37,768 nucleotides of DNA from Candidatus Woesearchaeota archaeon (GTDB taxonomy: Archaea > Nanobdellota > Nanobdellia > Woesearchaeales > DSVV01). A program made the translations under genes and the position numbers. Under the pieces are notes generated by a model. It worked only from the letters and a program-made list of their open reading frames with translations, did no database searches and was not told where the DNA came from. The stretch is from the NCBI GenBank assembly GCA_018303325.1, contig JAGVYH010000048.1:1-37768 (forward strand). The letters are read 5' to 3'. Shown here one piece after another: positions 1 through 37,768 of the stretch. How positions within the stretch are numbered: position 1 is the stretch's first letter; every line of letters begins with the position of its first letter.

Positions 1-9
1 TTCTTTCGA

Positions 10-942
10 TTAAACCAATAATTCTAAAACCCTTTTTATCTCTTCAAGGGTATGATTGAGTTGTGTTGCAGCATTTTTATAATCTTCTTCTTTTATGCTT
101 TCAATGGAAGTTCTGATATCTTCTCTCGATATAAATAGGATTATTTTCTCCTTATATAAATGGGGTTTTTCATCTGAATACCAAAGCAATGCGAATATAT
201 CACATAAATCTTTTACACGTTTATGCCCTTTATCCCTTTCTTTCAATGCAGTTATCTTTGTAGCGAGTAATAACTCTACTTTTGGCAGCCACAATTTTTT
301 ATTAAAGTTTTCAAGTTCATTTCTATACTTTTTTTGTTCAAACACAAATCTTAATAATGGCAAACTAATTGGTTGAAAATGGAAAACTTTCTTAAATGTT
401 GAAGGAACAAAATCTACCAGTAAATCCACATATAACGGAAAAATAAACGGTGACGAAACATTTCTGCTTTGTTCTATCTCTTCTTCACTTTCAGTATGAA
501 TCTCTTTAAGCAGCCTGAAAGAGATTGATTACAAACTGGGTCTTATACCCCGCAGCTTGCTGCGATAGCGCGCCCAGTTTGTAATCTTAAAAATGCCGGT
601 CACGAAGTGACAAATTCGCCGTATACCCCACAGCTTGCTGTGGTTGGGTAGGCGAATTTGAGGCATTTTTTTTGATTTAAATCTTAATTCTTTCTCTAAT
701 ATCTCTATAGATTTAGCTAAAGAAGAATTTTTCATTTGCTCTATTGTTGCATTCTTGTCAAGATGAAAACCTAAATCAATATCCCTGCTTCCTAAGTAAG
801 GTCTTCCTTGGGCTTTTTGAAAACTCTTGTTTACATGGAAAAATACTGCCCAACCACCAATAATACAAATTGGTTCTTCAAGTGCTGAAATTACTTTTTG
901 CAAGTATTTATACGAAGTTCTCGTTTCAAATTCAGGATACAT
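10..942 (-). pseudogene. AbiEii-like nucleotidyltransferase toxin, split by a palindromic insertion
   Basis: Two minus-strand ORFs (529-942 and the GTG-started 10-429) lie in the same frame and read as one protein. The N-terminal half has the nucleotidyltransferase signature IIGGWAVFF followed by GSRDIDLGF. The C-terminal half carries a K..ALK.R.KGHKRVKDLCDIF helix typical of AbiEii/DUF1814-like proteins. Between them a 147-nt stretch (a palindromic element plus one 6-bp repeat) ends in an in-frame TAA at 529-531. Removing exactly one TTGATT repeat plus the element restores the frame (..RFKS-ISFRLLKEIH..) and gives about 261 aa, a normal family length. The start ATG (942) lies 1 nt after the stop of the AbiEi-like gene, so the two form an operon. 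AbiEii proteins transfer nucleotides and are toxins of type IV systems. Here the toxin is probably inactive unless the insert is removed or bypassed. Confidence 0.8.
527..671. repeat. Double-hairpin element 1 inside abiEii-like gene
   Basis: The first hairpin (527-586) has perfect 14-bp arms, GATTACAAACTGGG and its complement. The second (589-670) has two stacked stems, AAAAATGCC/GGCATTTTT and AAATTCGCC/GGCGAATTT, with an extra GTCAC-GAA-GTGAC stem. Both loops contain the same core TATACCCC plus a small stem (CGCAG/CTGCG in one, CACAG/CTGTG in the other), so the loops are related though the arms are not. A TTGATT direct repeat (525-530 and 672-677) flanks the unit like a target duplication. 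Confidence 0.85.
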
Positions 943-943
943 T

Positions 944-1516
944 TTACTTCACCTTTTTAATAAGCATTTCAGCAGCTTCTTCAGCTGGTCCTCCTTCTGT
1001 AAACAGATCAATAATCAACTGTGGTATCCCAACAATAAACAAACCATTTACTTTCCTTTTTCCAAACCCAACATGTTTATCTGTAATAATAATCCTGAAG
1101 TTTCCTCTGCCATAAAGCCCGTCCTTAGTTAGAAGTTTATGCCAAGTTTCCAAATCATTCTCTTCAATATAAATATCTGTTCGTGTTGGAAACAAATATC
1201 TTTGCACAAGATTTTCAGCTTGGTACGTGGTTAAAGCATATTCTAATTTTACTTTTTTAAGAAAAATTATTGGCTCTTTAACCATATATTCCCTAATCTT
1301 TTTTGGTTTTTTATGGAGATTTAGCCAATATTTAATAAGATTCTTAGCATTGATTACTTTAGTGCCCTTTACAAGCTTTTTTCTTTCTAATTCCCTTAAA
1401 AATAAAATCACCCATTGACGTGTGCAATTGGCTAGCTTAGAAATCTTATTCTTGCTCAATTGCTTTCTTTCAGTAAGCATTACTCTAAGTATACATTCCT
1501 TTTTTTGGCCGCGCAT
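944..1516 (-). CDS. AbiEi-like winged-helix antitoxin/transcriptional regulator
   Basis: This 190-aa protein starts with a winged helix-turn-helix (about residues 10-55: KNKISKLANCTRQWVILFLREL). The body matches AbiEi-like antitoxins: YLFPTRTDIYI, then W..LL...GLYGRGNFRI, ending with PQLIIDLFTEGGPAEEAAEML. Such proteins neutralise the partner nucleotidyltransferase and repress their own promoter. The partner gene begins 1 nt downstream on the same strand. A TATA-like sequence about 25 nt before the ATG suggests a leaderless mRNA. The gene looks intact although its partner is split, consistent with an antitoxin kept after toxin loss. Confidence 0.75.
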   Translation of the reverse strand: MRGQKKECILRVMLTERKQLSKNKISKLANCTRQWVILFLRELERKKLVKGTKVINAKNLIKYWLNLHKKPKKIREYMVKEPIIFLKKVKLEYALTTYQAENLVQRYLFPTRTDIYIEENDLETWHKLLTKDGLYGRGNFRIIITDKHVGFGKRKVNGLFIVGIPQLIIDLFTEGGPAEEAAEMLIKKVK

Positions 1517-1534
1517 ATAGTGTAAGTATCTAAA

Positions 1535-1546
1535 CTTATATATAAA
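1535..1546 (-). promoter_or_regulatory. TATA box for the AbiEi-like gene
   Basis: On the minus strand TTTATATATAAG is centred about 24 nt before the ATG at 1516, the usual archaeal TATA-to-start distance, predicting transcription from the start codon itself. Confidence 0.5.
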
Positions 1547-1727
1547 TGTTACTTACATGTTGTTTTATTATCATTATCTTGGTTTTCATTTATGCTTTTT
1601 ATCTCAAGAGGCCTTTCTATAATCATAAATTGTATAATGCGGGTTATACTTTGTAAATTTTCTTAATTTTATCCCGTCCCTTTTGGCGATTGGCTAATTC
1701 ATTTCATTATAAGTATATACTTATGAT
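1547..1727. other. Intergenic stretch with one short palindrome
   Basis: I see no gene here. A perfect 16-bp palindrome, ATAAGTATATACTTAT (1709-1724), lies just past the end of the lipoprotein-like gene. It could be an operator, part of a terminator, or chance in AT-rich DNA. Confidence 0.35.
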
Positions 1728-2063
1728 TCAACTGCATACATAACTTATTTTCTGGTCAGTTCCTTCAATATCACTATAATGAAATATGCCTTTTATCTTC
1801 TGCCCTTCAATAATATCATTTATTTTCATAGTCGAAGAATTAAGTATTTTTAGGTTTGCCTTGTTTATTGTATCCAGTGTAACAATGCAGTCTGTAAACG
1901 TGTCGTTATTTGCTATCGTGAACCAAATTTCATCATTAGAATATTCTGATTTAAAGAACTCAATGTTTTTTGGGAGATAGACTGCTTTGCCAGTTATTAA
2001 ATTGCCACAGCTAACAAACGAAATTAGTAAGATTATCAAAATAATAATTGGAATTAATCTCAT
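1728..2063 (-). CDS. Small secreted or lipid-anchored protein of unknown function
   Basis: The 111-aa product begins MRLIPIIILIILLISFVSCG, a hydrophobic signal sequence ending in a lipobox-like FVSCG, then LITGKAVYLP. An ITGKAV-type motif just after the signal is something I associate with exported proteins of Woesearchaeota-like archaea (recollection, not a search). The mature part (about 90 aa) is beta-rich and resembles one small Ig-like domain (EIWFTIANNDTFTDCIVTLDTI). The function is unknown. The gene is monocistronic and divergent from the MntA-like gene; TATA-rich sequence at 2075-2100 may serve both. Confidence 0.6.
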   Translation of the reverse strand: MRLIPIIILIILLISFVSCGNLITGKAVYLPKNIEFFKSEYSNDEIWFTIANNDTFTDCIVTLDTINKANLKILNSSTMKINDIIEGQKIKGIFHYSDIEGTDQKISYVCS

Positions 2064-2162
2064 ATTTAATTGAATAAGTAAGGAAATATATATATATAAT
2101 CAGTAATAATAAAATAATCATAATAACTAATCAATAATAATCGAGTTATGGTGTGATTTACC

Positions 2163-2765
2163 TTGAGTTTAAATGAGCTTTTAAAAACCAATAAAGATGC
2201 AAGAAAAATATTCGGCAGGAAAGAGATAGAAATCATACTAAAACAAATAAATGGGATTTCTTTAACACAATCTGAAAAGAACAGATTGTCTAGGGATATA
2301 AGGCCAAAATTTAGATTTATAAAAGAAGTTTCTCTGTTTCAGGATGAGTTTGAGCTAAAAAAAGATTCTGCTGCCACTAAGATTATTAAAAGAATAGTTA
2401 ATCTGATATTACAGGACGAATTAGCAAATAATGTTAAAGCAATATTGTTGTTTGGCTCTCATGTTCTGGGTAATGTAACGCCCAGATCTGATATAGATAT
2501 CACAGTTATCTTTACAAAAATATCCTTAAAAAAAGCTACAAAATTTAGAATAAGGATTTCCAGAGAGTTCTCTAAAAAAGTAGATATACAGGTATTTAAT
2601 GTTCTGCCGCAAAAAATCAAAAGAGAAATTGCAAAAAAATATAATATTCTTTACAAAACACCTGATTTTGATAATGCCAACTTTTTTATATCTTATCTGA
2701 AAGAAGATGATTATTTTATAAGAAAACATAAATTTTTTGGTGATAATTATGGCAAAAATAAATGA
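2163..2765 (+). CDS. MntA-like nucleotidyltransferase (MNT antitoxin of a HEPN/MNT pair)
   Basis: The 200-aa protein contains the minimal nucleotidyltransferase signature FGSHVLGNVTPRSDIDITVIF (about residues 98-118), in which GS and DxD bind nucleotide and metal. A helical N-terminal extension of about 60 residues precedes it. In HepT/MntA systems this enzyme AMPylates the HEPN toxin to block it. The start is TTG, since an in-frame stop lies just upstream and no suitable ATG follows before the conserved core. Its end overlaps the next reading frame (ATG at 2749) by 17 nt, the usual coupling of MNT and HEPN genes. All motif residues are present, so it may still be active while its partner is broken. 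Confidence 0.78.
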   Translation: MSLNELLKTNKDARKIFGRKEIEIILKQINGISLTQSEKNRLSRDIRPKFRFIKEVSLFQDEFELKKDSAATKIIKRIVNLILQDELANNVKAILLFGSHVLGNVTPRSDIDITVIFTKISLKKATKFRIRISREFSKKVDIQVFNVLPQKIKREIAKKYNILYKTPDFDNANFFISYLKEDDYFIRKHKFFGDNYGKNK

Positions 2766-3369
2766 CAAGATTACACAAATTATTCAATATTTAAAAGAGC
2801 TTAGCGAAATTGCGCCTTCTGATATTGAAGAATACAAATCTATAGGAAATAACATTAATAATCAGATAAAATAAAACAATAGTAATGTTATTTCCTAATA
2901 AGCAAATCACTTTTTGTAAGTAAGCAAACTTACGAAGATTAAAGTGATTTGCTATAGAGGGTTTTGAATAACCTATACAAATAGTCAAAACCCTTAATAG
3001 AACCGCTTTGAAAAATATCATAAAAAAGAGTTTTTCAAAGCTCTCTATAATCTAGAAAAAAAAGCAGCATGTGAACGGTATATTGAGAAGATTGTAGAAG
3101 CAATAACTGATTTGGCTTTTTTAATAATAAAATTAAAAAGACTGAAAATACCAGAAGATGATATTGATGCATTTAACATTCTTAGTGAGAATAAAATTAT
3201 TAGCTCAAGTTTAGCCTCAAAACTTAAAAATGCAAAAGGAATGAGAAATATCATCTCACATCAGTATGGCTCTATTGATGATAACATTATTTTTGAGTCA
3301 ATTACTGAAGAATTGGATAAGAATGTAAATGAGTTTATTAAAGTCATTAAGAAAATTAAAGGAGTATAA
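2749..3369 (+). pseudogene. HepT-like HEPN toxin split by an array of four hairpins
   Basis: The 5' part (ATG 2749) encodes MAKINDKITQIIQYLKELSE.. and reaches a TAA at 2872 inside a repeat. The 3' part in the same phase (about 3043-3369) continues LEKKAACERYIEKIVEAITD and carries the HEPN RNase signature RNIISHQY (RxxxxH), then GSIDD. Without the insert of about 200 nt the protein would be about 140 aa, the normal HepT size, with EEYKS joining LYNLEKKAACERY. HEPN toxins cleave or inactivate RNA, and the MntA-like gene directly upstream is the expected antitoxin. At least four in-frame stops (2872, 2965, 2995, 2998) lie in the inserted DNA. The locus is therefore a disrupted toxin unless the insert is removed or bypassed. 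Confidence 0.78.
2844..3041. repeat. Four tandem hairpins (two double-hairpin elements) inside hepT-like gene
   Basis: The hairpins are 2844-2896 (14-bp arms, AGGAAATAACATTA), 2901-2953 (13-bp arms, AGCAAATCACTTT), 2958-2994 (10-bp arms, AGGGTTTTGA) and 3005-3041 (11-bp arms, GCTTTGAAAAA). All arms are perfectly complementary, yet no two share sequence. CTATA occurs at 2840, 2952 and 3045, which divides the array into two units of about 112 and 93 bp and looks like repeated use of the same target. Confidence 0.85.
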
Positions 3370-3370
3370 T

Positions 3371-3529
3371 ATGTTAAATTTTAGAGCAATTCATAACAAA
3401 ATTCAGAAACTTTTATATATAGTAAGTGACCTAAATCTCATCAATATCGCGTCACTTACTATATTTGTCGGGCATAACTATTTTGATAAGTATTTATGTC
3501 CGACATTATACCCATTAAAACGAGAATAA
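3371..3529 (+). pseudogene. Remnant of a small ORF cut by hairpins
   Basis: An ATG one base after the hepT stop opens MLNFRAIHNKIQKLL, after which the frame runs into the next double hairpin (3417-3505) and ends at 3529. The first 15 residues look like a genuine amphipathic start and the rest is palindrome-derived. It may be the 5' end of a lost third gene of the toxin-antitoxin operon. The family cannot be recognised. Confidence 0.35.
3417..3505. repeat. Double-hairpin element after hepT
   Basis: Hairpin one (3417-3464) has 14-bp perfect arms ATATAGTAAGTGAC. Hairpin two (3466-3505) has 12-bp arms, TGTCGGGCATAA against TTATGTCCGACA, complementary except for one G-T wobble. The loops are AT-rich and unrelated to neighbouring elements. 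Confidence 0.8.
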
Positions 3530-3532
3530 GTT

Positions 3533-3626
3533 ATATACTAAAAGTGCAAAATAATCGAACATTATTTTGCACTTTTGTATATACAAAAGTGATTAATTTG
3601 TTCGAAAATTAATCACTTTTAGTATA
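3533..3626 (+). repeat. 94-bp double-hairpin element, copy A
   Basis: It contains two hairpins: AAAAGTGCAAAATAAT (16 bp, 5-nt loop) and AAAAGTGATTAATTT (15 bp, 6-nt loop). They are joined by the palindrome TTTTGTATATACAAAA and bounded by TATACTAAAAG-type ends. The whole 94 bp reappears as an exact reverse complement at 10902-10995. It ends about 55 bp before the first large surface-protein gene. Confidence 0.9.
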
Positions 3627-3680
3627 GATAGATATGATACTAATCTATTACCTAATAACAATCAAAAAAAGAGGAATATC

Positions 3681-6600
3681 ATGATAAAAAAGAGAAGATT
3701 AATATTTTTATTTTTAATAGCCCTATTATTAATAATCTCGGTAATACTTAGCTCATCTGTTTTAGGGCTTCTTATTCCTCAAACAGGCAAACAAGTAGGA
3801 GATTTAAGCGAAATCGAATCTTATAAAGGCACATCACGATTGTTCTTAGAAATGTTTGTAGGTTGTTTGAGAAAGCAAGATGGAAATTATATTGGTGCAA
3901 TACCACATTACAATTCAAGTTTATTGTTAGACCAAAAAATAGATATACCTTCAGATGATGAGAAGATTTATCCAACACCGAAATTTTCTAATCCATGGGG
4001 AAATCAGGTAGATGATTTTATGGAAAAAATTATGGACAATGGTATAGAAGAAATTCCTCAACTCGAGATTTCATGGAAACAAGCTCCCAAATCTTATCTT
4101 TATGAAGGCGATTGTTACTTGTTTGCTAATTATTGGCATCAGTTCTGGAACAATAATGAAGAAATAACACAAGATGATGAAGCGTTTAGTGTGTTAAAGG
4201 AAGATGAACTTTATAGTGATAATGGTGGTACTAAAACAGAATTAGATGATGTCGCTCAAATTGACGAAGGTTTAGAAGCCCCATTTAAAGGCGCGTATTA
4301 TGTTAATAATAATGATTACAAATATTCAGTTTATTGGGAAGGTTCCCCACAAGGTAGTCAAGAGAATTGCGAAAATTATGGTGGTTTTTATAAAGATGTC
4401 GAAGACAATAAAGTCAAGAATTGTTGCGGCGACGATTACCTATGGATAATGAACGGCGTCTATAATTTTGATGGCAATCAAGATAAATCAGTAGATGAAT
4501 TATGTCTTTATGGTTATGTTTCTCCAGACACAGGCGAGCCATTAGTAGAATCTTCAGAATCGCAAATATATCATTCAACTGCAAAAGTAGGCAATCATCC
4601 ATACAGAAAAGGTGTTTATTGCACGCCTTTGGCAGCGGTTGGTGAAGTTTCTGATATACATTATTCTTACGATATCAACAATTATGATCCGCAAAGCACA
4701 ACAGAACAGAGAAGATTGTTTGTCTACAAAAAGGATTTACCAACAACTACTGCAACAGATGTTGGATTGTGGAAAACAGATACTTCTGCTAATTATTGTA
4801 CACATTATTTTTCAGATAAAGATGCTGGTTCTATAAAGAAAGGTGATAACTTCGAATGGTTAACTCCAGAACAAGCAGGCGAGATAAATTATTTTGGTGT
4901 TGGTAATGATGGTAAAACAGCTTTTGATAAAGACAACAAACCATATATTGCAGACAAAAAATTCATATTAAACCCAAAAGCACCAGACTACATCTACGAC
5001 GTCATGACTAAACAATTGTCTGGAGATGCTTACAAAGATTCAGATGACTTTACTATCTGCAACTTATTCCTAAACGGAACATGGACAGGACATCATTGTT
5101 GTGGTGGAAAATATGATTATACAGCTAAAAAACCAATCCTTGAAAACTTTAACGACGAAGGTGAAGACGGAACACATTACGTATTAACCAAGAACAGATT
5201 AAAGGCATACAGTCTAAGCGCAGAAATAGAAAGCGGAGAAGTATTGAAAGAGCCAAACAAAGCATGTTATCAAGGAGAAGCGATTGAAAGTGGGGAGATA
5301 AGGAATGTTGTTCCTAATCCACCATTTCTTGTCGGCGATAATATTCGTTCATTCATTAACAAAAAGGGAATATTATCTTTATGTAGTAATTTAAATACTG
5401 TTTATCTTGGCAATGAGGAAAAACAATTCTTTGGAGATTCACTAGGGTTTATTTATGATTTTGATTTATTTGCCGCTTCAACCAATTATCTTTTTTATGA
5501 CAACACAAAAAAAGAACTTAAAAATGTTAAACCACATTGTGGCTCTTTCTATCTCAAAGCAGGCGAGGATTTGGTTGGCTCAGGTGACTCAAATGACAGG
5601 TTCGCCTACTGCTTCACCAACAATACTTGGCTAAGTTTTGATATAGAAGATTTGCCAGATGAACAAGGTACAAACAACGAGTTAGATATATTAGGGAGAT
5701 ATCCTGCAGAAGGCGATGTATTGCATGAATCAAGCATTAATGTTGATTTTAAAACTATTAAAAATAAGGTTGTGAAATCTGACAAAGGTTGCTGTTTTGA
5801 AGGTGATTGCTGGAATGGCCAAGAATGCGTTGCTAATGGTGATACAGAGATGGATAAATATGTTGATCCAAAAAAAGTTTATCTTTGCGCTAACGGCGAA
5901 TGGACGTCTGGCGAAGCTTCATTTAACTGGTACGACGAGAAATTTGCAGGCGAAGTTGAGCCATCCCAAACAGGATTAGCATATTGTGTAGACAAATGGT
6001 CTTGCGCCTGTCCTGAAAAAGATGTTTATGATTTAGGCGATGAAGACCAGCATGAGATAGATGTTTGCGAAACTTATACACAACCAAATTCCCTGTGCAC
6101 AAGAGAGCCTGCGATGTTTATCGACGACAGATTCTGCGAGCCAGAATTTACGAAAAAAGATGACAATGGTTATGATTTTAAAGATGCCTCAACAATAACA
6201 TCATCACAATGGACTTCTCGAACAAAATATCTCGCAACTGCATTGTTAACCCTTGCTCAGCAAAAGAAGTCAAATGAGTTTACTTTACATTGCGACACCC
6301 CAAAAAATGTTCTTAACTTTTATGATTTAAGTTTTACAAAGGATTTGTTTGTTACAGAACTGGATTATAATAATTTCTGTGCCTTAAAACTTAAAACAAA
6401 TGCTGGTGATGAAGAAATTTATTTAGGCACAACATTAAACCCAAAACTAAACTATGATGAAATACCTGAAGAATTATACCAAACAAAAGAAATATCTGAA
6501 TTTGAGCAGTGCACAGACGACACTAGTTGTATCGAAGGATATGGCTGCTACAAAAAGCCTGCTGCCAATGTTGGACAATGTGTCAAACAATGTTATGATA

Positions 6601-7421
6601 ATAGTGATTGCGAAGAAAACGAAGGATGTTATTCTGAAGATGGGGAAGAAGTGAGTGAAAATGAGGTTAATCAAGGATTATGCGCAAAAAAAGCGCCAAA
6701 ATCATTCGATATGTTTAATATTGAAAATTTAGGTGAATTGTTTTATGGAACATCTGACACAACAGGCATATTAGATAATGAATTCTTGTTTAAATTAACT
6801 AGCAAGACATTTGCTGAAGAGGAATGCAAAACTATTCTTGAAGGAACTAACCCCCAAAACGGAAATGGTGATAATTTCTTGCTCTTTAAAACTTGTGATA
6901 ATAATAATGTTGCTTTTAATAATTTTACAAAAGCAATGATATTTAGTAACAACCCACAAGAAAAAGAATTTTTAACATTGACATATGACGAGACCACAAA
7001 TAATGAGTTAATTAGTAATGTTAATGATATAAAAAAGTATTATCAGAGTAACAAAGACAAAATCGCAGAGAAGAAAGAAATGGATATTATTAATACTCTT
7101 TCTGATTTTGACAAAGTATACTATGCTAAAAAAGATACTAAAGTAATCTTCGGCGTCTTAGAACGAAAATCAGACCCAGATGCTTCTGGAGATCCTTCTT
7201 CAAAGCTAAGATATTTTGGTGTTATTATGTACAAAAATATATTTACAGACAACAAAGTATGTACAGAACTTGAAAACTCCTCGCCTTTGCTTTATTGTAG
7301 TCATGACGATACTACAAAAGTTACAGTAATTATCATCCCATCAACACCAAACTACGACGGCACAGAAGATGCAATCATGAATTATTGGTCAGATTTGACT
7401 GCGAAGATTAGAATGAAATAA
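3681..7421 (+). CDS. Very large secreted Cys-rich protein, unknown function
   Basis: The 1246-aa product starts MIKKRRLIFLFLIALLLIIS, a signal peptide or anchor, and the rest appears extracellular. No catalytic family is recognised. Cysteines come in clusters: NCCGDDY near 250, CCGGKYDY near 475, CCFEGDCWNGQECV near 705, and a late block (about residues 950-1000) with SCIEGYGCYKK and DCEENEGCYSEDG, resembling small disulfide-bonded knots. Acidic, Asn-rich composition fits a cell-surface or adhesin-like role (inference). The ATG follows a weak GAGG about 10 nt upstream. A double-hairpin element lies just before it and a hairpin repeat after it. Signal, cysteines and topology are visible; the function is not. 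Confidence 0.75.
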   Translation: MIKKRRLIFLFLIALLLIISVILSSSVLGLLIPQTGKQVGDLSEIESYKGTSRLFLEMFVGCLRKQDGNYIGAIPHYNSSLLLDQKIDIPSDDEKIYPTPKFSNPWGNQVDDFMEKIMDNGIEEIPQLEISWKQAPKSYLYEGDCYLFANYWHQFWNNNEEITQDDEAFSVLKEDELYSDNGGTKTELDDVAQIDEGLEAPFKGAYYVNNNDYKYSVYWEGSPQGSQENCENYGGFYKDVEDNKVKNCCGDDYLWIMNGVYNFDGNQDKSVDELCLYGYVSPDTGEPLVESSESQIYHSTAKVGNHPYRKGVYCTPLAAVGEVSDIHYSYDINNYDPQSTTEQRRLFVYKKDLPTTTATDVGLWKTDTSANYCTHYFSDKDAGSIKKGDNFEWLTPEQAGEINYFGVGNDGKTAFDKDNKPYIADKKFILNPKAPDYIYDVMTKQLSGDAYKDSDDFTICNLFLNGTWTGHHCCGGKYDYTAKKPILENFNDEGEDGTHYVLTKNRLKAYSLSAEIESGEVLKEPNKACYQGEAIESGEIRNVVPNPPFLVGDNIRSFINKKGILSLCSNLNTVYLGNEEKQFFGDSLGFIYDFDLFAASTNYLFYDNTKKELKNVKPHCGSFYLKAGEDLVGSGDSNDRFAYCFTNNTWLSFDIEDLPDEQGTNNELDILGRYPAEGDVLHESSINVDFKTIKNKVVKSDKGCCFEGDCWNGQECVANGDTEMDKYVDPKKVYLCANGEWTSGEASFNWYDEKFAGEVEPSQTGLAYCVDKWSCACPEKDVYDLGDEDQHEIDVCETYTQPNSLCTREPAMFIDDRFCEPEFTKKDDNGYDFKDASTITSSQWTSRTKYLATALLTLAQQKKSNEFTLHCDTPKNVLNFYDLSFTKDLFVTELDYNNFCALKLKTNAGDEEIYLGTTLNPKLNYDEIPEELYQTKEISEFEQCTDDTSCIEGYGCYKKPAANVGQCVKQCYDNSDCEENEGCYSEDGEEVSENEVNQGLCAKKAPKSFDMFNIENLGELFYGTSDTTGILDNEFLFKLTSKTFAEEECKTILEGTNPQNGNGDNFLLFKTCDNNNVAFNNFTKAMIFSNNPQEKEFLTLTYDETTNNELISNVNDIKKYYQSNKDKIAEKKEMDIINTLSDFDKVYYAKKDTKVIFGVLERKSDPDASGDPSSKLRYFGVIMYKNIFTDNKVCTELENSSPLLYCSHDDTTKVTVIIIPSTPNYDGTEDAIMNYWSDLTAKIRMK

Positions 7422-7463
7422 TATACACAATAATATTAATAGAATAAATTAGGTATTTTTTTA

Positions 7464-7565
7464 GTTCCTGGGCGAAGCCACCCGTCTCATGAATTTTTGA
7501 GTTTTTTATGTTGTATAAAAAAATAAAAAAATTAATCATAGTGAACTGTGGCTTCGCCTTGGAAT
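7464..7565 (+). repeat. CCGTCTCATGAA-type long hairpin, copy 1
   Basis: The left arm TTCCTGGGCGAAGCCAC pairs with the right arm GTGGCTTCGCCTTGGAA across a loop of about 70 nt. The loop starts with the family core CCGTCTCATGAA and ends ATCATAGTGAAC. Each arm can also fold on itself (GGC-GAA-GCC). The next double-hairpin element begins directly at its right edge. Confidence 0.8.
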
Positions 7566-7654
7566 TATAGCAAAGGCACTAAATTTTCGTAATTAACGAT
7601 GCCTTTGCTATATACGTGGACTTTAACAAAAAAGATACGAATATTAAAGTCCAC
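7566..7654 (+). repeat. Double-hairpin element between the surface genes
   Basis: Hairpin one (7566-7612) has 13-bp arms TATAGCAAAGGCA; hairpin two (7616-7654) has 11-bp arms GTGGACTTTAA. Its reverse complement matches the element at 11313-11400 in the GTGGACTTTAA hairpin and the linker, whereas the other hairpin has entirely different arms. ORF-track residues upstream of 7709 are translated from this repeat and should not be annotated as protein. Confidence 0.85.
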
Positions 7655-7657
7655 CAC

Positions 7658-7665
7658 TATAAAAG
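7658..7665 (+). promoter_or_regulatory. TATA box at the edge of a repeat, for the 7709 gene
   Basis: TATAAAAG directly adjoins the right hairpin. Transcription would start near 7685, about 25 nt before the preferred ATG at 7709, so insertion of the element may have supplied or moved the promoter. Confidence 0.45.
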
Positions 7666-7708
7666 AACTAAACAAATACAATTAAACCATAATAATCCAA
7701 AATGCACC

Positions 7709-10000
7709 ATGAAACCAAATTTATCAAAGAAATCTCAACTAGCAATCTTTATGATTCTTGGAATAGTATCAGTTATACTTATCGGTTTGGCATTATTCGG
7801 CATTTCTAGCTCCACAGAAAAAGGTTTTGCAACAAAACAATCACAGTTAGGAGAGCTGTTTATCGGCAAAGGTAAATACACTACTTACATTAAAAGCTGT
7901 CTTGACCAGGCAACAAAACAAGGTTTAATATTAGCAGGCAAACAAGGCGGCGCAATTTATGACAACCAGACAATTGGAGGTAAACTAAGCCAGACCTCGA
8001 AATATTATGAAGTAGAGGATATAAGAATACATTATTCTTTACTTTCTCCGACAACAATTAAACTTCCTGAATATCCTTATCCTACAATAGAAAACATAAA
8101 TATGCCTTTCTTATCCTCAGACTCTTCTGTTTACGGTATCTCCTCGCCATTTATCAGTGCCATTAATAATCCTTTCATTCCTTTATGCGACAGGTTTGGC
8201 CCAAATAATGATCCAAAATCTAACATTCCTTACTGCGGCAATTTTCCGAACATTTTCGACACTGTAAATATTAATGACCACAATTCTGTCCAGGAATACC
8301 TCCAAAAATACATCACGCAAAAAACAAACGATTGCATTAAACTTGAAACACTGCCAGAGCTTCAAGGATATAATATTATTAAACAAAATTTTAATGTAGA
8401 TATTGTCTTGACAGAATCTTCTGTTGTTGCTAATCTTAACATGACTTTGGCATTATCAACACCGCAGTCAACATTAAAAGAAACCCTGCCTGTAATAGAT
8501 ATCAGCGGCATTTCAGTCGAGAAACACATCAGAATAAAACAGATTTTCGAATTGCTTGCAAGGTTGAGACAGGAAGATTCAAAGAACATATTTTTTGAAG
8601 TAACAAATGCACAGACATTAACTCATTGCGGTCCAAACGAAAATTTGCCTTGCTTAAAGCCAGGAATGATTGTCTCAACCCAAAAATTGTTTAACAATGA
8701 TTATGTCGTCAAGATTACAGACACAGAATCATTGATTGATGGAAAAAATTATGTTTACCAGACAGTTTTTCAGAACAGAAACCCAGCATTAGATTATTTA
8801 ACAGACAATAACCTGAATACACAAAACACAGAATTTTCTAATTACAATGCTGTTCTCGTCGAGGGAATGACTTTAATAATAGATCCTTATGGATATGATC
8901 CTGACGAGGATAATCATGAGAATGGTTTTATGAAAGAGTATTATTTCTACGAAGCAGTTAATAGTAATGGAAACCCAGATAGTAATGGCTATACTAAATT
9001 TGAGGCTGACAAGGATAATGACGGTGTGATTGATTGTATCCTTATAACAAACGGCGGTTTAGATGGAATTCAGAATTCGTTGAAAAACTGCCTTGTTCCA
9101 GACAAATTGCCGCCTGCATTTAAAGACAGGAAAGTAACATATACATTAACTCAGTATGACGCAGGCGAACACATTATCAGAGTAAAAGTGTGCGATAATA
9201 CAAACAGTCCAAAATGTGATTGGCAAGATGTAAAAATATTTGTTATTCCTTTGATAGCTTTTGACACAGACGAGAATGATAATCCTTATCCTTTTAACCC
9301 GTCAACAGATTATCAAGTTAAAGGGCAGTTTATTTATACTATTAATCCAAATGGAATTGTTACTTTGGGTGTAAAACAAACAATTCCTTCAGAATCTCCA
9401 TTAACATCTGACACAGAATCACAACAAGAAAATGATGCTCAACCATCTCAATCTTCAACACCAGCATCTTCATCACCTTCTTCAGCAGATCAATCATCAT
9501 CTCAACCTTCAACACCTTCATCTTCTCAACAAACCACACCAGTAATCACGCCAACCATACCTTATGATAATACCGACGTGGATATTCTTATATCTAGAGC
9601 ATTAAGCGGTACAAAACTGCCTTATGAAATGTATTACTTTGAAAACAAATATCTTATAGTGAAAACTACTGTTAATAATCAAGGTCCAGAAATTGTGCCA
9701 GAAACAGACGCATTTAGGCAATTTGCTGAAAAAGGCGACAATGGAAAACCTAACTTATACATTCAAAAAAAGATTTACGGCACTAACCAGCAAAGCGCAC
9801 TTAACCAAAAGCTAGTTCCAGGAAAAAACCTGTTTTTTATTTACATACCTGAACCATGCACACAAGGAGCATTCTTTCAAGGATACTGCCATTATGGTAA
9901 CAAATGTTATTATAATATGAATATAGTTAATCATAATTTTCAAACAGCATGGGACAATTGTCCTTCTGCAAACCTCTGCGCGGAAACTGGATGTGTATAA
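7709..10000 (+). CDS. Large secreted protein with pilin-like N-terminus and PKD-like domain
   Basis: I place the start at ATG 7709 (763 aa) because the longer ORF begins inside a hairpin repeat. The N-terminus MKPNLSKKSQLAIFMILGIV is a short basic stretch, then KKSQ and one long hydrophobic helix, resembling archaeal class III (prepilin-type) signals, followed by a large outside domain. The middle (about residues 390-520) has an acidic DPYGYDPDEDN element and AGEHIIRVKVCD, typical of PKD/Ig-like beta domains. A Ser/Pro/Gln/Thr-rich linker spans about 560-610. The C-terminus is Cys-rich (CTQGAFFQGYCHYGNKC). Attachment or surface structure is plausible but not shown. Confidence 0.75.
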   Translation: MKPNLSKKSQLAIFMILGIVSVILIGLALFGISSSTEKGFATKQSQLGELFIGKGKYTTYIKSCLDQATKQGLILAGKQGGAIYDNQTIGGKLSQTSKYYEVEDIRIHYSLLSPTTIKLPEYPYPTIENINMPFLSSDSSVYGISSPFISAINNPFIPLCDRFGPNNDPKSNIPYCGNFPNIFDTVNINDHNSVQEYLQKYITQKTNDCIKLETLPELQGYNIIKQNFNVDIVLTESSVVANLNMTLALSTPQSTLKETLPVIDISGISVEKHIRIKQIFELLARLRQEDSKNIFFEVTNAQTLTHCGPNENLPCLKPGMIVSTQKLFNNDYVVKITDTESLIDGKNYVYQTVFQNRNPALDYLTDNNLNTQNTEFSNYNAVLVEGMTLIIDPYGYDPDEDNHENGFMKEYYFYEAVNSNGNPDSNGYTKFEADKDNDGVIDCILITNGGLDGIQNSLKNCLVPDKLPPAFKDRKVTYTLTQYDAGEHIIRVKVCDNTNSPKCDWQDVKIFVIPLIAFDTDENDNPYPFNPSTDYQVKGQFIYTINPNGIVTLGVKQTIPSESPLTSDTESQQENDAQPSQSSTPASSSPSSADQSSSQPSTPSSSQQTTPVITPTIPYDNTDVDILISRALSGTKLPYEMYYFENKYLIVKTTVNNQGPEIVPETDAFRQFAEKGDNGKPNLYIQKKIYGTNQQSALNQKLVPGKNLFFIYIPEPCTQGAFFQGYCHYGNKCYYNMNIVNHNFQTAWDNCPSANLCAETGCV

Positions 10001-10035
10001 CGCTTTAATATTAAGGTATTATTATCCCAATAACA

Positions 10036-10869
10036 TTATTTATGTTCAAGCTGTTTCTTTTTCTTCCCTTCAGTCAAATGCAAATAATTTTCTTTTGATA
10101 CAATAGATTTACCTGTTTTTTGTTCAAGTTCTTTTCGTGTGTTTTTAGCAATGTCACCGCCTTCTTTAGCAGTATGTTTTAATTGTGGAAATCCCTTTGC
10201 ATCCTTAGCAATAGTAATATCTGTTGTTGCTTTTTCTCCAACCATAGTCAAGATTAGTTCCCAATCAGTCATATGATCCCTTAAATTTTGATTCGATTTC
10301 TTTAATTTTTTGAATTCTTTGTATTCTCTTATTGTTTTACCAAATGTTGCCTTTGAAATTTCATTAGTCAGAATTCCAAAATCTTTCTCTTCCTGAACAC
10401 CTCTGGATTTCCATTCATCAGTCAGGTCTTGTCTGATAGCAATGCCTCTTAATCTTTTATCAATCCACTCTTTTGGATATCCTTTCAATTCATAATATTC
10501 CTTTACTCTGTCTTGAGCAAGTTCTGGGTTTTCTATTTCCTGAATTCGTTCATAACCCACTTTTGCAAGCCAAAGCTTGAAAGGTTCTGCTTTTGGTGAT
10601 GGAATTGATTGAATTATTCTGAACATAGATTTTGTGTTGGCGCAGTCTGTTAAGTAATATTTACCATCAGCAGATATTAATTTCAGTTGTAAACAAAATG
10701 TTAACAACTGAGATTCTCTTCCTTTTAAAACACCCCAATACTGCCTAGGAGCAAGGCTATCAGTTAATGCTTCAACTACATCAACAACAGAGTAATACCA
10801 TTCATCATTATGCCAAATCCTTCTTATCTTTTTATCTTGAAATACAACCAATGCTTTGTCTTTATCCAT
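10036..10869 (-). CDS. Bro-N domain (DinD-like) protein
   Basis: The 277-aa protein opens with KIRRIWHNDEWYYSVVDVVEALTDS..PRQYWGVLK, a standard Bro-N DNA-binding domain (about residues 12-105) found in phage antirepressors and in DinD. The rest (ERIQEIENPELAQDRVKEYY and the basic tail GKKKKQLEHK) follows the DinD-like architecture and length (E. coli DinD is about 274 aa). Bro-N proteins often come with phages or mobile elements. It is encoded opposite to its neighbours, and its TATA-rich upstream region overlaps the end of the second 94-bp double-hairpin copy. The biochemical role in archaea is unknown to me; a link with the repeats is only positional. Confidence 0.75.
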   Translation of the reverse strand: MDKDKALVVFQDKKIRRIWHNDEWYYSVVDVVEALTDSLAPRQYWGVLKGRESQLLTFCLQLKLISADGKYYLTDCANTKSMFRIIQSIPSPKAEPFKLWLAKVGYERIQEIENPELAQDRVKEYYELKGYPKEWIDKRLRGIAIRQDLTDEWKSRGVQEEKDFGILTNEISKATFGKTIREYKEFKKLKKSNQNLRDHMTDWELILTMVGEKATTDITIAKDAKGFPQLKHTAKEGGDIAKNTRKELEQKTGKSIVSKENYLHLTEGKKKKQLEHK

Positions 10870-10901
10870 TTTGTATGCCTGTTTTATAGTCTTGCTCTTT
10901 A

Positions 10902-10995
10902 TATACTAAAAGTGATTAATTTTCGAACAAATTAATCACTTTTGTATATACAAAAGTGCAAAATAATGTTCGATTATTTTGCACTTTTAGTATAT
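10902..10995 (-). repeat. 94-bp double-hairpin element, copy B (exact inverted copy)
   Basis: All 94 bases equal the reverse complement of 3533-3626, and identity stops abruptly on both sides. With copy A it brackets 7.3 kb that includes two surface-protein genes and the Bro-N gene. Confidence 0.92.
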
Positions 10996-11194
10996 GATGT
11001 CACACAATTTTATCAATGCTTACTGCATTTAATCAAATCTGCGACTGCAAATGGATGGGGTTTTTTGTACTTATAAATGTTTTTGTGCACGGTGCTGTCA
11101 ACTTAAGTGTGCTAAATTTAGTTTAGTTGGTGTTTAGTTCTTTATTTGGTTTTAGTTAATATTCTGTTTTTTAATCCTGTTTCTCGCTCTCAGT
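10996..11194. other. Non-coding stretch between repeats
   Basis: About 200 bp of T-rich sequence. I find no ORF, tRNA or strong hairpin here. Confidence 0.4.
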
Positions 11195-11421
11195 CCGTTT
11201 GTGGGACGCAGTCCCCCGTCTCATGAAAAGTTTTTTACGTTTTTTTAATAGTTATATAAATAGTTCAGTTTAAAATAATAAAACCTAAACTAAATTTCAT
11301 CATGAGATAGCGGTGGACTTTAATATATATATCTGTTTAGTTAAAGTCCACAAATATAGTTACGGAAATATATATATAATTATTAATGTCCGTAACTATA
11401 CGTGTGGCTGCGCCCAGGAAC
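11195..11421 (+). repeat. CCGTCTCATGAA-type hairpin, copy 2, interrupted
   Basis: The left arm (GTTTGTGGGACGCAGTCCC then CCGTCTCATGAAA) and the distant right arm (CGTGTGGCTGCGCCCAGG) match the family. The right half is broken after CATGAGATA by a double-hairpin element (11313-11400), so the unit spans about 227 bp instead of about 110-160. Confidence 0.7.
11313..11400 (+). repeat. Double-hairpin element nested in the longer hairpin repeat
   Basis: Hairpin one (11313-11351) has arms GTGGACTTTAA; hairpin two (11355-11400) has 12-bp arms TATAGTTACGGA. It is homologous to the reverse complement of 7566-7654, but hairpin two has a different yet perfectly complementary arm pair. Confidence 0.85.
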
Positions 11422-11488
11422 TAAATAAAAACCAGATAAAAACAACATATTTAAATAGTATTAATTAATAGATTAATAGTTATATACT

Positions 11489-13090
11489 ATGAAACATAAA
11501 AAAGAGCTGATGTTGCTGATAGTTTTAACTATTTTTCTCTCTTCAGAAGCTGACTGCAAAGCGCATAGTGGCGAAATATCTTATGAAGGTGAATGTACAA
11601 CTGGCTGTTGCTGTATATGGAAACCTGTTGACAAAAAGTATGAACAGCAAACAGGAACTACTAAAGGATATTGTAATAGTCTTCCTAGCTCTGTATTTAA
11701 TCCTTCTGTTTCAAGCCCTGCGTTATGTACAAATTATTGCAATTCATTAACCGCTCTTTCAGGCGACGAAGGAAAACTGCCAGCTTGTATGAATGGTATT
11801 GATGACGATAATAATGGTTTGATAGATTATCCTGATGAAGTAGGTTGTTCTGCTCCCGAAGATGATTCTGAAGAGGCAACTGCTTCAGAAAAAGAATGCA
11901 GTGACCAGATAGATAATGATGGAGATGGAAAGATAGATTACTATGGATTTTACGAATCTTCTTATCAAGCACAGGATAATACAAAATATGCAGACTATAA
12001 AACTTTTTTAACTAATGGTAAAACACCAGATCCATGCTGCACTAAATCTTTTGGCATGTCAGAATCATGCAGTTTTGACGAGTGCAGTGTCGGAGAAAAC
12101 ACAAAAGACCAAGGCACTTACAAAGGTCTTTGCCAGTGCGGAAAAGATGTTTGTGGTTTTCCAGAATTCATTAATCCTCTTTTTGAACAAAAAACGTATG
12201 CAACAGGCAAATATTGTTGCGCTGGCAAATGCAGTAAAGTGCCATGTGGGCCATGTACAGAAGGAGAAACAATTTACGTGATAGATAATAGCGGCAAAAC
12301 TACTTACAATTGCACAAATGGTGTGTTTGTAAAAGGATTAACTGAACCAATTGGCGCTCCTGAACAATGTTTCGGCGCTGAGAATGACGATGATAATAAT
12401 GGTGCTACCAATTGTGAGGATACTAAATGTTATACTTTAAAATGTTCAATGGATAAGGGTGCAACTAAAGATGGAGCAACAGGCAAAGTAATTATTCCAT
12501 ATGGTTGTGGTAAAACATCTAGTCTAACCGTTTCTTATTTCGACGAGTCAGACGATTATTGGAAATGCTGTTTCCCTATTAATGGACAGAGCAGAGTTAA
12601 TGACTGCAAATATAACGACGGTGTTCCAGATACTTGCGGAGCCTGCGAATGTTTAAATCTTCATAAACCAGCACAAAACCTTAAAGTGCAGCATGTTTAT
12701 GGCCAAGCAAAATTAAACCTAAGCTTTTATTTTGAATGTCAAGAGCCAGAAGTTAAGTTAAAAGTGTTAAGATGTGACGGAACAGCTGGAAGCTGTGATG
12801 TGAATAACGATGGTACAATTACTTTAGAAACAAGCACAAAATTTGTTGATGTTTCTGATAATATGGATTGTTTATTAGAACAATTAGATAATAATGAAAA
12901 TCCAACGAAAACCGATTGTTTCGGCGATAATGGTATCTTACAGCCAGGCGCTAAACCTGAAAAGATTTATGCAATATTCGACACAAAAATCATGTCAGAA
13001 AAAGATTATACTTATTGCCTTTACCATGAAATCTGGTTCAAAGATGTGTTTAAGTCATTCTGGTCATTTTTGTATAAGAAACAATCCTGA
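11489..13090 (+). CDS. N-terminal part of a giant surface protein (frameshifted)
   Basis: This frame starts MKHKKELMLLIVLTIFLSSE, a signal peptide, then a Cys-rich head (CTTGCCCIW). Two Ca-binding-like repeats follow, NGIDDDNNGLIDYPDEVGC and DQIDNDGDGKIDYYG. More Cys pairs (KCSKVPCGPCTEGE, CGACECL) come before the frame ends at 13090. Coherent protein continues in the +1 frame from about 13068, so this is probably the first 530 residues of a protein of about 2240 aa. ATTTAAATA about 35 nt upstream suggests a promoter with a short or absent leader. Surface exposure is likely; the function is unknown. Confidence 0.7.
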   Translation: MKHKKELMLLIVLTIFLSSEADCKAHSGEISYEGECTTGCCCIWKPVDKKYEQQTGTTKGYCNSLPSSVFNPSVSSPALCTNYCNSLTALSGDEGKLPACMNGIDDDNNGLIDYPDEVGCSAPEDDSEEATASEKECSDQIDNDGDGKIDYYGFYESSYQAQDNTKYADYKTFLTNGKTPDPCCTKSFGMSESCSFDECSVGENTKDQGTYKGLCQCGKDVCGFPEFINPLFEQKTYATGKYCCAGKCSKVPCGPCTEGETIYVIDNSGKTTYNCTNGVFVKGLTEPIGAPEQCFGAENDDDNNGATNCEDTKCYTLKCSMDKGATKDGATGKVIIPYGCGKTSSLTVSYFDESDDYWKCCFPINGQSRVNDCKYNDGVPDTCGACECLNLHKPAQNLKVQHVYGQAKLNLSFYFECQEPEVKLKVLRCDGTAGSCDVNNDGTITLETSTKFVDVSDNMDCLLEQLDNNENPTKTDCFGDNGILQPGAKPEKIYAIFDTKIMSEKDYTYCLYHEIWFKDVFKSFWSFLYKKQS

Positions 13091-16000
13091 TTTTCTCGGC
13101 TCTGAAACAAAAAAATATTCTTGCGACGAGAATAATAAACTGCAAGTGGAATCTTGTGAAGGCAGTTCAGGAGAATGGCCTGAAGAAGTTTGCATGGAAA
13201 CAAAAGATACCAATGGTGTGATTGCAACAACCTGCGCCCTTAACACACCGTGCATATTCTGCGGTAACCCTTTTAATATGTATGGCAGTTTAGGCAGTAA
13301 TAATATATTATCAGTTCCAGAAGAATATTACGGATATAAATCATCAACTGTTGAAGAAGAGTGTTATCTTAATTCTGTTTGTTATTATGATGCAACCAAC
13401 ACAATTAAAGATGCGTATGATTCATGCAAAAATATTGGTAGTTGCTCTAATTATAAATCACAATTAGCGTGTAATGTACTAAATGCAGACACAGGTAGCA
13501 ATAACAAATGTTTGCCTTACGATTGTCAGTGGGTTGCTTTTGATACGTTTACTTCTGAACTGGAACTAGGCATTTGCACTGACGATACAACAAATTATAA
13601 AACCTGCGACATGTGCAATAAACTGACGTCGAAATTATTTGGCGGTTGTAATGCTGATAGTTGTAAAACTAATTTTAACTCAGAAACAACATTGTGTTAT
13701 TTTGACAAAGTCAAAAAATCGTGCGTAGAATCTTCTAAAATAACATGTTCTAATTATGATACTGAAAAAGATTGTCATGCCAGCTATAGTACCCCAAATT
13801 ATGATAGTGCACATTCTGTTGATGTAAATGTCACTTATGATAAATCAGGAAAACGAATCTGGGGCGATAATTCTATTATTGAACCTAGCCATGACCTTCT
13901 TGATTTTAAAATATGTAAATGGAAAGATGACACTGATGCTTGTATAAGAGATGCTAATGGTGATGGCAAGTATGATGTTGCTGGCGAGAAAGCTATCGAC
14001 ATCACACCGCCGCAGACAGAAGTTATTGCGCCGTCAAATGTCGGGCAGATAGAATTAAAGTTTGCCATCAATGACCCGACACCAGAAGGAAGGCCAAGCT
14101 CAGGCGAGTTAAAAACATATTATTGTTTCCCTGACAATACACCATTGCCTAAAGAAATCATAACGCAATATAAAGAAGATCCAGCATTCAAAGAGGGTGT
14201 AACTGAAGAAGAAGTTAATTATTGTTATCCTGACACTTTGTTTGTTCCAGACGCAGGTGCAGCATCAAAAATATTGTCTATGGAAAGCGGTCAGCAAACA
14301 ATGTTTTTCTATTCAGAAGATGGCGCACATAATATTGAACCTATCAAATATTTCACGTTTAATATTGATAATAAACCGCCTGTAATAACCATTACACCAT
14401 ATTTAACGCTTGACCAGTCTTATCCGTTTGAGCAAAGCAGTGTATTATTATCAGTAGAACTCGACGAGAAAGCAATATGTTATGATATTTTTGAAGATTA
14501 TGAAGGCATTAAAAAGATTAATTACGAGTCAGGCAGCTCTTTCCAGGCAGTTTATGACAATTTAGGCGACGGAACATATTTCTATACAGTTGTCTGCGAA
14601 GATAAGTTAGGCAACAAGATTAATAAAACCACTTCTGTAAAGATTGATGCTGATCAGGAAATTCAAGGCTCATTGCCAGAAGGAGTAATAGATTACAGCC
14701 CAGTAAATCTTGAGATAAAGACCACACACAAAAGCCCGAACGACGATTGCAGGATAGGCACAGGCGATACTTTTGATGTGTTAAGTGGTTTTGCTTCAAA
14801 AACACAGGCAGACATATTTACTAAATATTCGACGCCATTCTCTTTGATAGACAACAAAGTTTACGAGTTCAAAGTAATGTGCAAATTTTCAGGAAAATTA
14901 CATAAAGACGAGATTCAGTTTGTCTACGACACAACCCCGCCAAAAACCTCATTGACAGATTCTGCTGGAAACACATTTGATATATCAAAATGGTATAATA
15001 AACAGGAAGCTTCACAATCAGTTTACTTAAAATGCAATGATGAACCAGAATATGGTTTTGGATGCGAAGAAACAAAGTATTGTATAGAAACAGGCTCAGC
15101 CAAATGCGATATTAATTTTGATACAAGTTCCGGTACTTCAGTAGGCGCGTCATATGAATCATATTCAGCAGTTAAAATCTCGCCCGCACCTCAGCCGCAA
15201 TGGTTATGCTTCCAGTCAAAAGAAGATACATATCCACCTGATTTAAGTTCATACGGCGGCAGTATTGAAGAAAAACAGTGCGTAAAGCTGTTAATAGATT
15301 CTAATTCTGGCCCGACAATAGATGTTCCATTATTAAAGCCACATACAGAAATGATTAATGCTTATGAATATTTCACACCACTATTCACAATAAACGGTGA
15401 GGTTGTTGACAGCGATGCTGAAGCAAACCCCCCACCACAAAACAAGCTCACAATAGATGTTTATCCTATCACAGAAGATTATTTGAAATCATTGGCAAAG
15501 CAGATTGATTCTCAGCAAACAGGGCAGGCCCAAACACCCCCAGAACTAAAATCAACCCAAACATTTACTATCGATGCAAACAATCAATTCTCACAAGAAT
15601 TAACTCTTTCATCTGGCCTTAACAAGATTGTGCTGGGTGCAACTGACCGTTCAGGAAAAACATCTGAAACTTATGAATATTATATCATGGTTTCAAATTT
15701 TGACGGCAATTTGTTTGAAGTCATCTCACCTCCAAAAGGTGTTTCTGAGACAAAAGAGTTTGATTTAATCATAGAAACAACTAAAGACCTTCCTGCAGCA
15801 GAAAGCTGTGCTTTATCAACAAATCCAAAGGTAGGCTTCACGTCACAAATGCAGAAGATTGAAGGTAAGAAATTCAAGAATCACATTAATTTCCCAGGTA
15901 TGAAAGAAGAAACATATTATACTGTTTATGTCAAGTGCACATTTCCAGGTGGTGTGTTTGATATCAAAGAAATTGATTTAATATGGGACACAACACCTCC

Positions 16001-18212
16001 GTCGATAGAAAACAGTTTTATCCAGCCCAGCGACGGAAAAAGTCCGCCGTCTATAATTGAGCCTCCGTTGGAAACAAACCTTACAATAATAACTAATGAT
16101 AAATCAAGATGCAAGTTCTCAGAGAAAGAAAACTCAACTTATTTCACAATGTCGCTTTTCAAAGATTATGAAACACAAAACTTAAGTTATGTGAACGAAC
16201 ATCCTTTAACCAATCTCCAAGACAAGAAAAATTATACTTATTATGTCAAGTGCGACAATGGTCCAACAGAGCCAGCTTCAATGCATATTTCCAACGAAGC
16301 AAAAATAACATTCTCAGTTGACACATCGCAATTTACTGGTATGGAAATGGTTAAACCCACACAATTCATTGGTTATACATCTGTTAATTTTGAGCTTCAT
16401 ACAACAAAAAAATCAACAGAATGCACTTTTGGTCCGACACAAGAATTAATTGATCAATACTATATGAAAACAGTTACAGAAGGAGTAGATGCATACAAAG
16501 TCCATACTGGCGGTCCATTAACATTAATCGAAGGGGAGCATGACTTTTATTTTGAGTGCCTTACTGCAGCAGAAGGGCCAATATCAGACGATTTTGTGTT
16601 CACTGTTGACTTATCACCCCCTATTGTTCAGGTAAAAACACAGCCATACACTAGTTCATTAAACACATTGACAGCAAACTGGGAAGCTTATGATAATAAC
16701 ACACAGATTAAAGGATATAATTATTCAATCGGCACTAAACAAGGTATTGCAGATATATTTGATTGGTCAGTAACTGATAATGAAAAGAAAACCATACATA
16801 ATCTTAATTTAAATAACGAAACAACATACTGGTGGAATGTTAAAGCAATAAACTCTGTTGGTTTAGTCAGCACAATAGCAAGCAATAGTACTTATGTTGA
16901 TACAACTTATGATCCAGGTTTTGAAGTTAATATCAGTAACATTGATGTTTGCAAAGATGATGTTCTCGACAGTGATGAGACTGATATAGATTGCGGTGGG
17001 AGCTGTCAAAAATGCAGTAATGGCAAAAATTGTGACACAGGCGCTGATTGTATCGGCGGTAAATGTGAAAGCGGCATTTGCATTAGTGCAAGCTGTGAAG
17101 ACAATATACTTAACCAGTTAGAAACAGACATAGATTGCGGTGGCAGTTGCGCTTCTTGCCCTGAAGGAATGAACTGCAACATAAACAGCGACTGCAGCAC
17201 AGGATTTTGTAAATCAGGATTTTGTACATTGCCAAGCTGCGATGATAATGTTCAAAACGGACAGGAGCAGGGTATAGATTGTGGCGGTAGTTGCCTAAAT
17301 GTTTGTGAAATTATTCCTTCACCAGATGAAGAAGAAACATGTGATGATGAAATTAAAAACCAAGATGAAACAGGAATAGATTGTGGTGGATCATGCAAAG
17401 CATGTGAAATCCCACCAGAAAAAACAGAGCCAACCGACGAGCCTTCAACATGGTGGATATGGTTAATTATGCTTCTTATTATCGCAGGTATTGGCGGCGG
17501 AGGATATTACTATTATACTGCTTATTTTTTCAAAGAAAAATATCCTAAAACGCAACAAAGAATGCAGTCAAGACCATTATCACCATTCTCACAACCCCAA
17601 CAGCAATCGTCAGTACAAACCAAGATGCAGCAATCAAAACCAATCAGTATAAGACAGACATTTAACAGATTCTTTAAACCTTTGCCTAAAGAGTTTAGAG
17701 AAAAACGTTCACAGGAAAAACTTAAACAGAGAAATAAAATATTCGGCGCATTTGAAAGTGCTGATGAACAAAAAGAAAAATTAGAAACAAAACAAAATTT
17801 AGCAGATGCAAGAACTAATCAAGTAAAAGAAGAACCAAAAATCTTACAACGGTCATCAATACAAACCCAAACACCAACACAACCAAAAATACAGATTTCA
17901 GAAGTATTCAAGCCCGAAACTGGTGTAGCTAAAGAAGAAATAAAACTTAAACAAACAGAGTTAAAAGAAATAAAAGAGACAAAGATACAACAAAAACAAG
18001 AAACTAAAAAACAGCCTGAACAAAAAGAACAAACACCCAAACTTAAAGCAAAAGAATTCCTTAAACCTAAAAAGAAAGCTGTTAAACAGCTAACTGCCTC
18101 TTCTTCAGCAATTGATAAACTTTCAAAGCTGAAAAAAGAATCTGCAATGTCAAAATTAGGCAAAGGCAAGGATGCATTTAAACAATTATCAACTATTTCA
18201 AAGAAGAGATAA
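13068..18212 (+). CDS. Main part of giant Ig-like/Cys-rich membrane-anchored surface protein
   Basis: The ORF track opens this frame at 12894, but coherent sequence begins near 13068, in the frame that should follow 11489. Repeated domains begin with DTTPP-like strands (DNKPPVITI, DTTPPKTSL, DTTPPSIEN, DLSPPIVQV), typical of bacterial Ig/FN3-like modules, and SCALST/CEDKLG-type Cys strands. Near the C-terminus are four repeats of ETDIDCGGSC with C..C spacers. One transmembrane helix follows (STWWIWLIMLLIIAGIGGGG), then a cytoplasmic tail of about 230 residues rich in Gln, Lys and Glu. A long outside, one helix and a charged tail suggest a C-terminally anchored adhesin or receptor (inference). 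Confidence 0.75.
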   Translation, partial: FCIRNNPDFLGSETKKYSCDENNKLQVESCEGSSGEWPEEVCMETKDTNGVIATTCALNTPCIFCGNPFNMYGSLGSNNILSVPEEYYGYKSSTVEEECYLNSVCYYDATNTIKDAYDSCKNIGSCSNYKSQLACNVLNADTGSNNKCLPYDCQWVAFDTFTSELELGICTDDTTNYKTCDMCNKLTSKLFGGCNADSCKTNFNSETTLCYFDKVKKSCVESSKITCSNYDTEKDCHASYSTPNYDSAHSVDVNVTYDKSGKRIWGDNSIIEPSHDLLDFKICKWKDDTDACIRDANGDGKYDVAGEKAIDITPPQTEVIAPSNVGQIELKFAINDPTPEGRPSSGELKTYYCFPDNTPLPKEIITQYKEDPAFKEGVTEEEVNYCYPDTLFVPDAGAASKILSMESGQQTMFFYSEDGAHNIEPIKYFTFNIDNKPPVITITPYLTLDQSYPFEQSSVLLSVELDEKAICYDIFEDYEGIKKINYESGSSFQAVYDNLGDGTYFYTVVCEDKLGNKINKTTSVKIDADQEIQGSLPEGVIDYSPVNLEIKTTHKSPNDDCRIGTGDTFDVLSGFASKTQADIFTKYSTPFSLIDNKVYEFKVMCKFSGKLHKDEIQFVYDTTPPKTSLTDSAGNTFDISKWYNKQEASQSVYLKCNDEPEYGFGCEETKYCIETGSAKCDINFDTSSGTSVGASYESYSAVKISPAPQPQWLCFQSKEDTYPPDLSSYGGSIEEKQCVKLLIDSNSGPTIDVPLLKPHTEMINAYEYFTPLFTINGEVVDSDAEANPPPQNKLTIDVYPITEDYLKSLAKQIDSQQTGQAQTPPELKSTQTFTIDANNQFSQELTLSSGLNKIVLGATDRSGKTSETYEYYIMVSNFDGNLFEVISPPKGVSETKEFDLIIETTKDLPAAESCALSTNPKVGFTSQMQKIEGKKFKNHINFPGMKEETYYTVYVKCTFPGGVFDIKEIDLIWDTTPPSIENSFIQPSDGKSPPSIIEPPLETNLTIITNDKSRCKFSEKENSTYFTMSLFKDYETQNLSYVNEHPLTNLQDKKNYTYYVKCDNGPTEPASMHISNEAKITFSVDTSQFTGMEMVKPTQFIGYTSVNFELHTTKKSTECTFGPTQELIDQYYMKTVTEGVDAYKVHTGGPLTLIEGEHDFYFECLTAAEGPISDDFVFTVDLSPPIVQVKTQPYTSSLNTLTANWEAYDNNTQIKGYNYSIGTKQGIADIFDWSVTDNEKKTIHNLNLNNETTYWWNVKAINSVGLVSTIASNSTYVDTTYDPGFEVNISNIDVCKDDVLDSDETDIDCGGSCQKCSNGKNCDTGADCIGGKCESGICISASCEDNILNQLETDIDCGGSCASCPEGMNCNINSDCSTGFCKSGFCTLPSCDDNVQNGQEQGIDCGGSCLNVCEIIPSPDEEETCDDEIKNQDETGIDCGGSCKACEIPPEKTEPTDEPSTWWIWLIMLLIIAGIGGGGYYYYTAYFFKEKYPKTQQRMQSRPLSPFSQPQQQSSVQTKMQQSKPISIRQTFNRFFKPLPKEFREKRSQEKLKQRNKIFGAFESADEQKEKLETKQNLADARTNQVKEEPKILQRSSIQTQTPTQPKIQISEVFKPETGVAKEEIKLKQTELKEIKETKIQQKQETKKQPEQKEQTPKLKAKEFLKPKKKAVKQLTASSSAIDKLSKLKKESAMSKLGKGKDAFKQLSTISKKR

Positions 18213-18238
18213 AAATAAGAGATAAAAATAAGAGATAA
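18206..18238 (+). repeat. Short tandem repeat at the end of the giant gene
   Basis: AAGAGATAAAAAT is repeated nearly three times across the stop codon, duplicating the gene's last bases and stop. Confidence 0.6.
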
Positions 18239-18345
18239 CTTACATAAGATAATCTGTAGAAAATAATAATCAAATAACAATATCACAAAAAATTATTGAA
18301 ACAAAAAATGAATTAGAATTATATAAAGTTAAAACAGGTGAGGTT

Positions 18346-18876
18346 ATGAAACTATTTACTAATTTACTAACATCAAAAACAAACTGCATTAAAACAAAGA
18401 AATCGCAGGTTGAACAAATGTTCTTTTACATTTTAGCCTTGTTTGTTATAGGCACAATGCTGTTGTTAGGCATTAAATATATCGGTAAGATTGTCAAGCA
18501 GGTTGAATCAGTTGATCTTGTAGAGTTCAAGACAAGCCTGCAGAATGATGTCGATGTTTTAGTCACAAAATACGGCAGCTGGAAAAAAGCAGCATATACT
18601 GTGCCTAAAGAAGTAAAGAAGGTATGTTTTTTCACAATAGATGCTTATAAAAATGGATGCCCTTCGCTTCCAGACCTTGACGTTGTAATGTGCGATGCAT
18701 GGCAGTCTGGCACACAAAACGTGATGACTGTTCCGTTTGTTTTGGAATCACCAATTAATCTGACAAAAATGGTTGTTGACGATAGTAATGGCTACAAATG
18801 TTTTGAAGTTACAGACAGAAAAATTACTTTAAAAATTATTGGCATAGGCAATGGTGTGAAAATTTCAGAGGCATAA
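18346..18876 (+). CDS. Pilin-like small exported protein
   Basis: The 176-aa product has a basic start with KKSQVEQMFFYILALFVIGT, resembling a class III prepilin signal (polar KKSQ, Glu at +3 or so, then a hydrophobic helix). The outside domain of about 135 residues has a few Cys (VCFFTIDAYKNGCPSL, VVMCDAW). GGTGAGG about 4 nt before the ATG is a strong archaeal ribosome site. It heads a run of five small genes with the same layout. No enzyme motif is seen; minor pilin or pseudopilin is the best guess. Confidence 0.65.
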   Translation: MKLFTNLLTSKTNCIKTKKSQVEQMFFYILALFVIGTMLLLGIKYIGKIVKQVESVDLVEFKTSLQNDVDVLVTKYGSWKKAAYTVPKEVKKVCFFTIDAYKNGCPSLPDLDVVMCDAWQSGTQNVMTVPFVLESPINLTKMVVDDSNGYKCFEVTDRKITLKIIGIGNGVKISEA

Positions 18877-18942
18877 TCATTTAGCTTGTTATTAATTTAT
18901 ATTAATCTTTTAAATTAATATTTTAATTAAATTTACAATAAA

Positions 18943-20040
18943 ATGAACAAAAAAGGTGTAATAGAAGTACAGTTCAACTGGATATTTATCTTTGTTGTAG
19001 GTACAGTTATCCTGCTTTTCTTTGTGTTTATCGGCAAATCTTATTTAGAGAATTCTAATCTTAAATTAGCTGGCAAGGTTTTGTATGATATAGATTCAAT
19101 TATGAAAGGTGCAACATCATCAACAAAATCAGCGTCAAAATTAGAAATACCTAATCTTAAGCTCAGGTTTACCTGTTTTCCGGATTGCACTGAAGAAGGA
19201 TGCAGCTCAGATTTTTCTATGGGTGATACCGGCGTTAACAAGCCAACACCTTACCAAGTCATATTTGCCAATGATGAAATTAACAGCGACTTTTTAATCA
19301 CATGGACACTTGATTGGGGCGTTCCTTTTAAGGTTTCAAATTTTCTTTATCTGACATCGCCAAATATAAGATATATTCTCGTCTACAAAAATTCAATCTC
19401 AGAATCAAAAACTTTTGCAGAAAAAATATTTGCATTAATGTCAGACAATGAATTCTTAACCTCAGAATTGATTGAAGAAGAGCAATTACCTTCAATTGAA
19501 GATCAGGGTCATGAAAAAATCAGGTTTGTCTTTTTTTACCCTTTTGATGATACTTCTGCTGTGATTAACGAAGATATACTGTCAGATATGATTTTTGACG
19601 TTGTTGTTTTGACACCAAGTTTTGAAGGAACAGCAATATTTTTATCAAATGAACAGGTTCTGGAAGGATTTAGCTATGACAAGCAGAAGAAGATAGGATA
19701 TTACGGCAAAGAAGCATTAGTGGGTGCAATATTTTCAGAAGACGCTGATTTTTTCGAATGCAATATGCGAAAATCGTTTAATCATCTTAACAGGGTTTAT
19801 GATATTTACAGATACAGGGCACTTTATCTTGCAAAATATATCGCTGACAATGATCAGTTCTCACATTGCACTCAAGTTTATCAGGAATTTGCATTACTTC
19901 CAGACGAGACAATAGAATATCCCAAAGAGTTTACAGAAGACGCTTATAAGACACCATTTTATTCAATCACAAAGATATTTCAGACAGCTGAAGATACAAA
20001 TAATAAGGCAATAATTAACTCATGTCCACGATTGTATTAA
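18943..20040 (+). CDS. Membrane-anchored protein with pilin-like N-terminus
   Basis: The 365-aa protein starts MNKKGVIEVQFNWIFIFVVG, one hydrophobic helix with a Glu near its start, followed by an outside domain. That domain contains TCFPDCTEEGCSSDF and later paired cysteines (FECNMRKS, FSHCTQVY). I recognise no known family; it resembles conserved DPANN hypothetical membrane proteins. Same orientation as its neighbours with about 66 nt between them, so likely co-transcribed. Confidence 0.65.
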   Translation: MNKKGVIEVQFNWIFIFVVGTVILLFFVFIGKSYLENSNLKLAGKVLYDIDSIMKGATSSTKSASKLEIPNLKLRFTCFPDCTEEGCSSDFSMGDTGVNKPTPYQVIFANDEINSDFLITWTLDWGVPFKVSNFLYLTSPNIRYILVYKNSISESKTFAEKIFALMSDNEFLTSELIEEEQLPSIEDQGHEKIRFVFFYPFDDTSAVINEDILSDMIFDVVVLTPSFEGTAIFLSNEQVLEGFSYDKQKKIGYYGKEALVGAIFSEDADFFECNMRKSFNHLNRVYDIYRYRALYLAKYIADNDQFSHCTQVYQEFALLPDETIEYPKEFTEDAYKTPFYSITKIFQTAEDTNNKAIINSCPRLY

Positions 20041-20122
20041 TAGCATTATTCAAAATCGAAATAATGTCTTTTAAAACCAAAATAACATATACACATTTAA
20101 AATAAAAATTCAAAATTAAAAC

Positions 20123-20653
20123 ATGAAACATACAAAACACATTAAACAAAAACATGCGCAGCTAAAAATCGGCGAATCTATCTTAGTTTTGATAATCTTC
20201 TTTATTCTGTTGACAATGGGTTTAGTATTTTATGCAAAGGTTCAAACACATTTAACTAAACAAGATAATGACGAGTTCAATGCAAAACGTTCCATAGACA
20301 TGGCTTTGGCCATCAAATTTCTGCCAGAATTGCAGTGCACAGTGCAGGCAACAGAAGAGTTTGATTGTATAGATATTGCTAAACTATTAATCTTTAGCGA
20401 AGTCCTGAAAAACAAACCAGTTTATCAGAGATATTATGCGCAGCTGTTTCCTAATGCAAAGATTACCATAAAACAGGCATTTGCATCTGAAGGACCTCTA
20501 ATTTCAAAAGAAGGTATTCTTATGTTTGATAATAAATATGTAAATGAAGAACAAGCAGGCTCACTAAACATATTATTTTTTCCAGTCACACTTTATGATT
20601 CTTTAACCGATTCAAACTGTTTTGGATTTATTGAGTTAGAGGTTTACGGCTAA
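20123..20653 (+). CDS. Pilin-like small membrane-anchored protein
   Basis: The 176-aa product begins with a basic KHTKHIKQKHAQLKIGES and then a hydrophobic helix (ILVLIIFFILLTMGLVFYA) with Glu before it, again class III-like. The outside part has a CTVQATEEFDC Cys pair near residue 72. It is the third member of the run, lying 83 nt after the previous gene and 22 nt before the next, so a translationally linked operon is likely. Function unknown. Confidence 0.62.
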   Translation: MKHTKHIKQKHAQLKIGESILVLIIFFILLTMGLVFYAKVQTHLTKQDNDEFNAKRSIDMALAIKFLPELQCTVQATEEFDCIDIAKLLIFSEVLKNKPVYQRYYAQLFPNAKITIKQAFASEGPLISKEGILMFDNKYVNEEQAGSLNILFFPVTLYDSLTDSNCFGFIELEVYG

Positions 20654-20674
20654 GGCAGGAACCAGATAAGAAAA

Positions 20675-21250
20675 ATGAAACACAAAAACTCAAAAAGAGC
20701 GCAGACAGAAATCATGGGATTAATGATTATTGTAGTTATTATTACTTTAATAGTTTTATTTGTTGTTTCTGTTGTTTATTTCAAGCCAAAAGATGATCCA
20801 TTACAGAGTTTTATCCAGAAAGATTTATCTACAAGCATAATCAGTGCAATGCTGAAGACAGGCTCTGGATGCACTAAAGATACAACAATGGAAGACTTGC
20901 TTATTGATATGGTTAAAGCAGGCGGTGGAAGCACAATTATTTGCAAAAATAGCGAGAAACTGTCTATTATATACAAAGACAATCCAGATTGTCAAAGTAT
21001 AATTAATGGAAAAAATGCTCTTGATTGTGGCATTTCACAAATACTTAAACCATTAGAAGAAAGAGGTCAGCCTTATCATTTTGTTGTTAAAGTGCAGAAC
21101 AATGCGCCGTATATCAATCAATCATACCTTTCAGAGGAGTTTGCAAGGGCAAAAAGCATGGAAGTAACGCCTTACACCCTGCCAATTTATCCAACTGACC
21201 AAGTATTGGAAATCTGGTTATGTATGGGTGGCGAATGTCCAGAGATATAA
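20675..21250 (+). CDS. Pilin-like small membrane-anchored protein
   Basis: The 191-aa protein has the clearest pilin-like signal of the cluster: SKRAQTEIMGLMIIVVIITL, where RAQTE plus a hydrophobic helix resembles archaeal prepilin cleavage sites. The outside domain carries GSGCTKDTT, IICKNSEK, DNPDCQSI and a final CMGGECPEI. Probably assembled in, or anchored as, part of a surface structure with its neighbours (inference). Confidence 0.65.
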   Translation: MKHKNSKRAQTEIMGLMIIVVIITLIVLFVVSVVYFKPKDDPLQSFIQKDLSTSIISAMLKTGSGCTKDTTMEDLLIDMVKAGGGSTIICKNSEKLSIIYKDNPDCQSIINGKNALDCGISQILKPLEERGQPYHFVVKVQNNAPYINQSYLSEEFARAKSMEVTPYTLPIYPTDQVLEIWLCMGGECPEI

Positions 21251-21358
21251 GCTAAATCATTAATATTATTGTTAAATATACATAATCTTTATATATTAGA
21301 CTTAACAGATAATTATAAAATATATAACAATAAAAATAAAATAAACGAGGTGGAGCAA

Positions 21359-21634
21359 ATGTTTAAAAAAGGTGATTTGTCGCTTAATATGATAATTGTA
21401 GCTATAATTGCATTGCTGGTTTTAGTTATTATCGCTGCAATATTTACAGGAAGATTAGCTTTGTTCAATATAGGTATTTCTGACTGCCTGAAAGTAAAAG
21501 GCGCACAATGCATGTTTGAATGCGGGAATGGTTATGTGCAGGACAAGACAAGCAAATGTTTGACTGAAGAGAAAAAGGTTGATCCTAACCAAGTCTGCTG
21601 CATACCGCAAGATTTTTCTGAAATTCAGGAATAA
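21359..21634 (+). CDS. Short Cys-rich pilin-like protein
   Basis: I choose ATG 21359 rather than the track's 21269 because GAGGTGG lies 7 nt upstream and the protein then starts like its neighbours: MFKKGDLSLNMIIVAIIALL. The mature part (about 60 aa) is a compact Cys module: DCLKVKGAQCMFECGNGY..KCLTEE..VCCIP. At 91 aa it is the smallest of the first run and the best candidate for a major pilin-sized subunit, but this is only inference. Confidence 0.65.
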   Translation: MFKKGDLSLNMIIVAIIALLVLVIIAAIFTGRLALFNIGISDCLKVKGAQCMFECGNGYVQDKTSKCLTEEKKVDPNQVCCIPQDFSEIQE

Positions 21635-21660
21635 TTTTTTATTTTTATTTTTTTGTTTTA

Positions 21661-21690
21661 GTTCCAAGGCGAAGCCACACGTCTCACTAT
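21661..21690 (+). repeat. CCGTCTCATGAA-type repeat, copy 3 (left arm only)
   Basis: GTTCCAAGGCGAAGCCACAC followed by GTCTCACTA matches the left arm and core of the family; no right arm is present before the next gene, so it is truncated. Confidence 0.6.
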
Positions 21691-21810
21691 TTTAATTAAT
21701 TTATTTTTTCAAGTTTACTTTTCTAATAAACCTATTAAAAAAGACATTAATCAGCTAAACAAACACTTTTTCTATTAACTTTTAAATACTAGTTTAACTT
21801 TCTTATCTAT

Positions 21811-22728
21811 ATGAAACGAAAAGTTATCCAAATAGCAGACAAAACCTTTGTGATTTCACTGCCGTCTGAATGGGTCAAACGTTTTAACATCAGCAAAGGT
21901 GACGAAGTAGATTTAAAAGAATTTAATGATGGCTTAATTATTTCTTCTCAAAATCAGCTTGGAGCAACAGCTTCTATAAGAATTAATATCGCGAATCTTA
22001 ATGAGCGTGTTATTAGATGGTATCTTTCTGCACTGCACAAATCAGGGTATGATGAACTTGAAATAAATTATATTGACAAAGACCAGCTTAAATTAATCTA
22101 CGAGTTAATGAAAAACCTTTTCACAGGATTTAACATAATCTCTGAAACAAAAAATGTTGTAATATTGAAATCTATTTCTAAAGAGAACAAAGAGGAATTT
22201 GACGCTGCCTTAAGACGCTCATTTCGCGTTACCATCTCAATGGGCAGTGAGCTGATTGAATGTTTAAAAACCAAGAATTATGATAAATTACAGTTAATAA
22301 AAGAAAAAGAGCTTCTTAACAATCAGCTGACTAATTTCTGTGAAAGATTGGTTAACAAGCACAGGTTTGAAAAATCAGTATTTCAGTATATAATCATCTG
22401 GAATTTAGAGAAGATATGTGACAATTACAAATATATAATTAACGAACTGGAAAAAAAGAATACTGATATTAAAATCCAGCCGCAGATATCAAAGGAACTT
22501 ATTGACATTTTTGAGCTTGCCAACAATTATCTTGAACAATATTATGATATTTTATTTAATTTTAATATCACTAAATTAAACGCTATTGATGAACTCAAAA
22601 AACAAATCATGTCAAAAACATCTTCATTGAAATTAAGCGGTCTTGATAAAGAAATTCTTAGCCATTTAATTGTCTTGATAACACAGGCAACTGATTTTTC
22701 AGCTTCAATTATTGCGATGAATGTTTAA
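21811..22728 (+). CDS. AbrB-PhoU fusion regulator
   Basis: The 305-aa protein begins with a SpoVT/AbrB-type DNA-binding domain: KRKVIQIADKTFVISLPSEW followed by VKRFNISKGDEVDLKEFNDG (residues 2-45). PhoU-like helical bundles follow (about residues 90-305, with ALRRSFRVTISMGSELIECL). This architecture is common in archaea and is usually annotated as a phosphate-uptake regulator. TTTAAATACT about 30 nt before the ATG suggests a leaderless transcript. No phosphate transport genes are in the window, so its targets are unknown. Confidence 0.78.
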   Translation: MKRKVIQIADKTFVISLPSEWVKRFNISKGDEVDLKEFNDGLIISSQNQLGATASIRINIANLNERVIRWYLSALHKSGYDELEINYIDKDQLKLIYELMKNLFTGFNIISETKNVVILKSISKENKEEFDAALRRSFRVTISMGSELIECLKTKNYDKLQLIKEKELLNNQLTNFCERLVNKHRFEKSVFQYIIIWNLEKICDNYKYIINELEKKNTDIKIQPQISKELIDIFELANNYLEQYYDILFNFNITKLNAIDELKKQIMSKTSSLKLSGLDKEILSHLIVLITQATDFSASIIAMNV

Positions 22729-22774
22729 ATGAAAACAAAAAAAACAAATAATCCTGATAATCAACAACTAATAG

Positions 22775-25066
22775 CTAATTATGCATAAAATAATCCCTCA
22801 ACAATTTTAACCCAGTATCCCTTCTAACAAATTCTGTGCAGTGATATATATAAAATTCTCTGTACTCTCTTTTAATTATATCAATTGATTCCATTGCGCT
22901 ACCAAGAATCTGTGCTCTCAATGGTTGTATTCTAGGTCTAGACGGAGAGCTCCAGGCAAAGCATAATGCAATGGCTCTTTCGTAGACAGAATTAAGATAT
23001 TTCAGGGTAAATAATTCCTGTTCTTGTTCATCTGCTTTTTCAGATTTTATGCTTCTATCTGGCACATTTAGTGCTTCTGTATCTTGTATTCTAAGCGTTC
23101 TAAAATATGAATATTCCCTAAAATAATGTTTTGCTGCATTTATCCTGAATTCCCAGCTCATTTTTCCTGAATAATTTAACAAATTAACCAATTCCTGCGC
23201 CTGTTCAATCGTGCCTTTCTCATCCCAGTCAATTGCAATAATCCTTTCTCCTCTTAATTTCGGAATTAAGCCAGTTTCTATTATCCAATTTTCAGGATGC
23301 GCATCTTTGTTGAATACATATTCTGAATTAATCCTTGCATCAACTATATACCCTGCCAGAAGCTTATCTATAATCTTTGCATCAATATCATACTCTTGTT
23401 TTAATCTTCCAACTCTGTCGTCAAAATATTCTCTGCTTTTTCTTGTTGCTTTTCCTTCAACAGGCATTTTAGCATGAATAAATGCAAGCATAGTAAGAAT
23501 TTCTATAGTAACCTTTTCCGCTTCTGGCTCAGAACAACTATTTATTTTCTCAAGCAGCGTTAAACCAATGCTTCTTCTCATAACCTGCACAAGTTTATTG
23601 TCATACTCAATATAGGTTATATTTTCACTGAATCCTAATCTTTTTAATATCTGTAGTCTTCTGTTCTCGTCGTCACATAACCTATTTTGGTCTTTTTCAT
23701 ACTCATGCATTAATTCTTTTAACATCTTTGCATGTATTTCTTGTGCTTGACTTAGATTAGTGCTGGCTTTCTCTGTTTCATCACGAGAATCTTGTTTGTA
23801 AATATAAGTTGCATTTAGGAATTTGCTTGCTTCGCCGCTTATCTGCCTTACTTGTTTGGTTGTTTCTCCGCAGCTTTCAAGCGCATACTTTTCGTCAGTT
23901 TCAATCTTTTGGTAAATCGCTTTATGAATATTAATTGCTTTTCTTTTCTCGTCGTCATTTCCATTCTCAAGTTCTTCAGCATACAATACTTTCAGCTCAA
24001 GGCTATCTGAAAATACATTTAATGCTTCTTCAAATGTCTTGAGGCATTTAAGATGTTCTCCACGTACTTTATAACTGTATGCTCTGTTGCAGTACAATAC
24101 TAAAATATCTTTACTTAACTTTCCTTCTTTTCTTGCTTCTTTCAGCCTTTTTTTTAGTTGCAATGTTTCTAAAAATCCAGTTAGGTACATATTCAATCTT
24201 TCTATAAATAAATTAGATCTCATAAATCTAACCTTTTTTTTATAAGGCAATTTTTCATTGGCTTTTCTTAGTTCAAACAAAGCATTATTATCATCACTCA
24301 TCATTGAATAAGCGTATGCCTTTGAAAGGTTTGCAGCATAATCTTCAAGAGAAAGATGTTCTATTTCTTCACTAATCTCTAAATATTTTTTATGATTTCT
24401 TCTGAACAAATTATACACTAATCTTAAACCCAGCCATGTAACTTTTCTCTGCTCAGGATTAGATAATGGTTTTAACGAGTCAAATATTGCTTGTGTTACC
24501 CCAAAAAAAGGAGCAGAAGATATGGCTAAATAAGCAAAACTTCTGGAAACATATCCATTAATGAAATTAATAAACCCCATTCTTTCATACTCAAGCTTAG
24601 GCATTAACCAACTAGGCTCAAGAATGACATATTCGCCATATCTTGGTTCAATTCTGTGTTCATTAAATAAACCAGTTAACAAATATAAATCAAATCTGAT
24701 CATTTCATTATGCACTAGAAACCATAATGCCAATCCGGCAGAAATAGGATAGTTTAATATTTTCCAGACTCCTTTCGGTTCAACTTTTACTCTTTCCTCT
24801 GTCCTGTGCTTGTGTGCATAAAGGCTTGCATATAAAAAAATAGAACCAATTCCAGCATCTGTTATAGTTGGATTAATTGTCTCAGTCACACCACCAAAAC
24901 TATTTAAATTATGCATTAGCAGTGTTTCCAGTCCAAAATAAACCGGCGCAACTATTTCAGGATAATATCTTTTAACAAATTCTTTTGCTTTCTTGAGTTT
25001 AGAGTCTTTTAACTGCTCATTTAGATGCTTATTTATTAGTTTATCAAGATTCATAGAGTTTCTCAT
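22775..25066 (-). CDS. Large TPR/helical protein with an APH-like kinase domain
   Basis: 763 aa with three visible parts. The N-terminus (1-200) has hydrophobic segments (IGSIFLYASLYA, ISAGLALWFLVH) and may be membrane-associated. The middle (about 230-420) is helical and TPR-like (YAANLSKAYAYSMMSDDNNAL, LYCNRAYSYKVRGEHLKCL). The C-terminal part carries NKDAHPENWII followed by RIIAIDWDEKG, matching the HxDxxxxN catalytic loop and the downstream metal-binding D of aminoglycoside phosphotransferase-like kinases, with Asn replacing His. I cannot say whether it is active. It is divergent from the small pilin-like gene at 25232. Function unknown; signalling or regulation is possible. Confidence 0.62.
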   Translation of the reverse strand: MRNSMNLDKLINKHLNEQLKDSKLKKAKEFVKRYYPEIVAPVYFGLETLLMHNLNSFGGVTETINPTITDAGIGSIFLYASLYAHKHRTEERVKVEPKGVWKILNYPISAGLALWFLVHNEMIRFDLYLLTGLFNEHRIEPRYGEYVILEPSWLMPKLEYERMGFINFINGYVSRSFAYLAISSAPFFGVTQAIFDSLKPLSNPEQRKVTWLGLRLVYNLFRRNHKKYLEISEEIEHLSLEDYAANLSKAYAYSMMSDDNNALFELRKANEKLPYKKKVRFMRSNLFIERLNMYLTGFLETLQLKKRLKEARKEGKLSKDILVLYCNRAYSYKVRGEHLKCLKTFEEALNVFSDSLELKVLYAEELENGNDDEKRKAINIHKAIYQKIETDEKYALESCGETTKQVRQISGEASKFLNATYIYKQDSRDETEKASTNLSQAQEIHAKMLKELMHEYEKDQNRLCDDENRRLQILKRLGFSENITYIEYDNKLVQVMRRSIGLTLLEKINSCSEPEAEKVTIEILTMLAFIHAKMPVEGKATRKSREYFDDRVGRLKQEYDIDAKIIDKLLAGYIVDARINSEYVFNKDAHPENWIIETGLIPKLRGERIIAIDWDEKGTIEQAQELVNLLNYSGKMSWEFRINAAKHYFREYSYFRTLRIQDTEALNVPDRSIKSEKADEQEQELFTLKYLNSVYERAIALCFAWSSPSRPRIQPLRAQILGSAMESIDIIKREYREFYIYHCTEFVRRDTGLKLLRDYFMHN

Positions 25067-25231
25067 CTCTGCTATAACTTCTCTGTCTCTTTCTTTATAT
25101 CTCTAAAACACCTTAAAACCCACTAAAACGCCCTTATTTTAGCAGGTATATTTAACAAACATTTAAATATATCCAAAAAAGATAACTCTATACAAGCATA
25201 ATGCAGTGCGGAGCATCATTTTATTATCACC

Positions 25232-25357
25232 ATGCTAACTAAACTTAAACTAAGCAAAAAAGGCGATTGGGAATCATTAGTGAAAACAATAATCATACTT
25301 TTAGTATTTGCAGCGCTGGTATTATCTGTAATAGGGATTTTTAAAATTTTGAAATAA
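25232..25357 (+). CDS. 41-aa pilin-like membrane protein
   Basis: This gene is too short for the ORF track. MLTKLKLSKKGDWESLVKTI leads into one hydrophobic helix (IILLVFAALVLSVIGIF), and the protein ends immediately after it. The SKKGDWES start with Glu before the helix mirrors the neighbouring pilin-like proteins. It lies 76 nt before the next gene, probably in the same transcript. Confidence 0.55.
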   Translation: MLTKLKLSKKGDWESLVKTIIILLVFAALVLSVIGIFKILK

Positions 25358-25432
25358 GAACATTAATACAAATAATAAATAAATAAATCAAACACAAAAC
25401 AGATTAAACACAATGAATGCCGGTTAATCATC

Positions 25433-26308
25433 ATGCTTAATAATAAAAAAAGAGGAATAGCCTTGCCAAGGCTTACACAAATTATATTAGTTTTACTGTT
25501 TTTTATAGTTGCATTAGTTATTGCTCCTAGCTTTCTTAATTGGTCTGGTCTTAAATCAAAGGAAGAGGTTTGCAAGTTTACTATAGGAGCTGGACAGTTT
25601 ACAAAGGTAGGTTCTTTTAGTGTTATAAGAGAAAAATGTCCGCAGAGTATGATTAGGATTTACAATGACAAAATTACTAAAGATGACAAACCTTTACCTT
25701 TCAAGTTTAAAGAGGGCGAAAAGACCAAGGTTCAGATAACATTCAAAGATAATTTGCCAGAAGAGTTTGTTTATAAAACTCTTTCTGATGAGATGGTAAA
25801 CTGTTGGGATAAGTTTGGCCACGGCAAAGATATATTTGAAGCTAATTTATTAACCACAAACAAAAATTGTGCAAGATGCGCGTTGGTAACTTTTGATGGA
25901 AGCGCTGTAAATTCTGGTTCTTTGGGTTCTTTAAACAGGCTGGCTGAGTTTATGTCAACAAACACAATTAAGGGAACAGAAGAAACATATTATGATCATC
26001 TTTATATGAATGCAATATCTAATAAACACAATGTTAATCTGCTTGTGATGGGCGAGGAGATGTCAGATTCAGATGAAAAAGACCTGCCTTATTATAACCC
26101 GCAGTCTTTGGTTATTGACCAGTCAACTTCAATAATACCTTCTGTCACTAATACTTATCAAATTATTTACTTTGTCTGGAGCAGCCAGAATATTGTTCAG
26201 ATATTAGACCAATTAGGATTAAGCGCTAAATTTGATGTTCCTTCACATGTGTTTTTAGTTCCAAGCGATCAAATCACCACTTATCTTTGCGAGAATTTTA
26301 TGAATTAG
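25433..26308 (+). CDS. Membrane-anchored Cys-motif protein, tandem paralog 1
   Basis: The 291-aa protein starts NNKKRGIALPRLTQIILVLL, a basic stretch then one helix. The outside domain has DEMVNCWDKFGHGKDIF and NKNCARCALVTFDGS, then a YYDHLY motif. The gene 25 nt downstream encodes the same pattern (ADQMAGCWYKFNEG, YCVVCSVISFEED), so the two are diverged tandem duplicates. The CxxC could bind metal or form a disulfide. Family not recognised; likely part of the same surface apparatus as the pilin-like run. Confidence 0.65.
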   Translation: MLNNKKRGIALPRLTQIILVLLFFIVALVIAPSFLNWSGLKSKEEVCKFTIGAGQFTKVGSFSVIREKCPQSMIRIYNDKITKDDKPLPFKFKEGEKTKVQITFKDNLPEEFVYKTLSDEMVNCWDKFGHGKDIFEANLLTTNKNCARCALVTFDGSAVNSGSLGSLNRLAEFMSTNTIKGTEETYYDHLYMNAISNKHNVNLLVMGEEMSDSDEKDLPYYNPQSLVIDQSTSIIPSVTNTYQIIYFVWSSQNIVQILDQLGLSAKFDVPSHVFLVPSDQITTYLCENFMN

Positions 26309-26332
26309 TTTATTTTTTGCAATAAAAACCAA

Positions 26333-27265
26333 ATGAACACTAAAACAAAAAAATCACAAATGATGACGTTTACCCTCGTCGGTGTACTCATTATGCTGTT
26401 TTTATTGTTTATTTTATTGTTTGAATCAAATCTTTTTATCAAATACAAAGAAACAACTTCTCTTAATAATTGCAGGCAATCAACAATGCTGGCATCATTC
26501 AAACAGCCAACAGTTTTGGCAACCTTAACCGGGGCACAGGAGTCGATAGAAAAATCAGGCAAAGACATAAATTGTCCAATTATTTACAAAAAAATCAAAG
26601 AATACAATGGCAAGGAAACTGACAATTATTACATAAACAAAGTTATAGCAGACCAAATGGCAGGGTGCTGGTATAAATTTAATGAAGGCAATGTAAATTT
26701 ATTCTCTAAAGTTCACGGCGAAACAACAGAATATTGTGTTGTCTGCAGTGTCATCTCATTCGAGGAAGATGCGAAAAACAATGAAGTGAATGGGCTGTTA
26801 AATTTTATAGCCTCAAAAAACACACCCGCATTATTTGGAACAAAGACATACATAGAATATTTATCAGGCGTAGCAACAGACGTGGAAATGCAAAAAAAGA
26901 TTAAAGAGCAGGATACTTCTTCGATAAACACTGCAAGTGATTATATTGTTTTATTTTATTATCCAAAAAAAGGATATTATTCTGAGGCAGAAGCAGTTGT
27001 TTTAGGTTCAAAGGTTGGCGGCGGTGTTGGCGGAGTTCTTACTTTAGTGCTCAAATATCTGCCGCAGGCAAAAGCAGTTAGCTGGGTTGGCGGTAAATGG
27101 TTTATTATGGGATCATCTGCAGTAGGCGGTTGGATTGGCAGTTTCTTTGGCCACGGCAAAGGGTATGAGTATGGCGCCCAGGTTTTATTATTGCCTTACC
27201 ATCAGGAAATGCTTAAAGAAATGAAATGCGAGATGCCAGTGCCGTTGGGTTATAGGCCAGATTGA
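26333..27265 (+). CDS. Membrane-anchored Cys-motif protein, tandem paralog 2
   Basis: The 310-aa protein opens TKKSQMMTFTLVGVLIMLFL, with KKSQ and a hydrophobic helix as in its neighbours. It shares the GCWYKF, YCVVCSVISF and YIEYL elements with the preceding gene. The C-terminus adds a second hydrophobic, Gly-rich segment (VGGGVGGVLTLVLKYL and VGGWIGSFFGHGKGYEYGA), absent from paralog 1 and resembling a glycine-zipper membrane helix. It is the last gene of this run before the tRNA. Function unknown. Confidence 0.65.
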   Translation: MNTKTKKSQMMTFTLVGVLIMLFLLFILLFESNLFIKYKETTSLNNCRQSTMLASFKQPTVLATLTGAQESIEKSGKDINCPIIYKKIKEYNGKETDNYYINKVIADQMAGCWYKFNEGNVNLFSKVHGETTEYCVVCSVISFEEDAKNNEVNGLLNFIASKNTPALFGTKTYIEYLSGVATDVEMQKKIKEQDTSSINTASDYIVLFYYPKKGYYSEAEAVVLGSKVGGGVGGVLTLVLKYLPQAKAVSWVGGKWFIMGSSAVGGWIGSFFGHGKGYEYGAQVLLLPYHQEMLKEMKCEMPVPLGYRPD

Positions 27266-27393
27266 TATTTACTTTTTGTTTATAGTTAGTAAATATTTTT
27301 TTGATAAACTTTTTTCTGATTAACTTTATAAATAAATCATATTTCTTTATATCTTGAGGGGATGCCGGAGTGGCCAAACGGGATAGACTCAAG

Positions 27394-27449
27394 GTATTTG
27401 GGTGCTGAGAGCTCTTTCAAGAGTGCGATGAAGAAACCAAATATAAGTC
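27394..27449 (+). other. tRNA intron 1 (anticodon loop, position 37/38)
   Basis: 56 nt at the canonical archaeal site. TATTTGG near its start pairs with CCAAATA near its end, giving a helix beside both exon junctions, and CTCTT-TC-AAGAG forms an internal hairpin, as expected for a bulge-helix-bulge substrate. Confidence 0.75.
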
Positions 27450-27481
27450 ATCTATTGGCTTAGTGCCTACTAGGGTTCAAA

Positions 27482-27521
27482 TGGTTAACGATGAAGTTCA
27501 ACTAAAGCGTTAGCTTGAATG
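27482..27521 (+). other. tRNA intron 2 (T-loop)
   Basis: About 40 nt interrupt the T-loop. GTTAACG pairs with CGTTAGC (one G-U) inside it, and T-loop TTCAA pairs with intron-end TTGAA, a BHB-like arrangement. The exact border is ambiguous by one T (27482 versus 27522). T-loop introns are non-canonical and known mainly from crenarchaeal tRNAs. Confidence 0.7.
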
Positions 27522-27583
27522 TCCCTATCCCCTCAGTTTATATTTCTCAAGATTAATTGCAAGGACATGTGTATAATATGAAA

Positions 27584-27650
27584 GTGGTATTGAACGAAGT
27601 GAAATACCACAGATGACATTTTCCGAGGTTTTGGCTTGCCCAAAAGCTCG
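27584..27650 (+). other. Hairpin leader of the orphan tRNA half
   Basis: GTGGTATT pairs with AATACCAC (27584-27610). CGAG-g-TTTTGG pairs with CCAAAA-g-CTCG (27624-27650), overlapping the anticodon-stem strand of the half-tRNA. A TATAATATG lies at 27572, about 10 nt before the first stem. Confidence 0.5.
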
Positions 27651-27731
27651 CTTATTGCCTACTAGGGTTCGAATACTTAGCAACGAAGTCGATAAGGATT
27701 TCGTCGTAAGACGAATTTCCCTATCCCCTCA
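27643..27731 (+). tRNA. Orphan 3' half of a second Leu-type tRNA, with its own T-loop intron
   Basis: Variable arm GCTTATTGCCTAC, T-stem TAGGG/CCCTA, T-loop TTCGAA, acceptor strand TCCCCTC and discriminator A closely match the upstream tRNA, but no acceptor 5' strand, D-arm or anticodon occurs before it. Its anticodon-stem strand (AAAGC) differs from that of the first tRNA, so it cannot simply share that 5' exon. An intron of about 44 nt at the same T-loop site keeps its flanking pairs with compensating changes (TTCG/CGAA). This fits a split-tRNA 3' half, or a diverged partial duplication. Confidence 0.6.
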
Positions 27732-27746
27732 GTTTTTATATGTTTC

Positions 27747-27880
27747 ATTCCTGGCATGTCCAACACGTTCACTATGATAAAACAGTTATTCGTTCTTCGC
27801 TATTTGTAATGAAAAACTAAAAACGAAGAACAAATAACTACTAATTATTCATGAGACGGTGGACTGCGTCCCAAGAACTG
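27747..27880 (-). repeat. CCGTCTCATGAA-type long hairpin, copy 4 (minus orientation)
   Basis: Read on the minus strand it starts TTCTTGGGACGCAGTCCACC then GTCTCATGAATAA and ends ATCATAGTGAACGTG, then TTGGACATGCCAGG. Its loop contains another hairpin with 15-nt arms and one mismatch (CGTTCTTCG/CGAAGAAC). It lies between the tRNA half and a convergent operon. Confidence 0.75.
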
Positions 27881-27932
27881 ACTTAAAACAAAATAAAAGT
27901 ATTCTAAGAATAAAAATCTCAGCAAAACAGAA

Positions 27933-28277
27933 CTAATTCCCCAATCCTTTCAGCCTGTTTTCTATATCAACTATGCTTTTTTCAAGTTCCTGCAACTGCT
28001 TAGAATAATCATAAAGTGACTTAGGTTTTTCTTTTCTGGGAATTTCTTTCTCTTCAATCTTAATCTTTAATTTTGGCATTTGCTCTTTAAATGTATTAAA
28101 CAGGACAATGACTTCTTTTAATTTAGCTTTTAAGTTAGCTGTTTCTTTTACTTTTTCTTCTCTTACTCTTTTAAATATCTCGCATCTTTTCATACAATCA
28201 ACTAATCCTTTCTGTGCAGTAAGCAGTTCTATCCTTAATTTATCCTGCGGATAAACTTCGATAAAATATTGTGTCAT
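27933..28277 (-). CDS. Small coiled-coil protein
   Basis: A 114-aa, mostly helical charged protein (MKRCEIFKRVREEKVKETAN and SKQLQELEKSIVDIENRL) without signal or membrane segment. It is the last of three same-strand genes. It resembles conserved coiled-coil proteins that travel with the next two in DPANN genomes (recollection, not a search). Role unknown. Confidence 0.6.
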   Translation of the reverse strand: MTQYFIEVYPQDKLRIELLTAQKGLVDCMKRCEIFKRVREEKVKETANLKAKLKEVIVLFNTFKEQMPKLKIKIEEKEIPRKEKPKSLYDYSKQLQELEKSIVDIENRLKGLGN

Positions 28278-28342
28278 TTTTCCTCTAGTTTCTCTTATTT
28301 TTTTAATTTGTATGAAAATTAATTGCTCTATATGTATATCTC

Positions 28343-28579
28343 TTACTTATGTCCGGCATTAACCAATGTTTGGTCAACTCTCTGCAGTTTTACTTCGACG
28401 TCATTAACCATCTTTCTCCAAATCTCCATTTCAACCTCTTCTTCTTTTTTCAGGTCATTTATTCTAATCAAACTTTTTTTTGCGTCGTCAATCTTGCCTT
28501 TGATAAGATCTATTGCTGCCAATGCTTCCTTATAAGTCTCCATTTTAATAAACATTGAATTATCACTTACAATACCCAT
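28343..28579 (-). CDS. Small helical protein
   Basis: I place the start at ATG 28579 (MGIVSDNSMFIKMETYKEAL), preceded by GAGGT at about 9 nt, rather than at the track's TTG 28588. This removes an overlap and leaves 1 nt after the previous stop. 78 aa, two helices with heptads (KKSLIRINDLKKEEEVEMEI). Middle gene of the operon. No known family. Confidence 0.58.
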   Translation of the reverse strand: MGIVSDNSMFIKMETYKEALAAIDLIKGKIDDAKKSLIRINDLKKEEEVEMEIWRKMVNDVEVKLQRVDQTLVNAGHK

Positions 28580-28580
28580 T

Positions 28581-29285
28581 TTAACCAACCTCGTTTTTTC
28601 CGAAAATAAGCTCGTCTAATTTTGTAAACTGATTGTAAACACCTTCTAAATCACTTTGGAATTTATTATATCTTCCGTTTTTCTCTTCCTGAATATTTCC
28701 CAGTCTAGTTACAGTATCAATCTGTGTTTCAACCAAATCATTCATCTGCATAACCTGCAGCATTATCATCTTATATTGAGTAAGTGTAATAAATGAAGAA
28801 ATTCTTTTCGGTTTTTGTTTAGTGTCTTGTTTAAGTAGCCTGTCAAAATCCGGAATGTTAGGCTTTAATATTTCTTTGATTTCATCTTCGCTTGGAAAAT
28901 CTTTTTGAGAATAATGCTCAAAAGGCAGTCTTGAAACTATTTCAGGCGGTGTTTCTTCCTCCTGTACAAACTGCATTTCTTTATACTTTTTTTCCTGTTT
29001 AATATTTTCAGGGAATTCTTTAGGCAGGTCTGGAAAACTAGGAAATTCAGGAAACGCATCCTTTTCTTCTTTTAATTCTGAAGGTGGCAATGGCACTTCC
29101 TCATCAGAGCCAATTTTAAATTCTTTCATTCTGAACTCTTTTTGTTTCATGTCAGACATAGAATGAATTGGTGGAATATCTGGCTCGCTTAACCCAAAGC
29201 TTTGTTTATCCTCAGAACTGATAGGTGGCGGTGCATCTAATGATGGTGGTGTATCTAATCCTTTTTTCTTTGAAAACCAACCCAT
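28581..29285 (-). CDS. Pro/acidic-rich cytoplasmic protein with C-terminal coiled coil
   Basis: 234 aa beginning MGWFSKKKGLDTPPSLDAPP, an amphipathic basic start, then a long Pro/Glu-rich disordered part (SLDAPPPISS, PEFPSFPDLPKEFPENI). From about residue 160 comes a helical domain (SSFITLTQYKMIMLQVMQMN) resembling an oligomerisation coil. First gene of the operon; the three are spaced 1-65 nt. The composition suggests a scaffold linked to the membrane or surface apparatus, but this is not established. Confidence 0.58.
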   Translation of the reverse strand: MGWFSKKKGLDTPPSLDAPPPISSEDKQSFGLSEPDIPPIHSMSDMKQKEFRMKEFKIGSDEEVPLPPSELKEEKDAFPEFPSFPDLPKEFPENIKQEKKYKEMQFVQEEETPPEIVSRLPFEHYSQKDFPSEDEIKEILKPNIPDFDRLLKQDTKQKPKRISSFITLTQYKMIMLQVMQMNDLVETQIDTVTRLGNIQEEKNGRYNKFQSDLEGVYNQFTKLDELIFGKNEVG

Positions 29286-29380
29286 TAGCTCACCTTTTTT
29301 AATCCTGAATTAACGTTTTATATACTCTTATCTATTAATATTTAATCTATTTTGTTATATGTTATTAAAAGTTTTTGTAC

Positions 29381-29498
29381 AACTCAGCAATAACAACAAG
29401 GTATTTTGATTTTTTAACCACTTTTTACATTTTTCAATAATTATTTACTTCCTCCATTAATCTTGTTTTTACAATAATTGTACTTGTTTAGCTGAGTT
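29381..29498. repeat. Long imperfect inverted repeat
   Basis: AACTCAGC-N6-AACAAG (29381-29400) is complementary to CTTGTT-TA-GCTGAGTT (29483-29498), 14 pairs with an asymmetric gap, across about 82 nt. It occupies the divergent spacer between the coiled-coil operon and pyrB. Confidence 0.5.
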
Positions 29499-29549
29499 CT
29501 GTTTCTTAGCCACTTTTTTCCATTTATAACAAGTTATTAAGCTCCCAAT

Positions 29550-29708
29550 CAGTTTGTGGGCGCAGCCACCGTCTCATGAAAAAGAATAACTGTTTATCAA
29601 TTAAACTGTTTGTCGTTAGTCGTAAACGGAAAAACATAAAAAACAGCTGACTACAAACGACCTACCCGCTTTAGTTTTATCATAATGAACATGGCTGCGC
29701 CACATTAC
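29550..29708 (+). repeat. CCGTCTCATGAA-type long hairpin, copy 5
   Basis: Left CAGTTTGTGGGCGCAGCCAC with core CCGTCTCATGAAA; right TTTTATCATAATGAACATG then GCTGCGCCAC. The loop is longer (about 110 nt) and has its own partial palindrome (GTCGTT..AACGAC). Confidence 0.75.
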
Positions 29709-29857
29709 TAAACAAATACTAATAATTTAATTATATCTTTTCCATAATAATAAAACATATAAATCATTTCATTCTGACTTTAGTTTTTAAGATGCTACCA
29801 ATAAAAGAACCCATTGCTTGTTCTCTGCTGTACTTATCTGCTTTTTTAAGTCATTTC

Positions 29858-29867
29858 TTTATATATT
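29858..29867 (+). promoter_or_regulatory. Promoter and ribosome site of the pyr cluster
   Basis: TTTATATATT places transcription start near 29890. GGTGAT at 29900-29905 is a ribosome site 4 nt before the pyrB ATG. No riboswitch or attenuator-like structure is visible in the short leader. Confidence 0.55.
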
Positions 29868-29909
29868 GTTCAACAGACGAAAACAAACACAAATCCAATG
29901 GTGATTTAA

Positions 29910-30824
29910 ATGCTTAAAAAAAAAGATATTATATCTATCAGTGATTTTACAAAAGAGGAAATACTTTACATCCTGAAGACAGCTGAAGAAATGAATAAAA
30001 AAGACTGCTCAGAGCTTTGTAAAGGAAAGATTTTGGCAACCTTATTCTTTGAGCCAAGCACAAGGACACGATTGAGTTTTGAAACCTCGATGAAAAGAAT
30101 GGGTGGTTCAGTGATAGGTTTCTCTGGAGAAGAATCAACTTCAAGATCCAAAGGCGAATCTTTATATGACACAATAAAAATTGTCGAAGGATATGCAGAT
30201 ATAGTGGTTATGCGCCATAAGGTTGACGGTTCAGCAAGATTAGCCGCAGAGGCTTCTAAAATTCCTATAATCAATGGTGGCGATGGCTCGAACCAGCATC
30301 CTACTCAAATGCTGCTTGACCTTTATACAATTAAACAATCACAGGGCAAACTTGAAAACTTAAAAATAGCAATGGTGGGAGATTTAAAATACGGCAGAAC
30401 AGTTCATAGCTTGGCTGCTGCAATGGCAATGTTCAATGCTGAAATGTATTTTGTCGCGCCTGAGCAGCTTCAAATGCCGAATTATATCATTGAAGATTTG
30501 CAAAAGAGTAATATTAATTATCATATTGTTGACAATATGCAGGATGTTATTGGTAAAGTAGATATTCTTTACATGACTCGAATACAAAAAGAAAGGTTTC
30601 CTGATTTGCAGGAATATGAAAAAGTCAAAAATGTGTTTATCTTAAACAAAAAACTTTTAGAAACAGCTAAACCAAATATGAAAATCATGCATCCTCTGCC
30701 GAGGGTCAATGAAATCTCCGAAGAAGTTGATATTGAACCGCATGCATATTATTTTAATCAGGCGCATTATGGGATTCCAGTCAGAATGGCAATAATTGCC
30801 TTGCTTTTGGGGTGTGTCAAATGA
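29910..30824 (+). CDS. pyrB: Aspartate carbamoyltransferase catalytic chain
   Basis: Condenses carbamoyl phosphate with L-aspartate to N-carbamoylaspartate, the committed step of pyrimidine synthesis. 304 aa, full length. The carbamoyl-phosphate loop STRTRLSFETSMKRMGG (residues 50-66), the NGGDGSNQHPTQMLLDLYTI region and MHPLPRVNEIS are intact. The stop overlaps the pyrI start as ATGA, so the two chains are translationally coupled, as expected for the pyrBI holoenzyme. It is first in a same-strand run pyrB-I-D-K-C-E-F. Confidence 0.95.
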   Translation: MLKKKDIISISDFTKEEILYILKTAEEMNKKDCSELCKGKILATLFFEPSTRTRLSFETSMKRMGGSVIGFSGEESTSRSKGESLYDTIKIVEGYADIVVMRHKVDGSARLAAEASKIPIINGGDGSNQHPTQMLLDLYTIKQSQGKLENLKIAMVGDLKYGRTVHSLAAAMAMFNAEMYFVAPEQLQMPNYIIEDLQKSNINYHIVDNMQDVIGKVDILYMTRIQKERFPDLQEYEKVKNVFILNKKLLETAKPNMKIMHPLPRVNEISEEVDIEPHAYYFNQAHYGIPVRMAIIALLLGCVK

Positions 30825-31393
30825 GCAGTGAAAATATCTTCAAAGAAAATTTATTTAATCACAAATCCAATAAAAACCTAGCCCAAGAATTAAATGATGC
30901 AAATTTGGCACAAGAATCAAAACAAGAAATAAATGATGAATATCAACAGATGAAGTTAGGCAAGATTAAAGAGGGCACTGTTTTAGATCATATACCGCCG
31001 GATCTTTGCTTTAAAATAATTAATCTCCTTAATCTTGAGCAGCATGGTAGGGTTATTTCAGCAGCAACAAACCTTACCAGCACAAAAATGGGCAAGAAAG
31101 GCATGATAAAAATCAGCGGTAAGATTTTGAGTGAAAAAGAAGTCAATAGAATCGTTGTTGTTGCGCCGAATGTTACTTATTCCACTATCACAGATTATCA
31201 AGCTGTTAAAAAAGTAAAACTTAAAGTGCCTCAGGAAATAGTAGGTATTGTCAAATGCAATAATCCTAATTGTATAACTAATGTTGAATCAGTTCAGACA
31301 AAATTTAAGATTGTTAGTGAAGAGCCTTTAAAAATTAAATGTAATTATTGTGAGAGAACAACTGTTAAAGAAGAAATTAAATTGCTAATGTAA
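30821..31393 (+). CDS. pyrI: Aspartate carbamoyltransferase regulatory chain
   Basis: PyrI binds nucleotide effectors and holds PyrB trimers together. The allosteric domain (GTVLDHIPPDLCFKIINLL) and the zinc-binding C-terminus, with KCNNPNC and KCNYC Cys pairs, are complete. I start at ATG 30821 within pyrB's ATGA; the track's GTG 30812 would add three residues. About 45 residues precede the conserved GTVLDHIP, versus roughly 10-15 in typical PyrI, and this acidic/Asn-rich N-terminal extension is unusual. 190 aa. Confidence 0.92.
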   Translation: MSSENIFKENLFNHKSNKNLAQELNDANLAQESKQEINDEYQQMKLGKIKEGTVLDHIPPDLCFKIINLLNLEQHGRVISAATNLTSTKMGKKGMIKISGKILSEKEVNRIVVVAPNVTYSTITDYQAVKKVKLKVPQEIVGIVKCNNPNCITNVESVQTKFKIVSEEPLKIKCNYCERTTVKEEIKLLM

Positions 31394-31410
31394 CTGTTAA
31401 AAATAATCCC

Positions 31411-32316
31411 ATGTTAAACACAACATTTTTAGGTACAAATTTCCGAAATCCGTTAATTTTAGCCTCAGGAATTCTCGGCATTAATGCAGAATATTTTCAG
31501 ACACTTGAAACAAAAGGTGTTGGCGGCATAACAACAAAATCTTTTTCTTTGAAAGAGCGGAAAGGCCACAAGAATCCTGTCATGTTTAACGACGACCATG
31601 GATTTCTTAATGCAGTCGGATTAAGCAATGGCGGCATAGGCGAGGCAATAAAATTAGTAAAAGATGCGAAAAAGCTCAATGTGCCGATTATTGCTAGCAT
31701 TTTTGCAGGAACAATAGAAGAATTCGGCGAGATGGCAAAACAGATTTCAGAGGCCAAGCCAGATTTTATAGAAGCAAACATATCATGCCCAAATGTCAAA
31801 GAAGAGTTTGGCGTATCTTTCAGTTCTAACCCAGAATCAGCATCAAAGGTTACAAGCGCTGTAAAAAACAACACTAATATTTCAGTAATTATTAAACTAA
31901 GCCCAAATGTTACTGACATAAAAATTATAGCAAAAGCAGTCGAGGAAGCAGGCGCAGATGCAATAACTGCAATAAATACTTTAGCAGGAATGAGAATTAA
32001 TATTGACGTGAAAACCCCAATACTTAGCAACAGGTTTGGCGGTGTAAGCGGTAAAGGAATTTTTCCAGTCGCGCTAAAAAATGTGTATGATATTTATGAA
32101 ACCGTTGATATCCCTATTATTGGTACAGGCGGCATAACTTCTGGAAAAGATGCAATTGAAATGTTAATGGCAGGTGCGTCTCTTGTCGGCGTTGGCACTG
32201 GCGTTTATTACCGCGGTCCAGAAATATTTAATAAAATTGCCAAAGAAATGGAAGAATGGATGATACTTAATGGTTATACTAATATTAAACAAGTGATTGG
32301 AGCTGCGCATAAATGA
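31411..32316 (+). CDS. pyrD: Dihydroorotate dehydrogenase class 1B, catalytic subunit
   Basis: Oxidises dihydroorotate to orotate using FMN. 301 aa with PLILASGILG at the start, the catalytic-Cys loop NISCPNVKEEFG, and FMN-binding GTGGITSGKDAIEMLMAGAS near the C-terminus. Cys as catalytic base and the pyrK gene 30 nt downstream mark type 1B, which passes electrons via PyrK to NAD+. It starts 17 nt after pyrI. Confidence 0.94.
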   Translation: MLNTTFLGTNFRNPLILASGILGINAEYFQTLETKGVGGITTKSFSLKERKGHKNPVMFNDDHGFLNAVGLSNGGIGEAIKLVKDAKKLNVPIIASIFAGTIEEFGEMAKQISEAKPDFIEANISCPNVKEEFGVSFSSNPESASKVTSAVKNNTNISVIIKLSPNVTDIKIIAKAVEEAGADAITAINTLAGMRINIDVKTPILSNRFGGVSGKGIFPVALKNVYDIYETVDIPIIGTGGITSGKDAIEMLMAGASLVGVGTGVYYRGPEIFNKIAKEMEEWMILNGYTNIKQVIGAAHK

Positions 32317-32346
32317 GTCAGTTAAAAGTTAGAAGTTACAAATAAA

Positions 32347-33117
32347 ATGACAATTATTCAAAGAACCGATATACCTAAAACAGTCCAGATAGTAGATATT
32401 ATAAAACATAACAACGACGTCATTACAATCTCACTTGGGGGCAGTTTAAATATTCTTCCAGGGCAGTTTATCTTTGTGTGGCTGCCCAACATAGAAGAAA
32501 AACCTTTCGCAGTTGTTAATGTTGAAAAACATTTATTTTCATTTACTGCAGTTAAGCGCGGTGTTTTCACGTCTGCATTATTCAATCTAAAAAAAGGGAT
32601 GTGGTTAGGTTACAGAGGACCTTACGGCAAAGGATTTACTCCTGTCAAAAATAAGAATGTTTGCATAATTGCCGGCGGCATAGGCATGGCAGCTTTGTGT
32701 TTATTATATAACCAATTAATAAAAGATAATAATGTAAAGCTTATTTATGGCGCAAAAAACAAGGAGGGTTTAGTATTCAAGCAGAATATATGCAATGATC
32801 ATCTTTGTTTGTGCACTGACGACGGTAGTGAAGGCAGAAAAGCATTTACAACACAGTTATTTGAGGAGATCCTTTTAAAAGAAAAATTTGATTTCGTTTA
32901 TACCTGTGGACCTGAAATAATGATGAAACAAGTAGCAGACTTGTGCGCCAAACATAATATCCCTTGCGAAGCAAGCTTGGAAAGAATGATGTCATGTGGT
33001 TTTGGTGTTTGCGGAAAATGCGCAATAAATAATCAGCTTGTTTGTTTAGATGGTCCCGTGTTTAATGCTCAACAATTAACCCAATTAAAAGAATTTGGAA
33101 CATGTAAATGCGATTAA
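32347..33117 (+). CDS. pyrK: Dihydroorotate dehydrogenase electron transfer subunit
   Basis: An FAD- and 2Fe-2S-containing partner of PyrD that reduces NAD+. 256 aa. An FAD-binding barrel (PFAVVNVEKH, GYRGPYGKGF) is followed by NAD-binding GGIGMAAL. The iron-sulfur Cys cluster SCGFGVCGKCAI..LVCLDGPVF lies near the C-terminus, with all four Cys present. The spacing and order pyrD-pyrK fit a heterotetrameric class 1B enzyme. Confidence 0.93.
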   Translation: MTIIQRTDIPKTVQIVDIIKHNNDVITISLGGSLNILPGQFIFVWLPNIEEKPFAVVNVEKHLFSFTAVKRGVFTSALFNLKKGMWLGYRGPYGKGFTPVKNKNVCIIAGGIGMAALCLLYNQLIKDNNVKLIYGAKNKEGLVFKQNICNDHLCLCTDDGSEGRKAFTTQLFEEILLKEKFDFVYTCGPEIMMKQVADLCAKHNIPCEASLERMMSCGFGVCGKCAINNQLVCLDGPVFNAQQLTQLKEFGTCKCD

Positions 33118-33143
33118 TAATTATTAATAGTGGTGGTTAATTC

Positions 33144-34436
33144 ATGAAATCCATTTTATTAAAAAATTGTAAAATTCTAGACGAGGAAGGAAATCTGATT
33201 TCAACAAACATTCTAATCAAAAATGGAAAAATTCACCAAATAAATGCAAAAATCAAGCCAGAAGCACAGATTAATGAAAACATTCTTAATAAAAAAGAAA
33301 AGACAATAATAATTGACTGCAAGGATAAGATTGTATTTCCTGGGTTAATAGATTCGCATGTTCATTTTCGCGAGCCCGGTTTAACCCATAAAGAAGATTT
33401 TTTTACAGGAAGCATGGCAGCAGCAGCAGGGGGCATTACAACTGTTCTCGACATGCCGAACACAAAACCGCCGACATTAACTCTAAAATATTTAAAGGAG
33501 AAAAGAAGATTGGCAGAAGAAACGTGTTTGGTTAATTTTGGATTTCATTTCGGAAGCGCAATTAACAACATTGAAGAAATAAAAAAAGCCACCCAATTAA
33601 ACAATGTCGCCTCCACAAAAATCTTTATGAATCTTTCTACAGGCAATATGAAGATTGACGACGAGAAACTATTGAAAGATATTTTCATGAGTTCTAAACT
33701 GATTTCTGTCCATGCCGAAGGCGAGAAGGTAAAATTAGCGATAAAACTTGCGAAAAACTCAGATAGACCAGTTTATCTTTGCCATATCAGCACAAAAGAA
33801 GAGATAGATTACATTAAAAAAGAAAAAACCCTGCTTAAAATTAATAAAATTTCATCAAACAATGGTTTCAATATTTTTGTCGAGGTCACACCGCATCATT
33901 TATTCCTGACAAAATATGATGATAAAGACAGCTTTACTAAAATGAAGCCTGAATTAACCTCATCTTATGACCAAAAGGCATTGCTCGATGCAGTTAACGA
34001 TGGTATTGTCGATACTATTGGCTCTGACCATGCGCCGCATACAATCGAAGAGAAATTAAAATTTGAATTTCCTTATGGTGTGCCTGGTGTTGAAACTATG
34101 CTGCCATTATTATTAGATGCAGCCAATAAAAAATTAATCACATTAAAAAAAGTTCAGGAATTATGCTGTGAAAATCCTGCCAGAATATTTGGCATAACAA
34201 ACAAAGGCAAAATTAAAGAAGGCTATGACGCAGATCTTGTTATTGTAGACTTGAACATAGAAAAAGTTATAAAAAATGAGGAGTTATTTACAAAATGCAA
34301 ATGGTCGCCTTTTAATGGCAGAAAATTAAAAGGATGTCCAGTGATGACGATTGTTAACGGCAATGTTATATTTGACGACAACAGAATACCTAAAATAATT
34401 ACAGAACATAAAGGAAAAGAAGTGATATATGAGTGA
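33144..34436 (+). CDS. pyrC: Dihydroorotase
   Basis: Cyclises carbamoylaspartate to dihydroorotate in a metal-dependent amidohydrolase fold. 430 aa. Metal ligands are visible: DSHVHFREPG (HxH), Lys in ASTKIFMN (probable carbamylated lysine), SVHAEGE, YLCHISTKEE and GSDHAPH. The GIFGITNKGKIKEGYDADLV-like tail is the second beta-sandwich. GGTGG precedes the ATG. It ends overlapping the pyrE region by a few bases. Confidence 0.94.
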   Translation: MKSILLKNCKILDEEGNLISTNILIKNGKIHQINAKIKPEAQINENILNKKEKTIIIDCKDKIVFPGLIDSHVHFREPGLTHKEDFFTGSMAAAAGGITTVLDMPNTKPPTLTLKYLKEKRRLAEETCLVNFGFHFGSAINNIEEIKKATQLNNVASTKIFMNLSTGNMKIDDEKLLKDIFMSSKLISVHAEGEKVKLAIKLAKNSDRPVYLCHISTKEEIDYIKKEKTLLKINKISSNNGFNIFVEVTPHHLFLTKYDDKDSFTKMKPELTSSYDQKALLDAVNDGIVDTIGSDHAPHTIEEKLKFEFPYGVPGVETMLPLLLDAANKKLITLKKVQELCCENPARIFGITNKGKIKEGYDADLVIVDLNIEKVIKNEELFTKCKWSPFNGRKLKGCPVMTIVNGNVIFDDNRIPKIITEHKGKEVIYE

Positions 34437-34452
34437 ACAGGAGGATGAGAAC

Positions 34453-35121
34453 ATGTTTGATGAAGAAGCGTTTAACAAATTTTTGATTGATAATAATGTT
34501 GTTGGTTTTTTTGAAACCCCAATAATTTTAAAATCAGGAAGACAAAGTTATTGGTATGCAAACTGCAGAACGCTTTCTAATACTTTTGAGAACTTGGACA
34601 AGCTTGCTGATTATGTGATAAGTTTTGCAAAGCAGGAAGACTTAGAGTTTGATTATGTGTATGGTGTCCCTGAAGGCGCTTCTAAACTCGCAGTTGTTGT
34701 GAATTATAAATTAGGTTTGTCTAATCCTGCTCAAAAAATAATTATCGGCAGAGGCAAGCCAAAAGAACATGGTGTAGCTAAAGATAAATATTTCATTGGC
34801 AATGTAAAGGAAGGCGACAAAGTTTTAGTGCTGGAAGATGTGACTACAACTGGTGGTTCTTTATTATCTGCTGTAAAACAATTAAGAGAAGCAAAGGTTA
34901 ATATTGTCGGCGCAGTTGGTTTGGTAAACCGAATGGAAAAAGATGAGCATGGCAGGTCTGTAGAAGATGTGATGCATCAAAATCAAGTACCTTACTATGC
35001 AATCGGTAATGCGCTTCGTTTATTGCCTTTTGCCAGAGAAAAATATCAGCCAGCTGCAGGAATAGTTCAGCAGGTTGAGCAGGAGTTCCAGAAATATGGT
35101 GTTAAATTATTAAATTGGTAA
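34453..35121 (+). CDS. pyrE: Orotate phosphoribosyltransferase
   Basis: Adds ribose phosphate from PRPP to orotate, giving OMP. The substrate loop LKSGRQSYWYANCRTLSNT and PRPP-binding VLVLEDVTTTGGSLLSA are intact. Two starts are possible. I prefer ATG 34453 (222 aa) because AGGAGG lies 8 nt before it; the alternative ATG 34429 overlaps pyrC by 8 nt and adds MSEQEDEN. Translation is probably coupled to pyrC. Followed by a hairpin repeat instead of directly by pyrF. Confidence 0.9.
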   Translation: MFDEEAFNKFLIDNNVVGFFETPIILKSGRQSYWYANCRTLSNTFENLDKLADYVISFAKQEDLEFDYVYGVPEGASKLAVVVNYKLGLSNPAQKIIIGRGKPKEHGVAKDKYFIGNVKEGDKVLVLEDVTTTGGSLLSAVKQLREAKVNIVGAVGLVNRMEKDEHGRSVEDVMHQNQVPYYAIGNALRLLPFAREKYQPAAGIVQQVEQEFQKYGVKLLNW

Positions 35122-35180
35122 GGATTTAGGCGTTGATTAAGTGTTTTTACCACCAATAATATATTATTTAGCTCACAACT

Positions 35181-35306
35181 CGTTCCAAGGACGAAGTCCA
35201 CCGTCTCATGAATAAGTTTTTACGTTTTTTTAAACATTACATAAACATTTCAAATTTAAACTAAAAAAACATCTTAGTGAACGTGTTGGACATGCCAATA
35301 ACGAAC
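35181..35306 (+). repeat. CCGTCTCATGAA-type long hairpin, copy 6
   Basis: Left CGTTCCAAGGACGAAGTCC then ACCGTCTCATGAATAAG; right TAGTGAACGTGTTGGACATG then CCAATAACG, nearly the same right end as copy 4. It separates pyrE from pyrF and could act as a partial terminator or processing site. Confidence 0.75.
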
Positions 35307-35342
35307 AAAAACAAATAATAAAAAACAATCAGGGGTGAAATC

Positions 35343-36236
35343 ATGAATTACAGTGAATCTTTAACATCAAGAGCAGAAAAAGTAGGAAATATTATCTGTG
35401 TTGGTTTAGACCCAGAGTTAGATAAATTACCAAGCACAGGCTGCAAAGAATTTGAAAACAAACAAAACGAACCTGGCAAGGCAATTGCTAAATTTTATAT
35501 TAACATGCTTAATGCGTTTGTAGATTCTCAGGTTGTTCCTGCCATAGTTAAGCCAAACATTGCATTCTATGAACAATATGGCTTTGAAGGATTAAAAGCA
35601 TTAGAACAAATAATTAAAGAATGTAAAATACTTAACATTCCATTTATCTTAGACGCAAAAAGAGGCGATATTGGAAAAACAAGCAAAGCTTACGCTAAAG
35701 CAATGTTTGATGTTTGGAAAGCTGATGCAGTAACTATCGCGCCGTATATGGGTAATGATTCAGTTTTGCCATTTATAGAATATTGTGAGAAAGGCAAAGG
35801 TGTTTATGTTCTTGTAAGAACTTCTAATAAAGGCGCTAGGGATTTTCAAAATCTATTTGTCAATTCTTCTGTAAATATTGATGGCATTGATAACCAGCCA
35901 TTATATATGAAAGTTGCACAAAAATTAATTGAATGGTATAAGCCAGGTGTCTGCGCAGTTGTCGGCGCAACATCTTTGCAGGAGTTAGAGCAGATAAGCA
36001 GATATTTTGTTGAGTCTGGCAAAGAGATACCATTGCTTATACCTGGTGTTGGTGCACAAGGCGGCAGTGCCAAAGAAGTGATTCAAACATTAAAAAGAGC
36101 TGGATGTGATTTAAGTATTCATCGGATCAATTCAAGCTCGGGAATAAACTACGCATATCTTGACCAGAAAACAGATGATTATTGTGGCGCAGCTGTGAAA
36201 GCGTTGAAGATGTTGATGGAAGAAGCGAGGTTTTAA
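35343..36236 (+). CDS. pyrF: Orotidine 5'-phosphate decarboxylase, long (bacterial-type) subfamily
   Basis: Converts OMP to UMP, the last step. 297 aa. ICVGLDPELDKLP at the start, VKPNIAFYEQYG, the catalytic LDAKRGDIGKTSKAYAKA (Asp-Lys-Asp set), and PGVGAQGGSAKEV near the phosphate site are all present. At about 300 aa it belongs to the long 'type 2' subfamily more common in bacteria, not the short archaeal enzyme of about 220 aa, so horizontal origin is possible. AGGGGTGA lies just before the ATG. Confidence 0.93.
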   Translation: MNYSESLTSRAEKVGNIICVGLDPELDKLPSTGCKEFENKQNEPGKAIAKFYINMLNAFVDSQVVPAIVKPNIAFYEQYGFEGLKALEQIIKECKILNIPFILDAKRGDIGKTSKAYAKAMFDVWKADAVTIAPYMGNDSVLPFIEYCEKGKGVYVLVRTSNKGARDFQNLFVNSSVNIDGIDNQPLYMKVAQKLIEWYKPGVCAVVGATSLQELEQISRYFVESGKEIPLLIPGVGAQGGSAKEVIQTLKRAGCDLSIHRINSSSGINYAYLDQKTDDYCGAAVKALKMLMEEARF

Positions 36237-36271
36237 TAATAATCTCTTTCTGTTTTTGGGTGAAAAATTTT

Positions 36272-36357
36272 GGCTAATCTGTGTTAGCCGAGGCGAAGCC
36301 CGAGCCAGAGCGCAGCGTCCCGAAGGGCTGGCGAGAGTTGCCACCACAAAAACCGCT
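36272..36357 (+). repeat. Left flank of kinase cassette: hairpin and inverted repeat
   Basis: GGCTAA-N6-TTAGCC hairpin, then GC-rich sequence (about 50 bp, unlike the AT-rich surroundings), then CCACCACAAAAACC, the complement of GGTTTTGTGGTGG found on the far side of the kinase gene. Confidence 0.7.
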
Positions 36358-36360
36358 ATT

Positions 36361-37038
36361 TTAATGGGCAGTTTTTATCTCTTTCGTTATTACTGGATTT
36401 TCAAAATCACTGTTTTCGATAATGATATCCGCTGTTTCTTGTGGATGAGCTTCATGAAAGTAAAGTTGTTGTCCGGGAACATAACGCTGATTGTATTTAT
36501 CAAGAATCTCTTGTTCAGAACCAAGATAATAACCGTCCCTCTTTGTGGCTCTTGAAACAGTGATTTTGAAATCTGCCTCAATGAATATTTTTAGATCCCA
36601 ATAATCTGCCAATTCTGGACGAAACAAAAAGACACCATCCATTATCAAGATTGAATCTTTGTTTGCTGTTTCGACTGGCAAAACAACTTCACTATCAGTT
36701 TTGAAATCAAAAATTGCTTTTTTATACTGCAAATTTTCGTTTTCTCCGAGAGGAGCGAGCAGATTATCTATGATAGCTTGATTATTAAATGAATCTTTGT
36801 AATAGCCTTCGGGTGAATTACGACCTTTTTTATAACGAATTGATTTTGGATTATGAAAACCGTCGATTGAAGCTCGAATAATATCTACGTTTTGAGATTT
36901 GAGATAATCTGCGAGCAAATTTGCTAAAGTTGTTTTGCCTGAGGCATCAACACCGTCAATTCCTACACGTATAGGATGGTGTCTTTTTGTGTTTAGAATT
37001 ATTTCTGCCAAGTATTTTATGAGTTCTGCTTGTTTCAT
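36361..37038 (-). CDS. Uridine-kinase-like P-loop nucleoside kinase
   Basis: 225 aa with a P-loop GVDASGKTTLANLLADYL (residues 29-46), a lid-type RATKRDGYYLGSEQEILDKY and ILIMDGVFLFRPEL, the layout of uridine kinase/phosphoribulokinase-like enzymes. The likely reaction is phosphorylation of uridine (or another small substrate) by NTP, a salvage route beside the de novo pyr cluster. It reads opposite to pyrF. An 18-bp exact inverted repeat (TGGGCAGTTTTTATCTCT, 36365-36382) overlaps its last codons and recurs just upstream of the ATG at 37043-37060. The GC-richer flanks and repeats suggest a mobile cassette. Substrate uncertain. Confidence 0.75.
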   Translation of the reverse strand: MKQAELIKYLAEIILNTKRHHPIRVGIDGVDASGKTTLANLLADYLKSQNVDIIRASIDGFHNPKSIRYKKGRNSPEGYYKDSFNNQAIIDNLLAPLGENENLQYKKAIFDFKTDSEVVLPVETANKDSILIMDGVFLFRPELADYWDLKIFIEADFKITVSRATKRDGYYLGSEQEILDKYNQRYVPGQQLYFHEAHPQETADIIIENSDFENPVITKEIKTAH

Positions 37039-37042
37039 ATTG

Positions 37043-37150
37043 AGAGATAAAAACTGCCCAAATATTTAAAGGTTTTGTGGTGGTAATTTCGGCTAACATT
37101 GGAATTCCTGTTAGCCGACCCGAGCGTAGCGAGAGTGCAACGGGGTCGAG
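37043..37150 (-). repeat. Right flank of kinase cassette
   Basis: AGAGATAAAAACTGCCCA and GGTTTTGTGGTGG are the inverted copies of the left flank. They are followed by CGGCTAAC-N12-GTTAGCCG (37090-37117) and GC-rich CCCGAGCGTAGCGAGAG, resembling the left side. Confidence 0.72.
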
Positions 37151-37327
37151 CATTTTTTTCCGCAGAAAAAAAGCGGAGAAGTTTTCTTACTGCCTAAGAA
37201 TCAGATAGGTGCCGTAGTTTTTGCCGACGTGATAATTATTAGATTTCTGCGAAGCAGATTAAAGAGGAGGGTTTCCATTTTTTGAGCGTTAGCGTTACAT
37301 TTTGAACAAGTATCAGGGGGACAATTT
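37151..37327. other. Intergenic stretch without gene
   Basis: I see no ORF. Short stems such as CCGC-AGAAAAAAA-GCGG are present, and the stretch ends at the terminus of the minus-strand regulator. Confidence 0.35.
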
Positions 37328-37609
37328 CTATAGTTTAAGTTTTTTCTTAATCAATTTACCAATCTTTGTTAATTCGTAAAGCCTGCCTACTTTTGTTTTT
37401 TCTTTAACCATTAATCTTATTAGTTTTTTGTCTCTAAGTTCTCTTAAAACTCTAGAAATAATAATGTAGTCAGGTATTGCCTTTCTTCCACTTCTTTCAA
37501 ACATTTTTCCAACTATTTCTGAAGGGATAGTATGTTCATTCAAGTTGACAAATATTTTCATCCTGTTTTTTCCACTTTTCAACCAAGAGATAATCTCTAT
37601 TTGTTTCAT
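37328..37609 (-). CDS. Winged-helix transcriptional regulator
   Basis: The 93-aa protein is predicted as a single winged helix-turn-helix: IPSEIVGKMF, then the recognition helix YIIISRVLRELRDKKLI, then the wing RLMVKEKTKVGRLYELTKIG, with a basic tail (KKKLKL). Archaeal single-domain wHTH proteins of this size are common DNA-binding regulators. The partner and target are not visible. The upstream DNA to the window end (37610-37768) is AT-rich and holds no gene that I can see. Confidence 0.65.
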   Translation of the reverse strand: MKQIEIISWLKSGKNRMKIFVNLNEHTIPSEIVGKMFERSGRKAIPDYIIISRVLRELRDKKLIRLMVKEKTKVGRLYELTKIGKLIKKKLKL

Positions 37610-37768
37610 ATAACGATGTATTAACGGGACATTAAAGAAAGATTATTGGCAAGGTATTAACCTAGTATTAACTGTGCTAAGACGCATTAATGGCACACTT
37701 GTATCTATCTATAGGTTTTTGATAATTTATTCCTTGATGTATTCTTTCTTCATTATAAAACTTTACAA

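Follow-up and report, generated by a model that had tools for sequence, protein, structure and literature searches.

An in-phase 147-nt double-hairpin insertion in a woesearchaeal AbiEii-like gene, very probably a transposase-less IS200/IS605-type element inserted without target duplication

The window analysed here is the whole 37,768-nt stretch of a Candidatus Woesearchaeota archaeon contig. Near its beginning, an AbiEii-like gene on the - strand (window 942 to 10) is interrupted by 147 nt, with the phase kept. AbiEii is the toxin of a type IV toxin-antitoxin system. The gene directly upstream is a probable AbiEi-type antitoxin partner, as suggested by gene order and fold hints. On the - strand, the reading frame runs from the ATG at 942 through the insert to a TAA at 529–531. 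The + strand reads GAAAGAGATTGATT (517–530), followed by 147 nt finishing in GCATTTTTTTTGATT (677), and then TAAATC. As TTGATT is present at both 525–530 and 672–677, the net insertion comprises 531–677, which corresponds to 49 codons. The first-pass annotation of this DNA had described a 147-nt split that keeps the phase and carries a single TAA at its very end, which the TTGATT coordinates and the frame confirm, and the TCA codons that it had placed on both sides are present in the sequence. The coordinates of all features are collected in Table 1.

Table 1. Features of the interrupted AbiEii-like gene, the insert, and the neighbouring gene (window coordinates).
Feature	Position	Strand	Basis
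Non-autonomous IS200/IS605-type element (PATE/MITE-like, double-hairpin), 147 nt; very probable assignment	531–677	+	Edges from intact homologs and copy family; right-end core common to Y1-transposase elements
TTGATT on the left, host DNA serving as insertion target (T(T)NATT class)	525–530	+	Left flanks of other copies
TTGATT closing the element on the right, predicted RE cleavage sequence	672–677	+	Constant in listed own-genome copies regardless of left flank
Left-end hairpin; outer stem ACAAACTGGG (531–540)/CCCAGTTTGT (573–582), pairing reaches 527–586; apical core TATACCCCGCAGCTTGCTG at 544–562	531–582	+	Fold
Right-end hairpin; outer stem 589–597/662–670, inner stem 611–620/651–660; apical core TATACCCCACAGCTTGCTG at 622–640	589–670	+	Fold; core ATACCCCRCAGCTTGCTGYGRTTGGG directly behind Y1 transposase genes in other genomes
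N-terminal part of AbiEii-like nucleotidyltransferase	678–942	-	ATG at 942; motif GSRDIDLGF; 79% identity to N part of intact L048 and L049
C-terminal part of AbiEii-like gene, open up to its own stop	10–530	-	Pfam AbiEii PF08843, E=0.0012, 19.3 bits, below the curated cut-off of 22.5; 50–62% identity to intact homologs, no frameshift
Sole in-frame stop, TAA, created across the left junction	529–531	-	Reading frame
Upstream gene, 190 aa, winged-helix-like N-terminus	944–1516	-	Weak Pfam HTH matches only, E 0.003–0.007, below cut-off

Uninterrupted homologs of the gene are encoded in three related genomes, namely L048 (G041), L049 (G003), and L050 (G066). Across the split point these homologs read FKS-VSFRLLKEIHTE or FKP-LSFRLVKEIHTE, and the joint KFKS/VSFRLLKEIHTE corresponds to RFKS and ISFRLLKEIHTE in the interrupted gene. 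The two halves were searched and aligned one at a time and never joined. In the alignment to L048, the N part covers residues 22–112 and the C part residues 112–282, both gapless. Because both halves align to intact homologs in this manner, no residue has been gained or lost at the split. The earlier claim that the gene has normal length once the insert is removed therefore holds, as all three intact homologs align across the split without any residue change. The N half shares 79, 79, and 63% identity with L048, L049, and L050, respectively, and the C half 62, 56, and 50%. Among the intact homologs themselves, the corresponding values are 81, 66, and 63% for the N half and 66, 54, and 53% for the C half. 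Comparison with these three homologs revealed no clear decay or frameshift in either half of the interrupted gene. Since the identities of the halves are similar to those among intact homologs and the frame is undamaged, the insertion is probably recent, as judged from sequence divergence. The function of the toxin has presumably been lost through it.

The insert folds into two hairpins, the apices of which are nearly alike (TATACCCC(G/A)CAGCTTGCTG). The fold is far more stable than that of shuffled sequences, with z = -8.4 for DNA and z = -8.0 for RNA, and none of 200 shuffles was as stable. This stability and its occurrence as a multicopy repeat demonstrate that the insert is not a chance sequence. 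Its terminal inverted repeat amounts to no more than about 4 nt, and the ORF list contains no transposase gene, nor any other gene, within the 147 nt. The insert belongs to a dispersed double-hairpin repeat that is matched 28 times within the host genome; of 98 related genomes, the own genome excluded, 18 contain matches as well. The own-genome copies considered here are the loci returned by the searches. Most copies are intergenic and vary freely in length, and some are located within other repeats. The left-end stems include unrelated sequences such as ACAAACTGGG, ATTTAGTTTG, TGTTTGTTG, CCTCAAATG, and TCTTAACTGG, among others, each with an exact complement 42–62 nt away, so it is the hairpin and not the stem sequence that is conserved. 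Likewise, the stem sequence differs between species and complementarity is retained. Several own-genome elements (L009, L010, L006, and L008) have small hairpin cassettes, e.g., AACAAAATGCTTTGCATTTTGTGTAC, inserted into their loops at TATAC, each cassette apparently terminating in GTAC. A pattern search of the own genome with a core one base too long returned mainly another repeat, AAACCCCACAGCTCTGCTG, and its result was excluded.

A scan of 84,980 genomes yielded the right-end core ATACCCCRCAGCTTGCTGYGRTTGGG in no fewer than 117 stretches. Among the matches listed, the stretches span Woese-, Pace-, Nano-, Aenigm-, and Micrarchaeota, Nanohaloarchaea, Methanoperedens, Thermoplasmatota, cyanobacteria, Bacteroidetes, and others; Woesearchaeota and further small archaea contribute many of them. 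A Y1-transposase-like ORF ends 0–5 nt upstream of the core in 14 of the 121 cores among the matches listed; 26 further cores lie too close to a contig end for this check, and several appear similar by eye. The majority of the listed core sites show no detected adjacent Y1 gene, and many of them are located at contig ends. A complete element is present in Synechocystis salina (L136), consisting of a core, a Y1_Tnp gene (Pfam, E=1.1e-35), a second core, and a TTCATT right end. L112 is a woesearchaeal example of a Y1 element linked to the core. The right ends of elements in relatives are mostly TT(C/G/T)ATT. By sequence, the right-end core of the insert is identical to the one in elements with a Y1 gene, and host-type elements have the same two ends as Y1-bearing elements with the gene absent. 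The core directly follows Y1 stop codons and, in at least one complete element, occurs on the left as well; the most fitting interpretation of the insert is therefore an IS200/IS605 element that lacks the transposase. The IS200/IS605 kind belongs to the single-strand, HUH-Y1 type. In viruses the hairpin core ATACCCCRCAGCTTGCTGYG is rare, with only five stretches (L188–L192) among 2.9 million IMG/VR viral contigs.

Multicopy short palindromes of this type resemble REP doublets, and the RAYT enzymes are Y1 relatives of TnpA_IS200 (PMC6006769), so an origin as a REP/REPIN-type element that depends on a domesticated RAYT transposase instead of an IS200-type TnpA has to be weighed. This origin is nevertheless very unlikely. 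The Y1 proteins linked to the core carry YIQEQ or YVRKQ, motifs of the Y-x-x-x-Q type as in the IS200 subclass, which is reported to be the only subclass seen in archaea (PMC6006769). Furthermore, the element has sharp ends with a fixed TTNATT terminus, and no RAYT-class gene flanked by these hairpins was seen.

The host assembly, which is 92% complete, yielded no autonomous element with matching ends. The sole near-complete Y1 gene of the host (C5:923, L069) has different ends, and its stop follows right after YIQE, where related proteins continue. A second host Y1 gene is a remnant. The host's own Y1 genes are ruled out as the mover, as their ends differ from those of the insert. The Y1 loci (PF01797) of close relatives were likewise rejected as the source, since the loci that were read fall into different subfamilies and end differently. 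In the closest relatives, no Y1 gene that was read carries the exact pair of insert ends, the nearest being that of G028 (L222). TnpA proteins of the L112 type are encoded in the relatives G028, G026, G034, and G010, where the hairpins are either the same or variants. The cognate TnpA may have been lost from the host or may lie in an unassembled part of its genome. A Y1 transposase remnant (L070, G000:C77:16683-16796) is broken by a hairpin repeat of the TATACTAAA type.

The first-pass annotation had taken the two TTGATT copies for a clean 6-bp target duplication. In the own-genome family, the right end is TTGATT in all listed copies with both ends. The left flank is usually TTAATT, with AATT in 9 of 11 copies and TRATT in all 11; the search motif itself contained ATT, so only the two bases before ATT are independent. 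For the families of two relatives, flank sequence was not used as a search motif. In the first, a Woesearchaeota family of 16 copies, the left flank is TT(A/G)ATT in 14 of the 15 readable cases and the right end is always TTTATT, with random bases beyond. In the second, comprising nine copies, the left flank is TT(G/T)ATT and the right end TTGATT in eight copies and TTCATT in the remaining one. Because the right end stays fixed while the left flank varies, the right TTGATT is not a copy of the target. A filled and an empty site are available within the same genome: at L014, another repeat harbours the element, with AAAAGTGATTAATT on one side and TGTTCGAAAATTAATC on the other, and the empty counterpart (window 3585–3620, reverse complement) is an uninterrupted host hairpin, AAAAGTGATTAATTTGTTCGAAAATTAATC, without duplication. 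Since the empty-site repeat reads straight through, nothing was duplicated at L014. The TTGATT pair consists of the landing target and the element's own end, and the target happened to equal the end at this locus. Insertion 3' of a fixed short target without duplication is seen in the TTNATT left flanks, the constant right end, and the L014 pair. A fixed right end, a target kept on the left, and the lack of duplication constitute the IS200/IS605 pattern.

A double-strand (DDE) transposase that mobilised a conventional MITE and generated a real 6-bp TTGATT target-site duplication would explain why the insert and the copies L018 and L031 each have TTGATT at both flanks. However, the constancy of the right end against a varying left flank, within and between families, the terminal inverted repeat of no more than about 4 nt, and the empty site render this explanation highly improbable for the insert and refute it for the family. 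A flanking duplication that varies with the target, as required for a canonical MITE, was not found in the own-genome family or in those of the two relatives. Flank statistics and the empty site thus rule out a target-site duplication. Of the snapshot of insertion and duplication proposed earlier, the clean and probably recent mobile-element insertion stands and the target duplication falls away.

The insert is very probably a non-autonomous miniature IS200/IS605 element, inserted by a Y1 TnpA acting in trans without copying of the target. Only the left-end and right-end hairpins are left of such an element, and the transposase that would separate them is missing. By analogy with ISDra2 and IS608 (PMC2806898, PMC5934647), a Y1 TnpA provided in trans would bind these hairpins on single-stranded DNA, join the flanks, and excise the copy as a single-stranded circle. 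The circle would then go in 3' of the TTGATT target in the AbiEii-like gene, leaving the target uncopied. The target would remain on the left, and the element's own TTGATT would arrive with the right end; the apparent duplication would be due to both reading TTGATT. The TAA formed at the junction would truncate the toxin. Mobilisation would accordingly depend on a Y1 TnpA and a single-strand mechanism, and it may be reversible: if a suitable TnpA is present, precise excision could restore the gene in the DNA.

Three own-genome copies with both ends are located in coding sequence, with net lengths of 147 nt (the AbiEii-like gene), 284 nt (the L006/L011 ORF), and 107 nt (the unnamed ORF L013), and only the first is divisible by three. 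As one in three coding copies is a multiple of three, the in-frame length needs nothing beyond chance; it is an accident that matches the chance expectation of one third. The L006/L011 copy (G000:C50:9160-9447) is a composite with extra nested hairpins that breaks its ORF. The downstream part of this ORF is similar to a PIN-type toxin by eye, not by profile, and on that basis it would be the third toxin-like gene hit in the genome.

A coding insertion similar to the Rickettsia palindromic elements, read through or tolerated, would add a peptide to a working toxin. A length that is a multiple of three, a single stop, and two well-conserved halves without a frameshift would fit such an origin. 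Yet this copy contains a stop, the other two coding copies (284 and 107 nt net) shift the frame, and the copies are mostly intergenic with freely varying lengths. This origin is highly improbable, and an in-frame protein element is ruled out by just one of three coding copies being in frame. RNA-level removal by splicing, as a small intron or in the manner of an IStron, or ribosomes that hop over a bypass closed by a hairpin, would restore the full toxin and could draw on the strong RNA hairpins and the identical TCA codons at both ends, but such a restoration is extremely improbable, as no intron, ribozyme, or other RNA family was found in the window at the Rfam threshold, the 147 nt contain no catalytic core, the same element occurs in intergenic DNA and inside other repeats, and the codons are identical because target and element end are similar. 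An RNA family or intron was therefore rejected, and the stop readthrough, RNA excision, and ribosome hopping once suggested for this locus are without positive evidence, because the window lacks such a family and the frame is not kept across copies. Precise DNA-level excision by a Y1 transposase would be the only plausible route back to a full toxin.

Other hairpin repeats are present in the window as well. At 2749–3369 of the window, a HepT-like toxin gene, adjoining a nucleotidyltransferase gene, is broken by a four-hairpin array (2838–3055; DNA fold z = -11.2). The array consists of two double-hairpin repeats with 39 genome matches, one of which has TATAGAG/CTCTATA ends. A third double-hairpin repeat (window 3534–3626 and 10896–10995) has the inverted ends TATACTAAAAG...CTTTTAGTATA and occurs in 43-, 87-, and 126-nt forms. 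With about 40 or more genome copies (82 matches, both palindrome strands counted), the third repeat serves as a landing site for the family of the 147-nt element. The host genome appears to carry a heavy load of double-hairpin elements that are mutually nested and disrupt toxin genes. Precise excision of miniature elements catalysed by a Y1 transposase might turn toxin-antitoxin genes back on in part of the population. Such a reversible switch has very little probability; if it existed, it would operate against a background of several hairpin-repeat families inserted in toxin genes of this genome. More generally, an apparently perfect target-site duplication can arise from a system that makes none. 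Miniature IS200/IS605 elements with one near-identical right-end core appear to extend over Woesearchaeota, other small archaea, methanogen relatives, cyanobacteria, and Bacteroidetes.

The interrupted gene resembles AbiEii in being a nucleotidyltransferase gene beside a winged-helix-like gene, and its C part gives a PF08843 match that stays under the Pfam curated cut-off; the gene would represent a diverged archaeal group. Rickettsia palindromic elements, which are found in frame in many genes (PMC10969869), are also palindromic repeats of about 150 nt within genes; in contrast, the family of the insert does not keep the frame across copies and is mostly intergenic. ISDra2 enters DNA 3' of TTGAT, and the gene is restored upon excision of ISDra2 (PMC2806898). 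For IS608, the target is kept in the left flank and the donor is sealed precisely (PMC5934647). Both share with the insert subterminal hairpins, a fixed short target on the left (TTGAT for ISDra2), and the lack of target duplication. They carry tnpA/tnpB and are known to excise precisely, whereas the insert has no gene, a T(T)NATT target, and a predicted excision only. By definition, PATEs (palindrome-associated transposable elements) have palindromes related to IS605-type elements close to their termini, lack terminal inverted repeats and target duplication, and are too short to encode a transposase (PMC3119063). Those of Haloquadratum walsbyi likewise occur in many copies in an archaeal host, and small repeats insert into their palindromes (PMC3119063), which resembles the nesting of small hairpins in the host element. 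The insert differs in its sequence family, in its Woesearchaeota-group host, and in its ends, which are lengthened into long stems closing nearly all 147 nt. Nevertheless, it conforms to the published definition of a PATE.

What the first reader, a model, noticed from the sequence alone, without database searches (positions are those of the whole stretch)
7566..11400. Arm swapping between homologous double-hairpins
The elements at 7566-7654 and 11313-11400 (inverted) share the GTGGACTTTAA hairpin and linker, but the second hairpin has different arms (TATAGCAAAGGCA versus TATAGTTACGGA), both perfectly palindromic. A whole arm pair was replaced while complementarity was kept, which point mutation with compensation cannot easily explain.
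Basis: seen in the sequence. Interest (0 to 1): 0.7.

Follow-up and report, generated by a model that had tools for sequence, protein, structure and literature searches.

The report
Archaeal mobile double-hairpins that swap halves
Two odd hairpin pairs in this archaeal contig belong to a large, undescribed family of tiny jumping DNA elements, found across one group of DPANN archaea, that insert into one another and exchange whole hairpins at the short TATA joint between them.

Summary
Window 7566-7661 and 11307-11400 (reverse strand) belong to a family of about 95-nt double hairpins. At least 111 copies were scored in this Woesearchaeota genome and 94 in its sister species. A covariance model also finds the family in 61 of 288 genomes of the order. 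Each element is hairpin A (TATAG-arm...arm-CTATA), a 2-5 nt linker, hairpin B, then CTAT. Copies are nested, about 97% lie outside ORFs, and some are identical. They join DNA as X-T-Y -> X-T[ATAG...CTA]T-Y, and empty sites were found. So they are mobile.

Stems covary very strongly. The A and B loops are also complementary and covary, which suggests a kissing interaction.

The "arm swap" is partly right. Whole hairpins, stem and loop together, are exchanged. Elements with 97-100% identical B carry different A, with breakpoints at the TATA linker/foot. The 7566 element is a chimera: its A type pairs elsewhere with another B, and its B with another A. But paired point mutation also occurs: stems form ladders of single compensated pairs, and the two arms in the finding share 8 of 12 positions.

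The mobilising enzyme was not found. Closest known kinds are mitochondrial double-hairpin elements/GC clusters and bacterial REPINs. No archaeal description was found.

The parts
7566..7612 (+). Hairpin A, type I (arms TATAGCAAAGGCA / TGCCTTTGCTATA)
7613..7615 (+). Linker TAC next to the TATA foot of A; in other copies the insertion site of nested elements and the homology breakpoint of chimeras
7616..7654 (+). Hairpin B, type 1 (arms GTGGACTTTAA / TTAAAGTCCAC; loop CAAAAAAGATACGAATA contains TACGAA, complementary to TTCGTA in the A loop)
7655..7661 (+). Right end CACTATA (the last A is probably target DNA)
11355..11400 (-). Hairpin A, type II (arms TATAGTTACGGA / TCCGTAACTATA)
11313..11351 (-). 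Hairpin B, type 1 (arms GTGGACTTTAA / TTAAAGTCCAC; loop TATATATAT pairs with the A loop over 9 nt)
11307..11312 (-). Right end CGCTAT, joined to CTCATGA of the host repeat
3418..3510 (+). Third member: type III A (TATAGTAAGTGAC) with type 3 B (TGTCGGGCATAA / TTATGTCCGACA), the pairing also seen in other genera
11186..11306 (-). Part of the CTCATGA-type repeat (GGACTGCGTCC hairpin, CGTCTCATGA ends) into which the 11307-11400 element is inserted at CG|T|CTCATGA
11401..11433 (-). Other part of the same host repeat (TAGTTCCTGGGCGCAGCCACACG)
3534..3626 (+). Type II double-hairpin element (TATACTAAAAGTGC...TTTTAGTATA), a second family with complementary loops
10902..10994 (-). Inverted copy of the same type II element, 100% identical over 93 nt

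Best explanation
The two features are copies of a family of about 95-nt non-autonomous mobile elements. Each is a pair of hairpins, A (left end) and B (right end), probably held together by pairing between their loops. Most likely they move as a folded single DNA strand, recognised by shape more than by sequence, and insert next to a T (usually TA), often into the linker of an existing copy. Shown: the family, its copy number, nesting in both orientations, empty sites, the junction rule, stem and loop covariation, and chimeric elements with breakpoints at the TATA linker/foot. Inferred: movement as single-stranded DNA, an enzyme acting in trans, and the route to chimeras (nested insertion or strand exchange at the repeated TATA linkers, after which the left end of one element and the right end of another move together).
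For: Copies: at least 111 and 94 in the two species; 61 of 288 genomes of the order and 50 of 371 of the phylum, all hits within one class. Mobility: arrays such as L014 = A1[A2[A3 B2]B1]B1, L016 and L032, with L032 carrying an inner pair in reverse. Empty sites: L085 without versus L115 with an insert at GAGGAAC|T|AAAC; the L032 array versus the sister species (L055); an IS200 upstream region with the element in G100 and without it in G000. Four identical copies at different places (L096-L099). Intergenic: 3 of 98 inside ORFs of 100 aa or more, versus 53% of random positions. Stems: 123 double-sided changes across the order set, 0 of 500 shuffles. Loop pairing: 44 double-sided changes, shuffle mean 21, 0 of 500, at most 14 when slid; true partners beat permuted partners in 2000 of 2000 permutations by longest complementary run. 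DNA-level fold: mismatches in stems are as often A.C (12) as G.T (13), so wobble pairs are not favoured. Chimeras.
Against: No enzyme with matching ends was found. IS200-type Y1 transposases are associated with the element (31 of 61 versus 65 of 227 genomes, p = 0.002), but 11 strongly positive genomes have none detected. Loop complementarity could partly come from A and B having arisen as inverted copies. Chimeric types have weaker loop pairing on average but still exist in several copies. No three-hairpin intermediate on the route to chimeras was seen.
Confidence: 0.7

Rival explanations
1. Gradual compensated point mutation alone: hairpin A of 7566 descends from the same hairpin as that of 11313 by successive paired substitutions, without any exchange.
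For: Stems form ladders of single compensated pairs, 14 of 19 links of one pair; the two arms share 8 of 12 positions.
Against: The whole A hairpins, loops included, are no more alike than shuffled sequence, while B hairpins are 87-97% alike. The A hairpin of 7566 is nearest (88-83%) to elements with a different B, and its B is nearest to elements with a different A. Identical B hairpins occur with unrelated A (L026/L122 versus L144).
Confidence: 0.1
2. The elements are mobilised in trans by the resident IS200/IS605-type Y1 transposase, hairpins A and B acting as surrogate left and right ends.
For: Hairpins at both ends, no target duplication, association with Y1 genes across the order (odds ratio 2.6, p = 0.002), and one Y1 gene in each of the two species.
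Against: IS200 ends here carry other hairpins (CAGCTAAAGCTG, CCCAGCAC). No fixed target tetranucleotide. Multi-copy genomes such as G283, G273, G041 and G284 have no detected Y1 gene. The association may only reflect general mobile-element load.
Confidence: 0.25
3. Classical miniature inverted-repeat elements of a DDE transposase with a TA target duplication (Tc1/mariner/IS630 style).
For: Ends read TATAG...CTATA and 80% of sites have A after the final T, so most sites look like a TA duplication.
Against: Sites without TA (CG|T|CTCATGA, TTTG|T|GGGACG) and left ends TGTAG show at most a 1-bp T duplication. No DDE_3 protein in either species. Terminal repeats are only about 5 nt.
Confidence: 0.12
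4. A structured RNA (untranslated-region element or small RNA) selected for RNA folding.
For: Strong covariation, including a loop-loop pairing typical of RNA folds.
Against: Nesting, both orientations, identical dispersed copies and empty sites show mobility. G.U is not favoured over A.C. An orthologous fixed insertion (L037/L134) has broken stem pairs, more of them in one species than in the other. No Rfam match in the window.
Confidence: 0.1
5. Perfect palindromes are kept by copying of one arm onto the other (quasipalindrome template switching), not by selection for movement.
For: Near-absence of one-sided changes in stems of multi-copy types.
Against: The fixed orthologous copy L037/L134 has accumulated uncorrected mismatches. 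Arm copying does not explain covariation between the two loops or the chimeras.
Confidence: 0.2

Closest known systems
Double-hairpin elements (DHE) of fungal mitochondrial DNA (Allomyces, Schizosaccharomyces; PMC10085805 and references there)
   Same: Short DNA of two adjacent hairpins, mostly intergenic, judged mobile from its distribution.
   Different: Mitochondrial, GC-rich and few copies per genome there; here archaeal chromosome, about 30% GC, over 100 copies, with covarying loop-loop pairing. The original Allomyces paper could not be read here.
Yeast mitochondrial GC clusters (PMC4478555)
   Same: Palindromic, hairpin structure constrained, high turnover, merger and shuffling of hairpin units into new elements; mobilising enzyme unknown.
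   Different: GC clusters are flanked by AG or ACT direct repeats; here at most one T. Different genome, size and composition.
REPINs/BIMEs with RAYT transposases in bacteria (PMC6006769, PMC3733652)
   Same: Two linked palindromes acting as a non-autonomous mobile unit, dispersed between genes.
   Different: REPs carry an unpaired GTAG foot and the two halves are inverted copies; here TATAG is inside the stem and A differs from B. Only the IS200 subclass of Y1 transposases is reported in Archaea (PMC6006769).
IS200/IS605 ends and their miniature derivatives
   Same: Hairpins at both ends and no target duplication.
   Different: No fixed target tetranucleotide and no transposase gene between such ends was found.

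Membership tests
REPIN/RAYT | Unpaired GTAG-type tetranucleotide 5' of the hairpin foot | tested here: not met
   TATAG (or TGTAG) is part of the paired stem in nearly all copies
REPIN/RAYT | Two REP copies in inverted orientation | tested here: not met
   A and B have different stems, lengths and foot sequences
REPIN/RAYT | A RAYT gene flanked by the repeats in the genome | tested here: inconclusive
   One full Y1 gene plus a relic in G000 and one Y1 gene in G001, IS200-like; in the fetched loci their flanking hairpins are of other sequence. Genomes are incomplete MAGs
Mitochondrial double-hairpin elements | Two adjacent hairpins forming one mobile unit | tested here: met
Mitochondrial double-hairpin elements | Located in mitochondrial DNA, GC-rich | tested here: not met
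   Woesearchaeota contigs; GC 22-38%
Yeast GC clusters | Merger and shuffling of hairpin units | tested here: met
   Nested arrays and chimeras; resemblance in behaviour only
Yeast GC clusters | Flanking AG/ACT direct repeats | tested here: not met
   At most a single T is duplicated
DDE-transposase MITE | Terminal inverted repeats with fixed-length target duplication | tested here: not met
   About 5-nt ends, 0-1 bp duplication; no DDE_3; other DDE families not tested
IS200/IS605-derived element | Subterminal hairpins at both ends, no target duplication | tested here: met
IS200/IS605-derived element | Insertion 3' of a fixed tetra- or pentanucleotide | tested here: not met
   Only A at +1 (64 of 80) and A at -3 (52 of 80) stand out
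IS200/IS605-derived element | Parent element with the same ends around a Y1 transposase gene | tested here: inconclusive
   Not found among the fetched Y1 loci; whole genomes not scanned for it
IS200/IS605-derived element | Single-strand cleavage by a Y1 transposase | not testable with these tools
   needs biochemistry

The most novel reading that the evidence does not exclude
An order-wide class of archaeal single-stranded mobile DNA in which two non-identical hairpin ends are brought together by a kissing-loop interaction, recognised by fold not sequence, moved by an enzyme not yet known, and diversified by exchange of whole hairpin ends at the linker that is also its own insertion site.
Probability: 0.35. 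Interest if true: 0.85.

Novelty: new variant of a known kind. Interest (0 to 1): 0.72.

Why it matters
Hairpin-based mobile elements of this build were known to me, and in the papers found, only from organelles and, as REPINs, from bacteria. Here they fill intergenic DNA of an order of DPANN archaea, with enough copies, nested arrays and sister species to read how they insert, how stems and loops coevolve, and how two ends recombine. How unassisted palindromic elements such as yeast GC clusters move and shuffle is a long-standing question, and this family makes it testable by sequence. The loop-loop pairing is a concrete, testable feature of how two ends may be synapsed.

Tried and rejected
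Chance hairpins: rejected. Known RNA family: no Rfam match in the window. Virus-borne element: exact B hairpin pattern has no match in viral contigs. Wide spread of the exact sequence: the B pattern in 84,980 species hits only the sister species, own genome left out; only the structural model reaches further. IS630-type transposase: none in the genus. Reverse transcriptase as mobiliser: weak or no association (23 of 61 versus 55 of 227, p = 0.05; strong set p = 1). IS200 transposase as owner of the ends: its own end hairpins differ; association only moderate. The true TA duplication reading was dropped because of the non-TA junctions. Target-site information beyond T, +1 A and -3 A: none seen. 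Literature searches on Woesearchaeota palindromes, archaeal REPINs, DPANN miniature elements and kissing-loop mobile elements gave no description, within an open-access library only.
Full report
CHECK. The window contig lies in a 1.97-Mb, 78-contig genome. A DNA search gave 46 matches in the own genome. R1 also matches 61 of 288 genomes of the order and 50 of 371 of the phylum, all hits being in the same order or one other family of the same class. The E-values are rough, but the hits read by eye have the same build and length.

ANATOMY. The consensus is hairpin A = T(A/G)TAG-arm, 17-26 nt loop, arm-CTA(T/C)A; a 2-5 nt linker; hairpin B = 9-12 bp stem usually ending in TAA or AAA, then C and a loop mostly 15-19 nt long; then (C)(A/G)CTAT or ATTAT. 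Stems covary: 126 of 912 cells with changes on both sides and 92.5% of cells paired, 0 of 500 shuffles reaching either. In a 31-sequence set across the order, helix A is 98.9% paired and 123 cells of the two helices change on both sides. The loops also pair. Eight positions of the A loop with eight of the B loop have 44 double-sided changes (shuffle mean 21.4, 0 of 500; slid controls at most 14). For example TAATTGAGCAA pairs with TTGCTCAATTA in L174, and TTTCCGTAA with TTACGGAAA in L160. By longest complementary run, real partners beat permuted partners in 2000 of 2000 permutations, also in the set without the home genus. Caveat: if A and B began as inverted copies, part of this complementarity is inherited. 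Stem mismatches are equally G.T (13) and A.C (12), so there is no sign of RNA wobble pairing. This is weak evidence for a DNA-level fold.

MOBILITY. Copies are nested: L014 reads A1[A2[A3 B2]B1]B1; L021 and L039 A2[A3 B2]B1; L016 A1[A4 B3]B1; L032 and L041 carry an inner pair in reverse orientation. Junctions follow X-T-Y -> X-T[ATAG...CTA]T-Y at the linker (CTATA|T|TCGTGG), in B arms (GAAC|T|AAAC), in the CTCATGA repeat (CG|T|CTCATGA, TTTG|T|GGG) and elsewhere. Empty sites: L085 versus L115 inside one genome; L055 of the sister species versus the L032 array; an IS200 upstream region with the element in G100 and without it in G000. Four copies (L096-L099) are identical over the element. Three of 98 copies lie inside ORFs of 100 aa or more, against 53% of random positions; the base after the final T is A in 64 of 80. 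One insertion is shared by both species (L037, L134) and its A stem has one broken pair in one and two in the other. Fixed copies therefore decay, and perfect stems belong to the moving lineages.

SWAPPING. A types: I (GCAAAGGCA, GCAAACGCA, GTAAACGCA...), II (GTCACGGA, GGCACGGA, GTTACGGA...), III (GTAAGTGAC, GTAAGTAAC...). B types: 1 (GTGGACTTTAAC, GCGGACTTTAAC), 2 (GGACGAACTAAAC, GGCGAATTAAAC...), 3 (TGTCGGACATAAC), 7 (GAGGAACTAAAC). Outside the genus the inspected elements pair II with 1 and III with 3, and I never with 1. Inside the genus the counts are II/1 47, III/3 24, I/2 11, I/1 7, III/1 5, II/7 2, I/7 1, other 1 (types assigned by simple motif rules). All four combinations of A{I,II} with B{1,7} exist, I/7 resting on one copy. 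The 7566 element is I/1: its A hairpin is nearest to I/2 elements (88-83%) and its B to II/1 elements (97%), while its A is only 55% identical to that of 11313, the level of shuffled sequence. L026 and L122 share an identical B hairpin with L144, whose A is different. Across ten such pairs identity ends 4-9 nt left of B, in the TATA linker or the CTATA foot; six of these pairs share L120. Within a type, stems differ mostly by single compensated pairs (14 of 19 minimum-spanning links), so compensated mutation does explain much of the arm diversity. The statement that it cannot is too strong.

MECHANISM. Preferred: fold-recognised single-stranded DNA movement with A and B as left and right ends, synapsed by their loops, in trans. 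The mobility, structure and chimeras are shown. The single strand, the enzyme and the route to chimeras are inferred. Y1 transposases are associated with the element (odds ratio 2.6, p = 0.002), but 11 strongly positive genomes have none detected, and the IS200 ends in this genus carry other hairpins. In archaea only the IS200 subclass of Y1 enzymes has been reported (PMC6006769, read). Reverse transcriptases show little association.

COMPARISON. It works like yeast mitochondrial GC clusters, which merge and shuffle hairpin units (PMC4478555), and like mitochondrial double-hairpin elements (PMC10085805). It is a member of neither by genome, composition or flanks. It fails two defining features of REPINs. 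No description in archaea was found in the held library.

VERDICT.

Noticed in passing
window 3534-3626 (+) and 10902-10994 (-): A second double-hairpin family (TATACTAAAAGTGC...TTTTAGTATA), with complementary loops TCGAACA/TGTTCGA; 80 and 77 matches in the two species, at least nine copies 100% identical over 93 nt; two inverted copies bracket 7.3 kb of the window.
   Followed up: partly
L054 about 1500-1720 (G000:C77): An IS200 tnpA relic is interrupted by a type II double-hairpin element within its C-terminal codons, direct evidence that this family also moves.
   Followed up: partly
L178 1171-1264 (G100:C7): A double-hairpin element sits in the upstream region of an IS200 element, so it could travel with the IS between lineages; the G000 copy of that region lacks it.
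   Followed up: partly
window 7463-7563, 11186-11433, 27843-27883, 29566-29584, 35171-35268: A further repeat with CGTCTCATGA ends and GGACGAAGTCC/GGCGAAGCC hairpins; a frequent host of double-hairpin insertions.
   Followed up: partly
L164, L165 (G225): A 133-nt composite element in which another small double hairpin lies inside the B loop; it occurs in at least four places, so composites appear to move as units.
   Followed up: no
L034, L043: B hairpins interrupted at the arm/loop border by yet another double hairpin (TAAATTTAACC..., CAGATTAAATG...), a third family.
   Followed up: no
L053 827-1303 and 1487-2200; G000:C5:7956-8573: C5 carries the only near-full Y1 transposase, whose reading frame ends just after the catalytic-tyrosine region, and a reverse transcriptase; a nearby ORF may belong to a diversity-generating retroelement.
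   Followed up: no
window 3681-7421, 7709-10000, 11489-13090, 22775-25066: Large predicted proteins without any Pfam match; a Bro-N protein lies at 10036-10869.
   Followed up: no
L068 1388-1491, L042 161-227, L018, L112, L137: Other small palindromic repeats (GGTGCTAGGTGC..., AAGGTAAGAAGG..., CGACTAACGACAAACGAC) turn over at the same intergenic sites between the two species.
   Followed up: no
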